Shown piece by piece: positions 1-64,000 of a DNA stretch of 64,000 nt. The notes below the pieces were generated by a model. That model was given only the letters and a program-made list of their open reading frames with translations, was not told where the DNA came from and did no database searches. Every line of letters starts with the position of its first letter. Positions within the stretch are counted from its first letter, which is position 1. Source of the DNA: Pyxidicoccus parkwaysis (GTDB lineage Bacteria > Myxococcota > Myxococcia > Myxococcales > Myxococcaceae); NCBI RefSeq assembly GCF_017301735.1, contig NZ_CP071090.1:6004001-6068000 (forward strand), in the 5' to 3' direction. The position numbers and the translations under genes were made by a program.

Positions 1-268
1 GGGGTTGGAGCGCGGGCCCCGTGGACGCGACGGCGAGCTCCACGTAGCGCCACTGCGGCGCGCCCGTGGGCAGGCTCACCGTCTCGCCGTGGACCTCGGG
101 GCCAGACGTGGACGCGGCGCGCTCGGCGGAGGAAGGCAGCGGCGCGAGCACGTACACGAGGCCGGCCGCGCCGAAGAGGCCCGCGCCCGCCACCGCGAGC
201 CATGCGGGCAGACGGCGCCGGGGAGTGTTGTTGGAAGAGGCAGTGGATGGGGTTTCGGGGGTGCTCAT
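1..268 (-). CDS. Efflux periplasmic adaptor (CusB/CzcB-like), N-terminal part only
   Basis: The first 89 codons are visible; the gene runs off the left edge. The ATG at 268-266 follows a GGAG ribosome site 8 nt upstream. Residues 1-19 are Ser/Thr/Asn-rich with an Arg-Arg-Arg triplet, followed by one hydrophobic segment (about residues 20-43) that fits a membrane anchor, then the start of a periplasmic region. The gene lies 34 nt after a TolC-family channel gene and is probably in the same transcript. Channel plus single-anchor periplasmic protein is the usual order of CusC-CusB / CzcC-CzcB efflux operons, so an RND membrane-fusion protein is inferred mainly from context. No lipoyl/barrel motif lies inside the window. 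Confidence 0.6.
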   Translation of the reverse strand, partial: MSTPETPSTASSNNTPRRRLPAWLAVAGAGLFGAAGLVYVLAPLPSSAERAASTSGPEVHGETVSLPTGAPQWRYVELAVASTGPALQP

Positions 269-302
269 GGTGGGTTCTCCAGAAAGGGAAAGGGAGTCGC
301 GC

Positions 303-1754
303 TCAGCCGCGCGGAAGCTCCAGCGTGGACGGAGCCTCGGGGCCGGCGGCGCTCGCGCGGTCGAGGCCGACACTCAGGTGGAAGGCGGACTGGTCCAGGT
401 CCGCCGCACGCAGCAGCAGCTCGCCGTACGTGCGCCGGGCCAGCAGCAAATCCTGAAGTGCCGCGCCACCCGCGCGCACCGCCTGGTCCAGGCGCTGCAC
501 CACGCCTTCAGCCAGGGGCAGGGTCTTGGTGCGCAGCCGATCCTGGCGCTCACGCACCCGGCTCAGCTCCTCGGTCAACGTCGCCGCATCGCGCGTGGCC
601 TGCGCCGTCAGCAGCTCGCGAGACGTGCGCGCTGACTCCATCGCGGCCGAAGCCGAGTGCGCTTCCGCCTGGCCATGGTCGAAGAACGGCAGGGGCATGG
701 AGAGGCCGACGAAGACGGAGTTCAACTGGTTGCCGGCGACCACGAACTGGTCCCTCGTGTAGCCGGCACGCACGGTGGGGTCTGGAATCCACTGGCGGCG
801 CGCGAGCCGGAGCGAAGCGCGCGCCGCCTCCTCCTGCGCGGACAGCGAGCGCAGGTCGGGACGCGCCTCCACACGAGCGGGCGCGGGCGCGCGCGACAGC
901 CTGGCGGCAAGGAAATCCGCCGCGGCCGTCCGGCTTCCGAAGGGCGCACAGGGCATCCCCGCTGTCTGCGCGCACGCGAGCAACAGGTCGGTCAGCCGGG
1001 CACGCTCCTCGCCGAGCGAAGCCCGCAGGGACTCCTCCTCCAGCACGGAGCGGTCCACGTCCAGGCCGGCGGATTCACCGCGCTCCTGGCGGGCACGCTG
1101 GAGCTGCGTCAGCTCCGCGGCGTCGTCCGCCAGCTCCTGGAGCTGCGCGACACGTACCTCGGTGGCGGCCACGTCGGCGGCGCGCTCCAGCACGTCATAC
1201 GTGCGCGTGCGCAGCGTGGCGTAGACGTCCAGCGCGGCGGAGGCCAGCGCGGCGCGGGCGGAGTCCTGACGAGGCCCGCGCTTGCCCAGCTCCACCAACT
1301 CCGAGAGGCCGAAGACGTAGTTGGGCACCTCGCGCAGGCGCGAGAGGCCAGGGGGATTGGTGGGGCCCAGCGGAATCGTGTTCATCGACACGTCCAGCGT
1401 GGGGTTGGGCAACAGGTGCGCGCGCACGAGGTCCGCGCGAGAGGAGGCCAGGCGCGCCCGGGCCGAGGCGAACTCCGGCGAGTGCTCCCACAGCAGCGAG
1501 GCGAGCCCGGCCTCGTCCGGCAGCGCGGCGAGCGTCAGCGACGACGCGGAGGGCGGCCGCACCGATGACGTTGGCGCCTCGGAGGACGGCGAGGGCGACG
1601 AGGACGGGGACGCGAGCGACGAAGGGGACGAGGCTTTTGAGGCCGAAGACGATGGGGGCGGCGTGGAGGAGACAGCCGGCCCGTCAGCGCGGGCGATGGC
1701 GGCATGGCCGAGTACCGCGCAGAGGGCGGCCAGGAGGGGAAAGGGACGACGCAC
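303..1754 (-). CDS. TolC-family outer-membrane efflux channel (CusC/CzcC-like)
   Basis: A 483-residue exported protein. It has an N-terminal signal peptide (MRRPFPLLAALCAVLGHAAI-ARA), a Ser/Pro low-complexity stretch at about residues 29-70, and two homologous halves of long Ala/Glu/Arg-rich helices. In each half a strand segment of the type LLPNPTLDVSMN or WIPDPTVRAGYT follows the helices, the hallmark of OEP/TolC repeats. It would form the outer-membrane tunnel of a tripartite exporter whose adaptor follows 34 nt downstream. The start is GTG with GGGAG 9 nt upstream. A sigma-54 promoter lies just upstream of the gene, with an activator palindrome beyond it, and the next gene upstream encodes a sigma-54 activator. 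The substrate (metal or drug) cannot be read from the sequence. Confidence 0.85.
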   Translation of the reverse strand: MRRPFPLLAALCAVLGHAAIARADGPAVSSTPPPSSSASKASSPSSLASPSSSPSPSSEAPTSSVRPPSASSLTLAALPDEAGLASLLWEHSPEFASARARLASSRADLVRAHLLPNPTLDVSMNTIPLGPTNPPGLSRLREVPNYVFGLSELVELGKRGPRQDSARAALASAALDVYATLRTRTYDVLERAADVAATEVRVAQLQELADDAAELTQLQRARQERGESAGLDVDRSVLEEESLRASLGEERARLTDLLLACAQTAGMPCAPFGSRTAAADFLAARLSRAPAPARVEARPDLRSLSAQEEAARASLRLARRQWIPDPTVRAGYTRDQFVVAGNQLNSVFVGLSMPLPFFDHGQAEAHSASAAMESARTSRELLTAQATRDAATLTEELSRVRERQDRLRTKTLPLAEGVVQRLDQAVRAGGAALQDLLLARRTYGELLLRAADLDQSAFHLSVGLDRASAAGPEAPSTLELPRG

Positions 1755-1793
1755 GAAGCAGGGCTCCCGGTGAGGTTCCGGGAATGCCCCAGG

Positions 1794-1808
1794 GCAAGCC
1801 GCGTGCCC
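1794..1808 (-). promoter_or_regulatory. Sigma-54 (-24/-12) promoter for the efflux operon
   Basis: Read on the minus strand the site is GGGCAC-GCGGC-TTGC, which matches the sigma-54 consensus TGGCAC-N5-TTGC at every position except the first. The invariant GG and GC doublets are correctly spaced. Transcription would start about 12 nt downstream, near 1782, leaving a 5' leader of about 28 nt before the TolC GTG start. The neighbouring upstream gene encodes a sigma-54 activator. Confidence 0.75.
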
Positions 1809-1888
1809 CGCTTCACCTCAGGAAGTGCGGGCGTTTGCGCCGCCCTCCCCCTTCAAGCTTTTTTGAATGCCCCGCCGATTCGAAGATT

Positions 1889-1910
1889 CTTTCAGTCGCC
1901 CGACTGAAAG
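1889..1910. promoter_or_regulatory. Perfect 10-bp palindrome, likely upstream activator site
   Basis: CTTTCAGTCG-CC-CGACTGAAAG is a perfect inverted repeat of 10-bp arms with a 2-bp spacer. Its centre is about 117 bp upstream of the start predicted from the sigma-54 promoter, the distance typical of enhancer-like sites bound by Fis-type helix-turn-helix dimers. It begins 7 nt after the activator gene's stop codon. A terminator role is less likely because the loop is 2 nt and no T-run follows on either strand. Confidence 0.6.
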
Positions 1911-1916
1911 GATTTT

Positions 1917-3296
1917 TCAGCCGTCGCCCAGCCGCTTGAGGAACGTGGGGTGCGACAGGCCGAGCAGCTTCGCGGCCTCCATACGCCGTCCACCCAGTCG
2001 CTCCAGCACCCAGCGCGCATAGGCGCGCTCAACATCCTCCATCGGAATCGGGTGCTCCACGCAGAAGGCCCCGGCGGGAGGTGCGACGGCAGCGACGGGC
2101 GCGGGCGGAGCCACCGGCGCCTGCGCGACGGGCGCCACCGGCCCCAGAACTTCCAGCTCCAGCTCGGGCCCCGGCTCCAGCACGAGCGAGCGCTCCAGGA
2201 TGTTGCGCAGCTCGCGCACGTTGCCCGGAAAGCCATAGGCAGCCAGGCGGGCACGGGCGCGGTTTCCCAGGACGATGTCGCGGCGGCCCAGCTCGCGGCG
2301 CAGGTCGGCGAGGAGCCCTTCCGCGAGCGGGAGGATGTCCTCGCGGCGCTCGCGCAGCGGAGGGATTTCGATGCGGAAGACGCTCAAGCGGAACCAGAGG
2401 TCCTCTCGGAAGGAGCCCGCCTGCATCTGCGTCTGGAGGTCGCGGTTGGTGGCGGCGACGATGCGCGCGGTGCTCGTCTGCTCGGAGGCGCCGCCCAGCC
2501 GGCGGAAGCGGCCCGAGTCGAGGAACGTGAGCAGCTTGGCCTGCAACGCGAGCGGCAACTCGCCGACCTCGTCGAGGAAGAGCGTGCCGCCGTGGGCCAC
2601 CTCCACCAGCCCCCGGCGCGCGGCGCGTGCATCCGTGAAGGCTCCCTTCTCGTGGCCGAACAGCTCGCTCTCCACCGTCTGCTCGGGCAGCGCCGCGCAG
2701 TTGATGTGGACGAAGGGCGCGCCTCCGTCCTTCGAGGACAGGGCATGCAGGTGCCGGGCGAGCTGCTCCTTGCCCACCCCCGTCTCCCCCAGCAGCAGCA
2801 CCGGGCTGCGCGGCGAGGCGGCGATGCGCTCCAGCACCTGGAAGACGCGCCGCATGGCCGCGGACACGGGGGCCACGAGACGGCGGCGCGCGGACAGCTC
2901 GGCTTCCGCGGCCTCCAGCCTGTCGCGCAGGCGCCTCGCGTCCACCGCGCGGCGCGCGCGCAGCACCAGGTCCGACAGCTCCACGGGCTTGGCGACATAG
3001 TCCACCGCCCCCGCGCGCACCGCGTCCACCGCGCTGGCGATGTCCCCATGCGCCGTCACCATCACCACCGCCGCGCCGGGCGCCTGCGCCTTCAGCTCCG
3101 CCAGGAACGTCAGCCCATCCCCATCCGGCAGCCGCCGGTCCATCACCACCAGCGCTGGCACGGCATGCGCGAGCGCCACGCGCGTCTCGTGCAGCGAGCG
3201 CGCCTGCGTGACGGTGAAGCCCTCGCGCTGCAGGGCCGCCGAGGCGATGGAGGAGAAGGCGCGGTCGTCATCCACGAGGAGGGCGGTGAGGCTCAT
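1917..3296 (-). CDS. NtrC-family sigma-54 response regulator with GAFTDA loop
   Basis: A 459-residue regulator. The receiver domain is residues 1-120 with acidic pocket D9-D11, phosphoacceptor D53, T81 and K103. The AAA+ domain is about 142-375 with Walker A GETGVGKE (170-177) and Walker B GTLFLDE (237-243). An Ala/Pro linker (about 385-405) leads to a Fis-type helix-turn-helix at about 436-456. The sigma-54 contact loop reads GAFTDA (218-223) rather than the canonical GAFTGA. Its ATG overlaps the kinase stop by 4 nt, so the two form a cotranscribed pair. A sigma-54 promoter and a palindrome sit between this gene and the efflux genes, so they are the probable target. Whether the Asp changes sigma-54 contact cannot be judged from sequence. 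Confidence 0.93.
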   Translation of the reverse strand: MSLTALLVDDDRAFSSIASAALQREGFTVTQARSLHETRVALAHAVPALVVMDRRLPDGDGLTFLAELKAQAPGAAVVMVTAHGDIASAVDAVRAGAVDYVAKPVELSDLVLRARRAVDARRLRDRLEAAEAELSARRRLVAPVSAAMRRVFQVLERIAASPRSPVLLLGETGVGKEQLARHLHALSSKDGGAPFVHINCAALPEQTVESELFGHEKGAFTDARAARRGLVEVAHGGTLFLDEVGELPLALQAKLLTFLDSGRFRRLGGASEQTSTARIVAATNRDLQTQMQAGSFREDLWFRLSVFRIEIPPLRERREDILPLAEGLLADLRRELGRRDIVLGNRARARLAAYGFPGNVRELRNILERSLVLEPGPELELEVLGPVAPVAQAPVAPPAPVAAVAPPAGAFCVEHPIPMEDVERAYARWVLERLGGRRMEAAKLLGLSHPTFLKRLGDG

Positions 3297-4939
3297 GACC
3301 GGGGCACTCCATTCAGCGGAAGGTGAATCCGGAAGCGGCTGCCCCCGGGGATGCGCTCGAAGGCGAGCCGTCCGCCCTGCTGCTCCAGCGCCTGTCGTGT
3401 CATGGCGAGGCCCAGGCCGATGCCCTTGGGCTTGGACGTGACGAAGGGCTCGAACAGACGCGCCTCCACGCTAGCCGTGGGGCCACCCGCGTTGTCCTCC
3501 ACGGACACCACCGCCTCGCCGTCGCGCAGCGCCGCGAGCACGCGCACCGTGGGCGAAGCCACCTGCCCCAGGTCCTTGGCCGCCACCGTGGCCTCCATGG
3601 CGTTGCGCACCACGTTGTCCAGCGCCGTCGCGAGCAGCAGCGGGTCACACGACAGCGGAGCCTGCTCGGGCACGGAGACCTCCACGTGGACCTCCTCCGC
3701 CTCTGGCAGGGAGCGCAGCCCCGCTACCACGTCGCGGACGAGCTGGGACAGGTCCACGTCCGCCAGCCGCGCTTCCGGCGGCTTGCCGAAGTGAAGCAGC
3801 GAGGTGGCCAGGTGCGCCAGCCGGTCAATCTGGCCGTTGAGGGTGCGCACCACCAGCGCCCCGTCGCCAGCGGGAGGCACCAACCCCGTGGCCGACTTGA
3901 GCCCGTTGAGCGAGTTCTTCACCTCGTGGGCGATGAGGCTCGCCGCGCCGCCGAGCGCGGCCATCTTCTCGTGGCGCGCGGCGCGCTCCTCCATGGACAG
4001 GAAGAGGTTGTAGACGCGGCGCCAGTGGAGGCTGAAGAGCACGAGCGTGCCCAGCTGCAGCAACGCCACTCCAAGCAGCTGCAAGAGGAAGCGCCCGCGA
4101 ATGCCGGTCAGCAGCGCCGTCTCGTCCGCGGCGAGCACCAGGTGCAACCCCGTGCCCGGCACCTGCGTGGCGGCGGCGAGGACCTCCACGTCCGGCCCCA
4201 GGGCCAGGCGGCGCAGGCCCTCGCGCATGACGGCGCGCAACTCCGCGTCCGCCTCGGGACGCGTGGCCCAGGCGGGCGGTGCACCGGGGAGGAACAGGTC
4301 TCCGCTCCCATTGAGCACCAGCAACTCCAGGTGCTCTCCCAGCGCGCGGCCTCCCGGGACGGCGCCTCCGGTGTCCAGCAGTCCCGTCAAAACTCCGGCG
4401 ACGCGTCCGTCGCGGACCACGGGCACGGCGACGATGAAGGTGGAGGCTCCCGGGGCAATGGCATCCACCACCGGCGCCTGGCGCACGAGCACTTCCTGGA
4501 ACCACGGCCGCGTCGCGAAGGAGGCCGCCTCGGGCGAGCGAGGCGGGTCGCTCCAGCGCAGGTGCCCGTCCGCGTCCAGCAGCATCACTCCCGCGTGGAA
4601 GAGGCCGGCGTCGGGCGCGGTGAGGTCCAGCAGGTCCTCCTTGCCCAGCTCGCTGGGGTGCAGCAGGTCGGGCCCCACGCTGGCGGACACGCGCTGCAAT
4701 TCCGTCTGGAGCAGGTGCAGGTGCAGGCCCAGGGCCTCGGCGTAGACGCGGGCCTCGCGCACCACGCGGTTCTGGAACTGGCCGCGCATCTCCGCCACGT
4801 CGCTGCGGTAGGACAGCAGCGGGCCAGCCACCGCGACGAGCCCCAGCAGCACGATGCCCGGCAGCACGGAGCGGACGAACCGCCGCTCGGCCTGGATGAA
4901 CTCGGGTCTCCCGACGGGGCCGGTCATCACGTCACGCAT
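3293..4939 (-). CDS. Membrane sensor histidine kinase of the efflux two-component pair
   Basis: A 548-residue sensor kinase. Transmembrane helix 1 is about residues 25-43, a periplasmic sensor region of about 240 residues with a double-Cache-like pattern follows, and transmembrane helix 2 is about 284-303. The HisKA motif AHEVKN carries phospho-His at about 338, and the ATPase domain has an N box near 442-449, G1 DNAGG (482-486) and G2 KGIGLGLAM (505-513). It would autophosphorylate and pass phosphate to D53 of the regulator overlapping its 3' end. The start is uncertain: ATG at 4939 or the in-frame ATG at 4927; GAGG upstream is better spaced for the second. The 162 bp between this gene and fruA hold nothing clear. 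Confidence 0.92.
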   Translation of the reverse strand: MRDVMTGPVGRPEFIQAERRFVRSVLPGIVLLGLVAVAGPLLSYRSDVAEMRGQFQNRVVREARVYAEALGLHLHLLQTELQRVSASVGPDLLHPSELGKEDLLDLTAPDAGLFHAGVMLLDADGHLRWSDPPRSPEAASFATRPWFQEVLVRQAPVVDAIAPGASTFIVAVPVVRDGRVAGVLTGLLDTGGAVPGGRALGEHLELLVLNGSGDLFLPGAPPAWATRPEADAELRAVMREGLRRLALGPDVEVLAAATQVPGTGLHLVLAADETALLTGIRGRFLLQLLGVALLQLGTLVLFSLHWRRVYNLFLSMEERAARHEKMAALGGAASLIAHEVKNSLNGLKSATGLVPPAGDGALVVRTLNGQIDRLAHLATSLLHFGKPPEARLADVDLSQLVRDVVAGLRSLPEAEEVHVEVSVPEQAPLSCDPLLLATALDNVVRNAMEATVAAKDLGQVASPTVRVLAALRDGEAVVSVEDNAGGPTASVEARLFEPFVTSKPKGIGLGLAMTRQALEQQGGRLAFERIPGGSRFRIHLPLNGVPRS

Positions 4940-5101
4940 CCTCGGACAACGGGTGCGTGGCCGCGTTTCCGGTCATGCCGCACATGGCGCGAGGGGGGAT
5001 TCCTGTCGACCCGAAGCGGCCCGGCAACAGTCAACCTCCGGGGCCTATTCCAAGCGCGGTCCAGGTCGGAAGAGGTGGGCGGCACTCGGAGGGGCTCCGC
5101 G

Positions 5102-6922
5102 TCAGCGCAGCGTGGGCGTCGTCCCGGGGCCCGCCAGCACGGGCTCCTCCGGGAGCGGGCGCTTGAGGATGACGAGCGCCAGGGTGGTCGCCAGCGTGCC
5201 TGCGAGGATGGACACGAGGTAGGGCCCCACCGGCTGCACCGCGTTGGGGATGGCGAGCACGAACACGCCACCGTGCGGCGCGCGCAGCCCACACCCGAAC
5301 CACATGGACAGCGCGCCTGTTATCGCCGAGCCGAACACGATGGAGGGAATGACGCGCAGCGGGTCCTTGGCGGCGAAGGGAATGGCGCCCTCGGAGATGA
5401 ACGCGAGGCCCAGCACGGCGGCGGCCTTGCCGGCCTCGCGCTCCTGGAGCGTGAAGCGGTTGCGCGCCACCACCGTCGCCAGCGCGAGCCCGAGCGGCGG
5501 CGTCATGCCCGCGGCCATCACCGCTGCCATCGGCGTGAAGGTGTTGGAGCCGAGCAGTCCCACCGCGAAGGCATAAGCCGCCTTGTTGACGGGCCCGCCC
5601 GTGTCCACCGCCATCATCGCCCCGAGCAGCAGTCCGAGCAGGATGGCGTTGGTGCCGCTCAGCCCCGAGAGGAAGTCCGTCAGCCCGTGCATGATGGCGG
5701 CCACCGGCGTGCCGATGACGTAGACCATGAGCAGGCCGACGACGAGGGAGGACAGCAGCGGGAGGATGAGGACGGGCTTCAGCCCTTCGAGGTTCGCGGG
5801 CAGGCGGATGTGGTCTCGGAACCAGCGCGCCACGTAGCCGGAGAGGAAGCCCGCGGCGATGCCTCCGAGGAAGCCGGCCTCGATGCGGCTCGCGAGCATG
5901 CCGCCAATGAAGCCCGGTGCGAGCCCCGGCCGGTCCGCGATGGAATAGGCGATGTAGCCCGCCAGCGCCGGCACCATCAGCGCGAAGGCGGCCTGGCCAA
6001 TCCCCATCAGCGCGGCGGGGAGCGAGCCCTCCTGCTTGAAGGCGTCGATGCCGAAGACGAACGACAGCGCCATGGCGAGCCCGCCCGCCACGACGAACGG
6101 GAGCATGAACGACACGCCCGTGAGGAGGTGCTTGTACGGGCCCGCCGGCTCCGTCTTCGCGGGCGCCACGGCCTGCGCGGGCGCTTCGGCGGCGGGCGTG
6201 CCGGCAGGGGTCACGGGCAGCGTGAGTGCGCGCTCAATCACGGAGTCGGCCTGCTTCAGCGCCTCGCCCACCGAGGTCTTCAACAGTCGCTTGCCCGCGA
6301 AGCGCTCGGTGGAGACGTGCGTATCCGCGCCGATGATGACCGCGTCCGCGGAGGCGATTTCCTCCGGCGTCAGCAGGTTCTTCGTGCCCACCGAGCCCTG
6401 CGTCTCGACCTTGATGGTGTAGCCCCGCGCCTTCGCGGCGCGCGTCAGCGCCTCGGCCGCCATGAAGGTGTGAGCGATGCCCGTGGGACACGCGGTGATG
6501 GCCACGAGGCGACCCGTGGACGGGCCGACCAGCGCCGCCGACGGAGCCGCACCCGCCCCACCCGCCACCTGCCGCGGTGGTGTCACGGGCAGCGGCTGGC
6601 CGGCGCCCATCCCCTCACGCGAACGCGCCACCGCCTCGTCGATGATGTGTTCCGTCTCTCGGATGGCCAGTGCCGTCGAGGTGCGGATGATGGGCTTGCC
6701 CTGAAAGCGCGACTCATCGACGGTGATGTCCGCCGCGACGATGACCGCGTCCGCCTCCGCGATGGCCGCCGCGTCGAGCGGCGAACGGACACCCTCGGAG
6801 CCGCACGTCTCGACGGCGATGGAGTGCCCCTTGAGCGCCGCCACCCGGCGCAGCGCCTCGGCCGCCATGACCGTGTGGGCGATGCCCGTCGGGCAGGCGG
6901 TGACGGCTACCAGTTTCGCCAT
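5102..6922 (-). CDS. fruA: Fructose PTS permease EIIB'-EIIB-EIIC
   Basis: A 606-residue fructose permease that takes up fructose and phosphorylates it at position 1. Two tandem IIB domains each carry an intact phosphocysteine motif CPTGIAHT, at C10 and C145. An Ala/Pro linker and a polytopic IIC domain from about residue 250 follow, with FruA-type segments such as GVSFMLPFVVAGG, GYIAYSIADRPGL, MAVDTGGPVNKAAYAF and FISEGAIPFAAKDP. In E. coli FruA, as recalled, the first B' domain has lost this motif, so two intact ones are noteworthy. The start ATG has GAGGAG 9 nt upstream. It is the last gene of the fruB-fruK-fruA run, 27 nt after fruK. Confidence 0.95.
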   Translation of the reverse strand: MAKLVAVTACPTGIAHTVMAAEALRRVAALKGHSIAVETCGSEGVRSPLDAAAIAEADAVIVAADITVDESRFQGKPIIRTSTALAIRETEHIIDEAVARSREGMGAGQPLPVTPPRQVAGGAGAAPSAALVGPSTGRLVAITACPTGIAHTFMAAEALTRAAKARGYTIKVETQGSVGTKNLLTPEEIASADAVIIGADTHVSTERFAGKRLLKTSVGEALKQADSVIERALTLPVTPAGTPAAEAPAQAVAPAKTEPAGPYKHLLTGVSFMLPFVVAGGLAMALSFVFGIDAFKQEGSLPAALMGIGQAAFALMVPALAGYIAYSIADRPGLAPGFIGGMLASRIEAGFLGGIAAGFLSGYVARWFRDHIRLPANLEGLKPVLILPLLSSLVVGLLMVYVIGTPVAAIMHGLTDFLSGLSGTNAILLGLLLGAMMAVDTGGPVNKAAYAFAVGLLGSNTFTPMAAVMAAGMTPPLGLALATVVARNRFTLQEREAGKAAAVLGLAFISEGAIPFAAKDPLRVIPSIVFGSAITGALSMWFGCGLRAPHGGVFVLAIPNAVQPVGPYLVSILAGTLATTLALVILKRPLPEEPVLAGPGTTPTLR

Positions 6923-6949
6923 GTTCGTGCGCTCCTCGTCTCTCGCTGC

Positions 6950-7906
6950 TCAGGCATCACTCAGGGAGTGGATGGACACGGAGCGCATCAGTGACTGAAC
7001 GCGCTCCTGCGACGGCGGCACCGGCCCCACCCGCACCAGCTTGCCGGCGGCGAACGCGGTGCCATACCGCGCACACTCCTCCAGCGAGCGCCCCGCCAGC
7101 CGCGCGGACAGCACGCCCGCCACCATCGAGTCCCCCGCCCCCACCGTGCTGGCCACCTCCACCCGGGGAGGCACCGCCAGCAGCGCGCCTTCGCCGTCCA
7201 CGAAGATGGCGCCCTCCGCGCCCAGTGACACCACCACCAGCTCGATGCCCGTCGCATGGAGCTGCCGCGCCGCGCGCACCACCTCCGTCCGGTCCGACAG
7301 CGCACGGCCGAGCAGCTCGGACAGCTCGTGCACATTCGGCTTCACGAAGTCGGGCTTCGCCGCCACCGCGTGCTTCAGCGGCGCGCCGCTGGTGTCCACC
7401 ACCACGATGGCCCCCCGGGACCGCAGCCGCGCTGTCAGCGTGGCGTACGCGTCCTCCTGCATTCCGGCCGGCAGGCTGCCCGAGAGCACGAAGCAACTGT
7501 TGTCCCTTGCGAGCGCGTCCAGCGTCTCCGTCAGCTTCTGCAGCGCACCGTCCGGCACCTGCAAGCCCGGCAGGTTGAGGTCCGTGACGGTGCCGCCCAT
7601 CCGGTCCACCACCTTGATGTTGACGCGACTGGAGCCGGGCAATCGCAGGCAGCGGTCCAGGATGCCGCGCTCCTGGAACAGCGCCTCGAAGACCTGCGTG
7701 TTGTCCGCACCCAGGAAACCCGTGGCGGTGATGGGCAGGTCACCCCCCGCGAGGAACGCGGCGACGTTGATGGCCTTCCCACCCGCCGTGCGCGTCTCGG
7801 ACGTCACGCGGTTGACGGCGCCCGCCGTGAAGCCGGGGCACTCCAGTGTCTGGTCGATGGCCGAGTTGAGGCTCACCGTGACGATGCCAGGCTTCGTCGG
7901 CGTCAT
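6950..7906 (-). CDS. fruK: 1-phosphofructokinase
   Basis: A 318-residue PfkB/ribokinase-family kinase that converts fructose 1-phosphate and ATP to fructose 1,6-bisphosphate. The N-terminal substrate region has SLNSAIDQTL and the glycine-rich TAGGKAINVA. The C-terminal signature STVGAGDSMVAG contains the catalytic Asp and the anion hole. Length is normal for FruK. Its ATG overlaps the fruB stop by 4 nt and fruA follows 27 nt downstream, the standard order of fructose operons, which separates it from tagatose-6-phosphate kinase paralogues. No frameshift or unusual composition was seen. Confidence 0.95.
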   Translation of the reverse strand: MTPTKPGIVTVSLNSAIDQTLECPGFTAGAVNRVTSETRTAGGKAINVAAFLAGGDLPITATGFLGADNTQVFEALFQERGILDRCLRLPGSSRVNIKVVDRMGGTVTDLNLPGLQVPDGALQKLTETLDALARDNSCFVLSGSLPAGMQEDAYATLTARLRSRGAIVVVDTSGAPLKHAVAAKPDFVKPNVHELSELLGRALSDRTEVVRAARQLHATGIELVVVSLGAEGAIFVDGEGALLAVPPRVEVASTVGAGDSMVAGVLSARLAGRSLEECARYGTAFAAGKLVRVGPVPPSQERVQSLMRSVSIHSLSDA

Positions 7907-10413
7907 GCGCCCTCCCCCGTCCGGGCCAGCAGGCCCTGCACCAGCGTCCGCACATCCGACGCGTTCTCACAGGCGAGCGCACGGCGTGCGAGCCCCTCCA
8001 GGTCCGCCATGGACACGCTCCTCAGCAGCGCCTTGATGGCCGGAATGGTGGGAATGGCCACGCTCAGCTCGGTGACGCCGAGCCCCGCGAGCGTCATCGC
8101 TCCCGCCGGGTCTCCCGCCACGCCGCCGCACGCGCCCACCCAGATGCCGGCCGCGCGCGCCGCCTTCACGGTGAGGTCCACCATGCGAAGCACGGCCGGA
8201 TGCACGCCGTCCGCCTGCGGGGCGAGAACCGGATGCTCGCGGTCCATCGCCAGCACGTACTGCGTGAGGTCATTGGTGCCGATGGAGAAGAAGGACACCT
8301 CCTTCGCCAACTGGTCCGCGAGCAGCACCGCGGAGGGGACTTCAATCATGATGCCCGTCTCCACCGGCGGCGCGCCCACCTCGCGGCGCACCTCCTCGGT
8401 GATGGCCTTCGCGCGGCGCAACTCCGCGAGCGTGGCCACCATGGGGAACATGATGCGCACCGGCCCTTCCAGGGACGCGCGGAGGATGGCGCGCAATTGC
8501 GTGCGGAACAAATCCTCCCGCTCGAAGCACAGGCGGATGCCGCGCACGCCGAGGAACGGGTTGGCCTCCGCGGGGAGCGACAGGTAGGGCACCTGCTTGT
8601 CGCCGCCGATGTCCAGCGTGCGGAGGATGATGGGCAGCCCGTTCAGCGCCCGCACCATGGTGCGGTAGGCCTCGTACTGCTCGTCCTCGCCGGGTGGGTC
8701 GTCGCGCTGGAGGAAGAGGAACTCCGTGCGCATCAGCCCCACGCCCTCGCCGCCGGCATCCACGGCCATCTGCGCGTCCTTCGCGGAGCCGATGTTCGCG
8801 GCCACCTCCACGCGGCGCCCGTCGCGGGTGATGGCGGGCTTGTAGCGGTCCAGCTTCTCGGCCTCGCGCTGCTCGCGCACCCTCTCGCGCTGCGTGGCCG
8901 CGCGCTCGAGGTCCTTCGCGGACGGGTTGACGACGAGCACCCCCGCATTGCCGTCGAGGATGCACTCCTGCCCGTTCTGCAAATCGAGCACGGACGGCCC
9001 GGCCGCCACCACCGCGGGAATGTCCAGCGAGCGGGCGATGATGGCCGTGTGCGACGTGGCCCCGCCGCCGACGGTGCACAGCCCCAGCACCATCGCCGGG
9101 TCCAGCTTCGCGGTGTCGGACGGAGCCAGGTCCTCGGCCAGCAGCACCACGGGATGGTCCGGCAGCGAGGCCACGCCCTCCACCACATCCGCCAGCAGGC
9201 GCAGCACGCGGCGGCCCACGTCGCGCAAATCACCGGCGCGCGCGGCGAGCAGCGGGTCCGCGAGGCGCGCGAGCACATCCGCTCGTGCCTCGTAGACGGT
9301 GCGCCACGCCCAGCCGGCGCTCGCCCCCGCGTCGATGTGCTGGTGCGCCTCCGTCACCATGTCCGGGTCGTCCAGCAGCTCCTGGTGCGCCTTGAAGATG
9401 GCGGCGCGCGCGGCACCGGCCTTCTTGAAGAACTCCTTGTACAGGTTGTGGAGGTCCGCCGTGGCGCTGGCCAGGGCCCTGTCCAGGCGCTCCCGCTCGC
9501 GGACCGCGTCCGGTGCCCGCTCCTCCACCTCCAGGCGCTCATGCTGGAAGGCCCACAGCGGCCCCGCGGCGATGCCCGGCGACGCGGAGATACCGGCCAC
9601 CAGCGTCCCCTCGTAGTCGAGCCGCACCGCCGGCACCGCGACGGGCTCTGGGGCACCACCGGGCCGGGACGGCGCCGCTCCTCCTTCACCCAGCCCCTCT
9701 TCGAAGGCCTCACGAATGGCGGCAATCGCTGTCGGCGCATCGTCGCCCACGGCGCCGACAATCAGCGTGGCACCGCCCCGGGCCCCGAGCGACAGCAACG
9801 TCACCATGCTCTTCGCATTGGCCGTCCTGCCGTCGTACTTGACGAAGATTTCGCTGCGGAAGCGCTTGGCCACCTCCACGAGCACGGTGGACGGACGCGC
9901 GTGCAGGCCGTGCGGCACGGGCGACGTCACCTCGATGCTGCAGCCGCCACCGGACAGGGGCGCCGGTGCGTGCTCGGCCCTCGCGGGAGCCCCGTTCAGC
10001 GTGGCGACGACGAGGTCCTCATCCGTCGTGCGGGCCAGCTCCTCCGACTTCGCCGCGTCGCCGAGCACGCCGGTGAGGTTGGCCAGCACCTGGAGGTGCT
10101 CATCCGAGCGCGCGGCGATGCCGACGACGAGGCGCGCGTGCCCTTCCCCACCCCAGTCCACGCCCCGGGGGAACTGCACGACGACGACGCCGGTCTGCTT
10201 CACCATCTCCCGCGCATCGGGCGTGCCGTGAGGAATGGCGATGCCGTGCCCCAGGTACGTCGCGGAGACCTTCTCGCGCCGGAGCATGCTGTCGATGTAG
10301 CCGGGCTCGACGAAGCCCACGTCCACCAGCGTCTGCCCGACGAGGCGGATGGCCTCCGTCTGGCTCGTGGCGGCCTGTCCCAGGCGAACGTGCGTCCTGC
10401 GCAGTCTCAGCAT
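7903..10413 (-). CDS. fruB: Fructose PTS multiphosphoryl transfer protein, EIIA-HPr-EI fusion
   Basis: An 836-residue fusion carrying phosphate from PEP to FruA in one soluble chain. EIIA(Fru) is residues 1-145 with active His near 62 (GIAIPHGTPD). HPr is about 157-245 with His near 171 (HGLHARPSTV). Enzyme I is about 270-836 with phospho-His near 455 (GGATSHTAIIARS), the PEP-site arginine segment LMRTEFLFL, and the C-terminal GACGGVAGDP with the catalytic Cys. Domain order matches the FruB/MTP proteins of Pseudomonas and Xanthomonas. Its own EI and HPr mean it does not need separate ptsHI genes, and none are present here. GGAG sits 6 nt before the ATG; the gene starts 9 nt after the helicase stop. 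Confidence 0.93.
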   Translation of the reverse strand: MLRLRRTHVRLGQAATSQTEAIRLVGQTLVDVGFVEPGYIDSMLRREKVSATYLGHGIAIPHGTPDAREMVKQTGVVVVQFPRGVDWGGEGHARLVVGIAARSDEHLQVLANLTGVLGDAAKSEELARTTDEDLVVATLNGAPARAEHAPAPLSGGGCSIEVTSPVPHGLHARPSTVLVEVAKRFRSEIFVKYDGRTANAKSMVTLLSLGARGGATLIVGAVGDDAPTAIAAIREAFEEGLGEGGAAPSRPGGAPEPVAVPAVRLDYEGTLVAGISASPGIAAGPLWAFQHERLEVEERAPDAVRERERLDRALASATADLHNLYKEFFKKAGAARAAIFKAHQELLDDPDMVTEAHQHIDAGASAGWAWRTVYEARADVLARLADPLLAARAGDLRDVGRRVLRLLADVVEGVASLPDHPVVLLAEDLAPSDTAKLDPAMVLGLCTVGGGATSHTAIIARSLDIPAVVAAGPSVLDLQNGQECILDGNAGVLVVNPSAKDLERAATQRERVREQREAEKLDRYKPAITRDGRRVEVAANIGSAKDAQMAVDAGGEGVGLMRTEFLFLQRDDPPGEDEQYEAYRTMVRALNGLPIILRTLDIGGDKQVPYLSLPAEANPFLGVRGIRLCFEREDLFRTQLRAILRASLEGPVRIMFPMVATLAELRRAKAITEEVRREVGAPPVETGIMIEVPSAVLLADQLAKEVSFFSIGTNDLTQYVLAMDREHPVLAPQADGVHPAVLRMVDLTVKAARAAGIWVGACGGVAGDPAGAMTLAGLGVTELSVAIPTIPAIKALLRSVSMADLEGLARRALACENASDVRTLVQGLLARTGEGA

Positions 10414-10422
10414 CGGCGCTCC

Positions 10423-13374
10423 TCAGGAGAACAGCTCGAGCAGGTCTTCTCGGGTGATGGCCGTCGCGGCGGAGGCCTCGCTCAGGGCGGCCTCGAAGAT
10501 GGCGCGCTTCTTCTCCTGGAGCCCCAGGATGCGCTCCTCCACCGTCCCCTGCGAGACGAGCCGGTACACCATCACCGTCCGCTCCTGGCCGATGCGGTGC
10601 GCGCGGTCCGCCGCCTGCGCCTCCACGGCCGGGTTCCACCACGGGTCCACCAGGAACACGTGGTCCGCCGCCGTGAGGTTGAGGCCCGTGCCGCCGGCCT
10701 TGAGCGACATCAGCAGCACCGGCGCGCCGCCGTCCGACTGGAAGCGTTGCGTGATTTCGCCGCGGTTCGGAGTCGAGCCGTCCAGCCGCTCGAAGGTGAT
10801 GTTGGCCGCCTTGAGCTGCGGCTCGATGAGGTCCAACATCGACGTCCACTGCGAGAAGACGAGCGCCTTGTGGCCTTCCGACACCGCGGTGTCGAGCGCA
10901 TCCACCAGCGTCTCCACCTTCGACGACGTATTGGCCCGCTGGCCCGGCACGAGCGCCGGGTGGCACGCGGCCTGACGCAGCCGGAGCAGCGCCTCCAACG
11001 CCTTGAGCACGCTGCCGCCCTCGTTGAGCAGCGCCACGACCTCCTTCCGCGTCGCCGCCATGACAGCGTCGTAGACGGAGCGCTCGCGCTCATCCAACTG
11101 CACGTGCATCACCGACTCGATGCGCGGCGGCAGCTCGGGCGCCACGTCGCGCTTGAGGCGGCGCAGGACAAAGGGACGAATCTTCCGGCGCAGTCCCTCC
11201 GCGGCATCGGCACGGCCATCGGAGATGGGCTGCGCCACCTTGTCCTGGAAGTGCCTCCGCCCCCCGAGCAGGCCCGGGTTGGTGAAGTGCATCAGGCTCC
11301 ACAGCTCTTCCAGCCGGTTCTCCAGCGGGGTGCCGCTGAGCGCGAGCCGGAAGCCGGCCTTGAGCCCGAAGGCCGCGCGGGCCACCTGGCTCTCCGGGTT
11401 CTTGATGGCCTGCGCCTCGTCCAGCACCACCGCGTCCCAGGTGCGCGCGCCGAGCACCGCCGCGTCCAGGCGCATGAGGGCGTACGTGGTCAGCGTCACG
11501 TCCGCGGCCGCGTCCAACGCGCGACCGGGCCCGTGGTACACGCAGACCTTGAGCGACGGGCGGAAGCGCTTCAGCTCGGCGGCCCAGTTCGGCAGCACGC
11601 TGGTGGGGCACACCACGAGCGAGCCCGGCCCCAGCGCGCAAATCGTCTGGAGCGTCTTTCCGAGGCCCATGTCGTCCGCGAGGATTCCGCCCAGCCCCGC
11701 GTTGCGCAGGAAACCGAGCCAGCTCACGCCCTGGAGCTGATACGGGCGCAGCGTCGCGTTGAGCTCCTGCGGCAGCGTCGGCGCGGGCAGCTTCTCGAAG
11801 CCGGACACCAGCGGCGCCAGCCGGTCCAGCCCCGGCGGAGGCGGCTGCTCCAGCGTCTCGCACAACGCGCTCAACTCCGGCAGCGCGTGATTGGACAGCT
11901 TGCCATCCGTCTGCCGCGCGGCGAGCAGGTCCGCCACGCGCTGGCCGTTCTTGTCCAGCCACGCGCGCGGCAGCGGCGCCCAGCCACCACCTTCGAGCGG
12001 CACCAGCCCCAGCCCCTCGGACCACGCGCGCACGACGGCGGCCGCGTCCACGGCCTTGACCTCGCCCTTCGCGCCCTCCACCTGGAACTCCAGCGTGAAG
12101 CGCACGTCGGGCACGCCCTGCGCGTTGGCGCCGGACTGCACCTGGAGCAGCGGCTTGAGCTTCACGTTCGGGCTCACGAGGCCCGCCGCGTCGCCTGCCA
12201 GGTCACCACGCCAGCGGCGGAGCCTGTCCGCCCAGCGCACCATCTCCGGGCCCGCCACCGTCAGCCGGCGGCCCGGCACGAGGTTGAGCTCGTCGCGGAG
12301 CTGGTGGATGAGGCGCTGCTCCGCGGCCTCGTCGCGCAGCGGCACCGCACCGCGCAGGTACACCATGCGCCCGTTGTCGATGCGCACCACGGGCGGCGCT
12401 CCGTACACGAGCGTGGGCAGCACGGACAGGCCCTGCTCCAACTGGTTCAGCTCCAGCAGGATGCGCGGCCGCAGCTCGCGGTCCAGGCGCGGCAGGCGCT
12501 TGCTGCGCACCTCGACGGAGACGCGGCGGCCCAGCTCAGGGAGAATCTTCGCGGTCAGCTCGCCCACCTGCTCCACGGAGTAGGTGCGGACGATGGGTAG
12601 CGACTGGAGCCACGCGCCCGTCATCTGCGTCTCGCCCAGGCGAGCCAGCGTGTCACCAGCGAGCGCGACGCCGGGGCTCACCACCTCCGTCACGCGCGGG
12701 TCCCTCGTCACCGTCACGGCAATCTGCTGCGCGCGGTCCTCCACCACGGCGCGGGGCAGCACGGGCTCGTCGGACACGGCCACCGGGCGCCCGTCGAGCA
12801 GCACGTTCCGCGCGTTCTCCAGCACCTTGAGGAGCGCCTCCAGCGTCTCCGGAGACAACGTGCCGCGCGTGCGGCGCGCCTCCAGGATGCGGTCCGCGAG
12901 CAGGTCCGCCTGCTCCACCTGGAGCGTCGCCGCCTTCGCGGGCTGCGCCACCAGCGACGTCAGGCTCCCCTCCAGGGGCTCCTCGCGGCCGTCCGCGTGC
13001 GCGAGCGCCCGGTGCAGCTCCAGCCCGCCATCCGCTCGGGTGAAGTGGTACACGACGCGAGACCAGCGGGCCGCCGCCGTCTCCAGCGGTGTCTCCTGCT
13101 TCTCCGCCTGCTGGATGGAGATGGCCGCCGCGACGACGTGCTCGCACGGGTCCACCTGGCTGGGGCAGTCGCACTCCCAGGCGTCGTCGTTCGGGTACAG
13201 GACGACCGTGAGTGCGACCGGCCGGCCCTTGGCCCGGACCCGCAGCTCCAGCTCGCCCTCCTTCTGCGACTGGAGCACCACGGCGCCCGAGCGCGCGAGG
13301 TTGACGCCATTGGACCAGATGCCCGGCTTCGCTTCCTTCCGGACGGCTTCCAGCAGTTGTGCAGTCGCTGACAT
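10423..13374 (-). CDS. SWIM-zinc-finger SNF2-family helicase
   Basis: A 983-residue SF2/SNF2 ATPase. Near the N-terminus a SWIM-type finger has Cys68, Cys70, Cys77 and His79 ([14 protein letters not shown]). The helicase core occupies the C-terminal half: motif [11 protein letters not shown], motif II DEAQ, motif [13 protein letters not shown], then the second RecA lobe with [23 protein letters not shown] and motif [11 protein letters not shown]. Such HepA/Rad54-like bacterial proteins remodel protein-DNA or RNA-polymerase complexes; the exact role is unknown. The ATG is preceded by AGGGA about 11 nt upstream. Only 9 nt separate its stop from fruB, so cotranscription with the fructose genes is likely even though no functional link is known. 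Confidence 0.93.
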
Positions 13375-13472
13375 GGGGCGTGTTTTCCCTACCCCCCACC
13401 GGTGCGCCGCGCAACGACCATCAGGACGCCCCGACGCCGGACAGGCGCCCCCCGAACACAGCGCGGCGCGTC

Positions 13473-13505
13473 GGCCCTGGCCGGTTTCGACACCCGGCCA
13501 GGGCC
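13473..13505 (-). terminator. Strong hairpin after the dipeptidase gene
   Basis: GGCCCTGGCCGG - 9-nt loop - CCGGCCAGGGCC is a perfect 12-bp stem, 14 nt beyond the minus-strand stop of the dipeptidase gene and upstream of the SNF2 gene. No T-run follows, which is common in very GC-rich genomes, so termination is inferred from placement. Confidence 0.5.
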
Positions 13506-13518
13506 CTGACGCCGTCTC

Positions 13519-15561
13519 TCAGCGGCAGGACAGCCAGCTGCACGAGTTGGACAGACACTCCCGCCCATAGAGGCAGGTGGCGCCCTTGGGCTTCTTGTTC
13601 ATGCACTTGCCCTCGTTGAGGCCCCAGCCGCAGTACTGCGAGGTGGCGCACTGGGAGTCGGCGGTGCACGTACAGGTGCCCACGGAGCCGCAGTCGCCGG
13701 AGCTGCACGTGTGGCTGAGGCACTCCTGGTCGAAGCGGCACGCCTGGCCCACCTCCTTGGAGTCCGGCGCGTAGTGCTCGCCGCACAGCACGGGGTACGC
13801 CGCCTCGCGCGTGGCCTTGGCCACGTACGGGGCAACGCCGGAGGTATCGATGTCCGCGGCCGCGTCCGCCATGCCCGTGCGTGGGCCCGCAGCGCGCTCC
13901 CAGACGCGGATGAAGGTCTCCGCCGAGCCGGACAGCGCGGTGGTGTTCGCTCCCACGCGCCCCAGGTCCTTCAGGAGGTCCGGCAGCAGGCCCACGTGCG
14001 CGAGGCCGAACTCGTCGAAGCCGGTGCCCAGACGCGCGGGCCCGCCCACCGTCTGCTGGCGCGACTGCGCGTCGGCCTCGGCCTTGAAGCCGGCGGAGCA
14101 CGCGCCGTAGTCACCGAAGCGCGGGCGCGTCTGCTGGATGAAGCCGTTGAGGTCCGCGCCGAAGGCCATGGGCACCTTGAGGCCCTGACGGCCGAACTCG
14201 TACGCCTGCGCCACCGAGCGCGTGGAACCCTGGCAGTTGTTGGCCACGCCGGACTTCGTGTACGCGAGCGTCTCGTCGTGCGCGGTGCGCAGGCCGAACA
14301 TGCCGCCCGTCTGCCGCACGTAGCGCACCGCCCACGCGGGGGTCGTCTTCTCGTTCTTCTGCAGGTCCGGGTTCATCACCTCGCGGAAGTGGCCGTGGGA
14401 GATGACCAGCGGGTAGTACGCGTTGGCCTGCGACACGGCATACGCGTCCTGCAGGCCCTTCTCCGACAGGTGCGCCACGTCGATGAGCATTCCCTTGGCC
14501 ATCATCGCCTGGAGCAGCGCCTTGCCGTCCGCGGTGAGCCCGCGCGTGTTGCGGCAGTTGCCGGCGGCGTCCTTGTACACGTCGAAGCCGAGCGTGAACG
14601 TGTCCGTCGTCACACCGCAGTCCGTGTCGATGTGACAGTTCTCCAGGAACTGCGCCGCCTGGAAGATGGGGTTGTGCAGCGCCGCGCCGCCGAAGCGGTT
14701 GTCGAGCTGGTGCACCGGCTGCAGCGAACGCACGCCGAGCGCGTAGAAGCGGTCCAGCTCCGAGCGCCAGTCCCTGGTGCCGAACAGCTTGCTCACCTCG
14801 ATGGAGAGCACCATGGCCAGCTTGCCCTCGGAGATGATGCGGCGCGCGTCCGCGGGCGAGAGGGCAATCTCCACCCAGTCGTTGGCGGCGTCGAAGGCCT
14901 TCGCCATCTGGAGCTGCACCTCCACGTCGGCCATCTCGTCACAGGGGCGCTTGATGTTGTCGTACGGCAGCGCCTTGCAGAGGAACTCGTTGCTGACGAG
15001 CGACACCATGACCAGGGACATGCCGCCGTCCTTGGCCTGCTTGAGCCACCCGCCCCAGGATTGCTGGTGGGCGATGGTGTCCCAGCGAGGCCATTGCGTA
15101 TTCACGGTGGCGCGGCCGAGGTGGATGCCGGTATCACCCTCGGTGCCCTCAATCTTGCCGATGTACTCGGAGGCCACCGCGCCACCGATGCCGAAGAAGG
15201 CGGAGAGGATGGGGACGCCGCTCAGGTCCACGCTGCCCGAGTTGGGACATAGGTTGAGCATGTTGCTCAGGTCCATGCGTACGCGTGCGTGGTCGCTCTC
15301 CGGAAGTCCGCCGTCACAGCTCGCGAGTGTCCCGAGGTGGCTGCCGTGGAACCAGCCGCCGCCGAAGGCCTCCTCCGCGAACATGTGGTGGTGCAGCTCC
15401 GCGAAGCCCGGCACCGCGAGCCCCTGATGGACTTCGGCGACAGGCGCGGGAGCGGCGGCGGGGAGGGACACTTCTTCCTCCACCGGGCCGCAGCCCAGAC
15501 CCAAGGTGAATGACAGGGCGGCCAGCACCGCACGGCGGGCCGAGGGGTAATACCCAGGCAT
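13519..15561 (-). CDS. Exported M19-like membrane dipeptidase with Cys-rich tail
   Basis: About 680 residues. The chosen ATG (15561) follows GGGAG and gives a lipoprotein signal ending LGLGCG; an in-frame start at 15726 would add an unlikely 55-residue extension. The central part resembles renal-dipeptidase (M19) enzymes: ELHHHMF (metal ligands), LSIEV (bridging Glu region), LIDVAHLSEKGL and LVISHGH (later His ligands). The HxD of the classical first motif is not obvious, so activity is uncertain. The last 75 residues hold about 14 Cys in a repeat pattern such as CRFDQECLSHTC, typical of myxobacterial surface proteins. The enzyme would act in the periplasm or at the cell surface. It is divergent from the DUF4331 operon. 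Confidence 0.8.
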   Translation of the reverse strand: MPGYYPSARRAVLAALSFTLGLGCGPVEEEVSLPAAAPAPVAEVHQGLAVPGFAELHHHMFAEEAFGGGWFHGSHLGTLASCDGGLPESDHARVRMDLSNMLNLCPNSGSVDLSGVPILSAFFGIGGAVASEYIGKIEGTEGDTGIHLGRATVNTQWPRWDTIAHQQSWGGWLKQAKDGGMSLVMVSLVSNEFLCKALPYDNIKRPCDEMADVEVQLQMAKAFDAANDWVEIALSPADARRIISEGKLAMVLSIEVSKLFGTRDWRSELDRFYALGVRSLQPVHQLDNRFGGAALHNPIFQAAQFLENCHIDTDCGVTTDTFTLGFDVYKDAAGNCRNTRGLTADGKALLQAMMAKGMLIDVAHLSEKGLQDAYAVSQANAYYPLVISHGHFREVMNPDLQKNEKTTPAWAVRYVRQTGGMFGLRTAHDETLAYTKSGVANNCQGSTRSVAQAYEFGRQGLKVPMAFGADLNGFIQQTRPRFGDYGACSAGFKAEADAQSRQQTVGGPARLGTGFDEFGLAHVGLLPDLLKDLGRVGANTTALSGSAETFIRVWERAAGPRTGMADAAADIDTSGVAPYVAKATREAAYPVLCGEHYAPDSKEVGQACRFDQECLSHTCSSGDCGSVGTCTCTADSQCATSQYCGWGLNEGKCMNKKPKGATCLYGRECLSNSCSWLSCR

Positions 15562-15594
15562 ACGAGACTCCCTTCTCACTCCGAGTGGACCCTG

Positions 15595-15690
15595 TCTCTT
15601 AGTGGAGATTCCGGAGAAATACACGCCAGGCCCGCAAAACACGCCCAGCCTGATGCAAGGCATTGGCCGCTTTCGTGCGATGCGTTGCGA
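15595..15690 (+). repeat. 96-bp intergenic repeat, copy A
   Basis: This stretch aligns without gaps to 18286-18381 at 69 of 96 positions (hand count). Best-conserved blocks are TCTCTT-GTG, TTCCGG, ACACGCCAGGCC and GGCC-CTTTC. It ends 106 bp before the GTG of the DUF4331 operon; copy B ends 102 bp before surE in the same orientation. A shared promoter or regulatory segment is the simplest reading. Confidence 0.7.
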
Positions 15691-15796
15691 AGTCGGGCGC
15701 CTGGGGCTCGCCGCAATATTTACCAAGTCGCTCCGTGCCCTCGGCTCGTACGGTCCTTGCGGCTCGCGGGGAGACCGCGACGACAGGAGACCTCGA

Positions 15797-16501
15797 GTGC
15801 AGCGACATCAACCTGGAAGCCGGCGGCTCGGCATGATGGTGGCCGCCGGAATGTTGTCCACCCTGGTACCCGGCGCCGCGCGCGCGTCGGACCATCTCGA
15901 TACCCCCACCGTCATCGCGGACCCCGCGGCCGACATCGCGGACCTGTTCGCGTGGATGTCACCCGACGGGCACCGCTTGAACCTGGCGATGACCGTGGTC
16001 GCCCATCAGTTCTCGGACCGCTTGCAGTACGTCTTCCACGTCGACAGTGGTGCGCGGTTCGGTGAGACCACCGCCACCACCGACATCGTGTGTCAGTTCG
16101 ATGTGGCGAACACCGCCGAGTGCTGGGCGGGTGACGCCGACCATGTGCGCGGCGATGCGAGCAAGCCGGTCGGTCTCGAAGGGAGCAATCGGCGGTTCAA
16201 GGTGTTCGCCGGGCTGCGCGACGACCCGTTCTTCAACAACGTGAGGGGAACCCGGGCGGCCCTGAACGTCGCGGCGGCCGCGCTCCAGGGCGGAGCGACC
16301 GTGGATGCGGCGGGCTGCCCCCAATTCGACGAGGCGACCTCGCAGGGGTTCTTCGACAAGTTGCGACACACCGAGGGCGGCCCGGCGAAGAACTTCCTGG
16401 TGGGGTGGAAGGTGGCGTCACTCGTCGTCTCGGTCGACCTGGATGTCGTCGACACGGGCGGCAGGCTGCTGGCGGTGTGGGGAGGCATCTACAAGCCATG
16501 A
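15797..16501 (+). CDS. Exported DUF4331-type protein, N-terminal half
   Basis: A 234-residue secreted protein. The GTG start has AGGAGA 6 nt upstream and gives a signal peptide ending PGAARA-SDHLDTP. The mature part begins with the DUF4331 signature: SDHLDTP, then DPAADIADLFAWMSPDG, followed by the beta-rich FHVDSG region. DUF4331 proteins normally continue into a GRPL(V)N segment and a final GGR-D segment; here those occur in the next gene, which overlaps this stop by 4 nt. The function of DUF4331 is unknown. It is first of three overlapping genes ending with a TPR lipoprotein. Confidence 0.75.
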   Translation: MQRHQPGSRRLGMMVAAGMLSTLVPGAARASDHLDTPTVIADPAADIADLFAWMSPDGHRLNLAMTVVAHQFSDRLQYVFHVDSGARFGETTATTDIVCQFDVANTAECWAGDADHVRGDASKPVGLEGSNRRFKVFAGLRDDPFFNNVRGTRAALNVAAAALQGGATVDAAGCPQFDEATSQGFFDKLRHTEGGPAKNFLVGWKVASLVVSVDLDVVDTGGRLLAVWGGIYKP

Positions 16502-17124
16502 GACATGCTCTGCATACGCGCGTGTATTCGATTCTCTCGCTGACGTTCCTCGCACTGGTGTCCGGGTGTGCCTCGCAGAACGTGGCCGCGCGGGAGGGAA
16601 TCCCACCGCGTCCGAAGCTCGGAGCACCGGTGGACCGCATCGGACGGCCGCTGACGGCAAACGCGTTGATAGGGCCGCTCGACCCGGACGACGTGAGCGA
16701 CCGGCGCAAGGAGGAATACAACCGCGCCAGCCTCACGGACTGGCCTCAATTCGCGGCCGACATGCAGCGCACGCTCGGGCTCTACGACGGGACGGACCGG
16801 AAGTGTGGGAACCAGTGGCTCGCCAATTCCGGAGCCGCGCCGGCCATGAGGTATCAGCGGCTGGCGAAGGTGCTTGCGGACGACAGGCTCTGGGTCGACA
16901 GCCGGTCGACGGTGTGCACGCGCTACCTGGCGGTCGAGCTCGCCGAGTTCGCGTCTCCGGGGACAGCGAGTGGCGACTGCGGCGGCAGGACTCCCAACGA
17001 AGACGCGAACGACGTGTTCCGTTCGCTGCTGATGCTGGGCACGACGTCCGGCGCCGACGACGGTGTCAGCACGGATGACCGCGTCCACTCGACGTCCGAG
17101 TTCCCGTTCCTGGCGGCCCCATGA
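16498..17124 (+). CDS. Lipoprotein resembling the C-terminal half of DUF4331
   Basis: A 208-residue lipoprotein: signal peptide MRHALHTRVYSILSLTFLAL then the lipobox VSGC. The ATG overlaps the previous stop (ATGA). Segments DRIGRPLTANALI, CGGRTPNEDANDVF, DGVSTDD and the terminal FPFLAAP look like the later parts of single-chain DUF4331 proteins. The simplest reading is that one family-typical protein is divided here into a soluble exported half and a lipid-anchored half. Function is unknown. The next gene overlaps by 4 nt, so translation of all three is probably coupled. Confidence 0.7.
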   Translation: MRHALHTRVYSILSLTFLALVSGCASQNVAAREGIPPRPKLGAPVDRIGRPLTANALIGPLDPDDVSDRRKEEYNRASLTDWPQFAADMQRTLGLYDGTDRKCGNQWLANSGAAPAMRYQRLAKVLADDRLWVDSRSTVCTRYLAVELAEFASPGTASGDCGGRTPNEDANDVFRSLLMLGTTSGADDGVSTDDRVHSTSEFPFLAAP

Positions 17125-18248
17125 GACAACGCGAAGCCTGGGTGGCCTGGTGCGCTCTCGTGCTCACCGCGTGCAGCGGCTCGATGTCAGCAAAGAGCAC
17201 GGCGCCCCTGTACGTCACGACGAGCGGCGCACTCGCGGTCGCGAACCTCGACCACTTGATTGCTCAACAGCGAGACGCGGCCGGAGCCGAGGAACTGCTG
17301 CTGGTCCGAGCGCGGTTCCTGGCTGACTACGAAGCCCTCGACCGCGCGAGCACGCTCGCGGAAGGACGCGTTGAGACCGGCCGCGAGCTGCTGCAACGCG
17401 CGAAGGCACGCTCGGCGGTGCACCGGTTCGCGGATGCGCTCACCGACGTGAACGCGGCCGAGCACGCCGGTGTGGATGCCGGGAGGAGCCAGGCCCTGCG
17501 TGCCTCGATTCTCGTCGCGACGGGACACGCGGGCGAGGTGGTTGCCCAATTGGAGGCCGACGCGGCCCACCATCCAGGCTTCGCGTCGCGCAGTGCGCTC
17601 GCAGGCGCCTACGCGGCGCTTGGCAGATATGACGAGGCGGACCGCCTGTACGTGGAGGCGCTTGCGGACCTCGACACCACGTCACCGTTTCCGTACGCGT
17701 GGGTCTACTTCGCGCGTGGCCTCATGTGGACGGAGCAGGCAGGAGACCCGGCGCGTGGTGAGGCCATGTACACCCGGGCGCTCGTTCATCTTCCTGAGTT
17801 CGCCACGGCGAACATCCACCTCGCCGAGTTGGAGGTTGCACGCGGTGAGCTGAAGTCCGCGATGGCGCGGCTTGAAAGCGTCGTCGCATCGAGTCGCGAG
17901 CCGGAGGCGCTCGCGTTGCTGGGCGAGCTGCACGTGCGGACCGGCGAAGCGGAACGCGGCTCAAGTGAGATTGCGCAGGCACGACAGCGCTTCGAGTCTC
18001 TGCTGGAGCGGCATCCGCTGGCATTCGCGGACCATGCCGCGGAGTTCTACCTCGGCCCCGGCGCCAACGCGGAGCGAGCGTGGGTGCTGGCACAGCAGAA
18101 TCTCGCGGGCCGTGAGACGGACCGTGCCCTGACGCTCGCCGTGCAGGCCGCACGGGCGACGGGGCGGAAAGACGAGGTGTGTGCGCTCGCTTCCAGGGTA
18201 CGAGTCAGGCCCGAGCAGGTGAAAGACGATTGCCAGAGGCGTCCGTAG
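17121..18248 (+). CDS. TPR-repeat lipoprotein
   Basis: A 375-residue protein with a lipoprotein signal (WCALVLTAC-SGS, Cys near 18) and tetratricopeptide-like helices over about residues 95-290. Examples are LAGAYAALGRYDEADRLYVE, MYTRALVHLPEFATANIHLA and LALLGELHVRTGEAERG. TPR arrays bind partner proteins, so this may scaffold the two DUF4331-like products encoded just before it; that link rests on the 4-nt overlap only. It closes the three-gene operon. Confidence 0.75.
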   Translation: MRQREAWVAWCALVLTACSGSMSAKSTAPLYVTTSGALAVANLDHLIAQQRDAAGAEELLLVRARFLADYEALDRASTLAEGRVETGRELLQRAKARSAVHRFADALTDVNAAEHAGVDAGRSQALRASILVATGHAGEVVAQLEADAAHHPGFASRSALAGAYAALGRYDEADRLYVEALADLDTTSPFPYAWVYFARGLMWTEQAGDPARGEAMYTRALVHLPEFATANIHLAELEVARGELKSAMARLESVVASSREPEALALLGELHVRTGEAERGSSEIAQARQRFESLLERHPLAFADHAAEFYLGPGANAERAWVLAQQNLAGRETDRALTLAVQAARATGRKDEVCALASRVRVRPEQVKDDCQRRP

Positions 18249-18285
18249 GGCCCGAGGGCTCGACTGCGATGCCGCAAAGGCTCCG

Positions 18286-18381
18286 TCTCTTGGTGACGGT
18301 TCCGGGGGAAGACACGCCAGGCCAGAAAAGCATGTTCAGCTCGGTGGAATGAATGGGCCACTTTCATCCATCGCGCTGCGA
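18286..18381 (+). repeat. 96-bp intergenic repeat, copy B (upstream of surE)
   Basis: Partner of 15595-15690, 72% identical without gaps and in the same direction. It starts 37 bp after the TPR gene and ends 102 bp before the surE ATG. Both copies can also be read on the minus strand as a short open stretch sharing AWRVF-RN-H, but no start or ribosome site supports translation. Confidence 0.7.
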
Positions 18382-18483
18382 CGTCACGCGGTTCGTTGCG
18401 TTCCTGAATTGAAGCGTGAACGGGGGACGCGGGCCCAAGGGAGGGCGCCGCGTGTGGCCTCGTTGCGCTCGCACGAGGAACAC

Positions 18484-19458
18484 ATGCACACCCATCGATA
18501 CTTCTCGCTCCTCACCGCGGCAGTGCTCGGGCTGGGCACACAGGCGCAGGCTGAATCCGAGGCCCATGACACGGCGAGGGCACCTGCCCCGGCCCGTCCC
18601 CTGCACATCCTCCTGACGACGGATGACGGCATCAACGGCGCGGGAATGCGCATCCTCCGAGACACACTGTGCGCAGCGGGTCACGAGGTGACGGTGGTGG
18701 CGCCGTCAGCGGACCGCAGTGGCACCAGCGGCGCGCTCACGCTCAACGCGGTGATGCGCACCACGCGCGGGACGTTCCCGTGTGGAGCAGGGACGGGCGC
18801 GTCGTGGGCGGTGACGGGGACGCCTGCGGACTCGGTGTTGTTCGGGCTGTCCGTCGTCTACGGCGCGCAGCGTCCGGACCTGGTGATTTCAGTCATGAAC
18901 TACGGCCAGAACGTGGGGCGCGCGGTGAACCACTCGGGCACCGTGGGCGCGGCGGTGGCGGGAGCCGAGGAAGGTGTTCCATCCATCGCGGTGAGCATCG
19001 GGCTCAACCTCGCGGACGCGGGGACGGGCTTCTCCCAGACGCTGGCGGCAGCGCCGCACGTTGCGACGTACGTGAAGAACCTCGCCGAGCAGCTCCGCGA
19101 CACGGCGGGCCGTGACGGGAGGTTGCTGCCGGACCGCATCGCGCTCAACGTGAACTACCCCGTGGTGTTGAATGAGACAGGCCAGTTCGACGCCTCACAG
19201 GTGGGCGGGCCGAGCGTGACGTTCATCGGCCACGCGGAGGTGGTGCGGCCGACGTACCTGCCCGTGCCGAACACGCCGGACACGTACATCTCACAGGGCC
19301 CCATCTGTGGACTCGCGACAGAGTGCGCTCCGGAGACGGAAGCAGGCGCGGACACCACGGCGCTGGAGCAGGGAGAGATTTCCATGACGCCCATCGCCGT
19401 GGACGGCACGGAGCGTCCGTCGCTGCGACCGCTGCTGAAGGTGCGGCTGCGGAAGTAG
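18484..19458 (+). CDS. surE: Exported SurE-like 5'/3'-nucleotidase
   Basis: A 324-residue SurE-fold phosphatase. The ATG has GAGGAA 4 nt upstream and gives a cleavable signal (TAAVLGLGTQAQA) not found in the usual cytoplasmic SurE. Family motifs are TTDDGINGAGM (acidic metal-binding pair at about 47-48), VVAPSADRSGTSGAL, SVMNYGQNVG (metal-binding Asn) and NHSGTVGAAVAGAEEGVPSI. It should hydrolyse nucleoside monophosphates in the periplasm or outside the cell. An extra segment near the C-terminus holds two Cys. The 235-bp upstream region contains repeat copy B. The gene converges on a DUF2380 lipoprotein with 6 bp between the stops. Confidence 0.88.
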   Translation: MHTHRYFSLLTAAVLGLGTQAQAESEAHDTARAPAPARPLHILLTTDDGINGAGMRILRDTLCAAGHEVTVVAPSADRSGTSGALTLNAVMRTTRGTFPCGAGTGASWAVTGTPADSVLFGLSVVYGAQRPDLVISVMNYGQNVGRAVNHSGTVGAAVAGAEEGVPSIAVSIGLNLADAGTGFSQTLAAAPHVATYVKNLAEQLRDTAGRDGRLLPDRIALNVNYPVVLNETGQFDASQVGGPSVTFIGHAEVVRPTYLPVPNTPDTYISQGPICGLATECAPETEAGADTTALEQGEISMTPIAVDGTERPSLRPLLKVRLRK

Positions 19459-19464
19459 TCGGCG

Positions 19465-20040
19465 TCAGGACCTGTCGATGAGATTGAAGCGGGAGATGAG
19501 CTCGCCAGCGTGCCGGTAGATCTCCTCTGGAGTGGCGAGCTTGTTCTGCACCATGAACGCACGCCAGGCATCGTTCCACGCCCCGCCTCGCCCGCTGCCT
19601 CCGTGAATCCGTCCGTGGAGCTCGCGTGGAATGGGCATGGCGTAGTCATGAATCTTGACGCCCCTGTCCTTGAACCATTCCGCGAGGTCGGCCGTCTGGG
19701 GAAAGATGTGGTGCTTCTCCCAGCGGCCGGGAGTGAGCTGCCGTGAAGGCGGGATGACCCGTTGGGGAGCTCCACCCCAACTGGGGAACACCACGACGGC
19801 GCCCTCGGGCGGGCGCATGGGAGCAAAGCGGGCCGACTCGGCTTCAGAAAGCCTGTCCCCGCAACGGTAGAAGCCACACGCATTGCCCAGGCACAGCAGC
19901 GTGACACACTGGTCATCTTCCGGCGCGCGGCACTCCACCTCCGTTTCCTCCCATGCCTGTTGCATGGGTGGAAGCGCGGTAGAGCAGCCCAGCCAGGACA
20001 CGGCAAACACCAACAGCCCGAGAGCAGAGAAGGTTCGCAT
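19465..20040 (-). CDS. Orphan DUF2380/TIGR02269-type lipoprotein
   Basis: A 191-residue lipoprotein: ATG at 20040, signal MRTFSALGLLVFAVSW, lipobox ending at Cys19. After a Cys-rich spacer comes the core HHIFPQ (H110, H111), WFKDRG, IHDYAMPIPRELH, IHGGSGRGGAWN and a final helix. TIGR02269/DUF2380 is a Myxococcus-expanded lipoprotein family, and the His-rich core looks like an HNH-type nuclease fold; I infer relation to Sit lipoprotein toxins. The same layout (HH-x-x-PQ, WF-x-x-RG, IHGG, WN) recurs in the larger lipoprotein at 61241-62779. No immunity-like gene is adjacent: the gene upstream is a giant kinase and surE converges from the other side. Confidence 0.7.
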   Translation of the reverse strand: MRTFSALGLLVFAVSWLGCSTALPPMQQAWEETEVECRAPEDDQCVTLLCLGNACGFYRCGDRLSEAESARFAPMRPPEGAVVVFPSWGGAPQRVIPPSRQLTPGRWEKHHIFPQTADLAEWFKDRGVKIHDYAMPIPRELHGRIHGGSGRGGAWNDAWRAFMVQNKLATPEEIYRHAGELISRFNLIDRS

Positions 20041-20077
20041 GGAATGCACACCCTGCCATCCGGCTACGCAATGGGAA

Positions 20078-23000
20078 TCATCCCCTGGGATGATGGACAG
20101 CAGCGAGACCGCCGTCTGCCTTTACCTCGCGAAGCGGCAGCTCCACGATGAACGTCGCCCCACCGCCTGGAGTGTCCTCCACGGAGATGGTGCCACCGTG
20201 CATCTCCACGATGACCCGCGCCGTCCACAGTCCCAATCCCAGTCCACTGTGATGCCGCGTGGACACGGCCCGCTCGAACCGCTCGAAGATGCGCGCACGG
20301 TCCTCGGGCCGGATGCCCATTCCATGGTCCACGACGCCCAACCGCGCCGTGTCACCCTGACGCCCGAGATGCACCTCCACCGCCCTCCCCTGCCCGTACG
20401 TCGCCGCGTTCTGCAGGAGGTTCGTCAACACCTGTCCCAGCCGCGCCGGGTCGACATTGCTCAACAGTCCGCGCTCCGCATGTACCTCCAGCGGTGTCCC
20501 CGCGCGCTTCAACTCGTCACGCACGTGGGCCACCGTGTCCATCACCAGCGCCCCCAGGTCCGTCTCGCCCAGTGACAACTGGAACCGGCCCGTGGTGATG
20601 AGCGTCACGTCGAGCATCCGCTCCAACACCACATGCAGCCGCCGCACCTGACGCCCGGCCGCCATCACCTTCTCATGGACGTGCGCGCGCGACTCCGCGT
20701 CGAGCCCCTTGTCGATGAGCTCCAGGTTCAAACGAAACGCGGCCAGCGGCGTCTTCAACTCGTGGCTCGCGGCGGAGAGGAACTCATCTCGCGCCCGCAC
20801 CGCCTCGCGCAGGGACGTCTCCAGCGCCTCGTGCGCCGCCACCTCCTGCCGCACCCGCGCCAATTCCAGCGCGGACCGCACCCGCGCCCGCAGCTCCCTC
20901 GCGCTGAAGGGCTTCACCAGATAGTCGTCCGCCCCCGCATCCAGCCCCTCCACCGTCGCGTCCTCACCCACGCGCGCCGACAACAGGATGATGGGCAGCG
21001 TCCGCGTGCGCGCATCCGCCCGCAGTTCACGCACCAGCGCCAGTCCATCCAGCCCCGGCATCATCACATCTGACAAGATGAGGTCCGGCCGCCACTCACG
21101 CGCCCGAGCCAGCGCCGCGCTCCCATCCCCCACCGCCTCCACCCGCGAGCCGTCCTGACGCAGCAGCCCGGTGACGTACTCGCGCAGGTCCGCGTTGTCG
21201 TCCGCCACCAGGATGCGAGCCCCCGTGAGCACCGAGCTCTCGTCAGGCGGAATGTCGAGAGCCACCGGCGCCCCGGCCGTCTCCCCGGTGGGGAGGGACC
21301 AGCGCCGCGCCTCCTCGACGAAGGGCGCCGCCTCCGAGGCCACGGGCAACAACACCACCGGGTCCACACGCTGCGCCTGCGACACCGGGAGCCGCACCGT
21401 GAAGGTACTGCCCTCGCCCATCCGGCTCGCCACCGACACCGTGCCGCCGTGCAGCTTCACCAATTCACGCACCAGGGACAGGCCGATGCCCGTGCCCTCG
21501 TGGCTGCGGCCTCGCGTGGCCCGCACCCGGAAGAAGCGGTCGAAGAGGTGCGGGAGCGCCTCCTCGGGAATGCCCACGCCGGTGTCCTTCACCGAGAGCA
21601 CTGCGCCGCCGTCCTCCCTGCGCAGCGACACGTGAATCTCTCCCTGGTGCGTGTACTTCACCGCGTTGGAGAGCAGGTTGAAGACAACCTTCTCCCACAT
21701 CTCGGGGTCCACCGGCACGGGCGTGGGCAGCGGCGGGCAATCCACCTTCAGTCGCAGCCCCGCGTGCTCCGCGGCCGGAAGGAAGGCGCTCGCGAGGCTC
21801 GAGGTGAAGGCCGCCAGGTCCGTGGGGACGAGCGCCGCCTGCACGCGCCCCGCCTCCAGGCGCGAGAAGTCGAGCAGGCTGTTCACCATCCTCGACAGGC
21901 GCAAGACGTTGCGCCACATCATCTCCAGCCGCTCGCCCGTGAGCGGCTTCGACGCATCCGCGCGCGCATCCTCCACCGGGCCCAGCAGCAGCGTCAGCGG
22001 CGTGCGGAACTCGTGGCTCAGGTTGGAGAAGAACGCCGTCTTCGCCCGGTCCAGTTCCGCCAACGCCGAAGCCCTGCGGCGCTCGTCCTCGTACGCCGTC
22101 GCGTTGGCGATGGCGCCCGTCACGTGCTCGCTCACCAATTCGAAGAAGGCGCGGTACCGCTCGTCCAGCGCCCGCCGGGGACTGACGCCCGCCACCAGGA
22201 AGCCGTGGGCCTTGTCCGTGCCCGCCTTCACCAGCGGCAGCACCACGGCCGTGTGCGCGGGCTCGGGACACGTGCCGCCCGGCAGCGCACCGAAGCGCGA
22301 CAGCACGTCCGTCACCACCTCCAACTGGCGCGTCCGCAGCGCCCGCGCGAGCGGCCATCCAGACACGTCGCCGGGCTCGCGCAGGCCCACCTCGGTGGGC
22401 GCACCGGACTGCCCCGGTGACAGTCCCGCGCACGCGGTGAGCCGCGCGCACCGCCCGTCCTGCTCGTTGAGGTACAGCAGCGCGAATGGCAGGTCCGTGG
22501 GGTTCTTCGAGCAGATGGCCGCGGCCACCTCGAGCGCCCCGTCCACCGTCCTCGCATCGGACACCTGCCGGGCCAGCGCGCGCAGCGAGGCGAGCCGCCG
22601 CTCTCCCTCCACGCGCTCCGTCGTCTCGGTCACCACCGCCAGGACGCCGCCGACGCCGCCGGACTCGTCGCGGATGGGGCTGAATGCAATCGTGAACCAG
22701 GCGTTCTCCAGGTAGCCACGCCGGTCCACCGGGATGAGCAGGTCCTCCAGGCCGACGGACTCGCCCCGCAGCGCCCGCTCGAACAGGGGCCCGACGACGG
22801 GCCACGACTCGGGAATGATGTCCCGCGCCGGAGCGCCCAGGGCGGCCGGGTGCTTGTTGCCGAACATGGGCCGGTAGTGGTCGTTGTAGAAGAAGCGGAG
22901 CTCGGGCCCCCAGGCGACCACCATCGGGAACGTCGACGGCAGCATCATGCTGATGGCCGTCCGCAGACTCTGGGGCCAGGAGGAGACGGGGCCCGGCGCC

Positions 23001-26000
23001 GTCGCGCCCCAGTCGGTGGAGCGCATCATCTCCCCCACCTCGCCGCCGCCCACCAGGAACTCCTCACCCGTCACGCCAGGAACGCTCGCGGTGGCCGCGC
23101 GCCGTTGCGGTGCCGACTCCGGCATCGCCATCACCGGAAGGGTGAAGGAGAACCGGCTCCCCTGCCCCGGCGTGCTCTCCACCCGGATGTGTCCACCGTG
23201 GGCCTCGATGATGCCCTGGGCAATCGGCAGGCCCAGGCCATGGCCCTCGCGTCCCTTCTGCGTCGTGTGCCAGTGACGCTCGAAGACGCGGGGCAGCAAA
23301 TCGGAGGGAATGCCCGCGCCGCTGTCCTCCACCGTGAAGCACACGCCACCGTCGCCCTCGGCGTGGACCCGCAGCGTCACACGGCCCCCTTCGGGGGTGA
23401 ACTTGAAGGCGTTGGCCAGGAGGTTCGAGAGCGCCTGGAAGACGCGCTCCCTGTCGCAGGGCAACAGCGGCAGCCCGGGCGCGGCGACGGTGGTGAAGGT
23501 GAGCCGCTTCTCGTGGGCCAACGACTCGAAGGCCTCGCGGACGTCGCGCACCACGTCCTCGGGTGCGTGCGGCTGCCGGTCCAGCGACAGCGTCCCCGAG
23601 TCGATGCTCGCCAGGTCCAGCAGGTCGCCGATGAGCCGGCGCATGCGTCCCGCCGCGCGCCGGATGGTGGTGGCATGCCGGCGCGCGGTGGAGTCGCGAC
23701 CGTCGCTGCTGAGCGTGCGCTCCAGCAACTCCACCGCCGTGAAGACAGACGTGAGGGGCGTGCGCAGGTCGTGGCTGACAACGGCGAGCATTTCCTCGCG
23801 CGAGTGCGTGGCGTGCTCCGCCTCGCGCAGCAGCCGCGTGGCCTCGGTCGCGTGGGCGCGCTCCGCGGCGAGCGCCTCCTGTCGCTGGCGGGCCAGGGTG
23901 AGCTGTCCGTTGACGCGGGCGAGCAGCTCGTTCGCGGAGAAGGGCTTGACGAGGTAGTCGTCCGCGCCGGCCTTCAGCGCGTCCACCGTGGCCTCCTCGC
24001 CGGCCCGCGCGGACAGGAGCACCACCGGCGTGGTGCGGATGCGCTCGTCCGCGCGCAGCTCGCGCAACAGGCCCAGCCCGTCGAGCCGGGGCATCATCAC
24101 ATCGGCGAGCACCAGGTCCGGAGGACGCGCACGCGCCGCGGCCAATGCCTGCACGCCGTCCCCCACCGCCTCCACGTGCCAGTGCGCGGACAGCAACCGC
24201 ACGAGGTAGCCACGCATGTCCGCGTTGTCGTCCGCGACGAGGATGCGCGCGCCCGTCTGGAGCGCGGAGGGCACCCCGGCCCCGGACACACCGTCCGGAA
24301 CCGGTGCCGACGCGGGGACCTGGCTCCACTGCGCGGCCTCCACGAGGAAGGCCGCCGCCCCCGTGGAGACGAAGGGCCGTGCGTCTTCCAATGGCTCGCC
24401 CGTGGGCAGGTGCGCGGTGCCCGAGGGCAGCGTCACCGTGAAGGTGGAGCCCTGCCCCAGCGTGCTGCGCACCCCCACAGTGCCGCCGTGCAGCTTCGCC
24501 AACTCCTGCACCAGCGCGAGGCCGATGCCGCTGCCCTCGTGGCTGCGGCCCAGCGCGCCCTGCACGCGGTGGAAGCGCTCGAAGACGCGCGGCAGCTCGT
24601 CGGGAGGGATGCCGGTGCCGGTGTCCTGCACGGCCAACTCCACGCGGTCTCCCAGCCACCGCAGGGACACGCGGACCATGCCCTCCAGCGTGTGCTTGAA
24701 GGCATTGGAGAGGAGGTTGAGGACAATCTTCTCCCACGCGGACGGGTCCACATGGACGCGCTCCGGCAGCGGCGGGCAGTCCACGATGAACTCCAGCCCG
24801 GCGACCTCCATGGCCGAGCGGAAGGAGCTGGCCAGGTCCGCGGTGAGCACGGACAGGTCCGTCGGCGCGAAGTGGGCCTGGGCCCGTCCGGCCTCGATTC
24901 GCGCGAAGTCCAGCAGGCTGTTGACCAGCTTCTGCAAGCGCAGCCCGTTGCGGCGGACCAACTCCATGCGCTCGCGCTGCGGCGCGGGCAGCGGATGGCG
25001 CGAGTCCTCCAGCGCATCCTCGAGCGGCCCCAGCATCAGCGTGAGGGGCGTGCGGAACTCGTGTGAGACATTGCTGAAGAAGAGCGTCTTCGCGCGGTCC
25101 GCCTCGGCGAGGGCCTCGGCGCGCTGGCGCTCCTCCTGCCAGGCGCGCGCATTGGCGATGGCCGTCACCACCTGGTCGGCCGCGAGCCGGAAGAAGCCCA
25201 GGTAGCGCTCGTCCAGCTCGCGCCGGGGGTTGGCACCACACACGAGGAAGCCGTCCACATGGGGCTGTCCCGGGCGCGACAGCGCAAGGCAGACAGCCGA
25301 GTGCGGCGCGAGGCGCTGTCCCGGCTCCGGCGGTGGCGCGAGCCCGCGGACGATGACGGCCTGCCCGGTGCGCACCACCTCGCCGAACGGCCAGGGCCCG
25401 CCGGAGCACGGCCCGTCCTCCGTCAGCGGGACACGCTCGGGAGCACCCGGGTCGTCACCCGACACGGCCACCAGCCGGGCCTCCTCGCCGCCCTTCTCCG
25501 CGAGGAACACCCGGCAGAACGGCACGTCCTCGGCGTTGCCGCCCAGGATGCGCGCGGCCACCGAGCAGGCCTCCTCGGCGGACCGCGTCTCCGTGAGCGC
25601 ATTGCCCAGGTCCCTCAGCGTCCGGAGCTGGCGCTCGTCCTGGACCTGCGCCGTGGTCTCCTGGCACGTCACCAGGACGCCGCCCACCTGGCCCGTCTCA
25701 TCGGGCACGGGGCTGTAGGAGAAGGTGAAGTACGTCTCCTCCAGGTAGCCCTTGCGCTGCATGGGCAGCAGCAGGTGCTCGTTCCAGGTGGCCGACCCGC
25801 CCTCGCGGATGAGGTTCGCCTGAGGGCCGATGATGTGCCAGATCTCCGCCCAGACCTCCGCCCCGGGCGCGCCCAGCGAGCGGGGGTGCTTGTCCCCGAG
25901 GATGGGGCGGTAGGCGTCGTTGTAGAGCTGGATGAGCTCCTCGCCCCACCAGAGGAGCATGGGGAAGCGGCTGCCGAGCACCAGTCCCAACGCGGTGCGC

Positions 26001-26119
26001 AGGCTGGAGGGCCACGTCTCCACCGGCCCCAGCGCGGTGCGGGACCAGTCGACGGAGCGCATCAGCGTCCCCATCTCGCCGCCGACCGCGAAGATGTCCT
26101 GGACCGAGTCGTTCTTCAT
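20078..26119 (-). CDS. Giant hybrid histidine kinase: two tandem PAS-GAF-HK-REC-HK units
   Basis: About 2,013 residues, no transmembrane helix. Unit 1 (about 1-1000) has a PAS-like domain (SVDWSRTALGPVETWP), GAF, HisKA with His at about 353 plus ATPase, receiver with Asp at about 673, then a second kinase with His at about 783 plus ATPase. Unit 2 (about 1015-2013) repeats the same order: STDWGATAPGPVSSWP, GAF, His about 1369, receiver Asp about 1684, last kinase His about 1786. All four ATPases keep G1/G2 glycine motifs, the two receivers end DDYLVKPFSA. Start chosen at ATG 26119, where the family-typical sequence begins; an in-frame ATG at 26203 lacks a ribosome site. Input and partner are unknown. 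The 232 bp to the divergent amidase show nothing distinctive. Confidence 0.9.
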   Translation of the reverse strand: MKNDSVQDIFAVGGEMGTLMRSVDWSRTALGPVETWPSSLRTALGLVLGSRFPMLLWWGEELIQLYNDAYRPILGDKHPRSLGAPGAEVWAEIWHIIGPQANLIREGGSATWNEHLLLPMQRKGYLEETYFTFSYSPVPDETGQVGGVLVTCQETTAQVQDERQLRTLRDLGNALTETRSAEEACSVAARILGGNAEDVPFCRVFLAEKGGEEARLVAVSGDDPGAPERVPLTEDGPCSGGPWPFGEVVRTGQAVIVRGLAPPPEPGQRLAPHSAVCLALSRPGQPHVDGFLVCGANPRRELDERYLGFFRLAADQVVTAIANARAWQEERQRAEALAEADRAKTLFFSNVSHEFRTPLTLMLGPLEDALEDSRHPLPAPQRERMELVRRNGLRLQKLVNSLLDFARIEAGRAQAHFAPTDLSVLTADLASSFRSAMEVAGLEFIVDCPPLPERVHVDPSAWEKIVLNLLSNAFKHTLEGMVRVSLRWLGDRVELAVQDTGTGIPPDELPRVFERFHRVQGALGRSHEGSGIGLALVQELAKLHGGTVGVRSTLGQGSTFTVTLPSGTAHLPTGEPLEDARPFVSTGAAAFLVEAAQWSQVPASAPVPDGVSGAGVPSALQTGARILVADDNADMRGYLVRLLSAHWHVEAVGDGVQALAAARARPPDLVLADVMMPRLDGLGLLRELRADERIRTTPVVLLSARAGEEATVDALKAGADDYLVKPFSANELLARVNGQLTLARQRQEALAAERAHATEATRLLREAEHATHSREEMLAVVSHDLRTPLTSVFTAVELLERTLSSDGRDSTARRHATTIRRAAGRMRRLIGDLLDLASIDSGTLSLDRQPHAPEDVVRDVREAFESLAHEKRLTFTTVAAPGLPLLPCDRERVFQALSNLLANAFKFTPEGGRVTLRVHAEGDGGVCFTVEDSGAGIPSDLLPRVFERHWHTTQKGREGHGLGLPIAQGIIEAHGGHIRVESTPGQGSRFSFTLPVMAMPESAPQRRAATASVPGVTGEEFLVGGGEVGEMMRSTDWGATAPGPVSSWPQSLRTAISMMLPSTFPMVVAWGPELRFFYNDHYRPMFGNKHPAALGAPARDIIPESWPVVGPLFERALRGESVGLEDLLIPVDRRGYLENAWFTIAFSPIRDESGGVGGVLAVVTETTERVEGERRLASLRALARQVSDARTVDGALEVAAAICSKNPTDLPFALLYLNEQDGRCARLTACAGLSPGQSGAPTEVGLREPGDVSGWPLARALRTRQLEVVTDVLSRFGALPGGTCPEPAHTAVVLPLVKAGTDKAHGFLVAGVSPRRALDERYRAFFELVSEHVTGAIANATAYEDERRRASALAELDRAKTAFFSNLSHEFRTPLTLLLGPVEDARADASKPLTGERLEMMWRNVLRLSRMVNSLLDFSRLEAGRVQAALVPTDLAAFTSSLASAFLPAAEHAGLRLKVDCPPLPTPVPVDPEMWEKVVFNLLSNAVKYTHQGEIHVSLRREDGGAVLSVKDTGVGIPEEALPHLFDRFFRVRATRGRSHEGTGIGLSLVRELVKLHGGTVSVASRMGEGSTFTVRLPVSQAQRVDPVVLLPVASEAAPFVEEARRWSLPTGETAGAPVALDIPPDESSVLTGARILVADDNADLREYVTGLLRQDGSRVEAVGDGSAALARAREWRPDLILSDVMMPGLDGLALVRELRADARTRTLPIILLSARVGEDATVEGLDAGADDYLVKPFSARELRARVRSALELARVRQEVAAHEALETSLREAVRARDEFLSAASHELKTPLAAFRLNLELIDKGLDAESRAHVHEKVMAAGRQVRRLHVVLERMLDVTLITTGRFQLSLGETDLGALVMDTVAHVRDELKRAGTPLEVHAERGLLSNVDPARLGQVLTNLLQNAATYGQGRAVEVHLGRQGDTARLGVVDHGMGIRPEDRARIFERFERAVSTRHHSGLGLGLWTARVIVEMHGGTISVEDTPGGGATFIVELPLREVKADGGLAAVHHPRG

Positions 26120-26351
26120 GGGCCCCGGCGTGCTCCTGGTCGCGTTGGGATGAGGTGCGGGGACTCTCGTCCTAACAACGCGGAGGGCGCGGCTGGTCGG
26201 CATTCGCCATGCCCCGCGCCCAACGGTGCACTGGCTGACGGCTCGGGCGCCGTGAGGCCAGCCAGGGGCCCCGGCCCATGTCCCCTGGCACCAGGAGTAT
26301 CCTCCCGCTCACGCACCGGACCGCCTCCTCCCCCCGGCGCGTCGAGGACAC

Positions 26352-27794
26352 ATGCACCTGGACGACTACTGCCGTTTTGACGCGGTGGGCCTTGCAGAGC
26401 TGGTCCGCCGCAAGGAAGTGACACCCGAGGAGTTGTTGCAGGCCACGCTGGCTGCGATTGCGCGAGTCAATCCGCGCATCAACGCCGTCATCGACGTGCG
26501 CGAGGCCGACGCGCGCAACACGTTGAAGCAGGGCCCGCCCGAGGGCGCGTTCCGTGGAGTGCCCTTCCTGGTGAAGGACCTGGTGCTCCACACGGGAGGC
26601 ATGCCCACGGACCTGGGCAGCCGGCTGGGCAAGGGCATGGTCTTCCCACAGGACACCGCGCTGGCGGCGCGCTTCAAGCGGGCCGGACTGGTGACGGTGG
26701 GCCGCACCAACACGCCCGAGTTCGGCAACAACGCCACCACCGAGCCCGTGCTCCACGGGCCCACGCGCAACCCGTGGGACTTGGAGCGCAGCTCGGGTGG
26801 CTCCAGCGGCGGCTCCGCGGCGGCGGTGGCGGCGGGCATCGTCCCGGTAGCGCATGGCAATGACGGCGGTGGCTCGCTGCGCATTCCCTCGGCGCTGTGC
26901 GGCCTCTTCGGGATGAAGCCCACGCGCGGCCGAATCTCCCTGGCGCCGGACATGGGCGAGGCGCTCAACGGCATGGGCATCGAGCACGTCATCTCGCGCA
27001 CCGTGCGGGACAGCGCGGCGATGATGGATGCCACGTGCGGCCCCGAGGCGGGCGACCCGTACTACGCGCCTCCGCCGGAGCGGCCGTTCCTCGACGAGCT
27101 GAAACACAAGCCACGCAAGCTGCGCATCGCGCTGTCACGCACGGCCGTTTCAGGCGTGCCGGTGAGCGCCGACTGCATCGCCGCCGTCGAGGATGCCGCG
27201 CGGCTGTGTACGGAGTTGGGCCATGAGGTCGTCGAGGCGGGCTTCACCTATGACGACCGGATGTTGAACTCCGCGATGACGACGGTGTGGGCGGGGGCCC
27301 TGGCTGGCTGGGCCCAGGCGCTGAGCGCGGGGCTGGGACGTCCGATGGGACCGGAGACGCTGGAGACCACCACGCTGGAGGTGGCGCGGTACGGGGCGGC
27401 ACTCAAGGCGTCGGACCTCCAGATGGCGGTGATGACCTTCAACCAGGTGTCTCGCACGGTGGGCGCGTTCTTCCAGGCGTACGACATGCTGCTGACGCCC
27501 ACGGTCGCGGTGCCGCCGTACAAGCTCGGCGTGCTGAACACGATGGAGCCGAGGGCGCCCGAGGACTGGTACGCGCATGTCTTCAGCCTGTGCCCGTTCA
27601 CCGCGGTGTTCAACGTCACCGGCCAGCCGGCGATGTCCGTGCCGTTGCATTGGAACAAGGACGGCCTGCCAATTGGCGTGCAGTTCGCCGGACGCTACGC
27701 GGATGAGGCGACGCTGTTCCGCCTGGCCGCGCAGTTGGAGGAGGCCCGCCCGTGGGCGGGGCGCAGGCCTCCGGTGCATGCCACGGCGGCCTGA
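26352..27794 (+). CDS. Amidase-signature family amidase
   Basis: A 480-residue enzyme of the amidase-signature family, which hydrolyses amide bonds with a Ser-cisSer-Lys triad. The Lys is in PFLVKDL (K75), the cis-Ser in [17 protein letters not shown] (about 151), and the nucleophile in [10 protein letters not shown] (about 175). The rest, such as [13 protein letters not shown] and the C-terminal [11 protein letters not shown] and [13 protein letters not shown], is normal and full length. The ATG follows GAGGA 3 nt upstream. No GatB or GatC lies nearby, so a catabolic or xenobiotic amidase is likelier than GatA. It converges with the beta-lactamase-like gene 9 bp away. Substrate unknown. Confidence 0.92.
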
Positions 27795-27803
27795 GCGGAG
27801 ACA

Positions 27804-28751
27804 TCAATCACAGTCATAGTCGGGCGGAGTGCCCCCATCCGGTACGGGGATGGGGGCTGGGCCGCCCTGCTTCGCCAGCGCCTCGCCGCAGTCCAGTGAC
27901 GCCTCACCGGAGAGGGCGCGGTAGAGGACACACGAGGCACGCTCGACGAAGAACGCCTGACGCGGCCAGTCCGGCCCGTGAGCCGCGAGCAGCGCCACGG
28001 CGTAGCGGCCTCCATCCGGCAGCCGGACGAGGCCCACCTCGTTGAGGACGTTGTAGCGCGCGTCATCCGAGCAACATCCCGGAGGCAGCCAGCCTGCCTT
28101 GTGCCGCAGCGTCGCCTTCGCCGAGGGCGGCAGCAGCGTGCCGAGCCATCCGCCACACCCTTCGCGCCGGGGCAATTCCATCCAGCCGAGGAGCCGCGAG
28201 GTGGGGCCTGGCTTCAGCAGCTCACCGCCGTCCAGACGTTGGAGGAAGGACACCGCATCCGCGGCGCAGAAATAGTTGTCATTGTCGAGCGCCCGGGGCG
28301 AGTTGGTGGCGCGGCGGGGCTTGCCGTAGTTCCACTTCGTGATGGCGGTGTTGAGGAAGCCCAGCGAGCGCAGGTAGTCATTGACGGCGTCCGGCCCGCC
28401 CACGGAGTCGATGACGAGCCCCGTGGCCTCGTTGTCGGAGGTGCGGAAGACCTTCTCGGCCAGCGGAGCCACCTTCGCCGTGTCCACCTTCTTCAGCGCT
28501 GCGGCCACCCAGAACACCTTGGCCGAGCTGGCGGAGACATGCGGCACCGTGTCGCGCGTGCCCGCGTACTCGCCGGTGCGGAGGTCCTTCACGGCGATGG
28601 CCACGTCGGTGCCGGGCGTCAGGCGCGCGGCCTCCTGCACCAGCGAGTCCACCACGGACTGAAGTGGCACCCGAGTACCCGCGTCGGGGGCGCCCTGCGC
28701 GGCGGCGGTTGCCGCGATGAGCAATGACACACCAAGGACGGTTCGCATCAT
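27804..28751 (-). CDS. Class A beta-lactamase-like serine hydrolase
   Basis: A 315-residue exported protein with signal MMRTVLGVSLLIAATAAAQG. It has a SxxK nucleophile (SSAK, about 75-78), an SDN motif (about 105-107) and HKAGW in place of KTG. These are the three penicillin-recognising motifs in correct order. The ExxLN loop that supplies the deacylating Glu of true class A enzymes is not visible between SDN and KAG; that region reads TNSPRALDNDNYFC. It may therefore be a D,D-peptidase or other serine hydrolase and not a resistance enzyme. Four to six Cys and a Pro/Asp tail ending PPDYDCD are unusual. It stands 65 bp from the thioesterase stop. Confidence 0.82.
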   Translation of the reverse strand: MMRTVLGVSLLIAATAAAQGAPDAGTRVPLQSVVDSLVQEAARLTPGTDVAIAVKDLRTGEYAGTRDTVPHVSASSAKVFWVAAALKKVDTAKVAPLAEKVFRTSDNEATGLVIDSVGGPDAVNDYLRSLGFLNTAITKWNYGKPRRATNSPRALDNDNYFCAADAVSFLQRLDGGELLKPGPTSRLLGWMELPRREGCGGWLGTLLPPSAKATLRHKAGWLPPGCCSDDARYNVLNEVGLVRLPDGGRYAVALLAAHGPDWPRQAFFVERASCVLYRALSGEASLDCGEALAKQGGPAPIPVPDGGTPPDYDCD

Positions 28752-28816
28752 CCGCCGGGTTGTAGTGCGGGTTGGACTGCGCGTCGAATGTCTTGAAGCC
28801 CGAGGAGTAGCGCGGG

Positions 28817-29248
28817 CTACCCCACGGTGATTCGCGCGAGCGCCTCACGCAACCGCTCCGGCATGGCCACGGCCTTGCGCGTCTCGCGGTCCACGAACAC
28901 ATGCACGAAGTGGCCGTGAGCGGCCGCCTGCGTCTCCCCTTCCTTGAAGATGGCAATGCCATACGTCACGGACCGGTTGCCCAGCTTGTCCACGCGCAGG
29001 CCCGCGCGGAGCTTGTCCGGATACGCGAGCGGCGCGCGGTAGGCGCACTTCGACTCCACCACCAGCCCAATGACAGACGCGGTGTGGATGTCCAGGCCGC
29101 CCTCGTGGATGAGGTAGTGGTTCGCCACCGTGTCGAAGTAGCTGTAGTACGTGACGTTGTTGATGTGGCCGTACACGTCGTTGTCCATCCACCGCGTGGT
29201 GATGGGCAGGAAGTAACGGTAGCGCTCGGTGGTCTCGGCGTCGGACAC
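28817..29248 (-). CDS. Hotdog-fold acyl-CoA thioesterase (4HBT family)
   Basis: A 143-residue single-hotdog enzyme that cleaves acyl-CoA thioesters. The catalytic segment TTRWMDNDVYGHINNVTYYS has the Asp and the His/Asn pattern of the 4-hydroxybenzoyl-CoA thioesterase group, with the later strands YRAPLAYPDKL and HGHFVHVFVD. GTG start with GAGAGG 5 nt upstream. It begins 20 nt after the alcohol dehydrogenase stop, so the two are likely cotranscribed, suggesting a shared acyl or hydroxyacid substrate. Specificity cannot be read. Confidence 0.87.
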   Translation of the reverse strand: MSDAETTERYRYFLPITTRWMDNDVYGHINNVTYYSYFDTVANHYLIHEGGLDIHTASVIGLVVESKCAYRAPLAYPDKLRAGLRVDKLGNRSVTYGIAIFKEGETQAAAHGHFVHVFVDRETRKAVAMPERLREALARITVG

Positions 29249-29268
29249 GGTGGCCTCTCTCGTTGGGA

Positions 29269-30576
29269 CTACCAGTAGCGCATGGCCTGCCGGAACAGGT
29301 CCGTGAGCACCGGCTTGCTCATCTCGCGCGGCGCGTTCTGTAACAGGCGCTGCTGGGGGAAGGCCCCTTCCGCGAGGGCCGCGACGTCGGCTTCCGTGTA
29401 CCCCACCCCGCTCAGCCCATTGGGCATGCCCACCGCGCGCATGATGCGGATGACTTCCTTGGCGAGCACCTCGCCTGCGTCCTCCGGCCGGGCGCCCCGC
29501 GTGTCCGCGCCCAGTCCCTGCGCGGCCTCCAGGTGACGCTCCGGGCTCACCTCCGCGGTGAAGCGGAACACGGAGGGCGCATTCACGATGACGGCCATGC
29601 CATGGGGCACCAGGGGCTCCTCATCGGGATAGCCCGAGGGACGGAAGTCGCGCACCAGCCCGGCCACCGCGTACGCCATGCCGTGCGGCGCGTGCACACC
29701 CGCGTTGCCAAAGGCGATGCCGGCGAGCGTCGCGGCCCACATCGTCTGCTCGCGGGCCTCACTGTCCGAGGCGTCTTTCACCGCGCGCTCCAGGTACAGG
29801 CCCATCAGGCGCAGTGCCTCGCGGCAGCCCAAATCACTCCAGGGATTCGCGCCCTGGCTCATGGGCCGCAGGCTCGGCCTCGCGGGGGCGGGGCGTCGCA
29901 CGTAGGGCCTCGCCGTATAGGACTCCAGCGCGTGGGACAGCACGTCCAGCCCGCTGGCGGCCACGACTTCGCTCGGCAGGCTCGTGGTGCAGTCCGGGTC
30001 GATGAGCGCCTCAGTGGGGCGCAGCGCGTGCGAGGCGATGCCCGTCTTCGCGGACATGGCCAGCAGGTCGAAGATGGTGATGCCTGTCACCTCGCTGCCC
30101 GTGCCGGACGTGGTAGGGCACGCGATGTGCGGCTTGAGCGGGCCGGGCACCGGCTTCCCCACACCGACGGGGGCATTCACATACGTGAGGAAGTCCGCCG
30201 GATAGGTGGCGTAGAGGTTGGCCGCCTTGCACGTGTCGATGACCGAGCCACCGCCGAGCGACACGTAGCCATCCGGCTTCGTCTCCGACGCGAAGCGTGC
30301 CGCGTCCAGGAAGGACTCGTCGGTGGGCTCGATGTGCACTTCGGTGAAGACGACGACGTCCAGTCCCGCCGCGAGCAACGACTGGCGCGCCTTCTCGAAG
30401 ACGGGCAGCCGCGCCACGCGCGCGTCGGAGAACAGCGCCACGCGCTTCATCCCGAGCGCCCGCGCCCTGTCGCCCAGCTCCGCGAGACAGCCACGCCCGA
30501 AGGTGACTCGGGAGGTGTCGACGGTGAAGGCTCCGTCGCAGCCCTCGCCCACGGGGTGGTAGTGGCAGCAGCCCAT
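29269..30576 (-). CDS. Iron-containing alcohol dehydrogenase / hydroxyacid-oxoacid transhydrogenase (ADHFE1-like)
   Basis: A 435-residue group III dehydrogenase. Nucleotide-binding motif [13 protein letters not shown]; signature [11 protein letters not shown]; metal-ligand segments [18 protein letters not shown] and [10 protein letters not shown]. The start [20 protein letters not shown] and the long middle insertion ([20 protein letters not shown]) fit the ADHFE1/hydroxyacid-oxoacid transhydrogenase branch, which moves hydride between gamma-hydroxybutyrate and 2-oxoglutarate. Branch assignment is from memory of these features. The ATG follows AGGAGAGG. The thioesterase follows 20 nt downstream. 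The 229 bp upstream (30577-30805) contain only the hairpin listed next. Confidence 0.88.
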
Positions 30577-30795
30577 CGCGTCCTCTCCTGAACCGGTTGC
30601 GAGCGCAATCTATCGCGCGCGCCCCGGAGCGAGGCCGTCGAGTTCTGCGAAACGATGCCCGGTCGACGTCCCTCGCCTTCCGCCTGGCGAAACTGCCAGT
30701 CGCCTTCGCGGCGCTGTCGACTTCCGCCCGAGCCCGGACGCCAGTTGCTCACCACATGAGCCACCAGTCCGGCCCCCCGCGAGGAGCCGGACCGG

Positions 30796-30820
30796 AGCCG
30801 CTACGTCAGTCGTAGCGGCT
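30796..30820 (-). terminator. Hairpin spanning the stop of the P-domain gene
   Basis: AGCCGCTACG-TCAGT-CGTAGCGGCT is a perfect 10-bp stem whose loop contains the TGA of the P-domain gene. No T-run follows. Probable 3'-end hairpin. Confidence 0.45.
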
Positions 30821-32047
30821 GGTGAGCTTCAGCTTCCACGAGCGCAGCGTGCCGCTGCCCACGCCCGACGGATTGGTGACTCGCAGCAGCCAGTACCCGT
30901 TGACGGAGGCGTCCCGAGAGATGCCCCGCGTCACGGAGATGCGCGACGGCGGCGTCCCCTCGTTCGGCCCGTCCCACAGCAGCGCGGAGTCGCCACTCGG
31001 GTCCACCAGCGTCAGCACCAGCCGGTGCGACGCGCTGTGCACCAGGTCCACCTCCACGATGATGTCCTCGGGCACCGTGGCCAGTCCCACCACCGCCTGC
31101 GTGGACTCCACCGGCGCGGTGGCGGCCGGCAGCGCCACCTCCGCGTACTTCTTGAACTCGCCCGACATCCACGCGGGCCGGCACCAGCCCTCCGGTGCAC
31201 CGGACGGCACGCCATGGCACGCGAGCCCCGCCTGGCACGGCGCGAAGACGGAGCACGTGTCGCCATCACCCACAATCGGCGCGGAGGCGATGCAGCGGCC
31301 GTAGTTGCTGGAGCCATCTCCCGGCCGGCCCTCGCACACCAGCCCGGCCTCGCACGTCCCCGGGCCCGTGCACGGGTCTCCCACGGGCGCCAGCGCCGTC
31401 ATCGCCTTGAACTTCTGGAGCACCGTGAAGTCCACATTCGCCAGCCGGGACAGCTTCACCATGTTGTACAGCGGCCGCGCGGCCAGGATGTCCTGCACCG
31501 CGAGCGCGGAGATGCCGTACACGTTCTGCAAATCCGGCCCGCTCACCGTGTTGGCCGCCTTCAGCGTGCGCCGCGCCTCGGCCACGGTGAAGTCATGCCC
31601 GTCGAAGTTGCCCACCAGCTCGTCCAGCGCCAGCCCCGTCACGCGGCCGGTGCCCTTGGCGTACCACTCCAGGTCCGCCAGCGCGGCCGGCCCCACGTAC
31701 GGCACCGCGTCCACCTGGGCAATCGACACGAAGCGCCGGTCATCCGCCGTGTGCTCGATTCCGTCCGGCCCCGCGCGCCACGCGATGATGGCCTGCGCGG
31801 CTTGCGCGTTCAGCGGCACGTCGTTGTCGAGCACGCTGACCGTGGTGGACCAGTCATTCAGGAACGACAGCACTCCCGTGGCGGAGGGCGTGCTGTCGGC
31901 CAGGAGGGCCTGTGACTGAGTCGTCACCAAAGCCGCCGTGGGCTCACCACCAGAGGGCGCGGCACCACAGCTCAGCGCGACGGGAAGTCCAAGGGACACT
32001 GCGAAGGAACGGAAGAGTCGAGATGTCATGCCCTCCGTGTACCTCAT
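30806..32047 (-). CDS. Lipoprotein with helix-hairpin-helix region, Cys-rich modules and C-terminal P-domain
   Basis: A 413-residue exported protein. The signal ends at a lipobox (PVALSC) with either in-frame ATG (32047 or 32029); neither has an ideally spaced ribosome site. Parts in order: a region at about 75-215 with helix-hairpin-helix-like segments (VDAVPYVGPAALADLEWYA; NVYGISALAVQDILAARPL), two Cys modules (CTGPGTCEAGLVCEG; CSVFAPCQAGLACHG), and a terminal proprotein-convertase P-domain-like sandwich (DIIVEVDLVHSASHRLVLTL, SGTLRSWKLKL). P-domains usually accompany a subtilisin protease; none is attached here. Likely surface or secreted; function unknown. Confidence 0.75.
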   Translation of the reverse strand: MRYTEGMTSRLFRSFAVSLGLPVALSCGAAPSGGEPTAALVTTQSQALLADSTPSATGVLSFLNDWSTTVSVLDNDVPLNAQAAQAIIAWRAGPDGIEHTADDRRFVSIAQVDAVPYVGPAALADLEWYAKGTGRVTGLALDELVGNFDGHDFTVAEARRTLKAANTVSGPDLQNVYGISALAVQDILAARPLYNMVKLSRLANVDFTVLQKFKAMTALAPVGDPCTGPGTCEAGLVCEGRPGDGSSNYGRCIASAPIVGDGDTCSVFAPCQAGLACHGVPSGAPEGWCRPAWMSGEFKKYAEVALPAATAPVESTQAVVGLATVPEDIIVEVDLVHSASHRLVLTLVDPSGDSALLWDGPNEGTPPSRISVTRGISRDASVNGYWLLRVTNPSGVGSGTLRSWKLKLTSRYD

Positions 32048-32080
32048 GACTCCGACGCCCCCAATGCGGGACTGCGCGCG

Positions 32081-32557
32081 TCAGTTCCCTTCCGCGGCGA
32101 AGCGCTTGGAGATGTCCAGCGCCTCGCCCGTCTCCAGGTACGTCTTGAGACTCGAGAGGATGGCGGCCCAGCCCTGACGCGCGGACTCCTCCACGGCGCT
32201 CCCCGGCTCATTCTCATCATGCACGACGGTGAGCTTCACATTCTTGGGACCCGCGGGCTGGATGGTGAATGTCACGCGGGTGGCCGGCGGCACCGGCGCG
32301 CCATTGCCCGGGTCCGACGTCCAGTCCAGCACCAGCGTCTGCGGCGGCGTGGACTCCACCACCCGAGCCCGCCCCGCGTCGTGCTGTCCATTCAGCTTGC
32401 GCCACAGCACCGGCGAGCCCTGCTTCCAGTCCGACTCCACCTGCCGCCCGCCCCAATATTCGCGGGTGAGCTTGCCGTCGGTGAGCGCGCTCCAGAGCTT
32501 CTCCGGCGTCGTGGCGATGTACAGCACATACACAAAGCTGGGCCTACGCATCGTCAT
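32081..32557 (-). CDS. SRPBCC / AHSA1-domain protein
   Basis: A 158-residue START-like (Aha1 C-terminal-like) domain protein with the family's opening VYVLYIATTPEKLWSALTDG and later YWGGRQVESDWKQG and EESARQGWAAILSSLKTYLE. Such domains bind hydrophobic ligands. Its start overlaps the end of the ArsR gene by 14 nt (ATG at 32557 or 32551), a very common pairing in which the regulator controls both genes. No catalytic function can be assigned. Confidence 0.85.
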   Translation of the reverse strand: MTMRRPSFVYVLYIATTPEKLWSALTDGKLTREYWGGRQVESDWKQGSPVLWRKLNGQHDAGRARVVESTPPQTLVLDWTSDPGNGAPVPPATRVTFTIQPAGPKNVKLTVVHDENEPGSAVEESARQGWAAILSSLKTYLETGEALDISKRFAAEGN

Positions 32558-32873
32558 CCTCCTCCAGGGCCTTCTTCAAATCCGCGAGCGCGGCGAGCCG
32601 CTGGCGCTCGAACTTGCCAATCCACCGCTCGGCAATGGCGTGGATGGGCACCGGGTTCAGGTAGTGCAGCTTCTCGCGCCCCCGCCAGACGACGGCGACG
32701 AGCTGCGCCTCCTCCAGCAGCACCAGGTGCTTCGTCACCGCCTGCCGCGTCATCTCCAGGTGCCCGCACAGCTCCCCGAGCGTCTGCCCGTTGCGCTCGA
32801 ACAACACGTCGAGCAACCGCCGTCGGCTCGGGTCCGCCAGCGCCTTGAAGACGATGTCCAGGTCAGGGCTCAT
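32544..32873 (-). CDS. ArsR-family winged-helix repressor
   Basis: A 109-residue regulator: VFKALADPSRRRLLDVLFER, then a helix-turn-helix LGELCGHLEMTRQAVTKHLV and wing LVAVVWRGREKLHYLNP, all standard for the ArsR subgroup paired with AHSA1 proteins. It lacks the CVC metal site, so a non-metal signal is expected. ATG at 32873 is used; one at 32885 is possible. A palindrome 16 bp upstream is the probable autoregulatory operator. The downstream AHSA1 gene overlaps. Confidence 0.9.
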   Translation of the reverse strand: MSPDLDIVFKALADPSRRRLLDVLFERNGQTLGELCGHLEMTRQAVTKHLVLLEEAQLVAVVWRGREKLHYLNPVPIHAIAERWIGKFERQRLAALADLKKALEEDDDA

Positions 32874-32889
32874 CCACGGCCGCATCAAT

Positions 32890-32909
32890 ATGCAACCTGC
32901 GGGTTGCAT
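32890..32909. promoter_or_regulatory. Palindromic operator of the ArsR/AHSA1 pair
   Basis: ATGCAACCTG / CGGGTTGCAT: two 10-bp arms, one mismatch, no spacer, directly upstream of the ArsR start. The size and symmetry suit an ArsR dimer, and the local drop in GC marks it as promoter DNA. It also lies 124 bp upstream of the divergent kinase start. Confidence 0.65.
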
Positions 32910-33033
32910 GTCAAGCCGCCCGCTCCGCGCGCCAGCCAGTCGAGCCCCGCGCGGCGTGCACGTCGGGGATGGCGAATGGGCCCGGCCGTTCTCACCGTTG
33001 ACGCTGGAGGAGACGTCCCACCGCAACCGCTCC

Positions 33034-35466
33034 ATGGCCCGCCTGCGTGACATGCCCGAGGACCCGGCAGGCATCGAAGCGGACTTCCGGAAGCAGGAGC
33101 GGGTCCTCGAGTCCGTCTTCTCCAGCATCAGCGAGGGCGTGGTGGTGGCGGACGAGCGCGGCTACTTCCAGCTCTTCAACCCGATGGCGGAGGGCATCCT
33201 GGGCAGGGGGATGCCGGCCGAGCCCCTCCCCTACTGGCCGGAAATCTTCGGCTTCTACCTCCCGGACATGAAGACGCTGTACCCGGCGGAGCAGCTTCCG
33301 CTGGCCCGCGCCATCCGGGGCGAGGCCGTCAACCAGACTGAAATCTACATGCGCAGCGCGGCCAGGCCCGCGGGAGCCTGGCTGCTCGTCAGCGCCCGGC
33401 CCGTGCGGGACGGAACCGGAATGATTCGCGGCGGCGTCTCCGTCCTCAATGACGTCACCCGCTTCAAGCGCGCCATCGACCGGCTGCGCCAGGGCGAGGA
33501 GCAGTACCGCTCCCTCTACAGCAGCACGCCGGTGATGATGCACTCCATCGACCGGCAGGGGCGGCTCATCAGCGTCAGCGACTACTGGCTGAGCACGCTC
33601 GGCTACCGGCGCGAGGAGGTGATTGGCCGCGCCTCGGTGGACTTCATGACGCAGGAGTCCCGCCGGTACGCCCGGGACGTCGTCCTGCCCGAGTACTTCA
33701 AGACGGGCGCGTGCAAGGACGTCCCGTACCGGATGGTGAAGAAGGACGGCGAGCCCGTGGACGTCCTGCTGTCCGCCATCGCGGAGAAGGACGCCGAAGG
33801 GCATGTCACCCGCTCCCTCGCGGTGCTCATCGACGTGACGGAGCGCAGACGGGCCGAGACTGCGCTGCTGGAGAGTGAGCAGCGGCTGCGCGCCATTCTC
33901 GACAACGCGCCCACCGTCTTCTTCCTCCTGGACCCGAGCGAGCGCTACATGTTCGTGAACCGCCAGTGGGAGCGCCTCTTCCACCGCACGCGGCAGGAGA
34001 TGCTCGGGAAGAGCTCGCATGACGTCTTCCCGAAAGAGGTGGCCGACCAGCTCCACAACGCGAACCAGGCCGTCCTGCAGACAGGGGCGTCGCTGGTTCA
34101 GGAGGAGCTCATCCCCCAGGACGACGGGATGCACACGTTCCTCACGCAGAAGTTTCCCCTCATCGACTCCTCGGGCAACCTGTACGCCGTCTGCGGCATC
34201 TCCAACGACATCACCGAGCGCAAGCGCGCGGAGGTGGCGCAGCGCTTCCTCGCCGAGGCCAGCCGCGAGCTGGTGACGTCGCTCGACGTGTCCGCCACGC
34301 TCCAGCGCGTCGCCGAGCTGGCCGTGCCCACGCTCGCGGAGCTCTGCGTCGTCTTCATGCCGGGCGAGGACGCGGCGCTGCGGCCCGTGGCCGTCGCCGA
34401 CGGGACGCCCGAGGTCGCCCGCCAGATGCGGGAGTTCCTCGAGCGCCACCCACCGCCGCCGTGCGCCCCCCGGGGCCCCTCGTGGGTGATGTCCACCGGA
34501 CGCTCGGAGGCGGCGCGGGAGTCCAGGGGGATGCTCGCGCCCGAGGCCCTGGCGGCGCCCCGGTGGGAGGCGCTGCGTCCATTCCAGGAGCGGCCGTCCA
34601 TCAGCGTGCCGCTGCGCGCGCGGGGCCGCATCCTCGGCGTGCTGTCGCTGGTCTCCGCGCAGTACGGCCTCGCGGATGCTCCGGTGGAGGTGTCGCTGGT
34701 GGAGGAGCTGGGCCGCCGCGCGGCGTTCGCCATCGAGAACGCGCAGCTCTACACCAAGGCCCAGGAGTCCATCCGCACGCGAGACGAGTTCCTCTCCATC
34801 GCCTCGCACGAGTTGAAGACGCCGCTGACCTCCATGAAGCTGCGGGCCCAGCAGATGGAGCGCACGCTGGCGCGGCCGCATGACGGCCCGAGGCTCGCCG
34901 TGCAGGTGTCGGGCATGCTGGAGGTCTTCGACGAGCAGCTCAAGCGGCTGACGCACCTGGTGGAGCACCTGCTCGACGTGTCCCGCATCGACGACAGCCG
35001 GCTCGAGCTGCGGCTGGAGGAGCTGGACCTGGCGGAGCTGGCCCGGGGCGTCGTGGCCCACCTGGGCGAGCAGCTCCAGCGCATCGGCTCGCAGCTCACC
35101 CTGGTGGCCGACGCGCCGGTGGTGGGGCTGTGGGACCGGCTCCGGCTGGAGCAGGTGCTGCTGAACCTGCTGACGAACGCGATGAAGTACGGCGCGGGCC
35201 GGCCCATCCGCGTGGAGGTGACGCGGGAGGCAGAGCGCGCGAGGCTGCTCGTCTCGGACCAGGGCGTGGGCATTCCACGCGAGTCGCAGGCGCGCATCTT
35301 CGAGCGCTTCGAGCGCGCCGCCTCGCGCAACTACGGCGGGCTCGGACTGGGGCTCTTCATCACCCGGCAGCTCGTGGAGGCCCACGGCGGGAGGATTCGC
35401 GTGGAGAGCGAGCCGGAGCGCGGCGCCACGTTCATCGTCGAGCTGCCCTCGCAGCCTCGCGCCTGA
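33034..35466 (+). CDS. Cytoplasmic PAS-PAS-PAS-GAF sensor histidine kinase
   Basis: About 810 residues, no transmembrane helix. PAS domains at about 22-145, 155-272 and 280-397 (RAILDNAPTVFFLLDPSERY), a GAF domain at about 405-575, HisKA with His592 (SIASHELKTPLTSM), and an ATPase domain to the end (LLNLLTNAMKYG; DQGVGIP; GGLGLGLFI; RGATFIVELPSQ). It has no receiver domain and no adjacent response regulator, so it is an orphan kinase. The start is uncertain: the ATG at 33034 has GGAGGAG 21 nt away, further than normal; upstream in-frame codons overlap the ArsR operator. Confidence 0.88.
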   Translation: MARLRDMPEDPAGIEADFRKQERVLESVFSSISEGVVVADERGYFQLFNPMAEGILGRGMPAEPLPYWPEIFGFYLPDMKTLYPAEQLPLARAIRGEAVNQTEIYMRSAARPAGAWLLVSARPVRDGTGMIRGGVSVLNDVTRFKRAIDRLRQGEEQYRSLYSSTPVMMHSIDRQGRLISVSDYWLSTLGYRREEVIGRASVDFMTQESRRYARDVVLPEYFKTGACKDVPYRMVKKDGEPVDVLLSAIAEKDAEGHVTRSLAVLIDVTERRRAETALLESEQRLRAILDNAPTVFFLLDPSERYMFVNRQWERLFHRTRQEMLGKSSHDVFPKEVADQLHNANQAVLQTGASLVQEELIPQDDGMHTFLTQKFPLIDSSGNLYAVCGISNDITERKRAEVAQRFLAEASRELVTSLDVSATLQRVAELAVPTLAELCVVFMPGEDAALRPVAVADGTPEVARQMREFLERHPPPPCAPRGPSWVMSTGRSEAARESRGMLAPEALAAPRWEALRPFQERPSISVPLRARGRILGVLSLVSAQYGLADAPVEVSLVEELGRRAAFAIENAQLYTKAQESIRTRDEFLSIASHELKTPLTSMKLRAQQMERTLARPHDGPRLAVQVSGMLEVFDEQLKRLTHLVEHLLDVSRIDDSRLELRLEELDLAELARGVVAHLGEQLQRIGSQLTLVADAPVVGLWDRLRLEQVLLNLLTNAMKYGAGRPIRVEVTREAERARLLVSDQGVGIPRESQARIFERFERAASRNYGGLGLGLFITRQLVEAHGGRIRVESEPERGATFIVELPSQPRA

Positions 35467-35507
35467 GGTGGACGCCCCATCCGCCCCCGGCTACCGTCCC
35501 ACGCACT

Positions 35508-36347
35508 ATGTCGTCACCCACGGTGGGCTTCTGGGGTCCGAGCACCTCGACGGTGGACTGGTGCGAGACGAACTACCAGCACCTCTTCCACGTCGGCGAG
35601 CTGTTCAACACCGCCTCCAGCCTCGTGCTGGTGCTGGTGGGCATCCTCGGCCTCGCCCTCCACCGCCGCGTGCTGGAGCGCCGCTTCCTGCTCGCCTTCG
35701 CGTTGCTCTCCGTCGTGGGCATCGGCAGCACCGCCTTCCACGCGACGCTGCTGCGCGAGTTCCAGATGCTCGACGAGTTGCCGATGCTCTATCTCGCCAT
35801 CGTCATCGTCTACATCCTGCTGGAGAATCGGCCCCAGCGGCGCTTCGGCACGTGGCTCCCATTGCTGCTCCTGGGCCACGCGGTGCTGGTGACGTACCTC
35901 ACGGCCTTCACACGCGGTACGGCGCAGTTCTTCCTCTTCCAGGTGAGCTTCGCGTCGCTGGAGTTCTACGCACTCGGCCGCACGTACGTGCTCCAGCGCC
36001 GCAGCCCGGACGTGAAGGTGAAGCGCCTGTTCCGGCTCGGCATCGCCGCGTATGCCCTGGCAATCGTCCTGTGGCTGAGCGACATCCAGTTCTGCCCCAC
36101 CCTCAACGAGACGCTCCCCGCGAACGGCGTTCCCAATCCGCAGTTCCACGCGTGGTGGCACGTGCTCGTCTCGTGTGGCTTCTACGCGCTGCTGCTCGTC
36201 ATCGCCCACGACAGGCTGGGCATCCTCGAGCGGCAGCCCCGACTGGGCGCCGTGGCAGGGGGCATTCCGCGCGTCCTGGGCAACATCCCCACACCGGGAG
36301 TCAAGGCAGACCCATACAGTGACGCCACATCAATACCGTCTGGTTGA
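35508..36347 (+). CDS. Alkaline ceramidase family membrane hydrolase (ACER-like)
   Basis: A 279-residue seven-helix membrane protein. The N-terminus GFWGPSTSTVDWCETNY is the ceramidase-family signature. Compared with human ACER3, as recalled, the calcium ligands D19, W20, E22, N24 and E33 correspond to D17, W18, E20, N22 and E31. The zinc and catalytic residues S77, H81, D92, H217 and H221 correspond to S74, H78, D89, H214 and H218, with identical spacing inside each cluster. It should hydrolyse the amide bond of a ceramide or related lipid. It starts 41 nt after the kinase stop and may share its transcript; the ATG has no obvious ribosome site. Confidence 0.88.
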   Translation: MSSPTVGFWGPSTSTVDWCETNYQHLFHVGELFNTASSLVLVLVGILGLALHRRVLERRFLLAFALLSVVGIGSTAFHATLLREFQMLDELPMLYLAIVIVYILLENRPQRRFGTWLPLLLLGHAVLVTYLTAFTRGTAQFFLFQVSFASLEFYALGRTYVLQRRSPDVKVKRLFRLGIAAYALAIVLWLSDIQFCPTLNETLPANGVPNPQFHAWWHVLVSCGFYALLLVIAHDRLGILERQPRLGAVAGGIPRVLGNIPTPGVKADPYSDATSIPSG

Positions 36348-36404
36348 CGCTCCGCCGTCGCAGGATGGACAGTAGGGCTTCGTTCTCCCCACACGAGGCT
36401 CACC

Positions 36405-39400
36405 TTGCTCAAGCGTTATCGGTGGCTCATCGCGACCTCGACGGTCGCGGTGGTCGCGGTCGTCGCCGTGCCATCCGGCGCCAGTGCCTACAAGCGATGG
36501 AGGATGCGCAACGCGCGCACGACATTCGCCAACTTCCTCCATGACCCGCACGCGGGTGAGAGCACGCCCGAGGTGCTGCGCGAGTTGGAAGCCACGCGCG
36601 GCGAGTCCGAGGCCGAGGAAGGCGAGGCCGAAAGCGACGACCCGATGCGCCGGCAAGTCGCCGCGCGGATGATGTGGGGCGTGCCCACCGCCGAGGTGAT
36701 GGAGCACCGCGCCCGCGTCGCGCATGCGGAGGCGACGCGCTGGAGCCGCATGCTGCCCCGCCCGCCCGCGCCGTGGGACTGGTTCTCGGAGCCGTCCGGC
36801 GCCGGCAACAACAAGGCCGTCGTGAACGGCCTGTCGTGGGTGAACCTGGGGCCCACCAACGCCAACTTCGAATACAACGGCGCCAACTACAACGAGGTGG
36901 ACTCGGGCCGCGTCACCGGCATCGCCGTCCACCCGCTCGACGCGCAGGTGGTGTACCTGGGCACCAGCGGCGGCGGCCTCTGGAAGACGTTCAACTCCGG
37001 CGTGGCCAACCCGTCCTGGTACCCGGTGAGCGAGTCGCTGGGCAACCTGGCCATCGGCGCCATGGACCTGGACCCCACCAACCCCGAAACGCTCTACGTG
37101 GGCGCGGGTGACTTCGTGGACACGCCGGGCGGCCACGTGGTGAAGACGCAGGACGGCGGCGGCACGTGGGGCGCGCCGGTGCGGCTGACGGGCCAGTACC
37201 CCGCGGCCTCCGGCGGACTGTCCGTCAAGGCGCTGCGCATCCGCGCGTTGAAGGTGGACCCCGCCAACCCCAACGTGGTGCTGGTGGGCACCGAGGTGGG
37301 CCTTTTCCGCTCCACCGACGCGGGCGCGAGCTTCACGCTGGTGGACCTGCCCAACTCGGGCTCCGTTCAGCGCGCGGAGAGCGTGTGGACCATCGTCTAT
37401 ACGGGCGCCGTCAACGGCGTGAGCCGCTGGGCGCTGAGCGGCACGTACGCGTGCAGCGCGGCCACGCTGCCACCGGAGGCCGGCTACGGGCAGCTCACGA
37501 ACGTGGACTGCACGTCCGGCAACCCGGGTGACATCTGGACGAGCACCGACGCGGGCGCGACGTGGACCTCGCGCAAGGCGGCGGGCACCATGCCCACCAC
37601 GGCCGTGGGCCGGATTACGTTGGCCGCCGGCACGCCGTCCGCCGCGGTGCCGCCGGCGACGGTGGTGTACGCGCAGCTCGGCAACCAGGACGAGTACAAC
37701 AGCCCCGCGGGCGTGGGGTACTGGCGCTCCAACAACTCGGGCGACAACTGGACGGCCATCAACGGCACCCTCTCCAACCGCACCAACGCGGTGGGCGGCG
37801 TGCGCGACTGCGGCACCGTCAACGTGAATGACGCGCAGGCCTGGTACAACGCCGCGCTCGCGGTGGACCCGGGCAACGACAACAACGTCCTCGTGGGCGG
37901 CATGTTGTGCGGCCTGCGCACCACCAACGGCCTGTCCGCCACGCCCACCTGGGAGAACGTCTCGCACTGGCTGCCCAGCAGCGGCTACGGCAACGTGACG
38001 GGCGGCGCGCTGGACTACGTGCACGCGGACTGGCACGAGGCGCTCATCGTCCGCACCGCCACGGGCTACGTGGCCATGGCCGGCACGGACGGCGGCCTGT
38101 TCGTGTCGAAGAACCTCTTCAACGCCACGCCGCCGCAGGTGGTGTGGGACGGGCAGAACCGCGGCATCGTCACCCACCTGAGCTACTCGGTGGCCTCGGG
38201 CGACCCGGCCACGGGCAACCCGTACGTGGCCTACACGGGCCTGCAGGACAACGGCACGCGCTTCCGCGACCCGGCCGCGGGCGCCAACTCCACCACCTTC
38301 AACCAGGTCATCGGCGGTGACGGCTTCGGCGCGGCGGCCTCGAAGGACGGCACCTCCGGCGCCACCATCTACTGGGCCAGCGTCAACGGCGAGCGCAACT
38401 ACTGCGTCCCCACCGCCGCCAACAGCTTCTGCAACTCCGGCACGGCGTGGAATCCGAAGGACGCCACGCCCCGCACGAGCTGCACCACCGAGGGCCAGCC
38501 GTTCATCATGCGCTACGCGCTCGCGCCGGCCAGCCCCAGCGCCAACACGTTCATCACCGCCACCAACAGCGCGGTGCACCGGGTGAGCGGCACGGGCGCG
38601 TGGCAGGTCATCAGCCCCTGCCTCAACGGCTACACCCGCCTGCTCTCCGCATCCGGCAACATCGACGGCCTGTACGGCGTGTCCATGAGCGGCGGCCGCT
38701 TCTACGTCACCGGCAACTGCCAGGGCACGGCCACCAACTGCACCTGGACGCAGAGCAGCGTGCTGGGCTTCGACGTCAACGGCAACGGCACCATCTCCAC
38801 CAGCGAGCAGCTCAGCTACACCACGCAGGTGGCCTTCCCGCCCACCACGCCCTCGGGGAAGAACCCCGGCGACGTGTACGTGGCGGCGAGCGCGGCGCCG
38901 CTCGCCAACGACGAGCTCACCGTGGTGCCGGACGCCCTGGGCCACCTCTTCCTCACCCAGGACCGCGGCGCCACGTGGACGCCGCTGCACGGCAACGGCA
39001 CCGGCTTCGACTTGCCCAACGTGGGCATCGACGTCGTGAAGTACGACCCGTCGGACCTGACGAACAACACGCTCTACGTGGGCACCGAGCTGGGCGTGTA
39101 CCGCTCCACCGACGCGGGCCAGACGTGGCAGCGCTTCGGCCAGGGCTTCCCGCTGGTGAAGGTGACGGACATGTTCATCAGCCGCACCGGCTCGATGATG
39201 CGCGTGTCCACCTTCGGGCGCGGCCTGTGGGAAATCTACCCGTCCGCCACCGCCGAGAAGGGCGTCAACGGCAACGGGGACTGGGACCGCAACCAGCAGC
39301 TCGACTTCGTCGACCTGGCCGCCACGGCCAGCCGCCTGGGGACGAGCCCGGCCACCACGGCGCAGCCCTACTACGACTGGAACACCGACGTGACGGGCAC

Positions 39401-39464
39401 GGTGAACGGCACCGACTCGGATGACCTCACCAACCTGCTCAACCGCATCGGAGGCCGCCCGTGA
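36405..39464 (+). CDS. Exported BNR/Asp-box beta-propeller protein with dockerin-like C-terminus
   Basis: A 1,019-residue protein with signal WLIATSTVAVVAVVAVPSGA and an Ala rich cleavage site. From about residue 140 it has sialidase/VPS10-type propeller repeats with Asp-box-like turns: YLGTSGGGLWKTFNSG, HVVKTQDGGGTWG, GLFRSTDAGASF, DIWTSTDAGATW, HLFLTQDRGATW, GVYRSTDAGQTW. The last 65 residues hold two dockerin-like calcium loops (NGNGDWDRNQQLDFVDL and NTDVTGTVNGTDSDDL). No glycosidase catalytic residues were identified. The next gene overlaps the stop by 4 nt and ends in a cohesin-like domain, so the two products may bind each other. Confidence 0.85.
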   Translation: MLKRYRWLIATSTVAVVAVVAVPSGASAYKRWRMRNARTTFANFLHDPHAGESTPEVLRELEATRGESEAEEGEAESDDPMRRQVAARMMWGVPTAEVMEHRARVAHAEATRWSRMLPRPPAPWDWFSEPSGAGNNKAVVNGLSWVNLGPTNANFEYNGANYNEVDSGRVTGIAVHPLDAQVVYLGTSGGGLWKTFNSGVANPSWYPVSESLGNLAIGAMDLDPTNPETLYVGAGDFVDTPGGHVVKTQDGGGTWGAPVRLTGQYPAASGGLSVKALRIRALKVDPANPNVVLVGTEVGLFRSTDAGASFTLVDLPNSGSVQRAESVWTIVYTGAVNGVSRWALSGTYACSAATLPPEAGYGQLTNVDCTSGNPGDIWTSTDAGATWTSRKAAGTMPTTAVGRITLAAGTPSAAVPPATVVYAQLGNQDEYNSPAGVGYWRSNNSGDNWTAINGTLSNRTNAVGGVRDCGTVNVNDAQAWYNAALAVDPGNDNNVLVGGMLCGLRTTNGLSATPTWENVSHWLPSSGYGNVTGGALDYVHADWHEALIVRTATGYVAMAGTDGGLFVSKNLFNATPPQVVWDGQNRGIVTHLSYSVASGDPATGNPYVAYTGLQDNGTRFRDPAAGANSTTFNQVIGGDGFGAAASKDGTSGATIYWASVNGERNYCVPTAANSFCNSGTAWNPKDATPRTSCTTEGQPFIMRYALAPASPSANTFITATNSAVHRVSGTGAWQVISPCLNGYTRLLSASGNIDGLYGVSMSGGRFYVTGNCQGTATNCTWTQSSVLGFDVNGNGTISTSEQLSYTTQVAFPPTTPSGKNPGDVYVAASAAPLANDELTVVPDALGHLFLTQDRGATWTPLHGNGTGFDLPNVGIDVVKYDPSDLTNNTLYVGTELGVYRSTDAGQTWQRFGQGFPLVKVTDMFISRTGSMMRVSTFGRGLWEIYPSATAEKGVNGNGDWDRNQQLDFVDLAATASRLGTSPATTAQPYYDWNTDVTGTVNGTDSDDLTNLLNRIGGRP

Positions 39465-42400
39465 GCCGCGCCTCCCACGCACCCTTCCTGGAGATGTCTG
39501 CCTTGAGCCTGAAGAACCTGGCGCTCGTCCTCTTCACGGGCGCGCTCATCCTGAGTGGCTGCGGCGGCTCCAAGCCTCCCGAACAGCCGGTGGCGAAGAA
39601 GCTGGCCTTCACGGTGCAGCCCTCGCAGGCCGTCGCGGGCGCCGTCATCGCCCCGGCGGTGAAGGTGTCCGTCCTCACCGCCGAGGGGAATGTCGTCCCC
39701 GGTGCGCAGGTGACGGTGTCGCTCTCGCTGGAGGCCAACCCCTCGGGCGCCACGCTCTCCGGCGCCGCGCCTGCGGCCACGTCCCAGGGCGTGGCCACCT
39801 TCGCCAGCCTCGCGTTGGACAAGGCGGGCGAGGGCTACACGCTCGTCGCGAGGGCCCAGGGCCTGGATTCCGCGACGAGCCAGGCCTTCACCATCACCGC
39901 CGCTCAGGTCATCGCGCACGACCTCGCCTTCACGCAGCAGCCCGGCGAGCTGGAGGCTGGCGGCACCTTCTCCCCAAGCGTGCAGGTGACGGTGCGCGAC
40001 GCGGCCGGCGCCCCGGTGCCCATGAGCGTGCCCGTCACGCTGGCGCTGAGTGCCAACCCCGCGGGCGGCATGCTCTCCGGCACCCTCACCGCCAACACCA
40101 CCAACGGCGTGGCCACCTTCCCCGAGCTGTCCCTCGACAAGGCCGGTGAGGGCTACGTCCTCACCGCCAGCGCACCAGGCGTGGAGCCCGCCAACAGCGC
40201 CGCGTTCAAGGTGAAGCCGGGCAAGGCGAAGTCGATGGCCTTCGTCTCGCAGCCCGCCTCGGCGGCCGTGGACGCGGCGCTGACTCCGGCGGTGCAGGTG
40301 CGGCTGATGGACGCGCACGGCAACGTCGCCACCGGTGCCACCGACAGCATCACCGTGGCGCTCGGCAACAATGACAACGGTGCCACGCTGTCCGGCACGC
40401 TCACCGTGGCGGCCGTGGAGGGCGTGGCCTCGTTCGCGGGCCTCTCCGTGGACCACGTGGGCACGTACACGCTCGTCGCCTCCGGCACCGGGCTGGAGGG
40501 TGCCACGTCCAACAGCTTCGACATCACCGGCGGCCCGGCCACGCAGCTCTCCTTCCGCGTGCAGCCGTCGACGGTGGGCGCGGGTTCCGCGTTCTCCCCG
40601 GCCGTGGAGGTGACGGCGCTCGACGCGAAGGGCAACGTGTCCACGGGCTTCACGGGCCCGGTGACGGTGGCGCTCGACGCCAACCCCACCAGCGACACGC
40701 TCCAGGGCACCCTCACCGTGAACGCGGTGGCCGGTGTGGCCCGCTTCTCCAACGTGTCCCTGCGCAAGCTGGGCACGGGCTACACGCTGGTGGCCTCGTC
40801 CTCGGGGCTCACGTCCGCCACCTCGCAGGCCTTCGACGTGACGCCGGGCGAGGCCCGCGTGCTCACCTTCACCAAGCAGCCTGGCGAGTCGACGGTGGGC
40901 GCGCCCATCAACCCGCCCGTGGCGGTGACGGTGCGCGACGGGTTCGGCAACACGGTGACGAACAGCTCGGCGACGCTGACGCTCTCACTGGCCAACAACC
41001 CCACGGGCGCCTCGCTCACCGGCACGGTGGCGGTGGCCGCGGTGAATGGCGTGGCCACCTTCACGGGCGTCGCGGTGGACAAGGCGGGTAACGGCTACAC
41101 CCTCTCCGTCTCCGCGCCGGGCCTCACCTCCACCTCCATCGCGTTCAACGTCGTGCCGGGCGTGGCCACGAAGCTGGCCTTCGGCGTGCAGCCCTCGGAC
41201 GTGGTGGCGGGCAGCAGCATCACCCCGGCGGTGACGGTGCGTGTGGTGGACGCGGCGGGCAACACGGTGCCGACGGCAACGAACAGCATCACCATGGCCA
41301 TCGGCAACAACCCGAACTCGGGCATCCTCAACGGCACCAAGACGGTGAGCGCGGTGAATGGCGTGGCCACCTTCCCGGGCCTGTCCATCACCAAGACGGG
41401 CGCCGGCTACACGCTTACAGCGGCGGCTACCGGCCTCACCGGCGGCACCAGCTCGGCCTTCAATGTGACGCCGGGCGCGGCCTCGTCGCTGGGCTTCGAC
41501 ACCAACCCGCCCAGCGTGGTGACTGCTGGCGCGGCCATCACCCCGGCGGTGAAGGTGAGCGTGCGTGACGCCTTCAACAACACGGTGACGGGCTCCACCG
41601 CGAGCATCACCCTGTCCATGTCCGCCAACCCCGGTGCCTCCACGCTGGGCGGCACCCTCACCGTCAACGCGGTGAATGGCGTGGCCACGTTCCCGGACCT
41701 CACGCTGGACAAGGTGGCCAACAATTACAGCTTCGCGGCGGCCTCGACGGGCCTCACGGGCACCACCTCCACGCTCTTCAACGTGGCGGCGGGCGCGGCC
41801 AGCAAGCTCGCGTTCACCACGCAGCCGGCCAACGTCGCCGCGGGCGCCACCTTCGCGACCTCGGTGAAGGTGACGGTGCAGGACGCCTTCGGCAACACGG
41901 TGACGACGCCGGCCGTCTCGGTGGGCGTGGCCCTGGGCAACAACCCCAGCGGCGCGACGCTGGGCGGAACCACCACCGCGACGACGGCCAGCGGTGTGGC
42001 CACCTTCGCCAACATCACCGTCGACAAGCTGGGCACGGGCTACACGCTGGTGGCGGCCTCGTCGCCGCTGACGGGTGTCACGTCCAACGCGTTCAACGTG
42101 ACGGCGGGCCCGGCCAGCAAGCTCGCCTTCATCACCCCGCCGGGCAACACCACCGCGGGCACGGCCTTCAACCCGGCCGTGCAGGTGGCGGTGCAGGATG
42201 CCGGCGGCAACACGGTGACGGGCTCCACCGCGAGCATCACCCTGGGCCTGGGCACCAACCCGTCGGGAGCCGCGCTGTCGGGCACGCTCGTCGTCAGCGC
42301 CGTCAATGGCGTGGCCACCTTCTCGGGTGTGTCGCTGGCCCGCGTGGGAACTGGCTACACGCTCACCGCGACCAGCACGGGCCTCACGGCCGGCACCAGC

Positions 42401-43249
42401 CCCGCGTTCAACGTGACGGCGGGCCCGGCCAGCAAGCTCGTCTTCACCGGCCAGCCCTCGCGCGCCTCCGTCGGGCAGGCCATCACTCCGGCGGTGGAGG
42501 TGACGGTGCAGGACGGCTTCGGCAACACCGTCACGAGCTCCACGGACAGCATCACCGTGGCGCTGGGCAACAACCCGTCCGGCGCCACGCTGGGCGGCAC
42601 GCTGACTGTGTCCGCGACCAATGGCGTGGCTTCGTTCGCGGGCCTCACCGTGAGCGCGGCCGGCAATGGCTACACCCTCACGGTGAATGCGACGGGCCTT
42701 CAGAGTGCCACGAGCATCGCGTTCGACGCGGTGGTGGCCGGCACGAAGCTCGTCTACGTGGACCCCGCCGCTCCGGGCCGGAAGATTGCCCTGGTGCGCA
42801 ACCCGGCCTCCACGGACACCACCGTGCTGCTGGACCTGGTCGCGCTGGAGAACCTCACGGGCTACTCGGTGGGCATGAATCTGCCGCTGGACACGACGCT
42901 CGTGCAGGCGGCGGGCTCGCTGATGGTGCCGGGCACGGTGCTGGCTCCGGGGCAGAACCCCATCGCCGCCTACGGCAAGCTGCCCGCGAGTGGTCCCCTG
43001 GCCGGCACGCTCACCACCGGCCAGAGCCAGAAGGCCGCGGGTGAAGGCGCGGTGACGACGGACACGGCCATCACCGCGGGCTCGGTGCTCTACACGGTGC
43101 AGCTCGCGATGCGGCCCGGAGCCACGTCGGGCGTGGTGTTCGACGGCGCGGCGCTCGGGCCGAAGTTCCGCGCGCTGATGCGCGACAGGCTCGGCACCGA
43201 CGTGGTGGATGGCAGCGGGTTCGCCATCGGCCGGCTCGAGGTGCAGTAG
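39461..43249 (+). CDS. Giant lipoprotein: ten Ig-like repeats and a cohesin-like C-terminus
   Basis: A 1,262-residue surface lipoprotein. GTG start (overlapping the previous TGA) with GGAGG 6 nt upstream; signal NLALVLFTGALILSGC places the lipid-anchored Cys near 34. Residues 45-1093 are ten tandem repeats of about 105 residues, each opening with A-KLAF--QPS and containing ITPAV-VTV-DA-GNTV and NGVATF, the pattern of bacterial Ig-like/invasin stalk domains. Residues 1094-1262 have a different, cohesin-like beta-sandwich pattern (VLLDLVALENLTGYSVGMNL; SVLYTVQLAM). The stalk would carry the end domain away from the outer membrane, perhaps to hold the dockerin-tailed propeller encoded upstream. 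Confidence 0.85.
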   Translation: MSRASHAPFLEMSALSLKNLALVLFTGALILSGCGGSKPPEQPVAKKLAFTVQPSQAVAGAVIAPAVKVSVLTAEGNVVPGAQVTVSLSLEANPSGATLSGAAPAATSQGVATFASLALDKAGEGYTLVARAQGLDSATSQAFTITAAQVIAHDLAFTQQPGELEAGGTFSPSVQVTVRDAAGAPVPMSVPVTLALSANPAGGMLSGTLTANTTNGVATFPELSLDKAGEGYVLTASAPGVEPANSAAFKVKPGKAKSMAFVSQPASAAVDAALTPAVQVRLMDAHGNVATGATDSITVALGNNDNGATLSGTLTVAAVEGVASFAGLSVDHVGTYTLVASGTGLEGATSNSFDITGGPATQLSFRVQPSTVGAGSAFSPAVEVTALDAKGNVSTGFTGPVTVALDANPTSDTLQGTLTVNAVAGVARFSNVSLRKLGTGYTLVASSSGLTSATSQAFDVTPGEARVLTFTKQPGESTVGAPINPPVAVTVRDGFGNTVTNSSATLTLSLANNPTGASLTGTVAVAAVNGVATFTGVAVDKAGNGYTLSVSAPGLTSTSIAFNVVPGVATKLAFGVQPSDVVAGSSITPAVTVRVVDAAGNTVPTATNSITMAIGNNPNSGILNGTKTVSAVNGVATFPGLSITKTGAGYTLTAAATGLTGGTSSAFNVTPGAASSLGFDTNPPSVVTAGAAITPAVKVSVRDAFNNTVTGSTASITLSMSANPGASTLGGTLTVNAVNGVATFPDLTLDKVANNYSFAAASTGLTGTTSTLFNVAAGAASKLAFTTQPANVAAGATFATSVKVTVQDAFGNTVTTPAVSVGVALGNNPSGATLGGTTTATTASGVATFANITVDKLGTGYTLVAASSPLTGVTSNAFNVTAGPASKLAFITPPGNTTAGTAFNPAVQVAVQDAGGNTVTGSTASITLGLGTNPSGAALSGTLVVSAVNGVATFSGVSLARVGTGYTLTATSTGLTAGTSPAFNVTAGPASKLVFTGQPSRASVGQAITPAVEVTVQDGFGNTVTSSTDSITVALGNNPSGATLGGTLTVSATNGVASFAGLTVSAAGNGYTLTVNATGLQSATSIAFDAVVAGTKLVYVDPAAPGRKIALVRNPASTDTTVLLDLVALENLTGYSVGMNLPLDTTLVQAAGSLMVPGTVLAPGQNPIAAYGKLPASGPLAGTLTTGQSQKAAGEGAVTTDTAITAGSVLYTVQLAMRPGATSGVVFDGAALGPKFRALMRDRLGTDVVDGSGFAIGRLEVQ
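39593..42739 (+). repeat. Ten tandem coding repeats of about 315 bp
   Basis: The DNA behind the ten Ig-like repeats is itself repetitive; blocks such as AATGGCGTGGCCACCTT and GGCAACACGGTGACG return at about 315-bp spacing. Repeats 5-10 look most alike. Such DNA can expand or contract by recombination. Confidence 0.85.
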
Positions 43250-43267
43250 CCGTCAGTCACAGTCCCT

Positions 43268-43303
43268 GAAGGCGCACGGTGTCAGGTTCCACCGTGCGCC
43301 TTC
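43268..43303 (+). terminator. Terminator after the repeat lipoprotein
   Basis: A 14-bp perfect stem (GAAGGCGCACGGTG / CACCGTGCGCCTTC) with an 8-nt loop, 18 bp past the stop of the repeat lipoprotein, ends this two-gene operon. No long T-run follows. Confidence 0.75.
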
Positions 43304-43443
43304 GTCCGTTCAGGAAGAACACCCGACATCACGAGAGACCACCCGCTGGCGCGCACGCGTGTGCCCGGAATGGTCGCGTCAGGACATGCGTGTGGCTCCG
43401 TCGGATGAGCCCGCTGTCGCCACCTCTGACGAAAGGCTCCTGG

Positions 43444-44331
43444 ATGTCCCCTTCCCGGAACTCGCGGCGTACGCAGGCCCTGCTCTTCGGGCGGAACCCC
43501 CACCAGCACGACACGTTCGACGTCGAGGCGGAGGCCGCCGAGGCGCTCGGCATCGACACCTACCAGGTGGACCTGTGGGCCCTGCTCTCGGGCAATGCCT
43601 CACGAGCCCTGGCCGCCGTACCGGAGCGAGGAGAGCTCCAGTTGCTCTACCGGGGCTGGATGCTCACCGAGGAGGAGTACACCGCGCTCGACGAAGCCGT
43701 GTCGGACCTGGGGCACCGGCTGATGACGACACCGGAGCAGTACGCGGCGGCGCACTACCTGCCCAACTGGTATCCGCGCCTCGCGCCGTACACCGCGCGC
43801 TCCGTGTGGACGGAGGGAACGGATGCGACGGAGGCCTGGCATGCAGCGAAGGCGCTGGGCCCGTCGCCATGGATGGTGAAGGACCACGTGAAGTCGGCGA
43901 AGGAGCGCTGGGCGGAGGCCTGCTACGTCCCGGCCGACGCGACGCGAGAGGACTTCGAGCGCATCTGCGCCAACCTGGTCGAGGAGCGAGGGGACCGCTT
44001 CGAGCGCGGCATCGTGGTGCGGAAGTACCTGCCTCTGAAGGTCTTCGGCCGGACGCCGGCCGGGCCCGCGCACCTGGAGTTCCGCCTGTTCTTCGGGCGG
44101 GGCCACCTGCTCGCGGCGGAGCCGTACCATGAGTTCGACGTGGAGGTGCCGGACTTCACCGGCTTCGGGCCGCTCGGCCGGCGCATCGACTCCCCGTTCT
44201 TCACACTGGACGTCGCGATGCTGGAGGACGGTGGCTGGGCGGTGGTCGAGGTGAATGACGGCGGAGTCTCCGGCCTGCCGCCGGGCCTGGACCCGCGCGA
44301 GCTGTTCGCGGCGCTGCTGCGGGCCGGGTAG
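43444..44331 (+). CDS. ATP-grasp domain protein
   Basis: A 295-residue protein of the ATP-grasp (DUF4343-like) type. Recognisable parts are PSPWMVKDHVKSAKERW (nucleotide-binding Lys), IVVRKYLPLK, LEFRLFFGRG and the metal-binding end VVEVNDGGVSGLPPGLDP. Such proteins join a carboxyl group to an amine or thiol using ATP; the substrate is unknown. ATG 43444 is preceded by AAAGG at 7 nt; two upstream in-frame starts would add an Arg-rich stretch with no domain. The 285 bp that follow show falling GC and no recognisable element. Confidence 0.75.
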   Translation: MSPSRNSRRTQALLFGRNPHQHDTFDVEAEAAEALGIDTYQVDLWALLSGNASRALAAVPERGELQLLYRGWMLTEEEYTALDEAVSDLGHRLMTTPEQYAAAHYLPNWYPRLAPYTARSVWTEGTDATEAWHAAKALGPSPWMVKDHVKSAKERWAEACYVPADATREDFERICANLVEERGDRFERGIVVRKYLPLKVFGRTPAGPAHLEFRLFFGRGHLLAAEPYHEFDVEVPDFTGFGPLGRRIDSPFFTLDVAMLEDGGWAVVEVNDGGVSGLPPGLDPRELFAALLRAG

Positions 44332-44399
44332 CCGATAACTGCCTCCCGGCGCTCCGCGGCGTGCCGACGACCGCCCCGGAGCGCCGGCCATCCAGGGAG

Positions 44400-45480
44400 A
44401 CATCATCCGGATGAAGCACCTAGGCCGGCTCTACACGAAGACAATGGAAGCGTTCGCAAGGTGGACATTGACTGAGCGGAAGTGAACTCGCGCCGTTTGC
44501 CGGTCTTCTCCCATGTGCCCCCTACTGACAAAACGCAAAGAGGACGGGCCCTTTCTCACTCAACCGGCTCCTGGCGTTACATCCACTGCCGCTCTGAAAC
44601 TCCTGCCCTTGCCCCCATGCAAGCAAAGACTCCAAACACTCTACTCTCGGCCATTGTTGCTGCCGCCGTCGCAGCAGCGACCACAGGACTGTTGGTACCG
44701 CCAGCCCAAGGTCGCATGCAGAATGAGACCACGGCCCAGGACAACAGCACACGCGCTGCGCCGTCTCCCCATCCATCCGACCCGGAGGCGAGAAATTCCG
44801 ATCTGGATCGGGCCAGACTGGACCTGGAGCGAACGCGCACGCGCACAGACATCATGAAATGGATTACCGCCGCAATTGGAGCGGTCGCATCCCTGTGGAT
44901 GATAGACTACGGAAAACTCAAGCTCGAACGATTCCGTGTCACGGCAGAAAACCAACGGCAATTGCTCGAAGCCTATCTGAAAGCGACGGAATCACCCCAT
45001 CCCGACATGTGGAAGCGGAAGCTACATGTCCTCGAGCATTTTGCAGCCGACAAGCAGATGCGCAGCTGGGCTCAAGCGGAACTTCAGTACATCGAGGAGT
45101 TTGCAGGACTCGATGTGCTCTACCGCGAGACATTGAAGGTCGCAGCACAGTTGAGCGACCCCAATCTTCTCAAGGATCCTGAGCGCGCCATGGCCCGCGC
45201 CAGATACAACCAACTCTACTGGGCCGAACTTCCATTTGCCGGCGAAAGCGAGGAAGTGAAGGCGGCCATGATCAAGTTTCGAAAGAAACTGCTCCTCGCG
45301 GAACAATCACCCGAAGATGCACTTTCATGGAAATCACTAAGCACTAAACTCTACTTGCTATCAGAGGCCCTTCGCCAATCGACACCCAAGTCCCCACGAT
45401 AGCCAACGCCACCCCAACCACAGAAAACCAACCAGCCCCAAGACATCTTCTTTGCGAATCACTCTTCCGGGACGCGGAAA
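44400..45480. other. AT-richer island
   Basis: This stretch has visibly more A/T than its surroundings and uses codons such as AAA, ACA, TTG and ATT that neighbouring genes avoid. It covers one membrane-protein gene and both its flanks, and looks horizontally acquired. No repeat, integrase or tRNA marks its edges. Confidence 0.55.
44617..45402 (+). CDS. Hypothetical membrane protein in the AT-richer island
   Basis: About 261 residues, not recognised. An N-terminal hydrophobic helix (TLLSAIVAAAVAAATTGLLV), a Glu/Arg/Asp-rich linker, a second helix (WITAAIGAVASLWMI) and a long alpha-helical cytoplasmic-type tail (ENQRQLLEAYLKATE; LHVLEHFAADKQMRSWAQAE). The start is uncertain: ATG 44617 gives the cleanest membrane helix but has no good ribosome site, and a GTG at 44482 is in frame. 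Its unusual codon use suggests recent transfer. Two helices plus a helical tail recall sensor or effector partners in defence loci, but no partner is adjacent, so no function is proposed. Confidence 0.55.
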   Translation: MQAKTPNTLLSAIVAAAVAAATTGLLVPPAQGRMQNETTAQDNSTRAAPSPHPSDPEARNSDLDRARLDLERTRTRTDIMKWITAAIGAVASLWMIDYGKLKLERFRVTAENQRQLLEAYLKATESPHPDMWKRKLHVLEHFAADKQMRSWAQAELQYIEEFAGLDVLYRETLKVAAQLSDPNLLKDPERAMARARYNQLYWAELPFAGESEEVKAAMIKFRKKLLLAEQSPEDALSWKSLSTKLYLLSEALRQSTPKSPR

Positions 45481-45485
45481 GCTCG

Positions 45486-48074
45486 TCATCGCCTCCCATG
45501 ACGGCGAGACTTGCCTCCGCCGTAACCGCCCTCCCCCGCCTGCACCAACTCGTCAGGCGTCCACGGCAGGTCGAGCTGGTCCTGCAAGTCGTACAGCGTG
45601 CCGCCGCGGACGATGCCGCGGCGACCGCGACGCACCTGAAAGCGCGCGGGCCGGTCGAAGGGCGGCAGCTCCTCCTCCACGAGTGTCCGCGCCAGCTTCT
45701 CCGGCAGGACCACCCACACCACGCCGTGCGGTCTCCCCTCGTCGTCCCGCTCCACGTCATAGACGAGCGGCACCGCCTGCTCTCGCACGAGGACTCCATT
45801 CGGGAGCGCCATGAAACGCTCGCGCACGTCGGGCGGCACCAGTCCCTCCAGGTCCAATTCAAGAGGGCGCGCGAGGAAGTCCGCCATCGAGTCCACGCCG
45901 TCGAGCAATGCCATGTAGCGCGCCGTCAGCTCGGGAACTTCGAGCGCGGGCGTCTGTCCTCCCGAGCGGCGCCATACCTCGCGAACCTCATCGACGCGCG
46001 GCTGGTTGTGCTGCACGGCCGGATGGTGCGCCTCGCCCTTCGCCAGTGCATCCGCCAGCGACTGACGCGCACGGCCGGCCAGGTCCGGTCCCCACGCGCT
46101 CAGCACCTCGACTTCGCGGTCCAGCTCGAAACCGGAGTGCTCCAGGCTCCGCTCCAGCACGAGCGACTGGTGAGCTGCGTCGTAGGCGACCTCAGGCTCT
46201 CCGCGCCGCGCGTACTTCCGCAGCAGCTCCACCGGAACCTGCGTTCCCTCGATCGAGGCCTGCATGTCGCCGGAGCGGTCCGTGAAGTAGCGGATGGCGC
46301 CGGCCACCGGGCCGAAGCTCCCGCACACGCTCGACTTCGCGACGCGGACCGCCTCGCCCTCCGCCGTCAGCTCATCGACGACGAGGTCGAACGGCATGAA
46401 GCACGCGAACAGGTCTACGAAACGGTGGTGGAGTCCCTCATCGACCAGTGACATCCGCGCGGGCAGCTCCACCCCCACGCCACGGTAGATGCTGGCCATG
46501 GCGAGCGCAGCGTCCTCCACCGCCTTCACCAGCACGCCTCGTCGCTCCGCCCATCGAGCCAGCTTCTCCCCGTCGAACACGTGGCGAGACAGCCCGTACA
46601 CCTCGCCCACGGCGCCTGCCTCGCCGAACGCCTCGGCATAGAGGTTGTACGCGGTGAGGTGGTCGCTCCCGGGCGCGAGCACTCCTTCCAGGTCCCTCTC
46701 CTCGCGCGTCATCCGGTGCAGGGACTCGACGGCGCTGCACACCGCGAGCACGGGCAGGAGCGCGTCCTCCGCGTTGACGATGAGCTCCGCCCAACCCCGC
46801 TCTACCGGGAGCGCCTCCACCGCGCGCCCGTACGGCGTCAGCCGGCCCTGCGCATCCACGATGTTGCGCGCCTGCAACCGCTGGAGCGCCTGCGCGTAGG
46901 CGGCCTTGTCCAGCGGCACGGGCAATTCCAACGCATCCGCCCGGACACCGAGCGCGGCGGCGGTGAGCGCGACGCGCTCCGAGTCTCCGGCGAGCTGGAA
47001 CTCGGGTGACGTGGGACGCAGCGCGAAGAAGTCGATGTCGCGGTCGCTCAGGATGAAGACGCGCCCGCCCTCCACGCGACCGTGGACGCGCCCGGCCATC
47101 TGCAGGAGCTCGTTGTTCCCCAGGTGGACGCGCGTGAGCACATTGCGCCCCTCCGCCACGAGGTTGGCGAAGCGCGTGTCGTCGATGACCACCGTGTCCA
47201 ACCCCGGAACATTGAGCGCGCTCTGTCCCGCCGCCGTCATGGCGAGGAGGTACGGCCGCGGCTCCGTCCCCTCCAGGAACGGCCGGATGACCCGGATGGG
47301 CTGGCCCCCGTGGTAGTACGCCACGTTGATGCCCGGCCAGTGCGCGCGGACGTGCTTCGCCACCTGCTCCACGGCCGCGCGAGTTGGAAGGAAGACGCCC
47401 ACGCCTCGCTGCTGCTCCTCCACCTCGTCCAGGAAGTCCGCGTCGAGGAACGTGAGCGGCGCGCGGTGCTCGACGCGGACGCGCGCGGCCTTCGCTGCGT
47501 CGTAGGCGGAGACCTCGATGACCTCGGCGCTGTCGAGGTAGCGCACGTAGAAGGTGGGGTCCACCGTGGCCGACAGCCAGATGAAGCGGCAGCCCACGTG
47601 CTTGCCGAGCGCGAGGCACAGCTCCAGCTCCGCGGACGTCTGGTGGATTTCATCGATGATGAGCGTGTCTTGCGGCCGGATGTCTCCGTGCTGGAACCAG
47701 CGACGGGCAATGCCCGTCGTCACAATGACCACGTTCCAGCTCGGCGTCTCTGGGGTCGCCTCACGCTCGCGGTTCACCACGCCGACCTTGAGTGGCGTGC
47801 GAAGGAGCTCCTCGGCAATGGGGCGGATGGCAAGTGTCTTCCCGGTGCCCGTGCCGGCGACGATGCCGAAGCCCTTCCCGGCGCGCGCCAGCTCTCGCAC
47901 GTGCGCGCCGTGGTGTCGCTCCAGCCACGTGTCCAACCGCAGCCCCAGGGCGAGCTCGATGGTCTCGCAGGCGGCCCGCGTGGGGGCAATGACAATCACC
48001 CGCCCGCGCGGTGCCGCCGGAGCCTGGGACTCCGGCGGAAGGAAATGGTCGGTAGGGGTCCGCACGGCGCCCAA
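45486..48074 (-). CDS. DExH-box (HrpA-like) RNA helicase
   Basis: An 862-residue SF2 helicase. Motif I GTGTGKTLAI, motif II DEIH, motif III LSATVD, then lobe 2 with VGVFLPTRAAVEQVA, NVPGLDTVVID and motif VI QMAGRVHGRV. A long C-terminal part with a winged-helix-like region follows (RNIVDAQGRLTPYGRAVEALP) as in DEAH/RHA helicases. The tail is Gly/Arg/Lys-rich (YGGGKSRRHGRR), which suits RNA binding. The start is weak: TTG at 48074 or GTG at 48065. Role in RNA processing is likely, target unknown. Confidence 0.85.
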   Translation of the reverse strand: MGAVRTPTDHFLPPESQAPAAPRGRVIVIAPTRAACETIELALGLRLDTWLERHHGAHVRELARAGKGFGIVAGTGTGKTLAIRPIAEELLRTPLKVGVVNREREATPETPSWNVVIVTTGIARRWFQHGDIRPQDTLIIDEIHQTSAELELCLALGKHVGCRFIWLSATVDPTFYVRYLDSAEVIEVSAYDAAKAARVRVEHRAPLTFLDADFLDEVEEQQRGVGVFLPTRAAVEQVAKHVRAHWPGINVAYYHGGQPIRVIRPFLEGTEPRPYLLAMTAAGQSALNVPGLDTVVIDDTRFANLVAEGRNVLTRVHLGNNELLQMAGRVHGRVEGGRVFILSDRDIDFFALRPTSPEFQLAGDSERVALTAAALGVRADALELPVPLDKAAYAQALQRLQARNIVDAQGRLTPYGRAVEALPVERGWAELIVNAEDALLPVLAVCSAVESLHRMTREERDLEGVLAPGSDHLTAYNLYAEAFGEAGAVGEVYGLSRHVFDGEKLARWAERRGVLVKAVEDAALAMASIYRGVGVELPARMSLVDEGLHHRFVDLFACFMPFDLVVDELTAEGEAVRVAKSSVCGSFGPVAGAIRYFTDRSGDMQASIEGTQVPVELLRKYARRGEPEVAYDAAHQSLVLERSLEHSGFELDREVEVLSAWGPDLAGRARQSLADALAKGEAHHPAVQHNQPRVDEVREVWRRSGGQTPALEVPELTARYMALLDGVDSMADFLARPLELDLEGLVPPDVRERFMALPNGVLVREQAVPLVYDVERDDEGRPHGVVWVVLPEKLARTLVEEELPPFDRPARFQVRRGRRGIVRGGTLYDLQDQLDLPWTPDELVQAGEGGYGGGKSRRHGRR

Positions 48075-48169
48075 TCACGCACGGGCCCCTTCAGGGTGCA
48101 ACCCGATACATCGGGCCGGCGAGGAGAGCCTGTTCACTCCCGCGCGCCGGCGCCAGCGGACGGACGCAG

Positions 48170-48361
48170 CTACGGCGCGGTCCAGATGCCCGCGATGCCC
48201 TCGTTCTCCGAGGCGCCGCCCCGCGTGTCGATGAAGACGGCACGGATGGGCTTCGAGGCCTGGATGCCGACAAACTCGAACGCGTTGGGCGCCGTGTTGA
48301 GGACGAGTGCTGGGCAACTCACACTGCGGGAGAAGGCGCTGACGGGCAAGGCAAGGCTTCG
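48170..48361 (-). pseudogene. Remnant of the C-terminus of an unknown, possibly exported protein
   Basis: Between the HEAT gene and the helicase gene one minus-strand frame ending TAG at 48170-48172 reads like a real beta-rich C-terminus: APNAFEFVGIQASKPIRAVF, then IDTRGGASENEGIAGIWTAP. It is in the same frame as the HEAT protein and starts straight after its TGA, but has no HEAT character. A GTG could start a 50-residue peptide without a good ribosome site. A decayed gene is the better reading. Confidence 0.4.
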
Positions 48362-51300
48362 TCACGAGGTGCGGGCGGGCTTCGATGGCTCCTCCAGGCT
48401 GGCGATGGCTCGGGCGAGCAGCGCGCGCCGGTCCGGGCGGGCGTGAGCCAGTTCCCCTCGAAGAATGGGCAGCGCGGCGTCTCCCATGACGCGCAGCCCG
48501 TCCATCGCCGCGCGTGCAACCGGGTTGCGACGGTCATGCAGCAACGCCGCCACCTCCGCAACCGCGGGCTCGTGCTTGCCAAAGCAGAGCGTCCGGATGG
48601 CGCGGACGACATGGCCTGCTTCCGAGTCCTTCAGCAGCTCGCGGGTCAGCTCCAGGTACTCCTCTCGGAGCACCAGCCCTTTGAGCAGCCGGTGCGCGCG
48701 CAACCGCACCGAGGACTTCCGGTGTGAGAGCAGCCGGGTCAGCCGCTCGACGACCTCCGGTGCGCGCCGCTGCACCATCCACTCCAGGGCCCTCGGGTCC
48801 GGCTCTGGAATCTCCCATGCGAGCGCCTCCAACCGCCGCTCCACGTCGCGCATCATCTCGGGGGTGAGGTTGCGTTCGAGGGATGGGTCATCCAGCAGTA
48901 TCGGCGCGAGGGCGGCAATGACGTCCGCTCGCAGCGCGGGCGTCGTGATGAGCGAGAGCAGCGCGATTCGCACCTCCGGTCCCTGCCGTTCGAGTCCTTG
49001 CAGCAGGGCCACCAGGGCTCCGGCGTCCTCCTTCCGGTTCGCGAGGTCGACGAGCCATCCCCCGAGGCGGAAGGCCTCGTCACGACGTCCCCACGACGCG
49101 AAGCCACCGAGCACCCGAAGTGCCGCCTCGCGATGCGCGTCGTCCTCGTGCACGAGGCGGAAGAGCACCTCCTCCAGCTTGCGGCCTTCGACGGTATGCG
49201 CGGCCGCGCCTCGCTGGAGCAACTCCAGGAAGTGGGTTCGCTCCAGGTCTCTCGCCTGGCTGAACAGCTCCACCAGCGCCGAGCCCCACACCGTGTCACT
49301 GGCGAGGACCGCCAGCACCGCCGTGCGTCCCTCGCGGAGCATCGGGAGGACGAAGGGTAGGACGCGCGTGGATGGCAGCGAGCGAAGCATGGCCGCCGCC
49401 ATCGCCCCCGAGCGACCCCGGTTCATCCGCCACACGTCGAGGAGTAGCAGCACATAGGTGGGAAGCAGGCTTGGCTTCGGCCTGAGCCCGTCGAGCAACT
49501 CCAGCAGGGATTCCAGCCAGAGCTCTCCCTCCACACCCTCCTCCACCGAGCCGAGCTGCTCGCGGAGGGCCTCCAGGTCGCGCCGGTCGAGCGCTCCCGG
49601 GGGAACCCACTTGAGCGGCCGTTCCGCTCCGGGGCGGTCGAGCAGCGCTTGAAGCCGGGGCAATCCGCGAACGTGCCAGAGCTGCCGCGCGGCCTGCCGG
49701 CGGACCTCGATTTGGGCATGGGTCAGCAGGTCGACGAACAGCGCCTCGTCCTCGTCCGACGTGGGAGTCCCCAGCACCGAGAGCGCGGCCAGGGCCCGCT
49801 TGTGCTCATGGTGCCGCGCGAGCCGCCGCAGCGCCGCACGCGACGCCTCCGTCCCGAGGTCCCCCATCCACCGCACCACCCTCTCCAGGTTCGCGGGCGG
49901 CGCGGATTCAGCGACACGGGTGAGGGCCGCGAGCAACGACTCCTCCGGCACGCTCATCCCCGCAGTGGGCGACACGGGCTCAGCGGCATGGGCACGCTCC
50001 GCGAGCAATGCTCCCTCTGGCACGTCAGCGTCCCACTCCTTTCGGACGGCCTCCAACAGCTCCGGGTGCGGACCTCGCGCCATGGCTTCGAGCACCTGGA
50101 GCGGCGGCACCTCACGAAGCACATACGGCAGGAAGAACCGCCGCACCGCTTGAGAGCGGGCCTGGACGACCGCCTCCATCAACGCTGGACCCGAGAGCTC
50201 ACCCGCGAGGATGAGCCGCTCCGCGCCCCAGACCGCCACGCCCTCATCTGGCAGTGCCGAAGCCACGCGGGCCTCCTCCAGCGACAGCACGGCCCGCAGT
50301 CGATACATGACAGTGAGCGCATCCCGCGGCTCAACGCGCGCATCCGCCCATGCACGCCTCACGTCCGATAGCGCCCCCATCCGCTCGGACTCGGACAGCC
50401 AACGCGCGAGCTCCTTCAGAAGGGAGAGGGCCAGGCCCCGCAAGGAGGCCTTGGAGCTGGCGAGCAGGCCGCGAATCACATCGAGGTGCCGCCTGAGGAC
50501 GACAGCCCGCGCCTCCGTGAGCCCGGTGATGGCCGCCGTCGAGAGCAGCTTCGTGAAGTCCTCCTGGGCGGCTTCGAGCGTGCTCACATCGCCCGACGAC
50601 AGCACGTCGTCCATCCACTCGAGGTCCTCGTCCAGCCGGCGCTCACGAAGCCGCCGGGCCTCGTCGGGGTCCTCGGACGTCTCGGGAATCCACCGCGAGG
50701 CTCCATGGCGGCGCAGCAACAGCTCCAGCTCCTGGTGTTGCTCCGGCGTCATCGCCAGGACACCGCCGTGCACCGCGTCGTTCAACACCTTCCCGACACG
50801 TGCCCCCTGCCGCAGGAACGCTGCGAGGGCGTGGGGAGACAGGGAGCCGGAGAGTGCGTCACACAGCAGCTCCTCCTCCCGGGGCGAAGCCGCCTCCTGG
50901 AGCGCCTCGAGCACCGTGGCCACATAGCCCCGCCCGCACGCGACATGGAGCGCTCGGCGCAATGACTCGCGCAGGCCCGGGTTGTCATGGCGCCGCAGCC
51001 AGCCCAGCAGCGACTCGACCGGCGCGGGCCACCCGGGGCCCGCATTCCTCAGCGCCTCGGCGGCGGTCTTCTTGATGTTCATGTTGGGGTGTTCGAGCCC
51101 CGCCACGAGCAACGGCACCGCCCACTCCACCTTGAACAGCCCAAGGCCAGTGAGTGCCTGGCGCAAACGGTAGATGTCCTCCGAGCGCGCGAAGGGCACC
51201 AGCCAAGCGATGGCGCGCGAGTCCCCGGAGTGCGCAAGACACTCGAGCGCGAGCTTCTGCACGTGCACGCTCCCGTGGCGCAGGAAACGCCGCAGCCTCC

Positions 51301-53161
51301 GCGCGAGCATCGGGTGCTTGCGTCCCACGAGCTGTGACAGCACCCGCTCGAGCTGGGCCTCACTCAGGTCCCGCTGTTCGAGCTGGTCGAGCAGGCACTC
51401 CGCGAGGACGCGTGCACCCGCCTCTTCTTCCGAGCCACATCCGAGGAGCCCGCGTGGGCGCACACGCCCCCTCGCATGGAGCCCCCGCCCCACCTCGGTG
51501 ATGGCCCGATGCGCCGCGGAACGAACGTTCTCATCCGCGTCGAGCAGCAGCGTGCCCAGTGGCACGAGTCCGCGCCGTCGTGCCTCACGGCCGAGCTGGT
51601 CGATGGCCTGGAGCCGCAGTGGGTGCCCCGTCTGGAGAGCGATGCGCGAGACCTCGGCGAAGGCTACGTCGCTGTACACGGGCTGGAGGCTCGCGAGCAC
51701 CTCACGGCCCGGCTCACCGTCCGCGGGCCACGATGTGGTGGCTGGAGCCGAGTCATCGAGCGCGGCGACCAGGGCCAGGGCCTCCGCGCGCCACTCCGCG
51801 ACGGGCAGCCTCGGGTGCTCGCGAAGAAACTCCACGGTGCGCGCGCCGCCCACTCGACGAAGTGCTTCGAGACAGGCCCAGGGTTCTTCATCGAAGACCC
51901 CGAGCAGGGACTCCTCGGACGCTTCATGTCCCTGATACCCGAGCGCCTGGATGACCTCGGGCCGGAGTGGACGGCCTTCGGGCCGCACGAGCAGCCCCCG
52001 GAGCAGGTCCAGGGCCTCGGAGCCATCCAGCTCCCGCAGGAGCGCGAGGTGCCGGAGGAAGTCCGCGTGCGAGGTGGGCAGGGTCCACAGCGGCTCGACG
52101 TACTCGCGTTGCCGGAGGCTCAGCACCTCCGCGATGACCTCGGGCGCGATGGCCGGACACGAGACGAACAGCTCGCTCACCTGGGGCACGTCCTCCGGCT
52201 CGCAGCGCACGCCCCGCCGGTAGAGCGTCTGGAGCAGCGCCGCGCACGTGGGCCCGAAGAACAGCGGGTCCTGCCGGGAGACGCTCAACGCGAGCCGCAG
52301 CTCCTCGTGGCCCGCGAAGGGCGCCAGCAGCGCCATGGCCTCGCGCCGCGCGGAGCGCCACTGCCTCTCGTCCTCCAGCACGAGCCGCAGCGCGAAGGAG
52401 TCTCCCCGGTGGGCCCACACGCGCAGGGCGGCAATGGCCAGCGGCTCCGAGCGTCCAAGCAGCGGATGGAGTGAAGGCAGGGAGGGCGCGAGGCCGGGCC
52501 TCGTCGCCCAGGGTTCCGCGAGCAGCGCCGCGGCCAGGAGCGCCACGCGTTCGTCCGCGGCTTCGAGCGCGCGAGCCGCCAGCATCAGCGCATGGGTCAG
52601 CGTCACGAGCCCCGTGCCCACCGTGTCGCACAGACGGCGCAGACCCGAGAGCTGGACGTCCGACACCGGGTGCGAGCAGAGCGCCTCGAGCAGGGCCTCC
52701 GCGTCGGAAGCGTCCTCGGGAGAGAGCCGCTGGACCGCGAGGAGCAGCACCTCGCCCCCCGGATGCGCGGCCAGCTTCATGGGCTCGCGAAGGGCCTCGG
52801 TGACGAGCCAGGCCACCTCCGCATCGATGGGACGCGGCCCCGTCGCCAGCGACGCCACCCGCGCCAGGGGCACCTCCGGAGGCAGCAGGCGGGCCAATTC
52901 CGCGAGGAGCACGTGCGTTTCGGGAGTGCACGCGCCGAGCGCCGTCGGCAGTGCCTCCAGGAGACGCGCCGCCGTGTCGCCCGCCTCCAGCCGAGCGAAG
53001 CGCTGTTGCAAGTGCAGCAGTGCGGCATGAACCCACTCCACGTCAGGCGCGGCGAGCAGGGCGCGAAGCTCGGAAGCGGGCAGATGCTCGGTGCGGAGCC
53101 GCTGTTCGAGGAGGGCACGACTCCGGTGGGACGTGAGCTCGACGGCCTGTGAGTGAGGCAT
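48362..53161 (-). CDS. Giant HEAT-repeat protein
   Basis: About 1,599 residues made almost entirely of paired amphipathic helices of HEAT type, for example LALECLAHSGDSRAIAWLVP, VPLLVAGLEHPNMNIKKTAA and EALRNAGPGW. No signal peptide or membrane helix is present. ATG 53161 has AGGGA 4 nt upstream; an in-frame start at 53218 lacks one. HEAT solenoids act as protein-binding scaffolds. No enzymatic domain was seen. It stands alone, with 126 bp to the ALDH stop and a remnant on its 3' side. Partners are unknown. Confidence 0.85.
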   Translation of the reverse strand: MPHSQAVELTSHRSRALLEQRLRTEHLPASELRALLAAPDVEWVHAALLHLQQRFARLEAGDTAARLLEALPTALGACTPETHVLLAELARLLPPEVPLARVASLATGPRPIDAEVAWLVTEALREPMKLAAHPGGEVLLLAVQRLSPEDASDAEALLEALCSHPVSDVQLSGLRRLCDTVGTGLVTLTHALMLAARALEAADERVALLAAALLAEPWATRPGLAPSLPSLHPLLGRSEPLAIAALRVWAHRGDSFALRLVLEDERQWRSARREAMALLAPFAGHEELRLALSVSRQDPLFFGPTCAALLQTLYRRGVRCEPEDVPQVSELFVSCPAIAPEVIAEVLSLRQREYVEPLWTLPTSHADFLRHLALLRELDGSEALDLLRGLLVRPEGRPLRPEVIQALGYQGHEASEESLLGVFDEEPWACLEALRRVGGARTVEFLREHPRLPVAEWRAEALALVAALDDSAPATTSWPADGEPGREVLASLQPVYSDVAFAEVSRIALQTGHPLRLQAIDQLGREARRRGLVPLGTLLLDADENVRSAAHRAITEVGRGLHARGRVRPRGLLGCGSEEEAGARVLAECLLDQLEQRDLSEAQLERVLSQLVGRKHPMLARRLRRFLRHGSVHVQKLALECLAHSGDSRAIAWLVPFARSEDIYRLRQALTGLGLFKVEWAVPLLVAGLEHPNMNIKKTAAEALRNAGPGWPAPVESLLGWLRRHDNPGLRESLRRALHVACGRGYVATVLEALQEAASPREEELLCDALSGSLSPHALAAFLRQGARVGKVLNDAVHGGVLAMTPEQHQELELLLRRHGASRWIPETSEDPDEARRLRERRLDEDLEWMDDVLSSGDVSTLEAAQEDFTKLLSTAAITGLTEARAVVLRRHLDVIRGLLASSKASLRGLALSLLKELARWLSESERMGALSDVRRAWADARVEPRDALTVMYRLRAVLSLEEARVASALPDEGVAVWGAERLILAGELSGPALMEAVVQARSQAVRRFFLPYVLREVPPLQVLEAMARGPHPELLEAVRKEWDADVPEGALLAERAHAAEPVSPTAGMSVPEESLLAALTRVAESAPPANLERVVRWMGDLGTEASRAALRRLARHHEHKRALAALSVLGTPTSDEDEALFVDLLTHAQIEVRRQAARQLWHVRGLPRLQALLDRPGAERPLKWVPPGALDRRDLEALREQLGSVEEGVEGELWLESLLELLDGLRPKPSLLPTYVLLLLDVWRMNRGRSGAMAAAMLRSLPSTRVLPFVLPMLREGRTAVLAVLASDTVWGSALVELFSQARDLERTHFLELLQRGAAAHTVEGRKLEEVLFRLVHEDDAHREAALRVLGGFASWGRRDEAFRLGGWLVDLANRKEDAGALVALLQGLERQGPEVRIALLSLITTPALRADVIAALAPILLDDPSLERNLTPEMMRDVERRLEALAWEIPEPDPRALEWMVQRRAPEVVERLTRLLSHRKSSVRLRAHRLLKGLVLREEYLELTRELLKDSEAGHVVRAIRTLCFGKHEPAVAEVAALLHDRRNPVARAAMDGLRVMGDAALPILRGELAHARPDRRALLARAIASLEEPSKPARTS

Positions 53162-53287
53162 GGCATCCCTATATAGGCGAGCCGTGCGCAGCCCGCGTGC
53201 CCCGAGGAGACGGAGCACACGCCGCTGCCTGACCTCGCGTGCCCCATGCCGCCATGGCGACCGGACGCTCCCGGCCGGGTGCCCTGC

Positions 53288-54721
53288 TCAGCCCTGACGA
53301 AGCACGAGCAGCCGCGGCTCCGTCATGTCCTCCATGGCGTACTTCACGCCCTCGCGCCCCAGCCCCGAGCCCTTCACGCCGCCATAGGGCATGGTGTCGA
53401 CGCGGAAGCTCGGCACGTCACCGACGATGACACCGCCCACCTCCAGCTCGTCCCAGGCCCGCATCGCCCTGGACCAGTCCCGCGTGAAGAGGCCCGCCTG
53501 CAGGCCGTAGCGGCTGTCATTCACGAGGCGCAGCGCTTCGTCGAAGTCGCGGAACGGCTGGAGCAGCACGACGGGGCCGAAGGCCTCCTCCGCGCACAGC
53601 GGCTCGTCCGAGGGGACGCCCTCCAGCACCGTCGCCTCCAGCAGCGCGCCGCGCCGCCCTCCTCCCGTCAGCACCTTCGCGCCCCGCGCCACGGCCTGCT
53701 GAATCCAGCCCTCCAGCCTCCGCGCGGCGGGCTCGTCAATCATGGGGCCGAGCGTGGTGGCCTCGTCCCTCGGGTTGCCCGCGCGCAGCGCGCGGGCCCT
53801 GTCGACGAGCTTGTCCTTCAGCGCGCCGTACAGCTCCTCGTGGATGAGCACGCGCTGCACGGAGATGCAGCTCTGCCCCGCCTGGAAGAAGGCGCCCTGG
53901 GCAATGCGGTCCGCGACGAAGTCGAGGTCCGCACCCGGCTCGCGGTCCACCACGCAGGCCGCGTTGCCGCCTAGCTCCAGCACCACCTTCTTGCGGCCGG
54001 CGCGAGCCTTCAAGTCCCAGCCCACCTTCTCCGAGCCGGTGAAGGACAGCAGCTTCAGGCGGTCATCCTCGATGAACGGCCCCACGTCCTCCAGGCGCGT
54101 CGGGAGCACGGAGAAGGCGCCCTCGGGCAGGGCCGTCTCGGCGAGCACCTCCGCCATGATGAGCGCGCTCACCGGCGTGCGGTCCGACGGCTTGAGCACG
54201 AAGGGGCAGCCCGAGGCGATGGCGGGCGCCACCTTGTGCGCCACCAGGTTGAGCGGGAAGTTGAACGGGGTGATGAACGAGACGGGCCCCACCGGCACCC
54301 GCTGCGTGAAGCCCCGGTAGCCCGCCGTGCGCTTCGACACCTCCAGGTTCAGCAGCTCGCCCCCGCCGCGCACCGCCTCCTCCGCGGCGGCCTTGAAGGT
54401 CTCGATGAGGCGCGTGACTTCGCCTCGCGCGTCGCGCAGCGGCTTGCCCGCCTCGATGCAGAGGGCGAGCGCGAGCTCCTCGGCGCGCTCGTGGAAGCGG
54501 CGCACGCAGTGCTCCAGCACCTCCTGCCGCGCGTACGGCGCGAGCTTCCGCATGGGCCCCGCCGCTCGGACGGCGGCGGCGATGGCCTCCTCCACGGCGG
54601 CCGCGTCGGCGACGGCCACGCGTGCGACGACTTCTCCCGAGTACTTGTCGGTGACGGGCAGGTCCGCGTTGGGTTGCCTCGGACGATTGGCCAGGTAGTA
54701 CGGATAGCGTTCAGCCAGCAT
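53288..54721 (-). CDS. NAD(P)-dependent aldehyde dehydrogenase
   Basis: A 477-residue enzyme oxidising an aldehyde to the acid. The fold's landmarks are VPVGPVSFITPFNFPLN, KPSDRTP, FTGSEKVG, catalytic Glu249 in LELGGNAA and nucleophile Cys285 in AGQSCISVQR, with C-terminal MPYGGVKGSGLGREG. ATG 54721 follows GGGGAA at 5-6 nt. It resembles the lactaldehyde/phosphonoacetaldehyde branch rather than betaine-aldehyde enzymes, a weak assignment. It follows the TPP enzyme by 33 nt in the same direction, so it may oxidise an aldehyde made by that enzyme. Confidence 0.9.
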   Translation of the reverse strand: MLAERYPYYLANRPRQPNADLPVTDKYSGEVVARVAVADAAAVEEAIAAAVRAAGPMRKLAPYARQEVLEHCVRRFHERAEELALALCIEAGKPLRDARGEVTRLIETFKAAAEEAVRGGGELLNLEVSKRTAGYRGFTQRVPVGPVSFITPFNFPLNLVAHKVAPAIASGCPFVLKPSDRTPVSALIMAEVLAETALPEGAFSVLPTRLEDVGPFIEDDRLKLLSFTGSEKVGWDLKARAGRKKVVLELGGNAACVVDREPGADLDFVADRIAQGAFFQAGQSCISVQRVLIHEELYGALKDKLVDRARALRAGNPRDEATTLGPMIDEPAARRLEGWIQQAVARGAKVLTGGGRRGALLEATVLEGVPSDEPLCAEEAFGPVVLLQPFRDFDEALRLVNDSRYGLQAGLFTRDWSRAMRAWDELEVGGVIVGDVPSFRVDTMPYGGVKGSGLGREGVKYAMEDMTEPRLLVLRQG

Positions 54722-54754
54722 GGTGTTCCCCACTTTCTGTCCTGTGCTCAGGGC

Positions 54755-56392
54755 TCACGGCTCGAAGGCGGCCTCGGCGCCGGCGCCGAGCGCCCGCGCG
54801 TTGTCCGAGTAGTCGATGGGCAGGTCGATGACGTGCACGCCGCCGGACTCCAGGCAGCGGGCGAGCGTGGCGCCGAACTCGGTGGCGCTCGCCGGGCGGT
54901 GACCTCGTGCACCATATGCCTCCGCGTAACGGACGAAGTCCGGGTTGCCCAGCGTCATCCCGAAGTCAGGCAGGCCCATCTCCCCCTGCTTCCAGCGAAT
55001 CATCCCGTAGCCGTCGTCGCGCACCACGACGACCGTCAGGTCCAGCTTCAGGCGCACCGCCGTCTCCAGCTCCTGCGAGTTCATCATGAAGCCGCCGTCG
55101 CCGCAGACCGCGAGCACCTTGCGGCGCGGGTAGACGAGCTTCGCGGCAATCGCGGACGGCAGGCCCGCGCCCATCGTCGCGAGCGCGTTGTCGAGCAGCA
55201 GCGTGTTGGGCCGCCGCGTGCGGTAGTAGCGGGCGAACCAGAGCTTGTACATGCCGTTGTCCAGGCAGACGATGCCGTCATCCGGCATGGCGCGGCGCAC
55301 CTCCGCGACGAGGCGCGCGGGGTAGATGGGGAAGCGGTCATCGACCGCGCCGCTGGTGAGCTGCGCGTCCAGCCCCGCGCGGGCGCGCTCGAAGGGTGTG
55401 AAGTCCCAGTGCGAGCGCGGGCCGACGCCCTCGGCGATGCGCCACACGGCGTTGGCGATGTCTCCCGTCACCTGCACCTGAGGGAAGTACACGGGGTCGA
55501 CCTCGGCGGAGCTGAAGTTGAGGTGGACCACGGTGCGGCGGCCGTCGCGCATGACGAACGGGGGCTTCTCGATGACGTCGTGGCCCACGTTGACGATGCA
55601 GTCCGAGGCTTCGATGGCGCGGTGGACGAAGTCGCCGTCGGACAGCGCGGCGGTGCCCATCCAAAGAGAATGCGACTCATCGACGACGCCCTTGCCCATC
55701 TGCGTGCTGAAGAAGGGCATGCCCACGCGGTCCACGAAGACGCGGAGCATCTCCGAGGTGAGCTTGCGGTTGGCGCCCGCGCCAATCATCAGCAGCGGAC
55801 GGCGGGCCGAGGCGATCGTCTCCACCGCCTGGGCAATGGAGGCCTCGTCCGCCACGGGCCGGCGGAGGACTCCGGGCGACAGGGGCGCGGCGTCGGTGGG
55901 CTCACGGGCGACGTCCTCGGGGAGCTCCAGGTGCGTGGCGCCGGGGCGCTCCTCTTCGGCGCGGCGGAAGGCCTCGCGGACCGCCGAGGGGACATGCTCC
56001 GCGGAGACGAGCGTTCGGGTGGACTTGGTGAGGGGCCGCATCATCCCGACGACGTCGACAATCTGGAAGTGGCCCTGCTTGCTGACCTTGATGGGCTTCT
56101 GGCCGGTGAGCATCACCATGGGCATGGCGCCGAGCTGCGCGTACGCGGCGGCCGTGACGAGGTTGGTGGCTCCGGGGCCCAGCGTCGCGAGGCACACGCC
56201 CGCGCGCCCGGTGAGCCGGCCCTGGGTGGCGGCCATGAACCCGGCCGCCTGCTCGTGGCGCGTGAGGACGAGGCGCATTCCCGCGGCGCGCATGGACTCG
56301 AGCAGGTCCAGGTTCTCCTCGCCGGGGAGTCCGTAGACGCAGCGGACGCCCTCCGCTTCGAGTGCTTTGACGAACAGGTCGGATGCCTTCAT
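54755..56392 (-). CDS. Acetolactate-synthase-like TPP-dependent enzyme
   Basis: A 545-residue enzyme of the acetolactate synthase/pyruvate oxidase family. It has the N-terminal TPP half (GLPGEENLDLLES, catalytic Glu47 in TRHEQAAGFMA), a central FAD/NAD-like domain, and the C-terminal GDGGFMMNSQELETA metal-pyrophosphate motif. No small regulatory subunit gene adjoins it, so it is probably catabolic and not biosynthetic IlvB. The divergent LysR gene 102 bp away is its likely regulator, and the aldehyde dehydrogenase downstream completes the operon. The true substrate is unknown. Confidence 0.88.
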   Translation of the reverse strand: MKASDLFVKALEAEGVRCVYGLPGEENLDLLESMRAAGMRLVLTRHEQAAGFMAATQGRLTGRAGVCLATLGPGATNLVTAAAYAQLGAMPMVMLTGQKPIKVSKQGHFQIVDVVGMMRPLTKSTRTLVSAEHVPSAVREAFRRAEEERPGATHLELPEDVAREPTDAAPLSPGVLRRPVADEASIAQAVETIASARRPLLMIGAGANRKLTSEMLRVFVDRVGMPFFSTQMGKGVVDESHSLWMGTAALSDGDFVHRAIEASDCIVNVGHDVIEKPPFVMRDGRRTVVHLNFSSAEVDPVYFPQVQVTGDIANAVWRIAEGVGPRSHWDFTPFERARAGLDAQLTSGAVDDRFPIYPARLVAEVRRAMPDDGIVCLDNGMYKLWFARYYRTRRPNTLLLDNALATMGAGLPSAIAAKLVYPRRKVLAVCGDGGFMMNSQELETAVRLKLDLTVVVVRDDGYGMIRWKQGEMGLPDFGMTLGNPDFVRYAEAYGARGHRPASATEFGATLARCLESGGVHVIDLPIDYSDNARALGAGAEAAFEP

Positions 56393-56469
56393 GGGGTGCC
56401 TCTCCTTCGTGGCGAGGAAGATGTACCCGCGGGGCTCGATTCGTACATTCGTTTGTTCTCATCGGCTCG

Positions 56470-56484
56470 ATAGACAGCATCTAT
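56470..56484. promoter_or_regulatory. LysR-type T-N11-A box
   Basis: ATAGA-CAGCA-TCTAT is a symmetric repeat that contains T-N11-A. It lies between the divergent LysR and TPP-enzyme genes, just before the preferred LysR start. Binding there would allow autorepression and control of the TPP/ALDH operon. Confidence 0.6.
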
Positions 56485-56494
56485 GATGCCGGGC

Positions 56495-57379
56495 ATGGAG
56501 CTCCGGCACCTTCGCTACTTCTCAGCGGTCGCGGACACGCTGCACTTCGGGCGCGCGGCTCGGCGGGTGCACGTCTCTCAGCCCACGCTGTCGCAGCAGA
56601 TCCGACAGTTGGAGGAGGAATTGGGGACGCCGCTGTTCGAGCGAGCTCGCGCCGGAGTGCGGCTGACGCAGGCGGGGGAGATGTTCCGCACGTATGCGTC
56701 TCGTGCGCTGGAGGACGTGAATGCCGGAGTGTCCGCGGTGGGAGCGCTGCGCGGGCTCACCACGGGGGCGCTGCGCGTGGGGTATCCGCCGAGCATGCGT
56801 GGCATCGTGGTGCCGGCGCTGGCGGCGGTGTTGCGGAAGCACCGTGGCCTGGCGCTGAGCGCGGAGGAGGTGGTGGTGCGGCGGCTGGAGCGGCGGCTCG
56901 CGGACGGCAAGCTGGACGTGGGGCTGGGCTATGCGCCGGCTCGGCTGGCGGACCTGGATGCGGAGCCGGTGTTCGACAGCCGGCTGACGCTCGTCGTGGC
57001 GCGGGGACATGCGCTGGCGGGGGCGGAGTCGGTGGGGGTGAAGCAGTTGGTGGAGGAGCCGTTCGCCCTGTTGTCACGCGGGCTGCGGGTGCGAGCGCGA
57101 GTGGATGCGTACTTCGCGGCGATGCGGCTCGCGCCACGGGTGGCGCTGGAGTCGAACGCGGTGGGGACGGTGCTCGCCATCGTCCGGGCGGGGCTGGCGG
57201 TGACGGTGCTTCCGGAGCCACGGCTCGGGGATGCGGAGCGGTTGGTGGTGAAGCGGTTGTCTCCGGCTCCGCGCTCGGAGCTCGCGGCGCTCCTGTGGCG
57301 CAAGGGGGCGGTCCGAACGCCGGCGGCGGAGTTGTTCGCGGCGGAGGTGCGGGCTCGGGCGAAGGAGGACGCGGGTTGA
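56495..57379 (+). CDS. LysR-family transcriptional regulator
   Basis: About 294 residues. N-terminal winged helix MELRHLRYFSAVADTLHFGR / RRVHVSQPTLSQQIRQLEEE, then a periplasmic-binding-like effector domain (ALRVGYPPSMRGIVVPALAA). The start at 56495 is chosen because family members begin MELRHLRYF and because the earlier ATGs (56483, 56486) overlap the operator-like repeat. The divergent position and the T-N11-A box indicate control of the TPP-enzyme/aldehyde-dehydrogenase operon. Confidence 0.92.
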   Translation: MELRHLRYFSAVADTLHFGRAARRVHVSQPTLSQQIRQLEEELGTPLFERARAGVRLTQAGEMFRTYASRALEDVNAGVSAVGALRGLTTGALRVGYPPSMRGIVVPALAAVLRKHRGLALSAEEVVVRRLERRLADGKLDVGLGYAPARLADLDAEPVFDSRLTLVVARGHALAGAESVGVKQLVEEPFALLSRGLRVRARVDAYFAAMRLAPRVALESNAVGTVLAIVRAGLAVTVLPEPRLGDAERLVVKRLSPAPRSELAALLWRKGAVRTPAAELFAAEVRARAKEDAG

Positions 57380-57467
57380 GGTCTTTCGGGACGGAGTTCC
57401 GCTGAGAGAAAGCAACTCACGGGCGGGACGTGCCGTTACCCGACGTCACGGAGACGGCCGCTGCGGG

Positions 57468-57695
57468 TCAGGCTTCCTCCTCGGGCAGGAGCGTACGCAA
57501 CAACTCGTCGTCCGGGCCGAGCGGGCGCCAGCCGGGCGGCGGCGGGTTGGCACGGAGTGCTGCCCTGGCCTGCCTCACGCGTTCCTCATGCGTTTCTGGT
57601 GTGTAGCTACTCCATCGAGCAAGTGCCTGCGCAATATCGAATCGAGTTGCGTCATCCAGTACGGCGGGCCACCCATTCGGAAGATGCTGGGCTAG
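57468..57695 (-). pseudogene. Third putative immunity gene, 3' part (cut by IS21)
   Basis: The last 76 codons of a third copy of the 156-residue immunity family, from LAQHLPNGWPAVLDDATRFD to LLRTLLPEEEA and its TGA. Its 5' part is at 60045-60287. Joining the two with one copy of the CTCGC target duplication gives VRGQFVRELAQHLPNGWP in one frame, matching VRGQFVRELCTHFPEGWP in copy two, and a total of 156 codons plus stop, the same as copies one and two. Confidence 0.9.
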
Positions 57696-57700
57696 CTCGC

Positions 57701-57755
57701 TGTAGAGCGACAGCAATATTGACCCCCTCGCGACACTAAAACTGACCCCCTCTCC
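57701..57755 (+). repeat. IS21 left terminal inverted repeat
   Basis: TGTAGAGCGACAGCAATATT, then GACCCCCTCGCGACACTAAA, then ACTGACCCCCTCTCC. It matches the right end in about 45 of 55 positions with one single-base gap. TGACCCCC occurs at 57720 and again at 57743. Confidence 0.9.
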
Positions 57756-57780
57756 GGGCCCGAAACCAGGGAGGTAGGCA

Positions 57781-59076
57781 GTGATGGAAGAGACGGCAGT
57801 AGTAGCCCTCCGCTCGACAGCGGAGGAGTCGATGGTCGAGCAGGAAGTCGTGCGGCGGATGCGTGCGCTGGCGGAGGCGGGCTGGGGCCACAAGCGCATC
57901 GCGCGCGAGGTGGGCGTGGCGCGGAACACGGTGAGGCGCTACCTGCGAGCGGGCCGTGCGGCCGACAAGCAGGTGCGCCCGAAGGCGCGACGGCTCACCG
58001 AGGCCGAGCAGCAGCGCGCGGCGGAACTCTGGGACTCGACCGCTGAGGGCAACGCCGTCGTCGTGCAGGCGCTGCTGGCCCAGGAGGGCATCGAGGCCAG
58101 TGTCCGCACCGTGCAGCGCGCGGTGGAGACGAGGCGGCGCCAGGTGCACGCGGCCCAGGTGGCCACGGTGCGCTTCGAGACAAAGCCGGGGCAGCAGATG
58201 CAGGTGGACTTCGGCGAGAAGAAAGTGCGCGTGGGCGGGCAGGTGGTGAAGGTCTTCCTGCTGGTGGCGGTGCTCTCGTTCTCGCGGCGGCTCTTCGTAC
58301 GAGCCTTCCTCAATCAGCGCGGAGACGACTGGCGCGAGGGTGTGGCCGCGGCCTTCATGCACTTCGGAGGCGTGCCGCTGGAGGTGCTCTCGGACAACGC
58401 CCGGCCGCTCGTCGTGGAGCACCACCGGCCGGCGGGCACCGTGCGCTTCCACCCGGCCTGGGTGGAGTTCTGCCGGGACTGGGACGTGACGCCCAAGGCG
58501 TGCGGGCCGTACCGAGCGCGCACCAAGGGCAAGACGGAGTCGGGCGTCAAGTACGTCAAGCGCAACGCCCTGGCGGGCCGGGACTTCGAGTCCTTCGACG
58601 CGCTGGAGGCCCACCTGGCGCAGTGGATGCGCGAGGCGGATGAGCGCGTGCATGGCACCACGCACGAGCGTCCCCTCGACAGGTTCGAGCGCGAGGAGAA
58701 GGCCGCCCTGCGGGCGCTGCCCACGCGAGTGCTGCCGCGTCGCCACCAGCGGCTGGTGCGCAAGGTGGCCCACGACGCGCTCGTGGACGTGGACACGGTG
58801 CGCTACAGCGTGCCGCACCGGCTGGTGCGCGAGCGCGTCGAGGTGCAGGTGGGCGACTCTCAGGTGCGCATCTTCCACGCAGGCCAGCTGGTGGCCACGC
58901 ATGCGCGCAGTCGGGAGCCGCACGGGCGCGTCATCGACCCGGCCCACTGGGAGGGGCTCTGGAGACTGCGCCCCGTGGAAACCACCGGGGCCACCTCCGC
59001 CCTGGCGGAACTGGGCCGCACGCTGGGCGCCTACGCCCAGGTGGTGGAGCAGGCCGCGAAGCGGGGTGCGGCATGA
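57781..59076 (+). CDS. istA: IS21 transposase IstA
   Basis: A 431-residue DDE transposase. An N-terminal helix-turn-helix (GHKRIAREVGVARNTVRRYL) binds the ends. The catalytic core is QMQVDFGEKK (first Asp), LSDNARPL (second Asp) and KGKTESGVKYVKRN (Glu), followed by the IS21 C-terminal region. GTG 57781 has GGAGG 6 nt upstream; the next codon is ATG. It overlaps istB by 4 nt. Confidence 0.95.
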   Translation: MMEETAVVALRSTAEESMVEQEVVRRMRALAEAGWGHKRIAREVGVARNTVRRYLRAGRAADKQVRPKARRLTEAEQQRAAELWDSTAEGNAVVVQALLAQEGIEASVRTVQRAVETRRRQVHAAQVATVRFETKPGQQMQVDFGEKKVRVGGQVVKVFLLVAVLSFSRRLFVRAFLNQRGDDWREGVAAAFMHFGGVPLEVLSDNARPLVVEHHRPAGTVRFHPAWVEFCRDWDVTPKACGPYRARTKGKTESGVKYVKRNALAGRDFESFDALEAHLAQWMREADERVHGTTHERPLDRFEREEKAALRALPTRVLPRRHQRLVRKVAHDALVDVDTVRYSVPHRLVRERVEVQVGDSQVRIFHAGQLVATHARSREPHGRVIDPAHWEGLWRLRPVETTGATSALAELGRTLGAYAQVVEQAAKRGAA

Positions 59077-59861
59077 GTCACGAACTGGTACACGCGCGTG
59101 TGCTGGAGCACCTGGGGAGGCTGCGGCTGGGCCACCTGGCCGAGCGGCTGGACGCGCTGCTCTCGGAGGCGGCTCGCAGCGAGCCGACCTACCTGGACTT
59201 CCTGGACGCGCTGCTGCGCGAGGAGGTGGGGGCCAAGCAGAAGAAGCGCATCAGCATGGGCATCATGATTGCCCACTTCTCGGCGGTGAAGACGCTGGAG
59301 GACTTCGACTTCAAGGCGCAGCCGTCGGTGGACGCGAAGCTGGTGCGGGAGCTGGCCACCGGGCGCTTCATCACGCAGGCCGAGAACGTGTTGCTGTTCG
59401 GGCCGCCGGGCGTGGGCAAGACGCACCTGGCGATTGGGCTGGGGCGGGCGGCAGTGGAGGCCGGGCACTCGGTGCTCTTCACCAGCGCGATCGCGCTGCT
59501 GGCGGCGCTGGCCAAGGCCGAGAGCGAAGGAGGGCTCAAGGACAAGCTCAACTACTTCGCCAAGCCGAAGCTGCTCGTTATTGATGAGCTGGGCTACCTG
59601 CCCTTCGAGAAGAGGAGTGCGCACCTCTTCTTCCAGCTGGTGGCGCGGCGCTACGAGAAGGGCAGCCTTCTCATCACCACCAATCAACTGGTGAGCCAGT
59701 GGGGTGGTGTCTTCGGGGATGACGTCCTGGCCACCGCCATCCTCGACCGACTGCTGCACCACAGCCACACGCTGCTCATCCAGGGCGACAGCTACCGGCT
59801 GCGCCAGAAGCGCAAGGCGGGGCTGCTGGGTCGAAGCGTCCCGCAGCCCCACGAGGGCTGA
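59073..59861 (+). CDS. istB: IS21 helper ATPase IstB
   Basis: A 262-residue AAA+ ATPase needed with IstA for target choice and integration. It has the helical N-terminus, Walker A FGPPGVGKTHLAIGL and Walker B LLVIDELGYLPF, with sensor-type segment LLITTNQLVSQW. It is full length and uninterrupted. Confidence 0.95.
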   Translation: MSHELVHARVLEHLGRLRLGHLAERLDALLSEAARSEPTYLDFLDALLREEVGAKQKKRISMGIMIAHFSAVKTLEDFDFKAQPSVDAKLVRELATGRFITQAENVLLFGPPGVGKTHLAIGLGRAAVEAGHSVLFTSAIALLAALAKAESEGGLKDKLNYFAKPKLLVIDELGYLPFEKRSAHLFFQLVARRYEKGSLLITTNQLVSQWGGVFGDDVLATAILDRLLHHSHTLLIQGDSYRLRQKRKAGLLGRSVPQPHEG

Positions 59862-59897
59862 GCAGGACACGAGCGCAGTGCCTCGGACGTCGCCTCC

Positions 59898-59931
59898 GCG
59901 CGCCCTCGCCAAAGAAGCCGCGAGGGCGCGC
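59898..59931 (+). terminator. Hairpin after istB
   Basis: GCGCGCCCTCGC - 10-nt loop - GCGAGGGCGCGC, a perfect 12-bp stem 36 nt past the istB stop and inside the element, likely ends the transposase transcript. Confidence 0.55.
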
Positions 59932-59988
59932 TCCGGCCGGACGCACGCAGGAAAACGACGTAGCCTTACGGAGCAGTCCAACGGCTCT

Positions 59989-60044
59989 GGGGAGGGGGTC
60001 AGTTTTAGTGACGTAAGGGGGTCAAGAATTCCTGTCGCCTGACA
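59989..60044 (-). repeat. IS21 right terminal inverted repeat
   Basis: Read inward on the minus strand: TGTCAGGCGACAGGAATTCT, TGACCCCCTTACGTCACTAA, AACTGACCCCCTCCCC, the partner of the left end. Confidence 0.9.
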
Positions 60045-60287
60045 CTCGCGCACGAACTGTCCGCGAACCAGTCGTGTGACCCGCTTGTGCTGCTCCGCCT
60101 CGGCTACCATGCCGCTGAATACCTGGACCGCGTTGATGTCGTCCGCTCCCAGCTCCTCGGCCAGCGCCACGACCGATGCGATAGGTCGGGCCTCGGCAAA
60201 GGCCGTAAGCGAGTCATAACCACGCTCGCGGACGCGCTCATACAGGCGGGACTTCCAGTTGCCCTGCCAGGATCGTCCGTCGGTCAT
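60045..60287 (-). pseudogene. Third putative immunity gene, 5' part (cut by IS21)
   Basis: The first 81 codons of the third copy, from MTDGRSWQGNWKSRLYERVR to VTRLVRGQFVRE, 9 nt after copy two. The GCGAG (CTCGC) target duplication falls in the codons for R-E. The remaining sequence is at 57468-57695. A longer minus frame that reads on into the element is an artefact. Confidence 0.9.
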
Positions 60288-60296
60288 TGACGTCTC

Positions 60297-60767
60297 TCAG
60301 GCATCCTTGTCAGGAAGAAGCATGCGCAACAATTCATCCTTAGGGCCCAGTGGGCGCCATCCGGGCGGAGGTGGATTCGCAAGGAGAGCCGTCCTGACCT
60401 GCTTGGCACGTTCCTTATGGGTTTCTGGCGTGAAGGCAATCCATGAACCAAGGGCATGGGCGACCTCGAAACGGTTTGCGTCGTCCAGCTCGGCCGGCCA
60501 GCCCTCAGGGAAATGCGTGCACAGTTCCCGCACGAACTGTCCGCGCACAAGGCGCGTGACCTGATTGTTCCGCTCCGCCTCGGCCACCAGTCCGCTGAAC
60601 ACCTGCACTCCGGCGATGTCGTCCGGACCAAGTTCCTCGGCCAGCGCTACCAGTGAGGCAGTAGGGCGCGCATCGGCAAAGGCCGTGAGGGACTCGTACC
60701 CGCGCTCGCGGACCCGCTCGTACAGGCGGGCCTTCCAGTTGCCCTGCCATGCAAGCCCGTCTGTCAT
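60297..60767 (-). CDS. Putative immunity protein, tandem copy two
   Basis: 156 residues, no signal peptide, no recognised fold. The family plan is a basic N-terminus (MTDGLAWQGNWKARLYERVR), ERGYESLTAFADARPTASLV, ALAEELGPDDI, then LVRGQFVREL, and a highly conserved end ANPPPPGWRPLGPKDELLRM. It follows copy one after 6 nt and precedes copy three by 9 nt. An immunity role is inferred from the tandem, toxin-linked position; in Sit loci such as sitBAI the gene after the toxin is the immunity gene. Confidence 0.75.
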   Translation of the reverse strand: MTDGLAWQGNWKARLYERVRERGYESLTAFADARPTASLVALAEELGPDDIAGVQVFSGLVAEAERNNQVTRLVRGQFVRELCTHFPEGWPAELDDANRFEVAHALGSWIAFTPETHKERAKQVRTALLANPPPPGWRPLGPKDELLRMLLPDKDA

Positions 60768-60773
60768 CGCGCC

Positions 60774-61244
60774 TCAGGTTTCCTCGTCGGGAAGAAGCAT
60801 GCGCAGTAAATCGTCGTCAGGACCGAGCGGGCGCCAACCGGGTGGCGGAGGATTGGCCCGAAGTGCTGCCCTGGCCCTAGCGGAGCGCTCCCCATATGCA
60901 TCCGGGATGTATGCCGACCACGTGCCAAGTGCCTTCGCCACCAGGAAGCGGTTGCCGTCATCCATCACGGCCGGCCAGCCATTCGGGAGGCTCTGGGACA
61001 ACAGCCGTACGAGAACATCGCGGACGAATCGCGTGACCTGCCTACGCTGTTCCGCCTCGGCAAGTAGCCCGCTCAATACCTGCACACCGGCGACGTCATC
61101 CTCGCCAAGCTCTTCAGCCAGTTCCACCAACGGGACGGCAGGACGTGCTTCAGCAAAGGCCGTGAGCGAACTGTAGCCCCGCTCGCGGACGCGCTCGTAC
61201 AGGCGGGCCTTCCAGTTGCCCTGCCATGAACGTCCGTCGGTCAT
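60774..61244 (-). CDS. Putative immunity protein, tandem copy one (toxin-adjacent)
   Basis: 156 residues of the same family: MTDGRSWQGNWKARLYERVR, LSGLLAEAEQRRQVTRFVRD, RANPPPPGWRPLGPDDDLL. Its ATG overlaps the TGA of the toxin-like gene (4 nt), the tightest coupling in the locus and the position expected for the cognate immunity gene. Copy two differs most in the middle (about residues 70-120), which may be the specificity region. Confidence 0.75.
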   Translation of the reverse strand: MTDGRSWQGNWKARLYERVRERGYSSLTAFAEARPAVPLVELAEELGEDDVAGVQVLSGLLAEAEQRRQVTRFVRDVLVRLLSQSLPNGWPAVMDDGNRFLVAKALGTWSAYIPDAYGERSARARAALRANPPPPGWRPLGPDDDLLRMLLPDEET

Positions 61245-62779
61245 CGCCGTCCACCGGTAACGAAGCGCATCGGGATGTCGTAGAACCTCATATTCTCCGC
61301 GACGATGTTCAGGATCTCGTTGCGGGTCAACATGCGCCCCGCATCGTTCTCCGCATTGCCCAATACTCGCATGATCATTCGGTTCCATTCGCCGGGCCAC
61401 ATGCGACCCAAGCGCCAGTTGCCACCGCCGTGAATGGCCTCGTGGTGTGCCTGCTCCAACCGGACGCAGAACCTGTCGATGTCCATTTCGCCCGTGAATC
61501 CGCGCCCCTCGAACCATGTGCGGCGCTCTTGCGGCATGACGTGGTGCAGAGGGTTCTCAGACATGCCCGCTCCGGCTCGTCCCGTCACACGCATACCGCG
61601 CACTTCGGGGCTGTCACCCAGCGCCTCGCGCACTCCTTCCGGCAGGTCGTCGTTCGACTGCGCCATCATCACCTGTCCGCCATGAATGCGGACAGCCGCG
61701 CTGACGGCGGGAAGGGAGAGGACGCCCGCCTTCACGAGCCTCCGAATCATCTCCACCCACTCGGCGGAGACGACAAGCTGAGAGCCGGCCATCACTCCAC
61801 CCGGCCCCATCACGAGGCCCACCCCCAAAGTGGCCGGAACGGCGGGCGGTTGCCGGGGCAGTGACATCTTCATCGTGGAGATCAGGGTGAGCATCTCCAC
61901 CCACTGGACCACCGCCAGTGTCCTCCCCGCCTTCTCCATGGACGTGCGCGCTCCATCGCGGATGGAGCCGAACTCACGGGTGAGCTCCCCCATCAACTCG
62001 GGCATCGACGTGGCGGCGCCCTCCACCTGCTCGGCATCGCCAGATTCCAGCGCGGTCAGGACAGGCGCCATCCGCTGCTGCACCCGGTGCATGTCCATGA
62101 ACAACGCCTCGACGCTATAGGCGGGGCATTCACGGAGCACGACGTCCGCGAGCTGGAGGAAGTCGATCCATGCCGCCAACAGCATGGAGCCGAACATGGC
62201 GGACTGAAGGCGTGGACCCGCCAACCGGAGGATTCCGAACTCCATGTCCGCGTCGCCGACTTCACCGGCAGCAGCAACGAGCGTCGTGGTGCTACCGAGC
62301 GCGCTGCGCAACCAGGGCAGTTGGTTGGAGCCAAAATCCAGGTAGCGGGTGAAGACACCGTTGACCCCGCTCAATCCCCGATTGCTCAGGCTCGAAGGTG
62401 GCCGGCGAGCCATCCCGGACAGCGCACTCGCGGCGCTGTTGGTGGAGTCCTTCACCTCATCCACGGCTTCGAGCACCGCTTCACGCACCCGTGCGGCACT
62501 CGGCTGAACAGCGCCGGCCTCGCCGCCAGCGGCCACCCGCGTCGTGTCGTCCCGTGGTCCCACGCGACGCACCATGCGCTCACGTGCCGCTGTTCCCGCG
62601 ATGGAAGGTGGAGAAGCCATCCACGTTTCCTGGCGCTCCTCACGCGATGGCTGTGCCAGGCCGGGCTGCGGGGCGCGTGCCATGTCGGCCAGGGTTCCAC
62701 CACGGCTTGTCGCTCGCGGCAGCGACGCGCAACCGGTGGTGAGCAGACTCATGCAGAGCAACAAGGCCTCAGCGCGCAT
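61241..62779 (-). CDS. SitA-like lipoprotein toxin candidate
   Basis: A 512-residue lipoprotein with signal MRAEALLLCMSLLTTGC and Ala-Ser after the Cys. Residues about 20-400 are variable, with helical stretches (FTRYLDFGSNQLPWL; AGRTLAVVQWVEMLTL). The C-terminal 105 residues hold ENPLHHVMPQ (H412, H413), WFEGRGF, AHHEAIHGGGNW (H445, H446, H450) and PGEWN, a His-rich nuclease-like core matching that of the DUF2380 lipoprotein at 19465. Myxobacterial SitA toxins are lipoproteins passed between cells by TraA/TraB outer-membrane exchange; placement here is inferred from architecture and from tandem immunity-like genes. The start overlaps the upstream gene by 11 nt. Confidence 0.75.
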   Translation of the reverse strand: MRAEALLLCMSLLTTGCASLPRATSRGGTLADMARAPQPGLAQPSREERQETWMASPPSIAGTAARERMVRRVGPRDDTTRVAAGGEAGAVQPSAARVREAVLEAVDEVKDSTNSAASALSGMARRPPSSLSNRGLSGVNGVFTRYLDFGSNQLPWLRSALGSTTTLVAAAGEVGDADMEFGILRLAGPRLQSAMFGSMLLAAWIDFLQLADVVLRECPAYSVEALFMDMHRVQQRMAPVLTALESGDAEQVEGAATSMPELMGELTREFGSIRDGARTSMEKAGRTLAVVQWVEMLTLISTMKMSLPRQPPAVPATLGVGLVMGPGGVMAGSQLVVSAEWVEMIRRLVKAGVLSLPAVSAAVRIHGGQVMMAQSNDDLPEGVREALGDSPEVRGMRVTGRAGAGMSENPLHHVMPQERRTWFEGRGFTGEMDIDRFCVRLEQAHHEAIHGGGNWRLGRMWPGEWNRMIMRVLGNAENDAGRMLTRNEILNIVAENMRFYDIPMRFVTGGRR

Positions 62780-64000
62780 CGTCCACCCCCAGGCCCATCG
62801 AGGCGAAGGCCGCTGGACGCAACACTCCAGCCGCTTCGGGAAAGAGCAGCGTGCCGCCCGTGCCCATGACGTAGAGCCTCCCGCCGAGAAAGCGCCAGCG
62901 AACCTCCGCCGCGCCCAGGTAGCGCGCTCCAGGTTGGCCCATTCCCGTGCCCAGTCCCTTCACGGCCAGCTCGACACTTCGTTGGAAGAGCTGCACCGCG
63001 ACTCGGCCGTCCACGTCGAAGCGGCCCCAGGTGAAGGCCTCCGCGCTCAGCGACAGCTTCAGGTGCTTCTGGAGCCCGCCGTAGCTCACGGCATCCCAGC
63101 CCACCTCCGCCTCGGCGTAGAGCGAATGTCCGTCCGGAAAAGACGCGTCCGCCAGCGGAACGCCGTCTGCCCCCGTCGCATTGAAGCGCGCCAGCTCATA
63201 GTCGGGGCCGAAGAACCCTTGCCGGAAGCCGCCGTGCTGCCGTCTCGCCTCCAATCGCAGCTTCAGGTCCAGCGTGGAAGTCATCACATCGAGTCCCGCG
63301 CCCATCACCGCGCCCCACGCGCCTTCTCCGGGCCTGCCACCCCAACCGGCAAGCACGTGCGCCTCGTACGTCGGACGCACCAACACCACGGCGGTCGCGT
63401 CCACGTGTGCCAGCGTCAGTGAAGGTGTACGCCCTCCGGCCCTGCCCCAGTCGTGCACGGCGGACAGCGCCAACGTGTAGCAGCCCTTGTCGCGCGGCTT
63501 GCCGAAGAGGACGTGCTCCATGTCCAGCGAGAGCTCGGCACCCATGAGGCGCGCGCCCAGCACGTCCGAGGCGAAGGCGTGCGTGTAGAGCGGCCCCAAT
63601 GTGCCGGTGAGGAAGGCGCCCGCCGGGTGGTAGTCGGGATTCGTCCGGTTGGAGTAGCGCCGCACGAGGTGGCCAGACAGGAGGCTGTAGTTCTCCAGGG
63701 CGCCGAACCACACGCCCACGGGCGAGTCGTCCGAGCCCAGCTTCAGCGCTCGGAGGAGCTGCCCCCAGTCGGAGAGGGAGTCCCAATCCTCGCGCCGTAC
63801 CAGACCTTCGCCACCTCCCCATAGCCTCAGCCGCACGGGGGCGCCCACGTTGACGCCGAACTCCGGGCCTCCGTCGATGATGAGCGTGGGCTCCACCTGC
63901 ACGAAGCCCTCCTCGCGGCCTCCTCCCGAGCGTCGCAGTAGCGCCCACGTCGCCGCTTCCAGTCGCGTCAAGGAATGCCACCCGCGCCCCATGCGCGCGG
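62769..64000 (-). CDS. Outer-membrane beta-barrel-like protein, probably partial
   Basis: At least 407 residues, with no stop before the right edge, so the true N-terminus and any signal peptide may lie outside. The sequence alternates hydrophobic and polar residues with many aromatic and Gly turns (LTLAHVDATAVVLVRPTYEA; KLSLSAEAFTWGRFDVDGRV; KGLGTGMGQPGARYLGAAEV), typical of an outer-membrane barrel. It lacks a terminal Phe. It overlaps the toxin-like gene by 11 nt, so it is translated from the same message, a place that in some sit loci is taken by the helper SitB. Whether it plays that part is unknown. Confidence 0.65.
   Translation of the reverse strand, partial: ARMGRGWHSLTRLEAATWALLRRSGGGREEGFVQVEPTLIIDGGPEFGVNVGAPVRLRLWGGGEGLVRREDWDSLSDWGQLLRALKLGSDDSPVGVWFGALENYSLLSGHLVRRYSNRTNPDYHPAGAFLTGTLGPLYTHAFASDVLGARLMGAELSLDMEHVLFGKPRDKGCYTLALSAVHDWGRAGGRTPSLTLAHVDATAVVLVRPTYEAHVLAGWGGRPGEGAWGAVMGAGLDVMTSTLDLKLRLEARRQHGGFRQGFFGPDYELARFNATGADGVPLADASFPDGHSLYAEAEVGWDAVSYGGLQKHLKLSLSAEAFTWGRFDVDGRVAVQLFQRSVELAVKGLGTGMGQPGARYLGAAEVRWRFLGGRLYVMGTGGTLLFPEAAGVLRPAAFASMGLGVDDAR

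Follow-up and report, generated by a model that had tools for sequence, protein, structure and literature searches.

The sitBAI cassettes of outer-membrane exchange carry overlapping genes in the order sitB-sitA-sitI and encode a lipoprotein toxin (Vassallo et al., 2017, PMC5562445); an 11-bp sitB/sitA overlap is reported for three such cassettes of M. xanthus (PMC5562445). Strings of immunity genes at the 3´ side of polymorphic toxins have been explained by a displacement model (Zhang et al., 2012, PMC3482391), and sequential effector displacement has been inferred for the T6SS of Vibrio cholerae (Kirchberger et al., 2017, PMC5361080). In M. xanthus, strains with a transposon inserted in an immunity gene are viable and show altered colony compatibility, and cross-immunity between homologous pairs depends on their similarity (PMC12077131). 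The locus described here resembles the displacement arrays in that a new tip would enter with its antidote at the proximal end while older antidotes, similar to antidotes linked to effectors in other strains, persist downstream. It differs from the V. cholerae T6SS and polymorphic-toxin arrays in being a SitA-like lipoprotein cassette in which an insertion sequence disrupts the distal-most gene.

The window, that is, the whole analysed stretch of 64,000 nucleotides, comes from a genome of the Myxococcus group assembled as one contig of 13.2 Mb. The features of the locus are as follows.

57380–64000: cassette region missing at the syntenic site of the nearest species compared; the conserved flank stops at 57379 and restarts ~294 bp past the window
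57468–57700, minus strand: 3´ part of imm3, codons ~80 to 156 and stop
57696–57700, no strand: left CTCGC, copy of the 5-bp target duplication
57701–60044, plus strand: IS21-family insertion sequence of 2,344 bp, terminal inverted repeats of ~55 bp, TGT...ACA
57781–59076, plus strand: istA transposase, 431 aa
59073–59861, plus strand: istB helper ATPase, 262 aa
60045–60049, no strand: right CTCGC, copy of the 5-bp target duplication
60050–60287, minus strand: 5´ part of imm3, start codon at 60285–60287, codons 1 to ~80
60297–60767, minus strand: imm2, intact tandem immunity homologue, 156 aa
60774–61244, minus strand: imm1, intact first-position immunity gene, 156 aa, overlapping the toxin gene by 4 bp
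61241–62779, minus strand: resident SitA-like lipoprotein toxin, 512 aa, lipobox LTTGC, DUF2380-like C-terminal tip
62769–64000 within the window, minus strand: SitB-like gene, 11-bp overlap with the toxin gene, signal peptide

The cassette shares with sitBAI the gene order, the lipoprotein toxin, the overlaps of 11 bp (equal to the reported sitB/sitA overlap) and 4 bp, and a SitB-like protein with a signal peptide. The SitB-like gene starts ~155–160 bp outside the window (gene to ~64160), and its homologue at L026, elsewhere in this genome, is 80% identical. In the L026 cassette (5886–10334), the toxin matches that of the window over the first 120 residues only, and the immunity homologue follows a 241-aa gene; L026 is thus a cassette with another tip and an antidote of the family behind it. 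The resident toxin, whose tip bears the motifs HHV...AHHEAIHGGG, scores 29.5 bits against PF09533 (DUF2380), above the gathering threshold of 26.3, and 19.6 bits against TIGR02269 (SitA6), below the cut-off of 85.75; related toxins reach 18.5–24.7 bits against the latter model. Assignment to SitA6 by this model was therefore rejected, and because only the DUF2380 threshold is reached, we call the cassette SitA-like and not a proven SitA6. It further differs from sitBAI in its extra immunity genes downstream and in an immunity protein (60297–61244 and homologues) that matches no Pfam or NCBIfam family. A fold search of the confident all-helical immunity model against the PDB returned no significant match, and profile matches of this protein to RecA chains were discarded as spurious, since they rest on a 28-residue stretch. 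The toxin tip is modeled with low confidence (pLDDT 64), and its PDB profile search gave weak ribosomal-protein matches only. Expression, TraA-dependent transfer and toxicity of the SitA-like toxin are putative. In the nearest species compared (flank identity 91%; one genome per species), the syntenic site lacks the whole cassette.

The inserted element is a typical IS21-family member. IstA (NF033546 transpos_IS21, 249.8 bits against a cut-off of 160) and IstB (NF038214, 284.7 bits against a cut-off of 200; PF01695) are encoded in tandem by genes that overlap by 4 bp. A gapped alignment of the two ends gives 48 matches in 57 columns with a local score of 63, compared with at most 30 for 1,992 pairs of segments picked at random in the window. 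The two overlapping genes, the TGT...ACA ends and the presence of a 5-bp duplication, as also at both sister copies described below, agree with the family, and the window element shows no essential difference from it. Its nearest full-length relatives within the order share 84–86% DNA identity; no full-length copy above 86% was found in the other genomes examined in the order.

Insertion has split imm3, the distal immunity gene of the sitBAI-type cassette. Removal of the element and one CTCGC restores an open frame of 156 codons (57468–60287, minus strand), while the frame is broken if both CTCGC copies are kept. The restored gene aligns without gaps to its two tandem neighbours, each of 156 codons, at 74% and 71% identity. 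An earlier note on this DNA, which described an IS21 element with ~55-bp TGT ends and a CTCGC duplication as cleanly splitting a 156-codon immunity gene, is thereby confirmed. The 5´ part of imm3 now reads into the element, joining 81 native residues to ~337 from the antisense strand of the element, and the first half of the 3´ open reading frame is likewise supplied by the element; neither half encodes the normal product. The insertion point at codons 80–81 falls within helix 70–85 of the imm2 model, which is all-helical (pLDDT 91). This places the break in a predicted core helix, and neither half is expected to function.

The genome contains two further copies of the element, both outside the cassette:

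G000:C1:2035436–2037779 (L030:3437–5780): second identical copy, duplication GCTCG
G000:C1:9217742–9220085 (L029): third identical copy, duplication AGGCG

All three copies are 100% identical over the 2,344 bases, and each has a target duplication of its own, which indicates that the insertion is recent, as the earlier note had proposed. With 5.5e-10 mutations per site in each generation, the rate for M. xanthus (PMC11069108), zero differences place an upper bound of ~8e5 generations (95%) on their common age, assuming a star tree, neutrality and no gene conversion. The note had relied on the undecayed state of the two halves. Neither contains a stop, but this is expected at so young an age and the 470-bp remnant adds little to the dating. 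By eye, the second copy interrupts the 3´ part of a TIR-domain-like gene (L030:5758–6264, minus strand), possibly a defence gene lost in the same burst of transposition.

The earlier note regarded imm3 as one of three immunity copies, and such a set could have arisen by local duplication, with all three genes directed against the resident toxin and the loss lowering dosage only. Their equal length, ~70% identity and position in one operon are compatible with that origin. The sequences themselves contradict it: the pairwise identities are 69–74% with a synonymous divergence of ~1, and each gene is nearer to homologues of other species than to the other two. In a tree of 121 homologues, imm1 falls in a supported clade with L132_p1 and L200_p1, imm2 groups with Archangium sequences at weak support, and imm3 groups with L126_p1, L178_p1, L175_p1 and L181_p1, also weakly and outside any strongly supported small clade. 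The nearest relatives of imm2 are first-position genes of Archangium and of a Myxococcaceae MAG. Local duplication is rejected by the tree and the divergence, and we consider a mere dosage effect very improbable; by sequence, each of the three tandem genes represents an allele lineage of its own. The note's count of two remaining copies holds for the intact tandem neighbours; it leaves out three more intact relatives that the genome carries at other places. The remaining tandem genes are not necessarily interchangeable. One immunity homologue of this genome (L028:9156–9623; G000:C1:11546664–11547116) is free-standing, with no toxin relative detected within 19.5 kb around it.

To which toxin does each gene respond? 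Across 77 loci, the identity of the first-position immunity gene correlates with that of the toxin tip (Mantel r 0.37; maximum r 0.21 in 2,000 permutations). Because the first-position gene tracks the tip in this way, imm1 fits the resident toxin. Its nearest relatives, L132_p1 and L200_p1, belong to loci whose tips rank second and third of 76 in similarity to the resident tip. The best homologues of imm3 in the genus and the wider family share 84–88% identity with it, and all are first-position genes with a 4-bp toxin overlap; the top match, at 88%, comes from another genus. The tips of these imm3-type loci are 79–95% alike among themselves and 67–73% identical to the resident tip. No toxin with an imm3-matching tip was found in the strain's own genome, where the other related toxin, at L027, is 64–65% identical to the tip group. 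This co-variation makes a foreign toxin group, not the resident toxin, the most likely target of imm3. Because imm3 matches the foreign tips, no self-poisoning is predicted, and because the genome has no toxin with a matching tip, loss of imm3 should be harmless to its own cell. At 67–73% tip identity, cross-immunity between the resident system and the target group is nevertheless possible. imm2 is 77–79% identical to L126_p1 and L178_p1, and it may cover the loss of imm3 by cross-protection.

Arrays of this kind are common in the genus. Among 84 loci drawn from 27 genomes, window included, 16 carry at least two members of the immunity family. Each of the 22 downstream immunity genes examined is nearer to a foreign first-position gene than to the first gene of its own locus (mean identity 84% and 69%, respectively), a foreign likeness that adds to the case against local duplication in the window. 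Four of the downstream genes (L194_p2, L063_p2, L072_p2 and L085_p2) have a toxin gene directly upstream; 18 of the 22 have none of their own. The toxins of the nearest first-position relatives of downstream genes resemble the resident toxin no more than background does (0.73 and 0.72, respectively), whereas the same comparison for first-position genes gives 0.82 (p = 1e-4, n = 17).

Sequential displacement predicts that surplus immunity genes match toxin-linked genes of other strains, as is seen in all 22 cases and for imm2 and imm3 of the window, and that syntenic loci differ by proximal addition of a tip and antidote, as is seen at L149/L176/L184 and at L137/L140. The first set occupies one chromosomal site in three genomes (G008, G016 and G019, respectively; flank identity 93–96%) with the arrays A-B, C-A´-D and B´-D´. 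These arrays fit a single order C-A-B-D with losses, and the three loci clearly illustrate, as a natural series, how tips are displaced one after another in SitA-like cassettes. Within the pairs L149/L176 and L137/L140, the toxins have near-identical bodies (~90%) and tips at 44% and 62%; the syntenic toxin pairs diverge in the last 50–60 residues, and older immunity genes lie downstream of the replaced tips.

In the cases seen, the broken members of multi-gene arrays lie at the distal end (the window, L126, L061, L062 and L219), although these cases are few and not all independent. The second immunity gene is frameshifted at L126 and split or truncated at L061 and L062. At L061 (1046–1691), the gene is interrupted after codon 46 by ~190 bp of additional sequence, which may be another small insertion. 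L219 (4661–6803, in G101) combines one toxin with four full immunity genes and a truncated fifth at the distal end.

Because distal genes are broken elsewhere as well, the loss of imm3 may be neutral turnover without social effect. Under that explanation, to which we give slightly less than an even chance, imm3 was already useless, either because its toxin is absent locally or because imm2 covers it, and the insertion is noise that leaves tolerance unchanged; it departs from our preferred explanation in the consequence only. That imm2 resembles the first-position genes found in the putative target group is in keeping with it, as is the position of two of the three element copies elsewhere in the genome. 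Against it, imm3 was full-length and constrained until the recent insertion (dN/dS ~0.15 in comparison with imm2), which argues that the gene was under selection or had not long been obsolete. The earlier note's suggestion of a changed tolerance of neighbours stands in part: we infer such a change from the matching of immunity genes and tips, and the broken gene may instead represent the decay of an obsolete one.

A stronger social interpretation would have the insertion spread by creating incompatibility with a neighbouring lineage, as a selected step in self/non-self divergence. Transposon insertions in M. xanthus immunity genes do create colony-merger incompatibility (PMC12077131), and the present event is alike in being a transposon insertion in an immunity gene. 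Those mutants, however, concern T6SS/PAAR-linked nuclease systems in which the cognate antidote is hit, whereas the antidote hit here is probably non-cognate. A cell that loses an orphan antidote gains nothing and pays a cost on encountering the toxin, and the cassette is absent from the sister species; we regard selection of this kind as very improbable indeed.

We therefore return to the loss of a foreign-facing antidote. A recent transposition placed an IS21-family element in imm3, which lies farthest from the toxin gene in the three-gene immunity array of a sitBAI-type polymorphic-toxin cassette. imm1 is probably the antidote to the resident toxin, and imm2 and imm3 are probably surplus (orphan) immunity genes, which either remained when new tips took the place of earlier ones at the toxin-proximal end or were acquired in another way. 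By abolishing imm3, the insertion would leave its own cell unharmed, with protection lost against neighbours that carry the tip group of L126, L178, L175, L181 and L214–L217, unless imm2 cross-protects. As judged from these comparisons, it is likely that the element removed an orphan immunity gene, harmlessly to self, and with it the protection against one foreign toxin group; the strain may now be sensitive to neighbours with the foreign toxin variant, not to its own toxin.

More tentatively, and with somewhat less confidence than we grant to neutral turnover, the array could be read as a chronological ledger of the toxin tips used or met at the locus, from which the element has just erased the oldest entry. 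If so, the locus would provide a recent natural loss of immunity, through a single gene, to one identifiable foreign toxin group, and it would allow a direct test of whether selection maintains displaced antidotes or whether they decay, beginning at the distal end.

The event is an ordinary insertion into an orphan immunity gene, and what makes it interesting is that it predicts, specifically and testably, which neighbours the strain would no longer withstand. The locus joins IS activity, orphan immunity arrays and social compatibility in myxobacteria, each of which is already known. Kin recognition in bacteria depends on the antidotes that a cell carries. From this locus, the surplus antidotes of a SitA-like cassette appear to be separate specificities that face foreign toxins, and imm3 offers a datable natural knockout with named candidate attackers.
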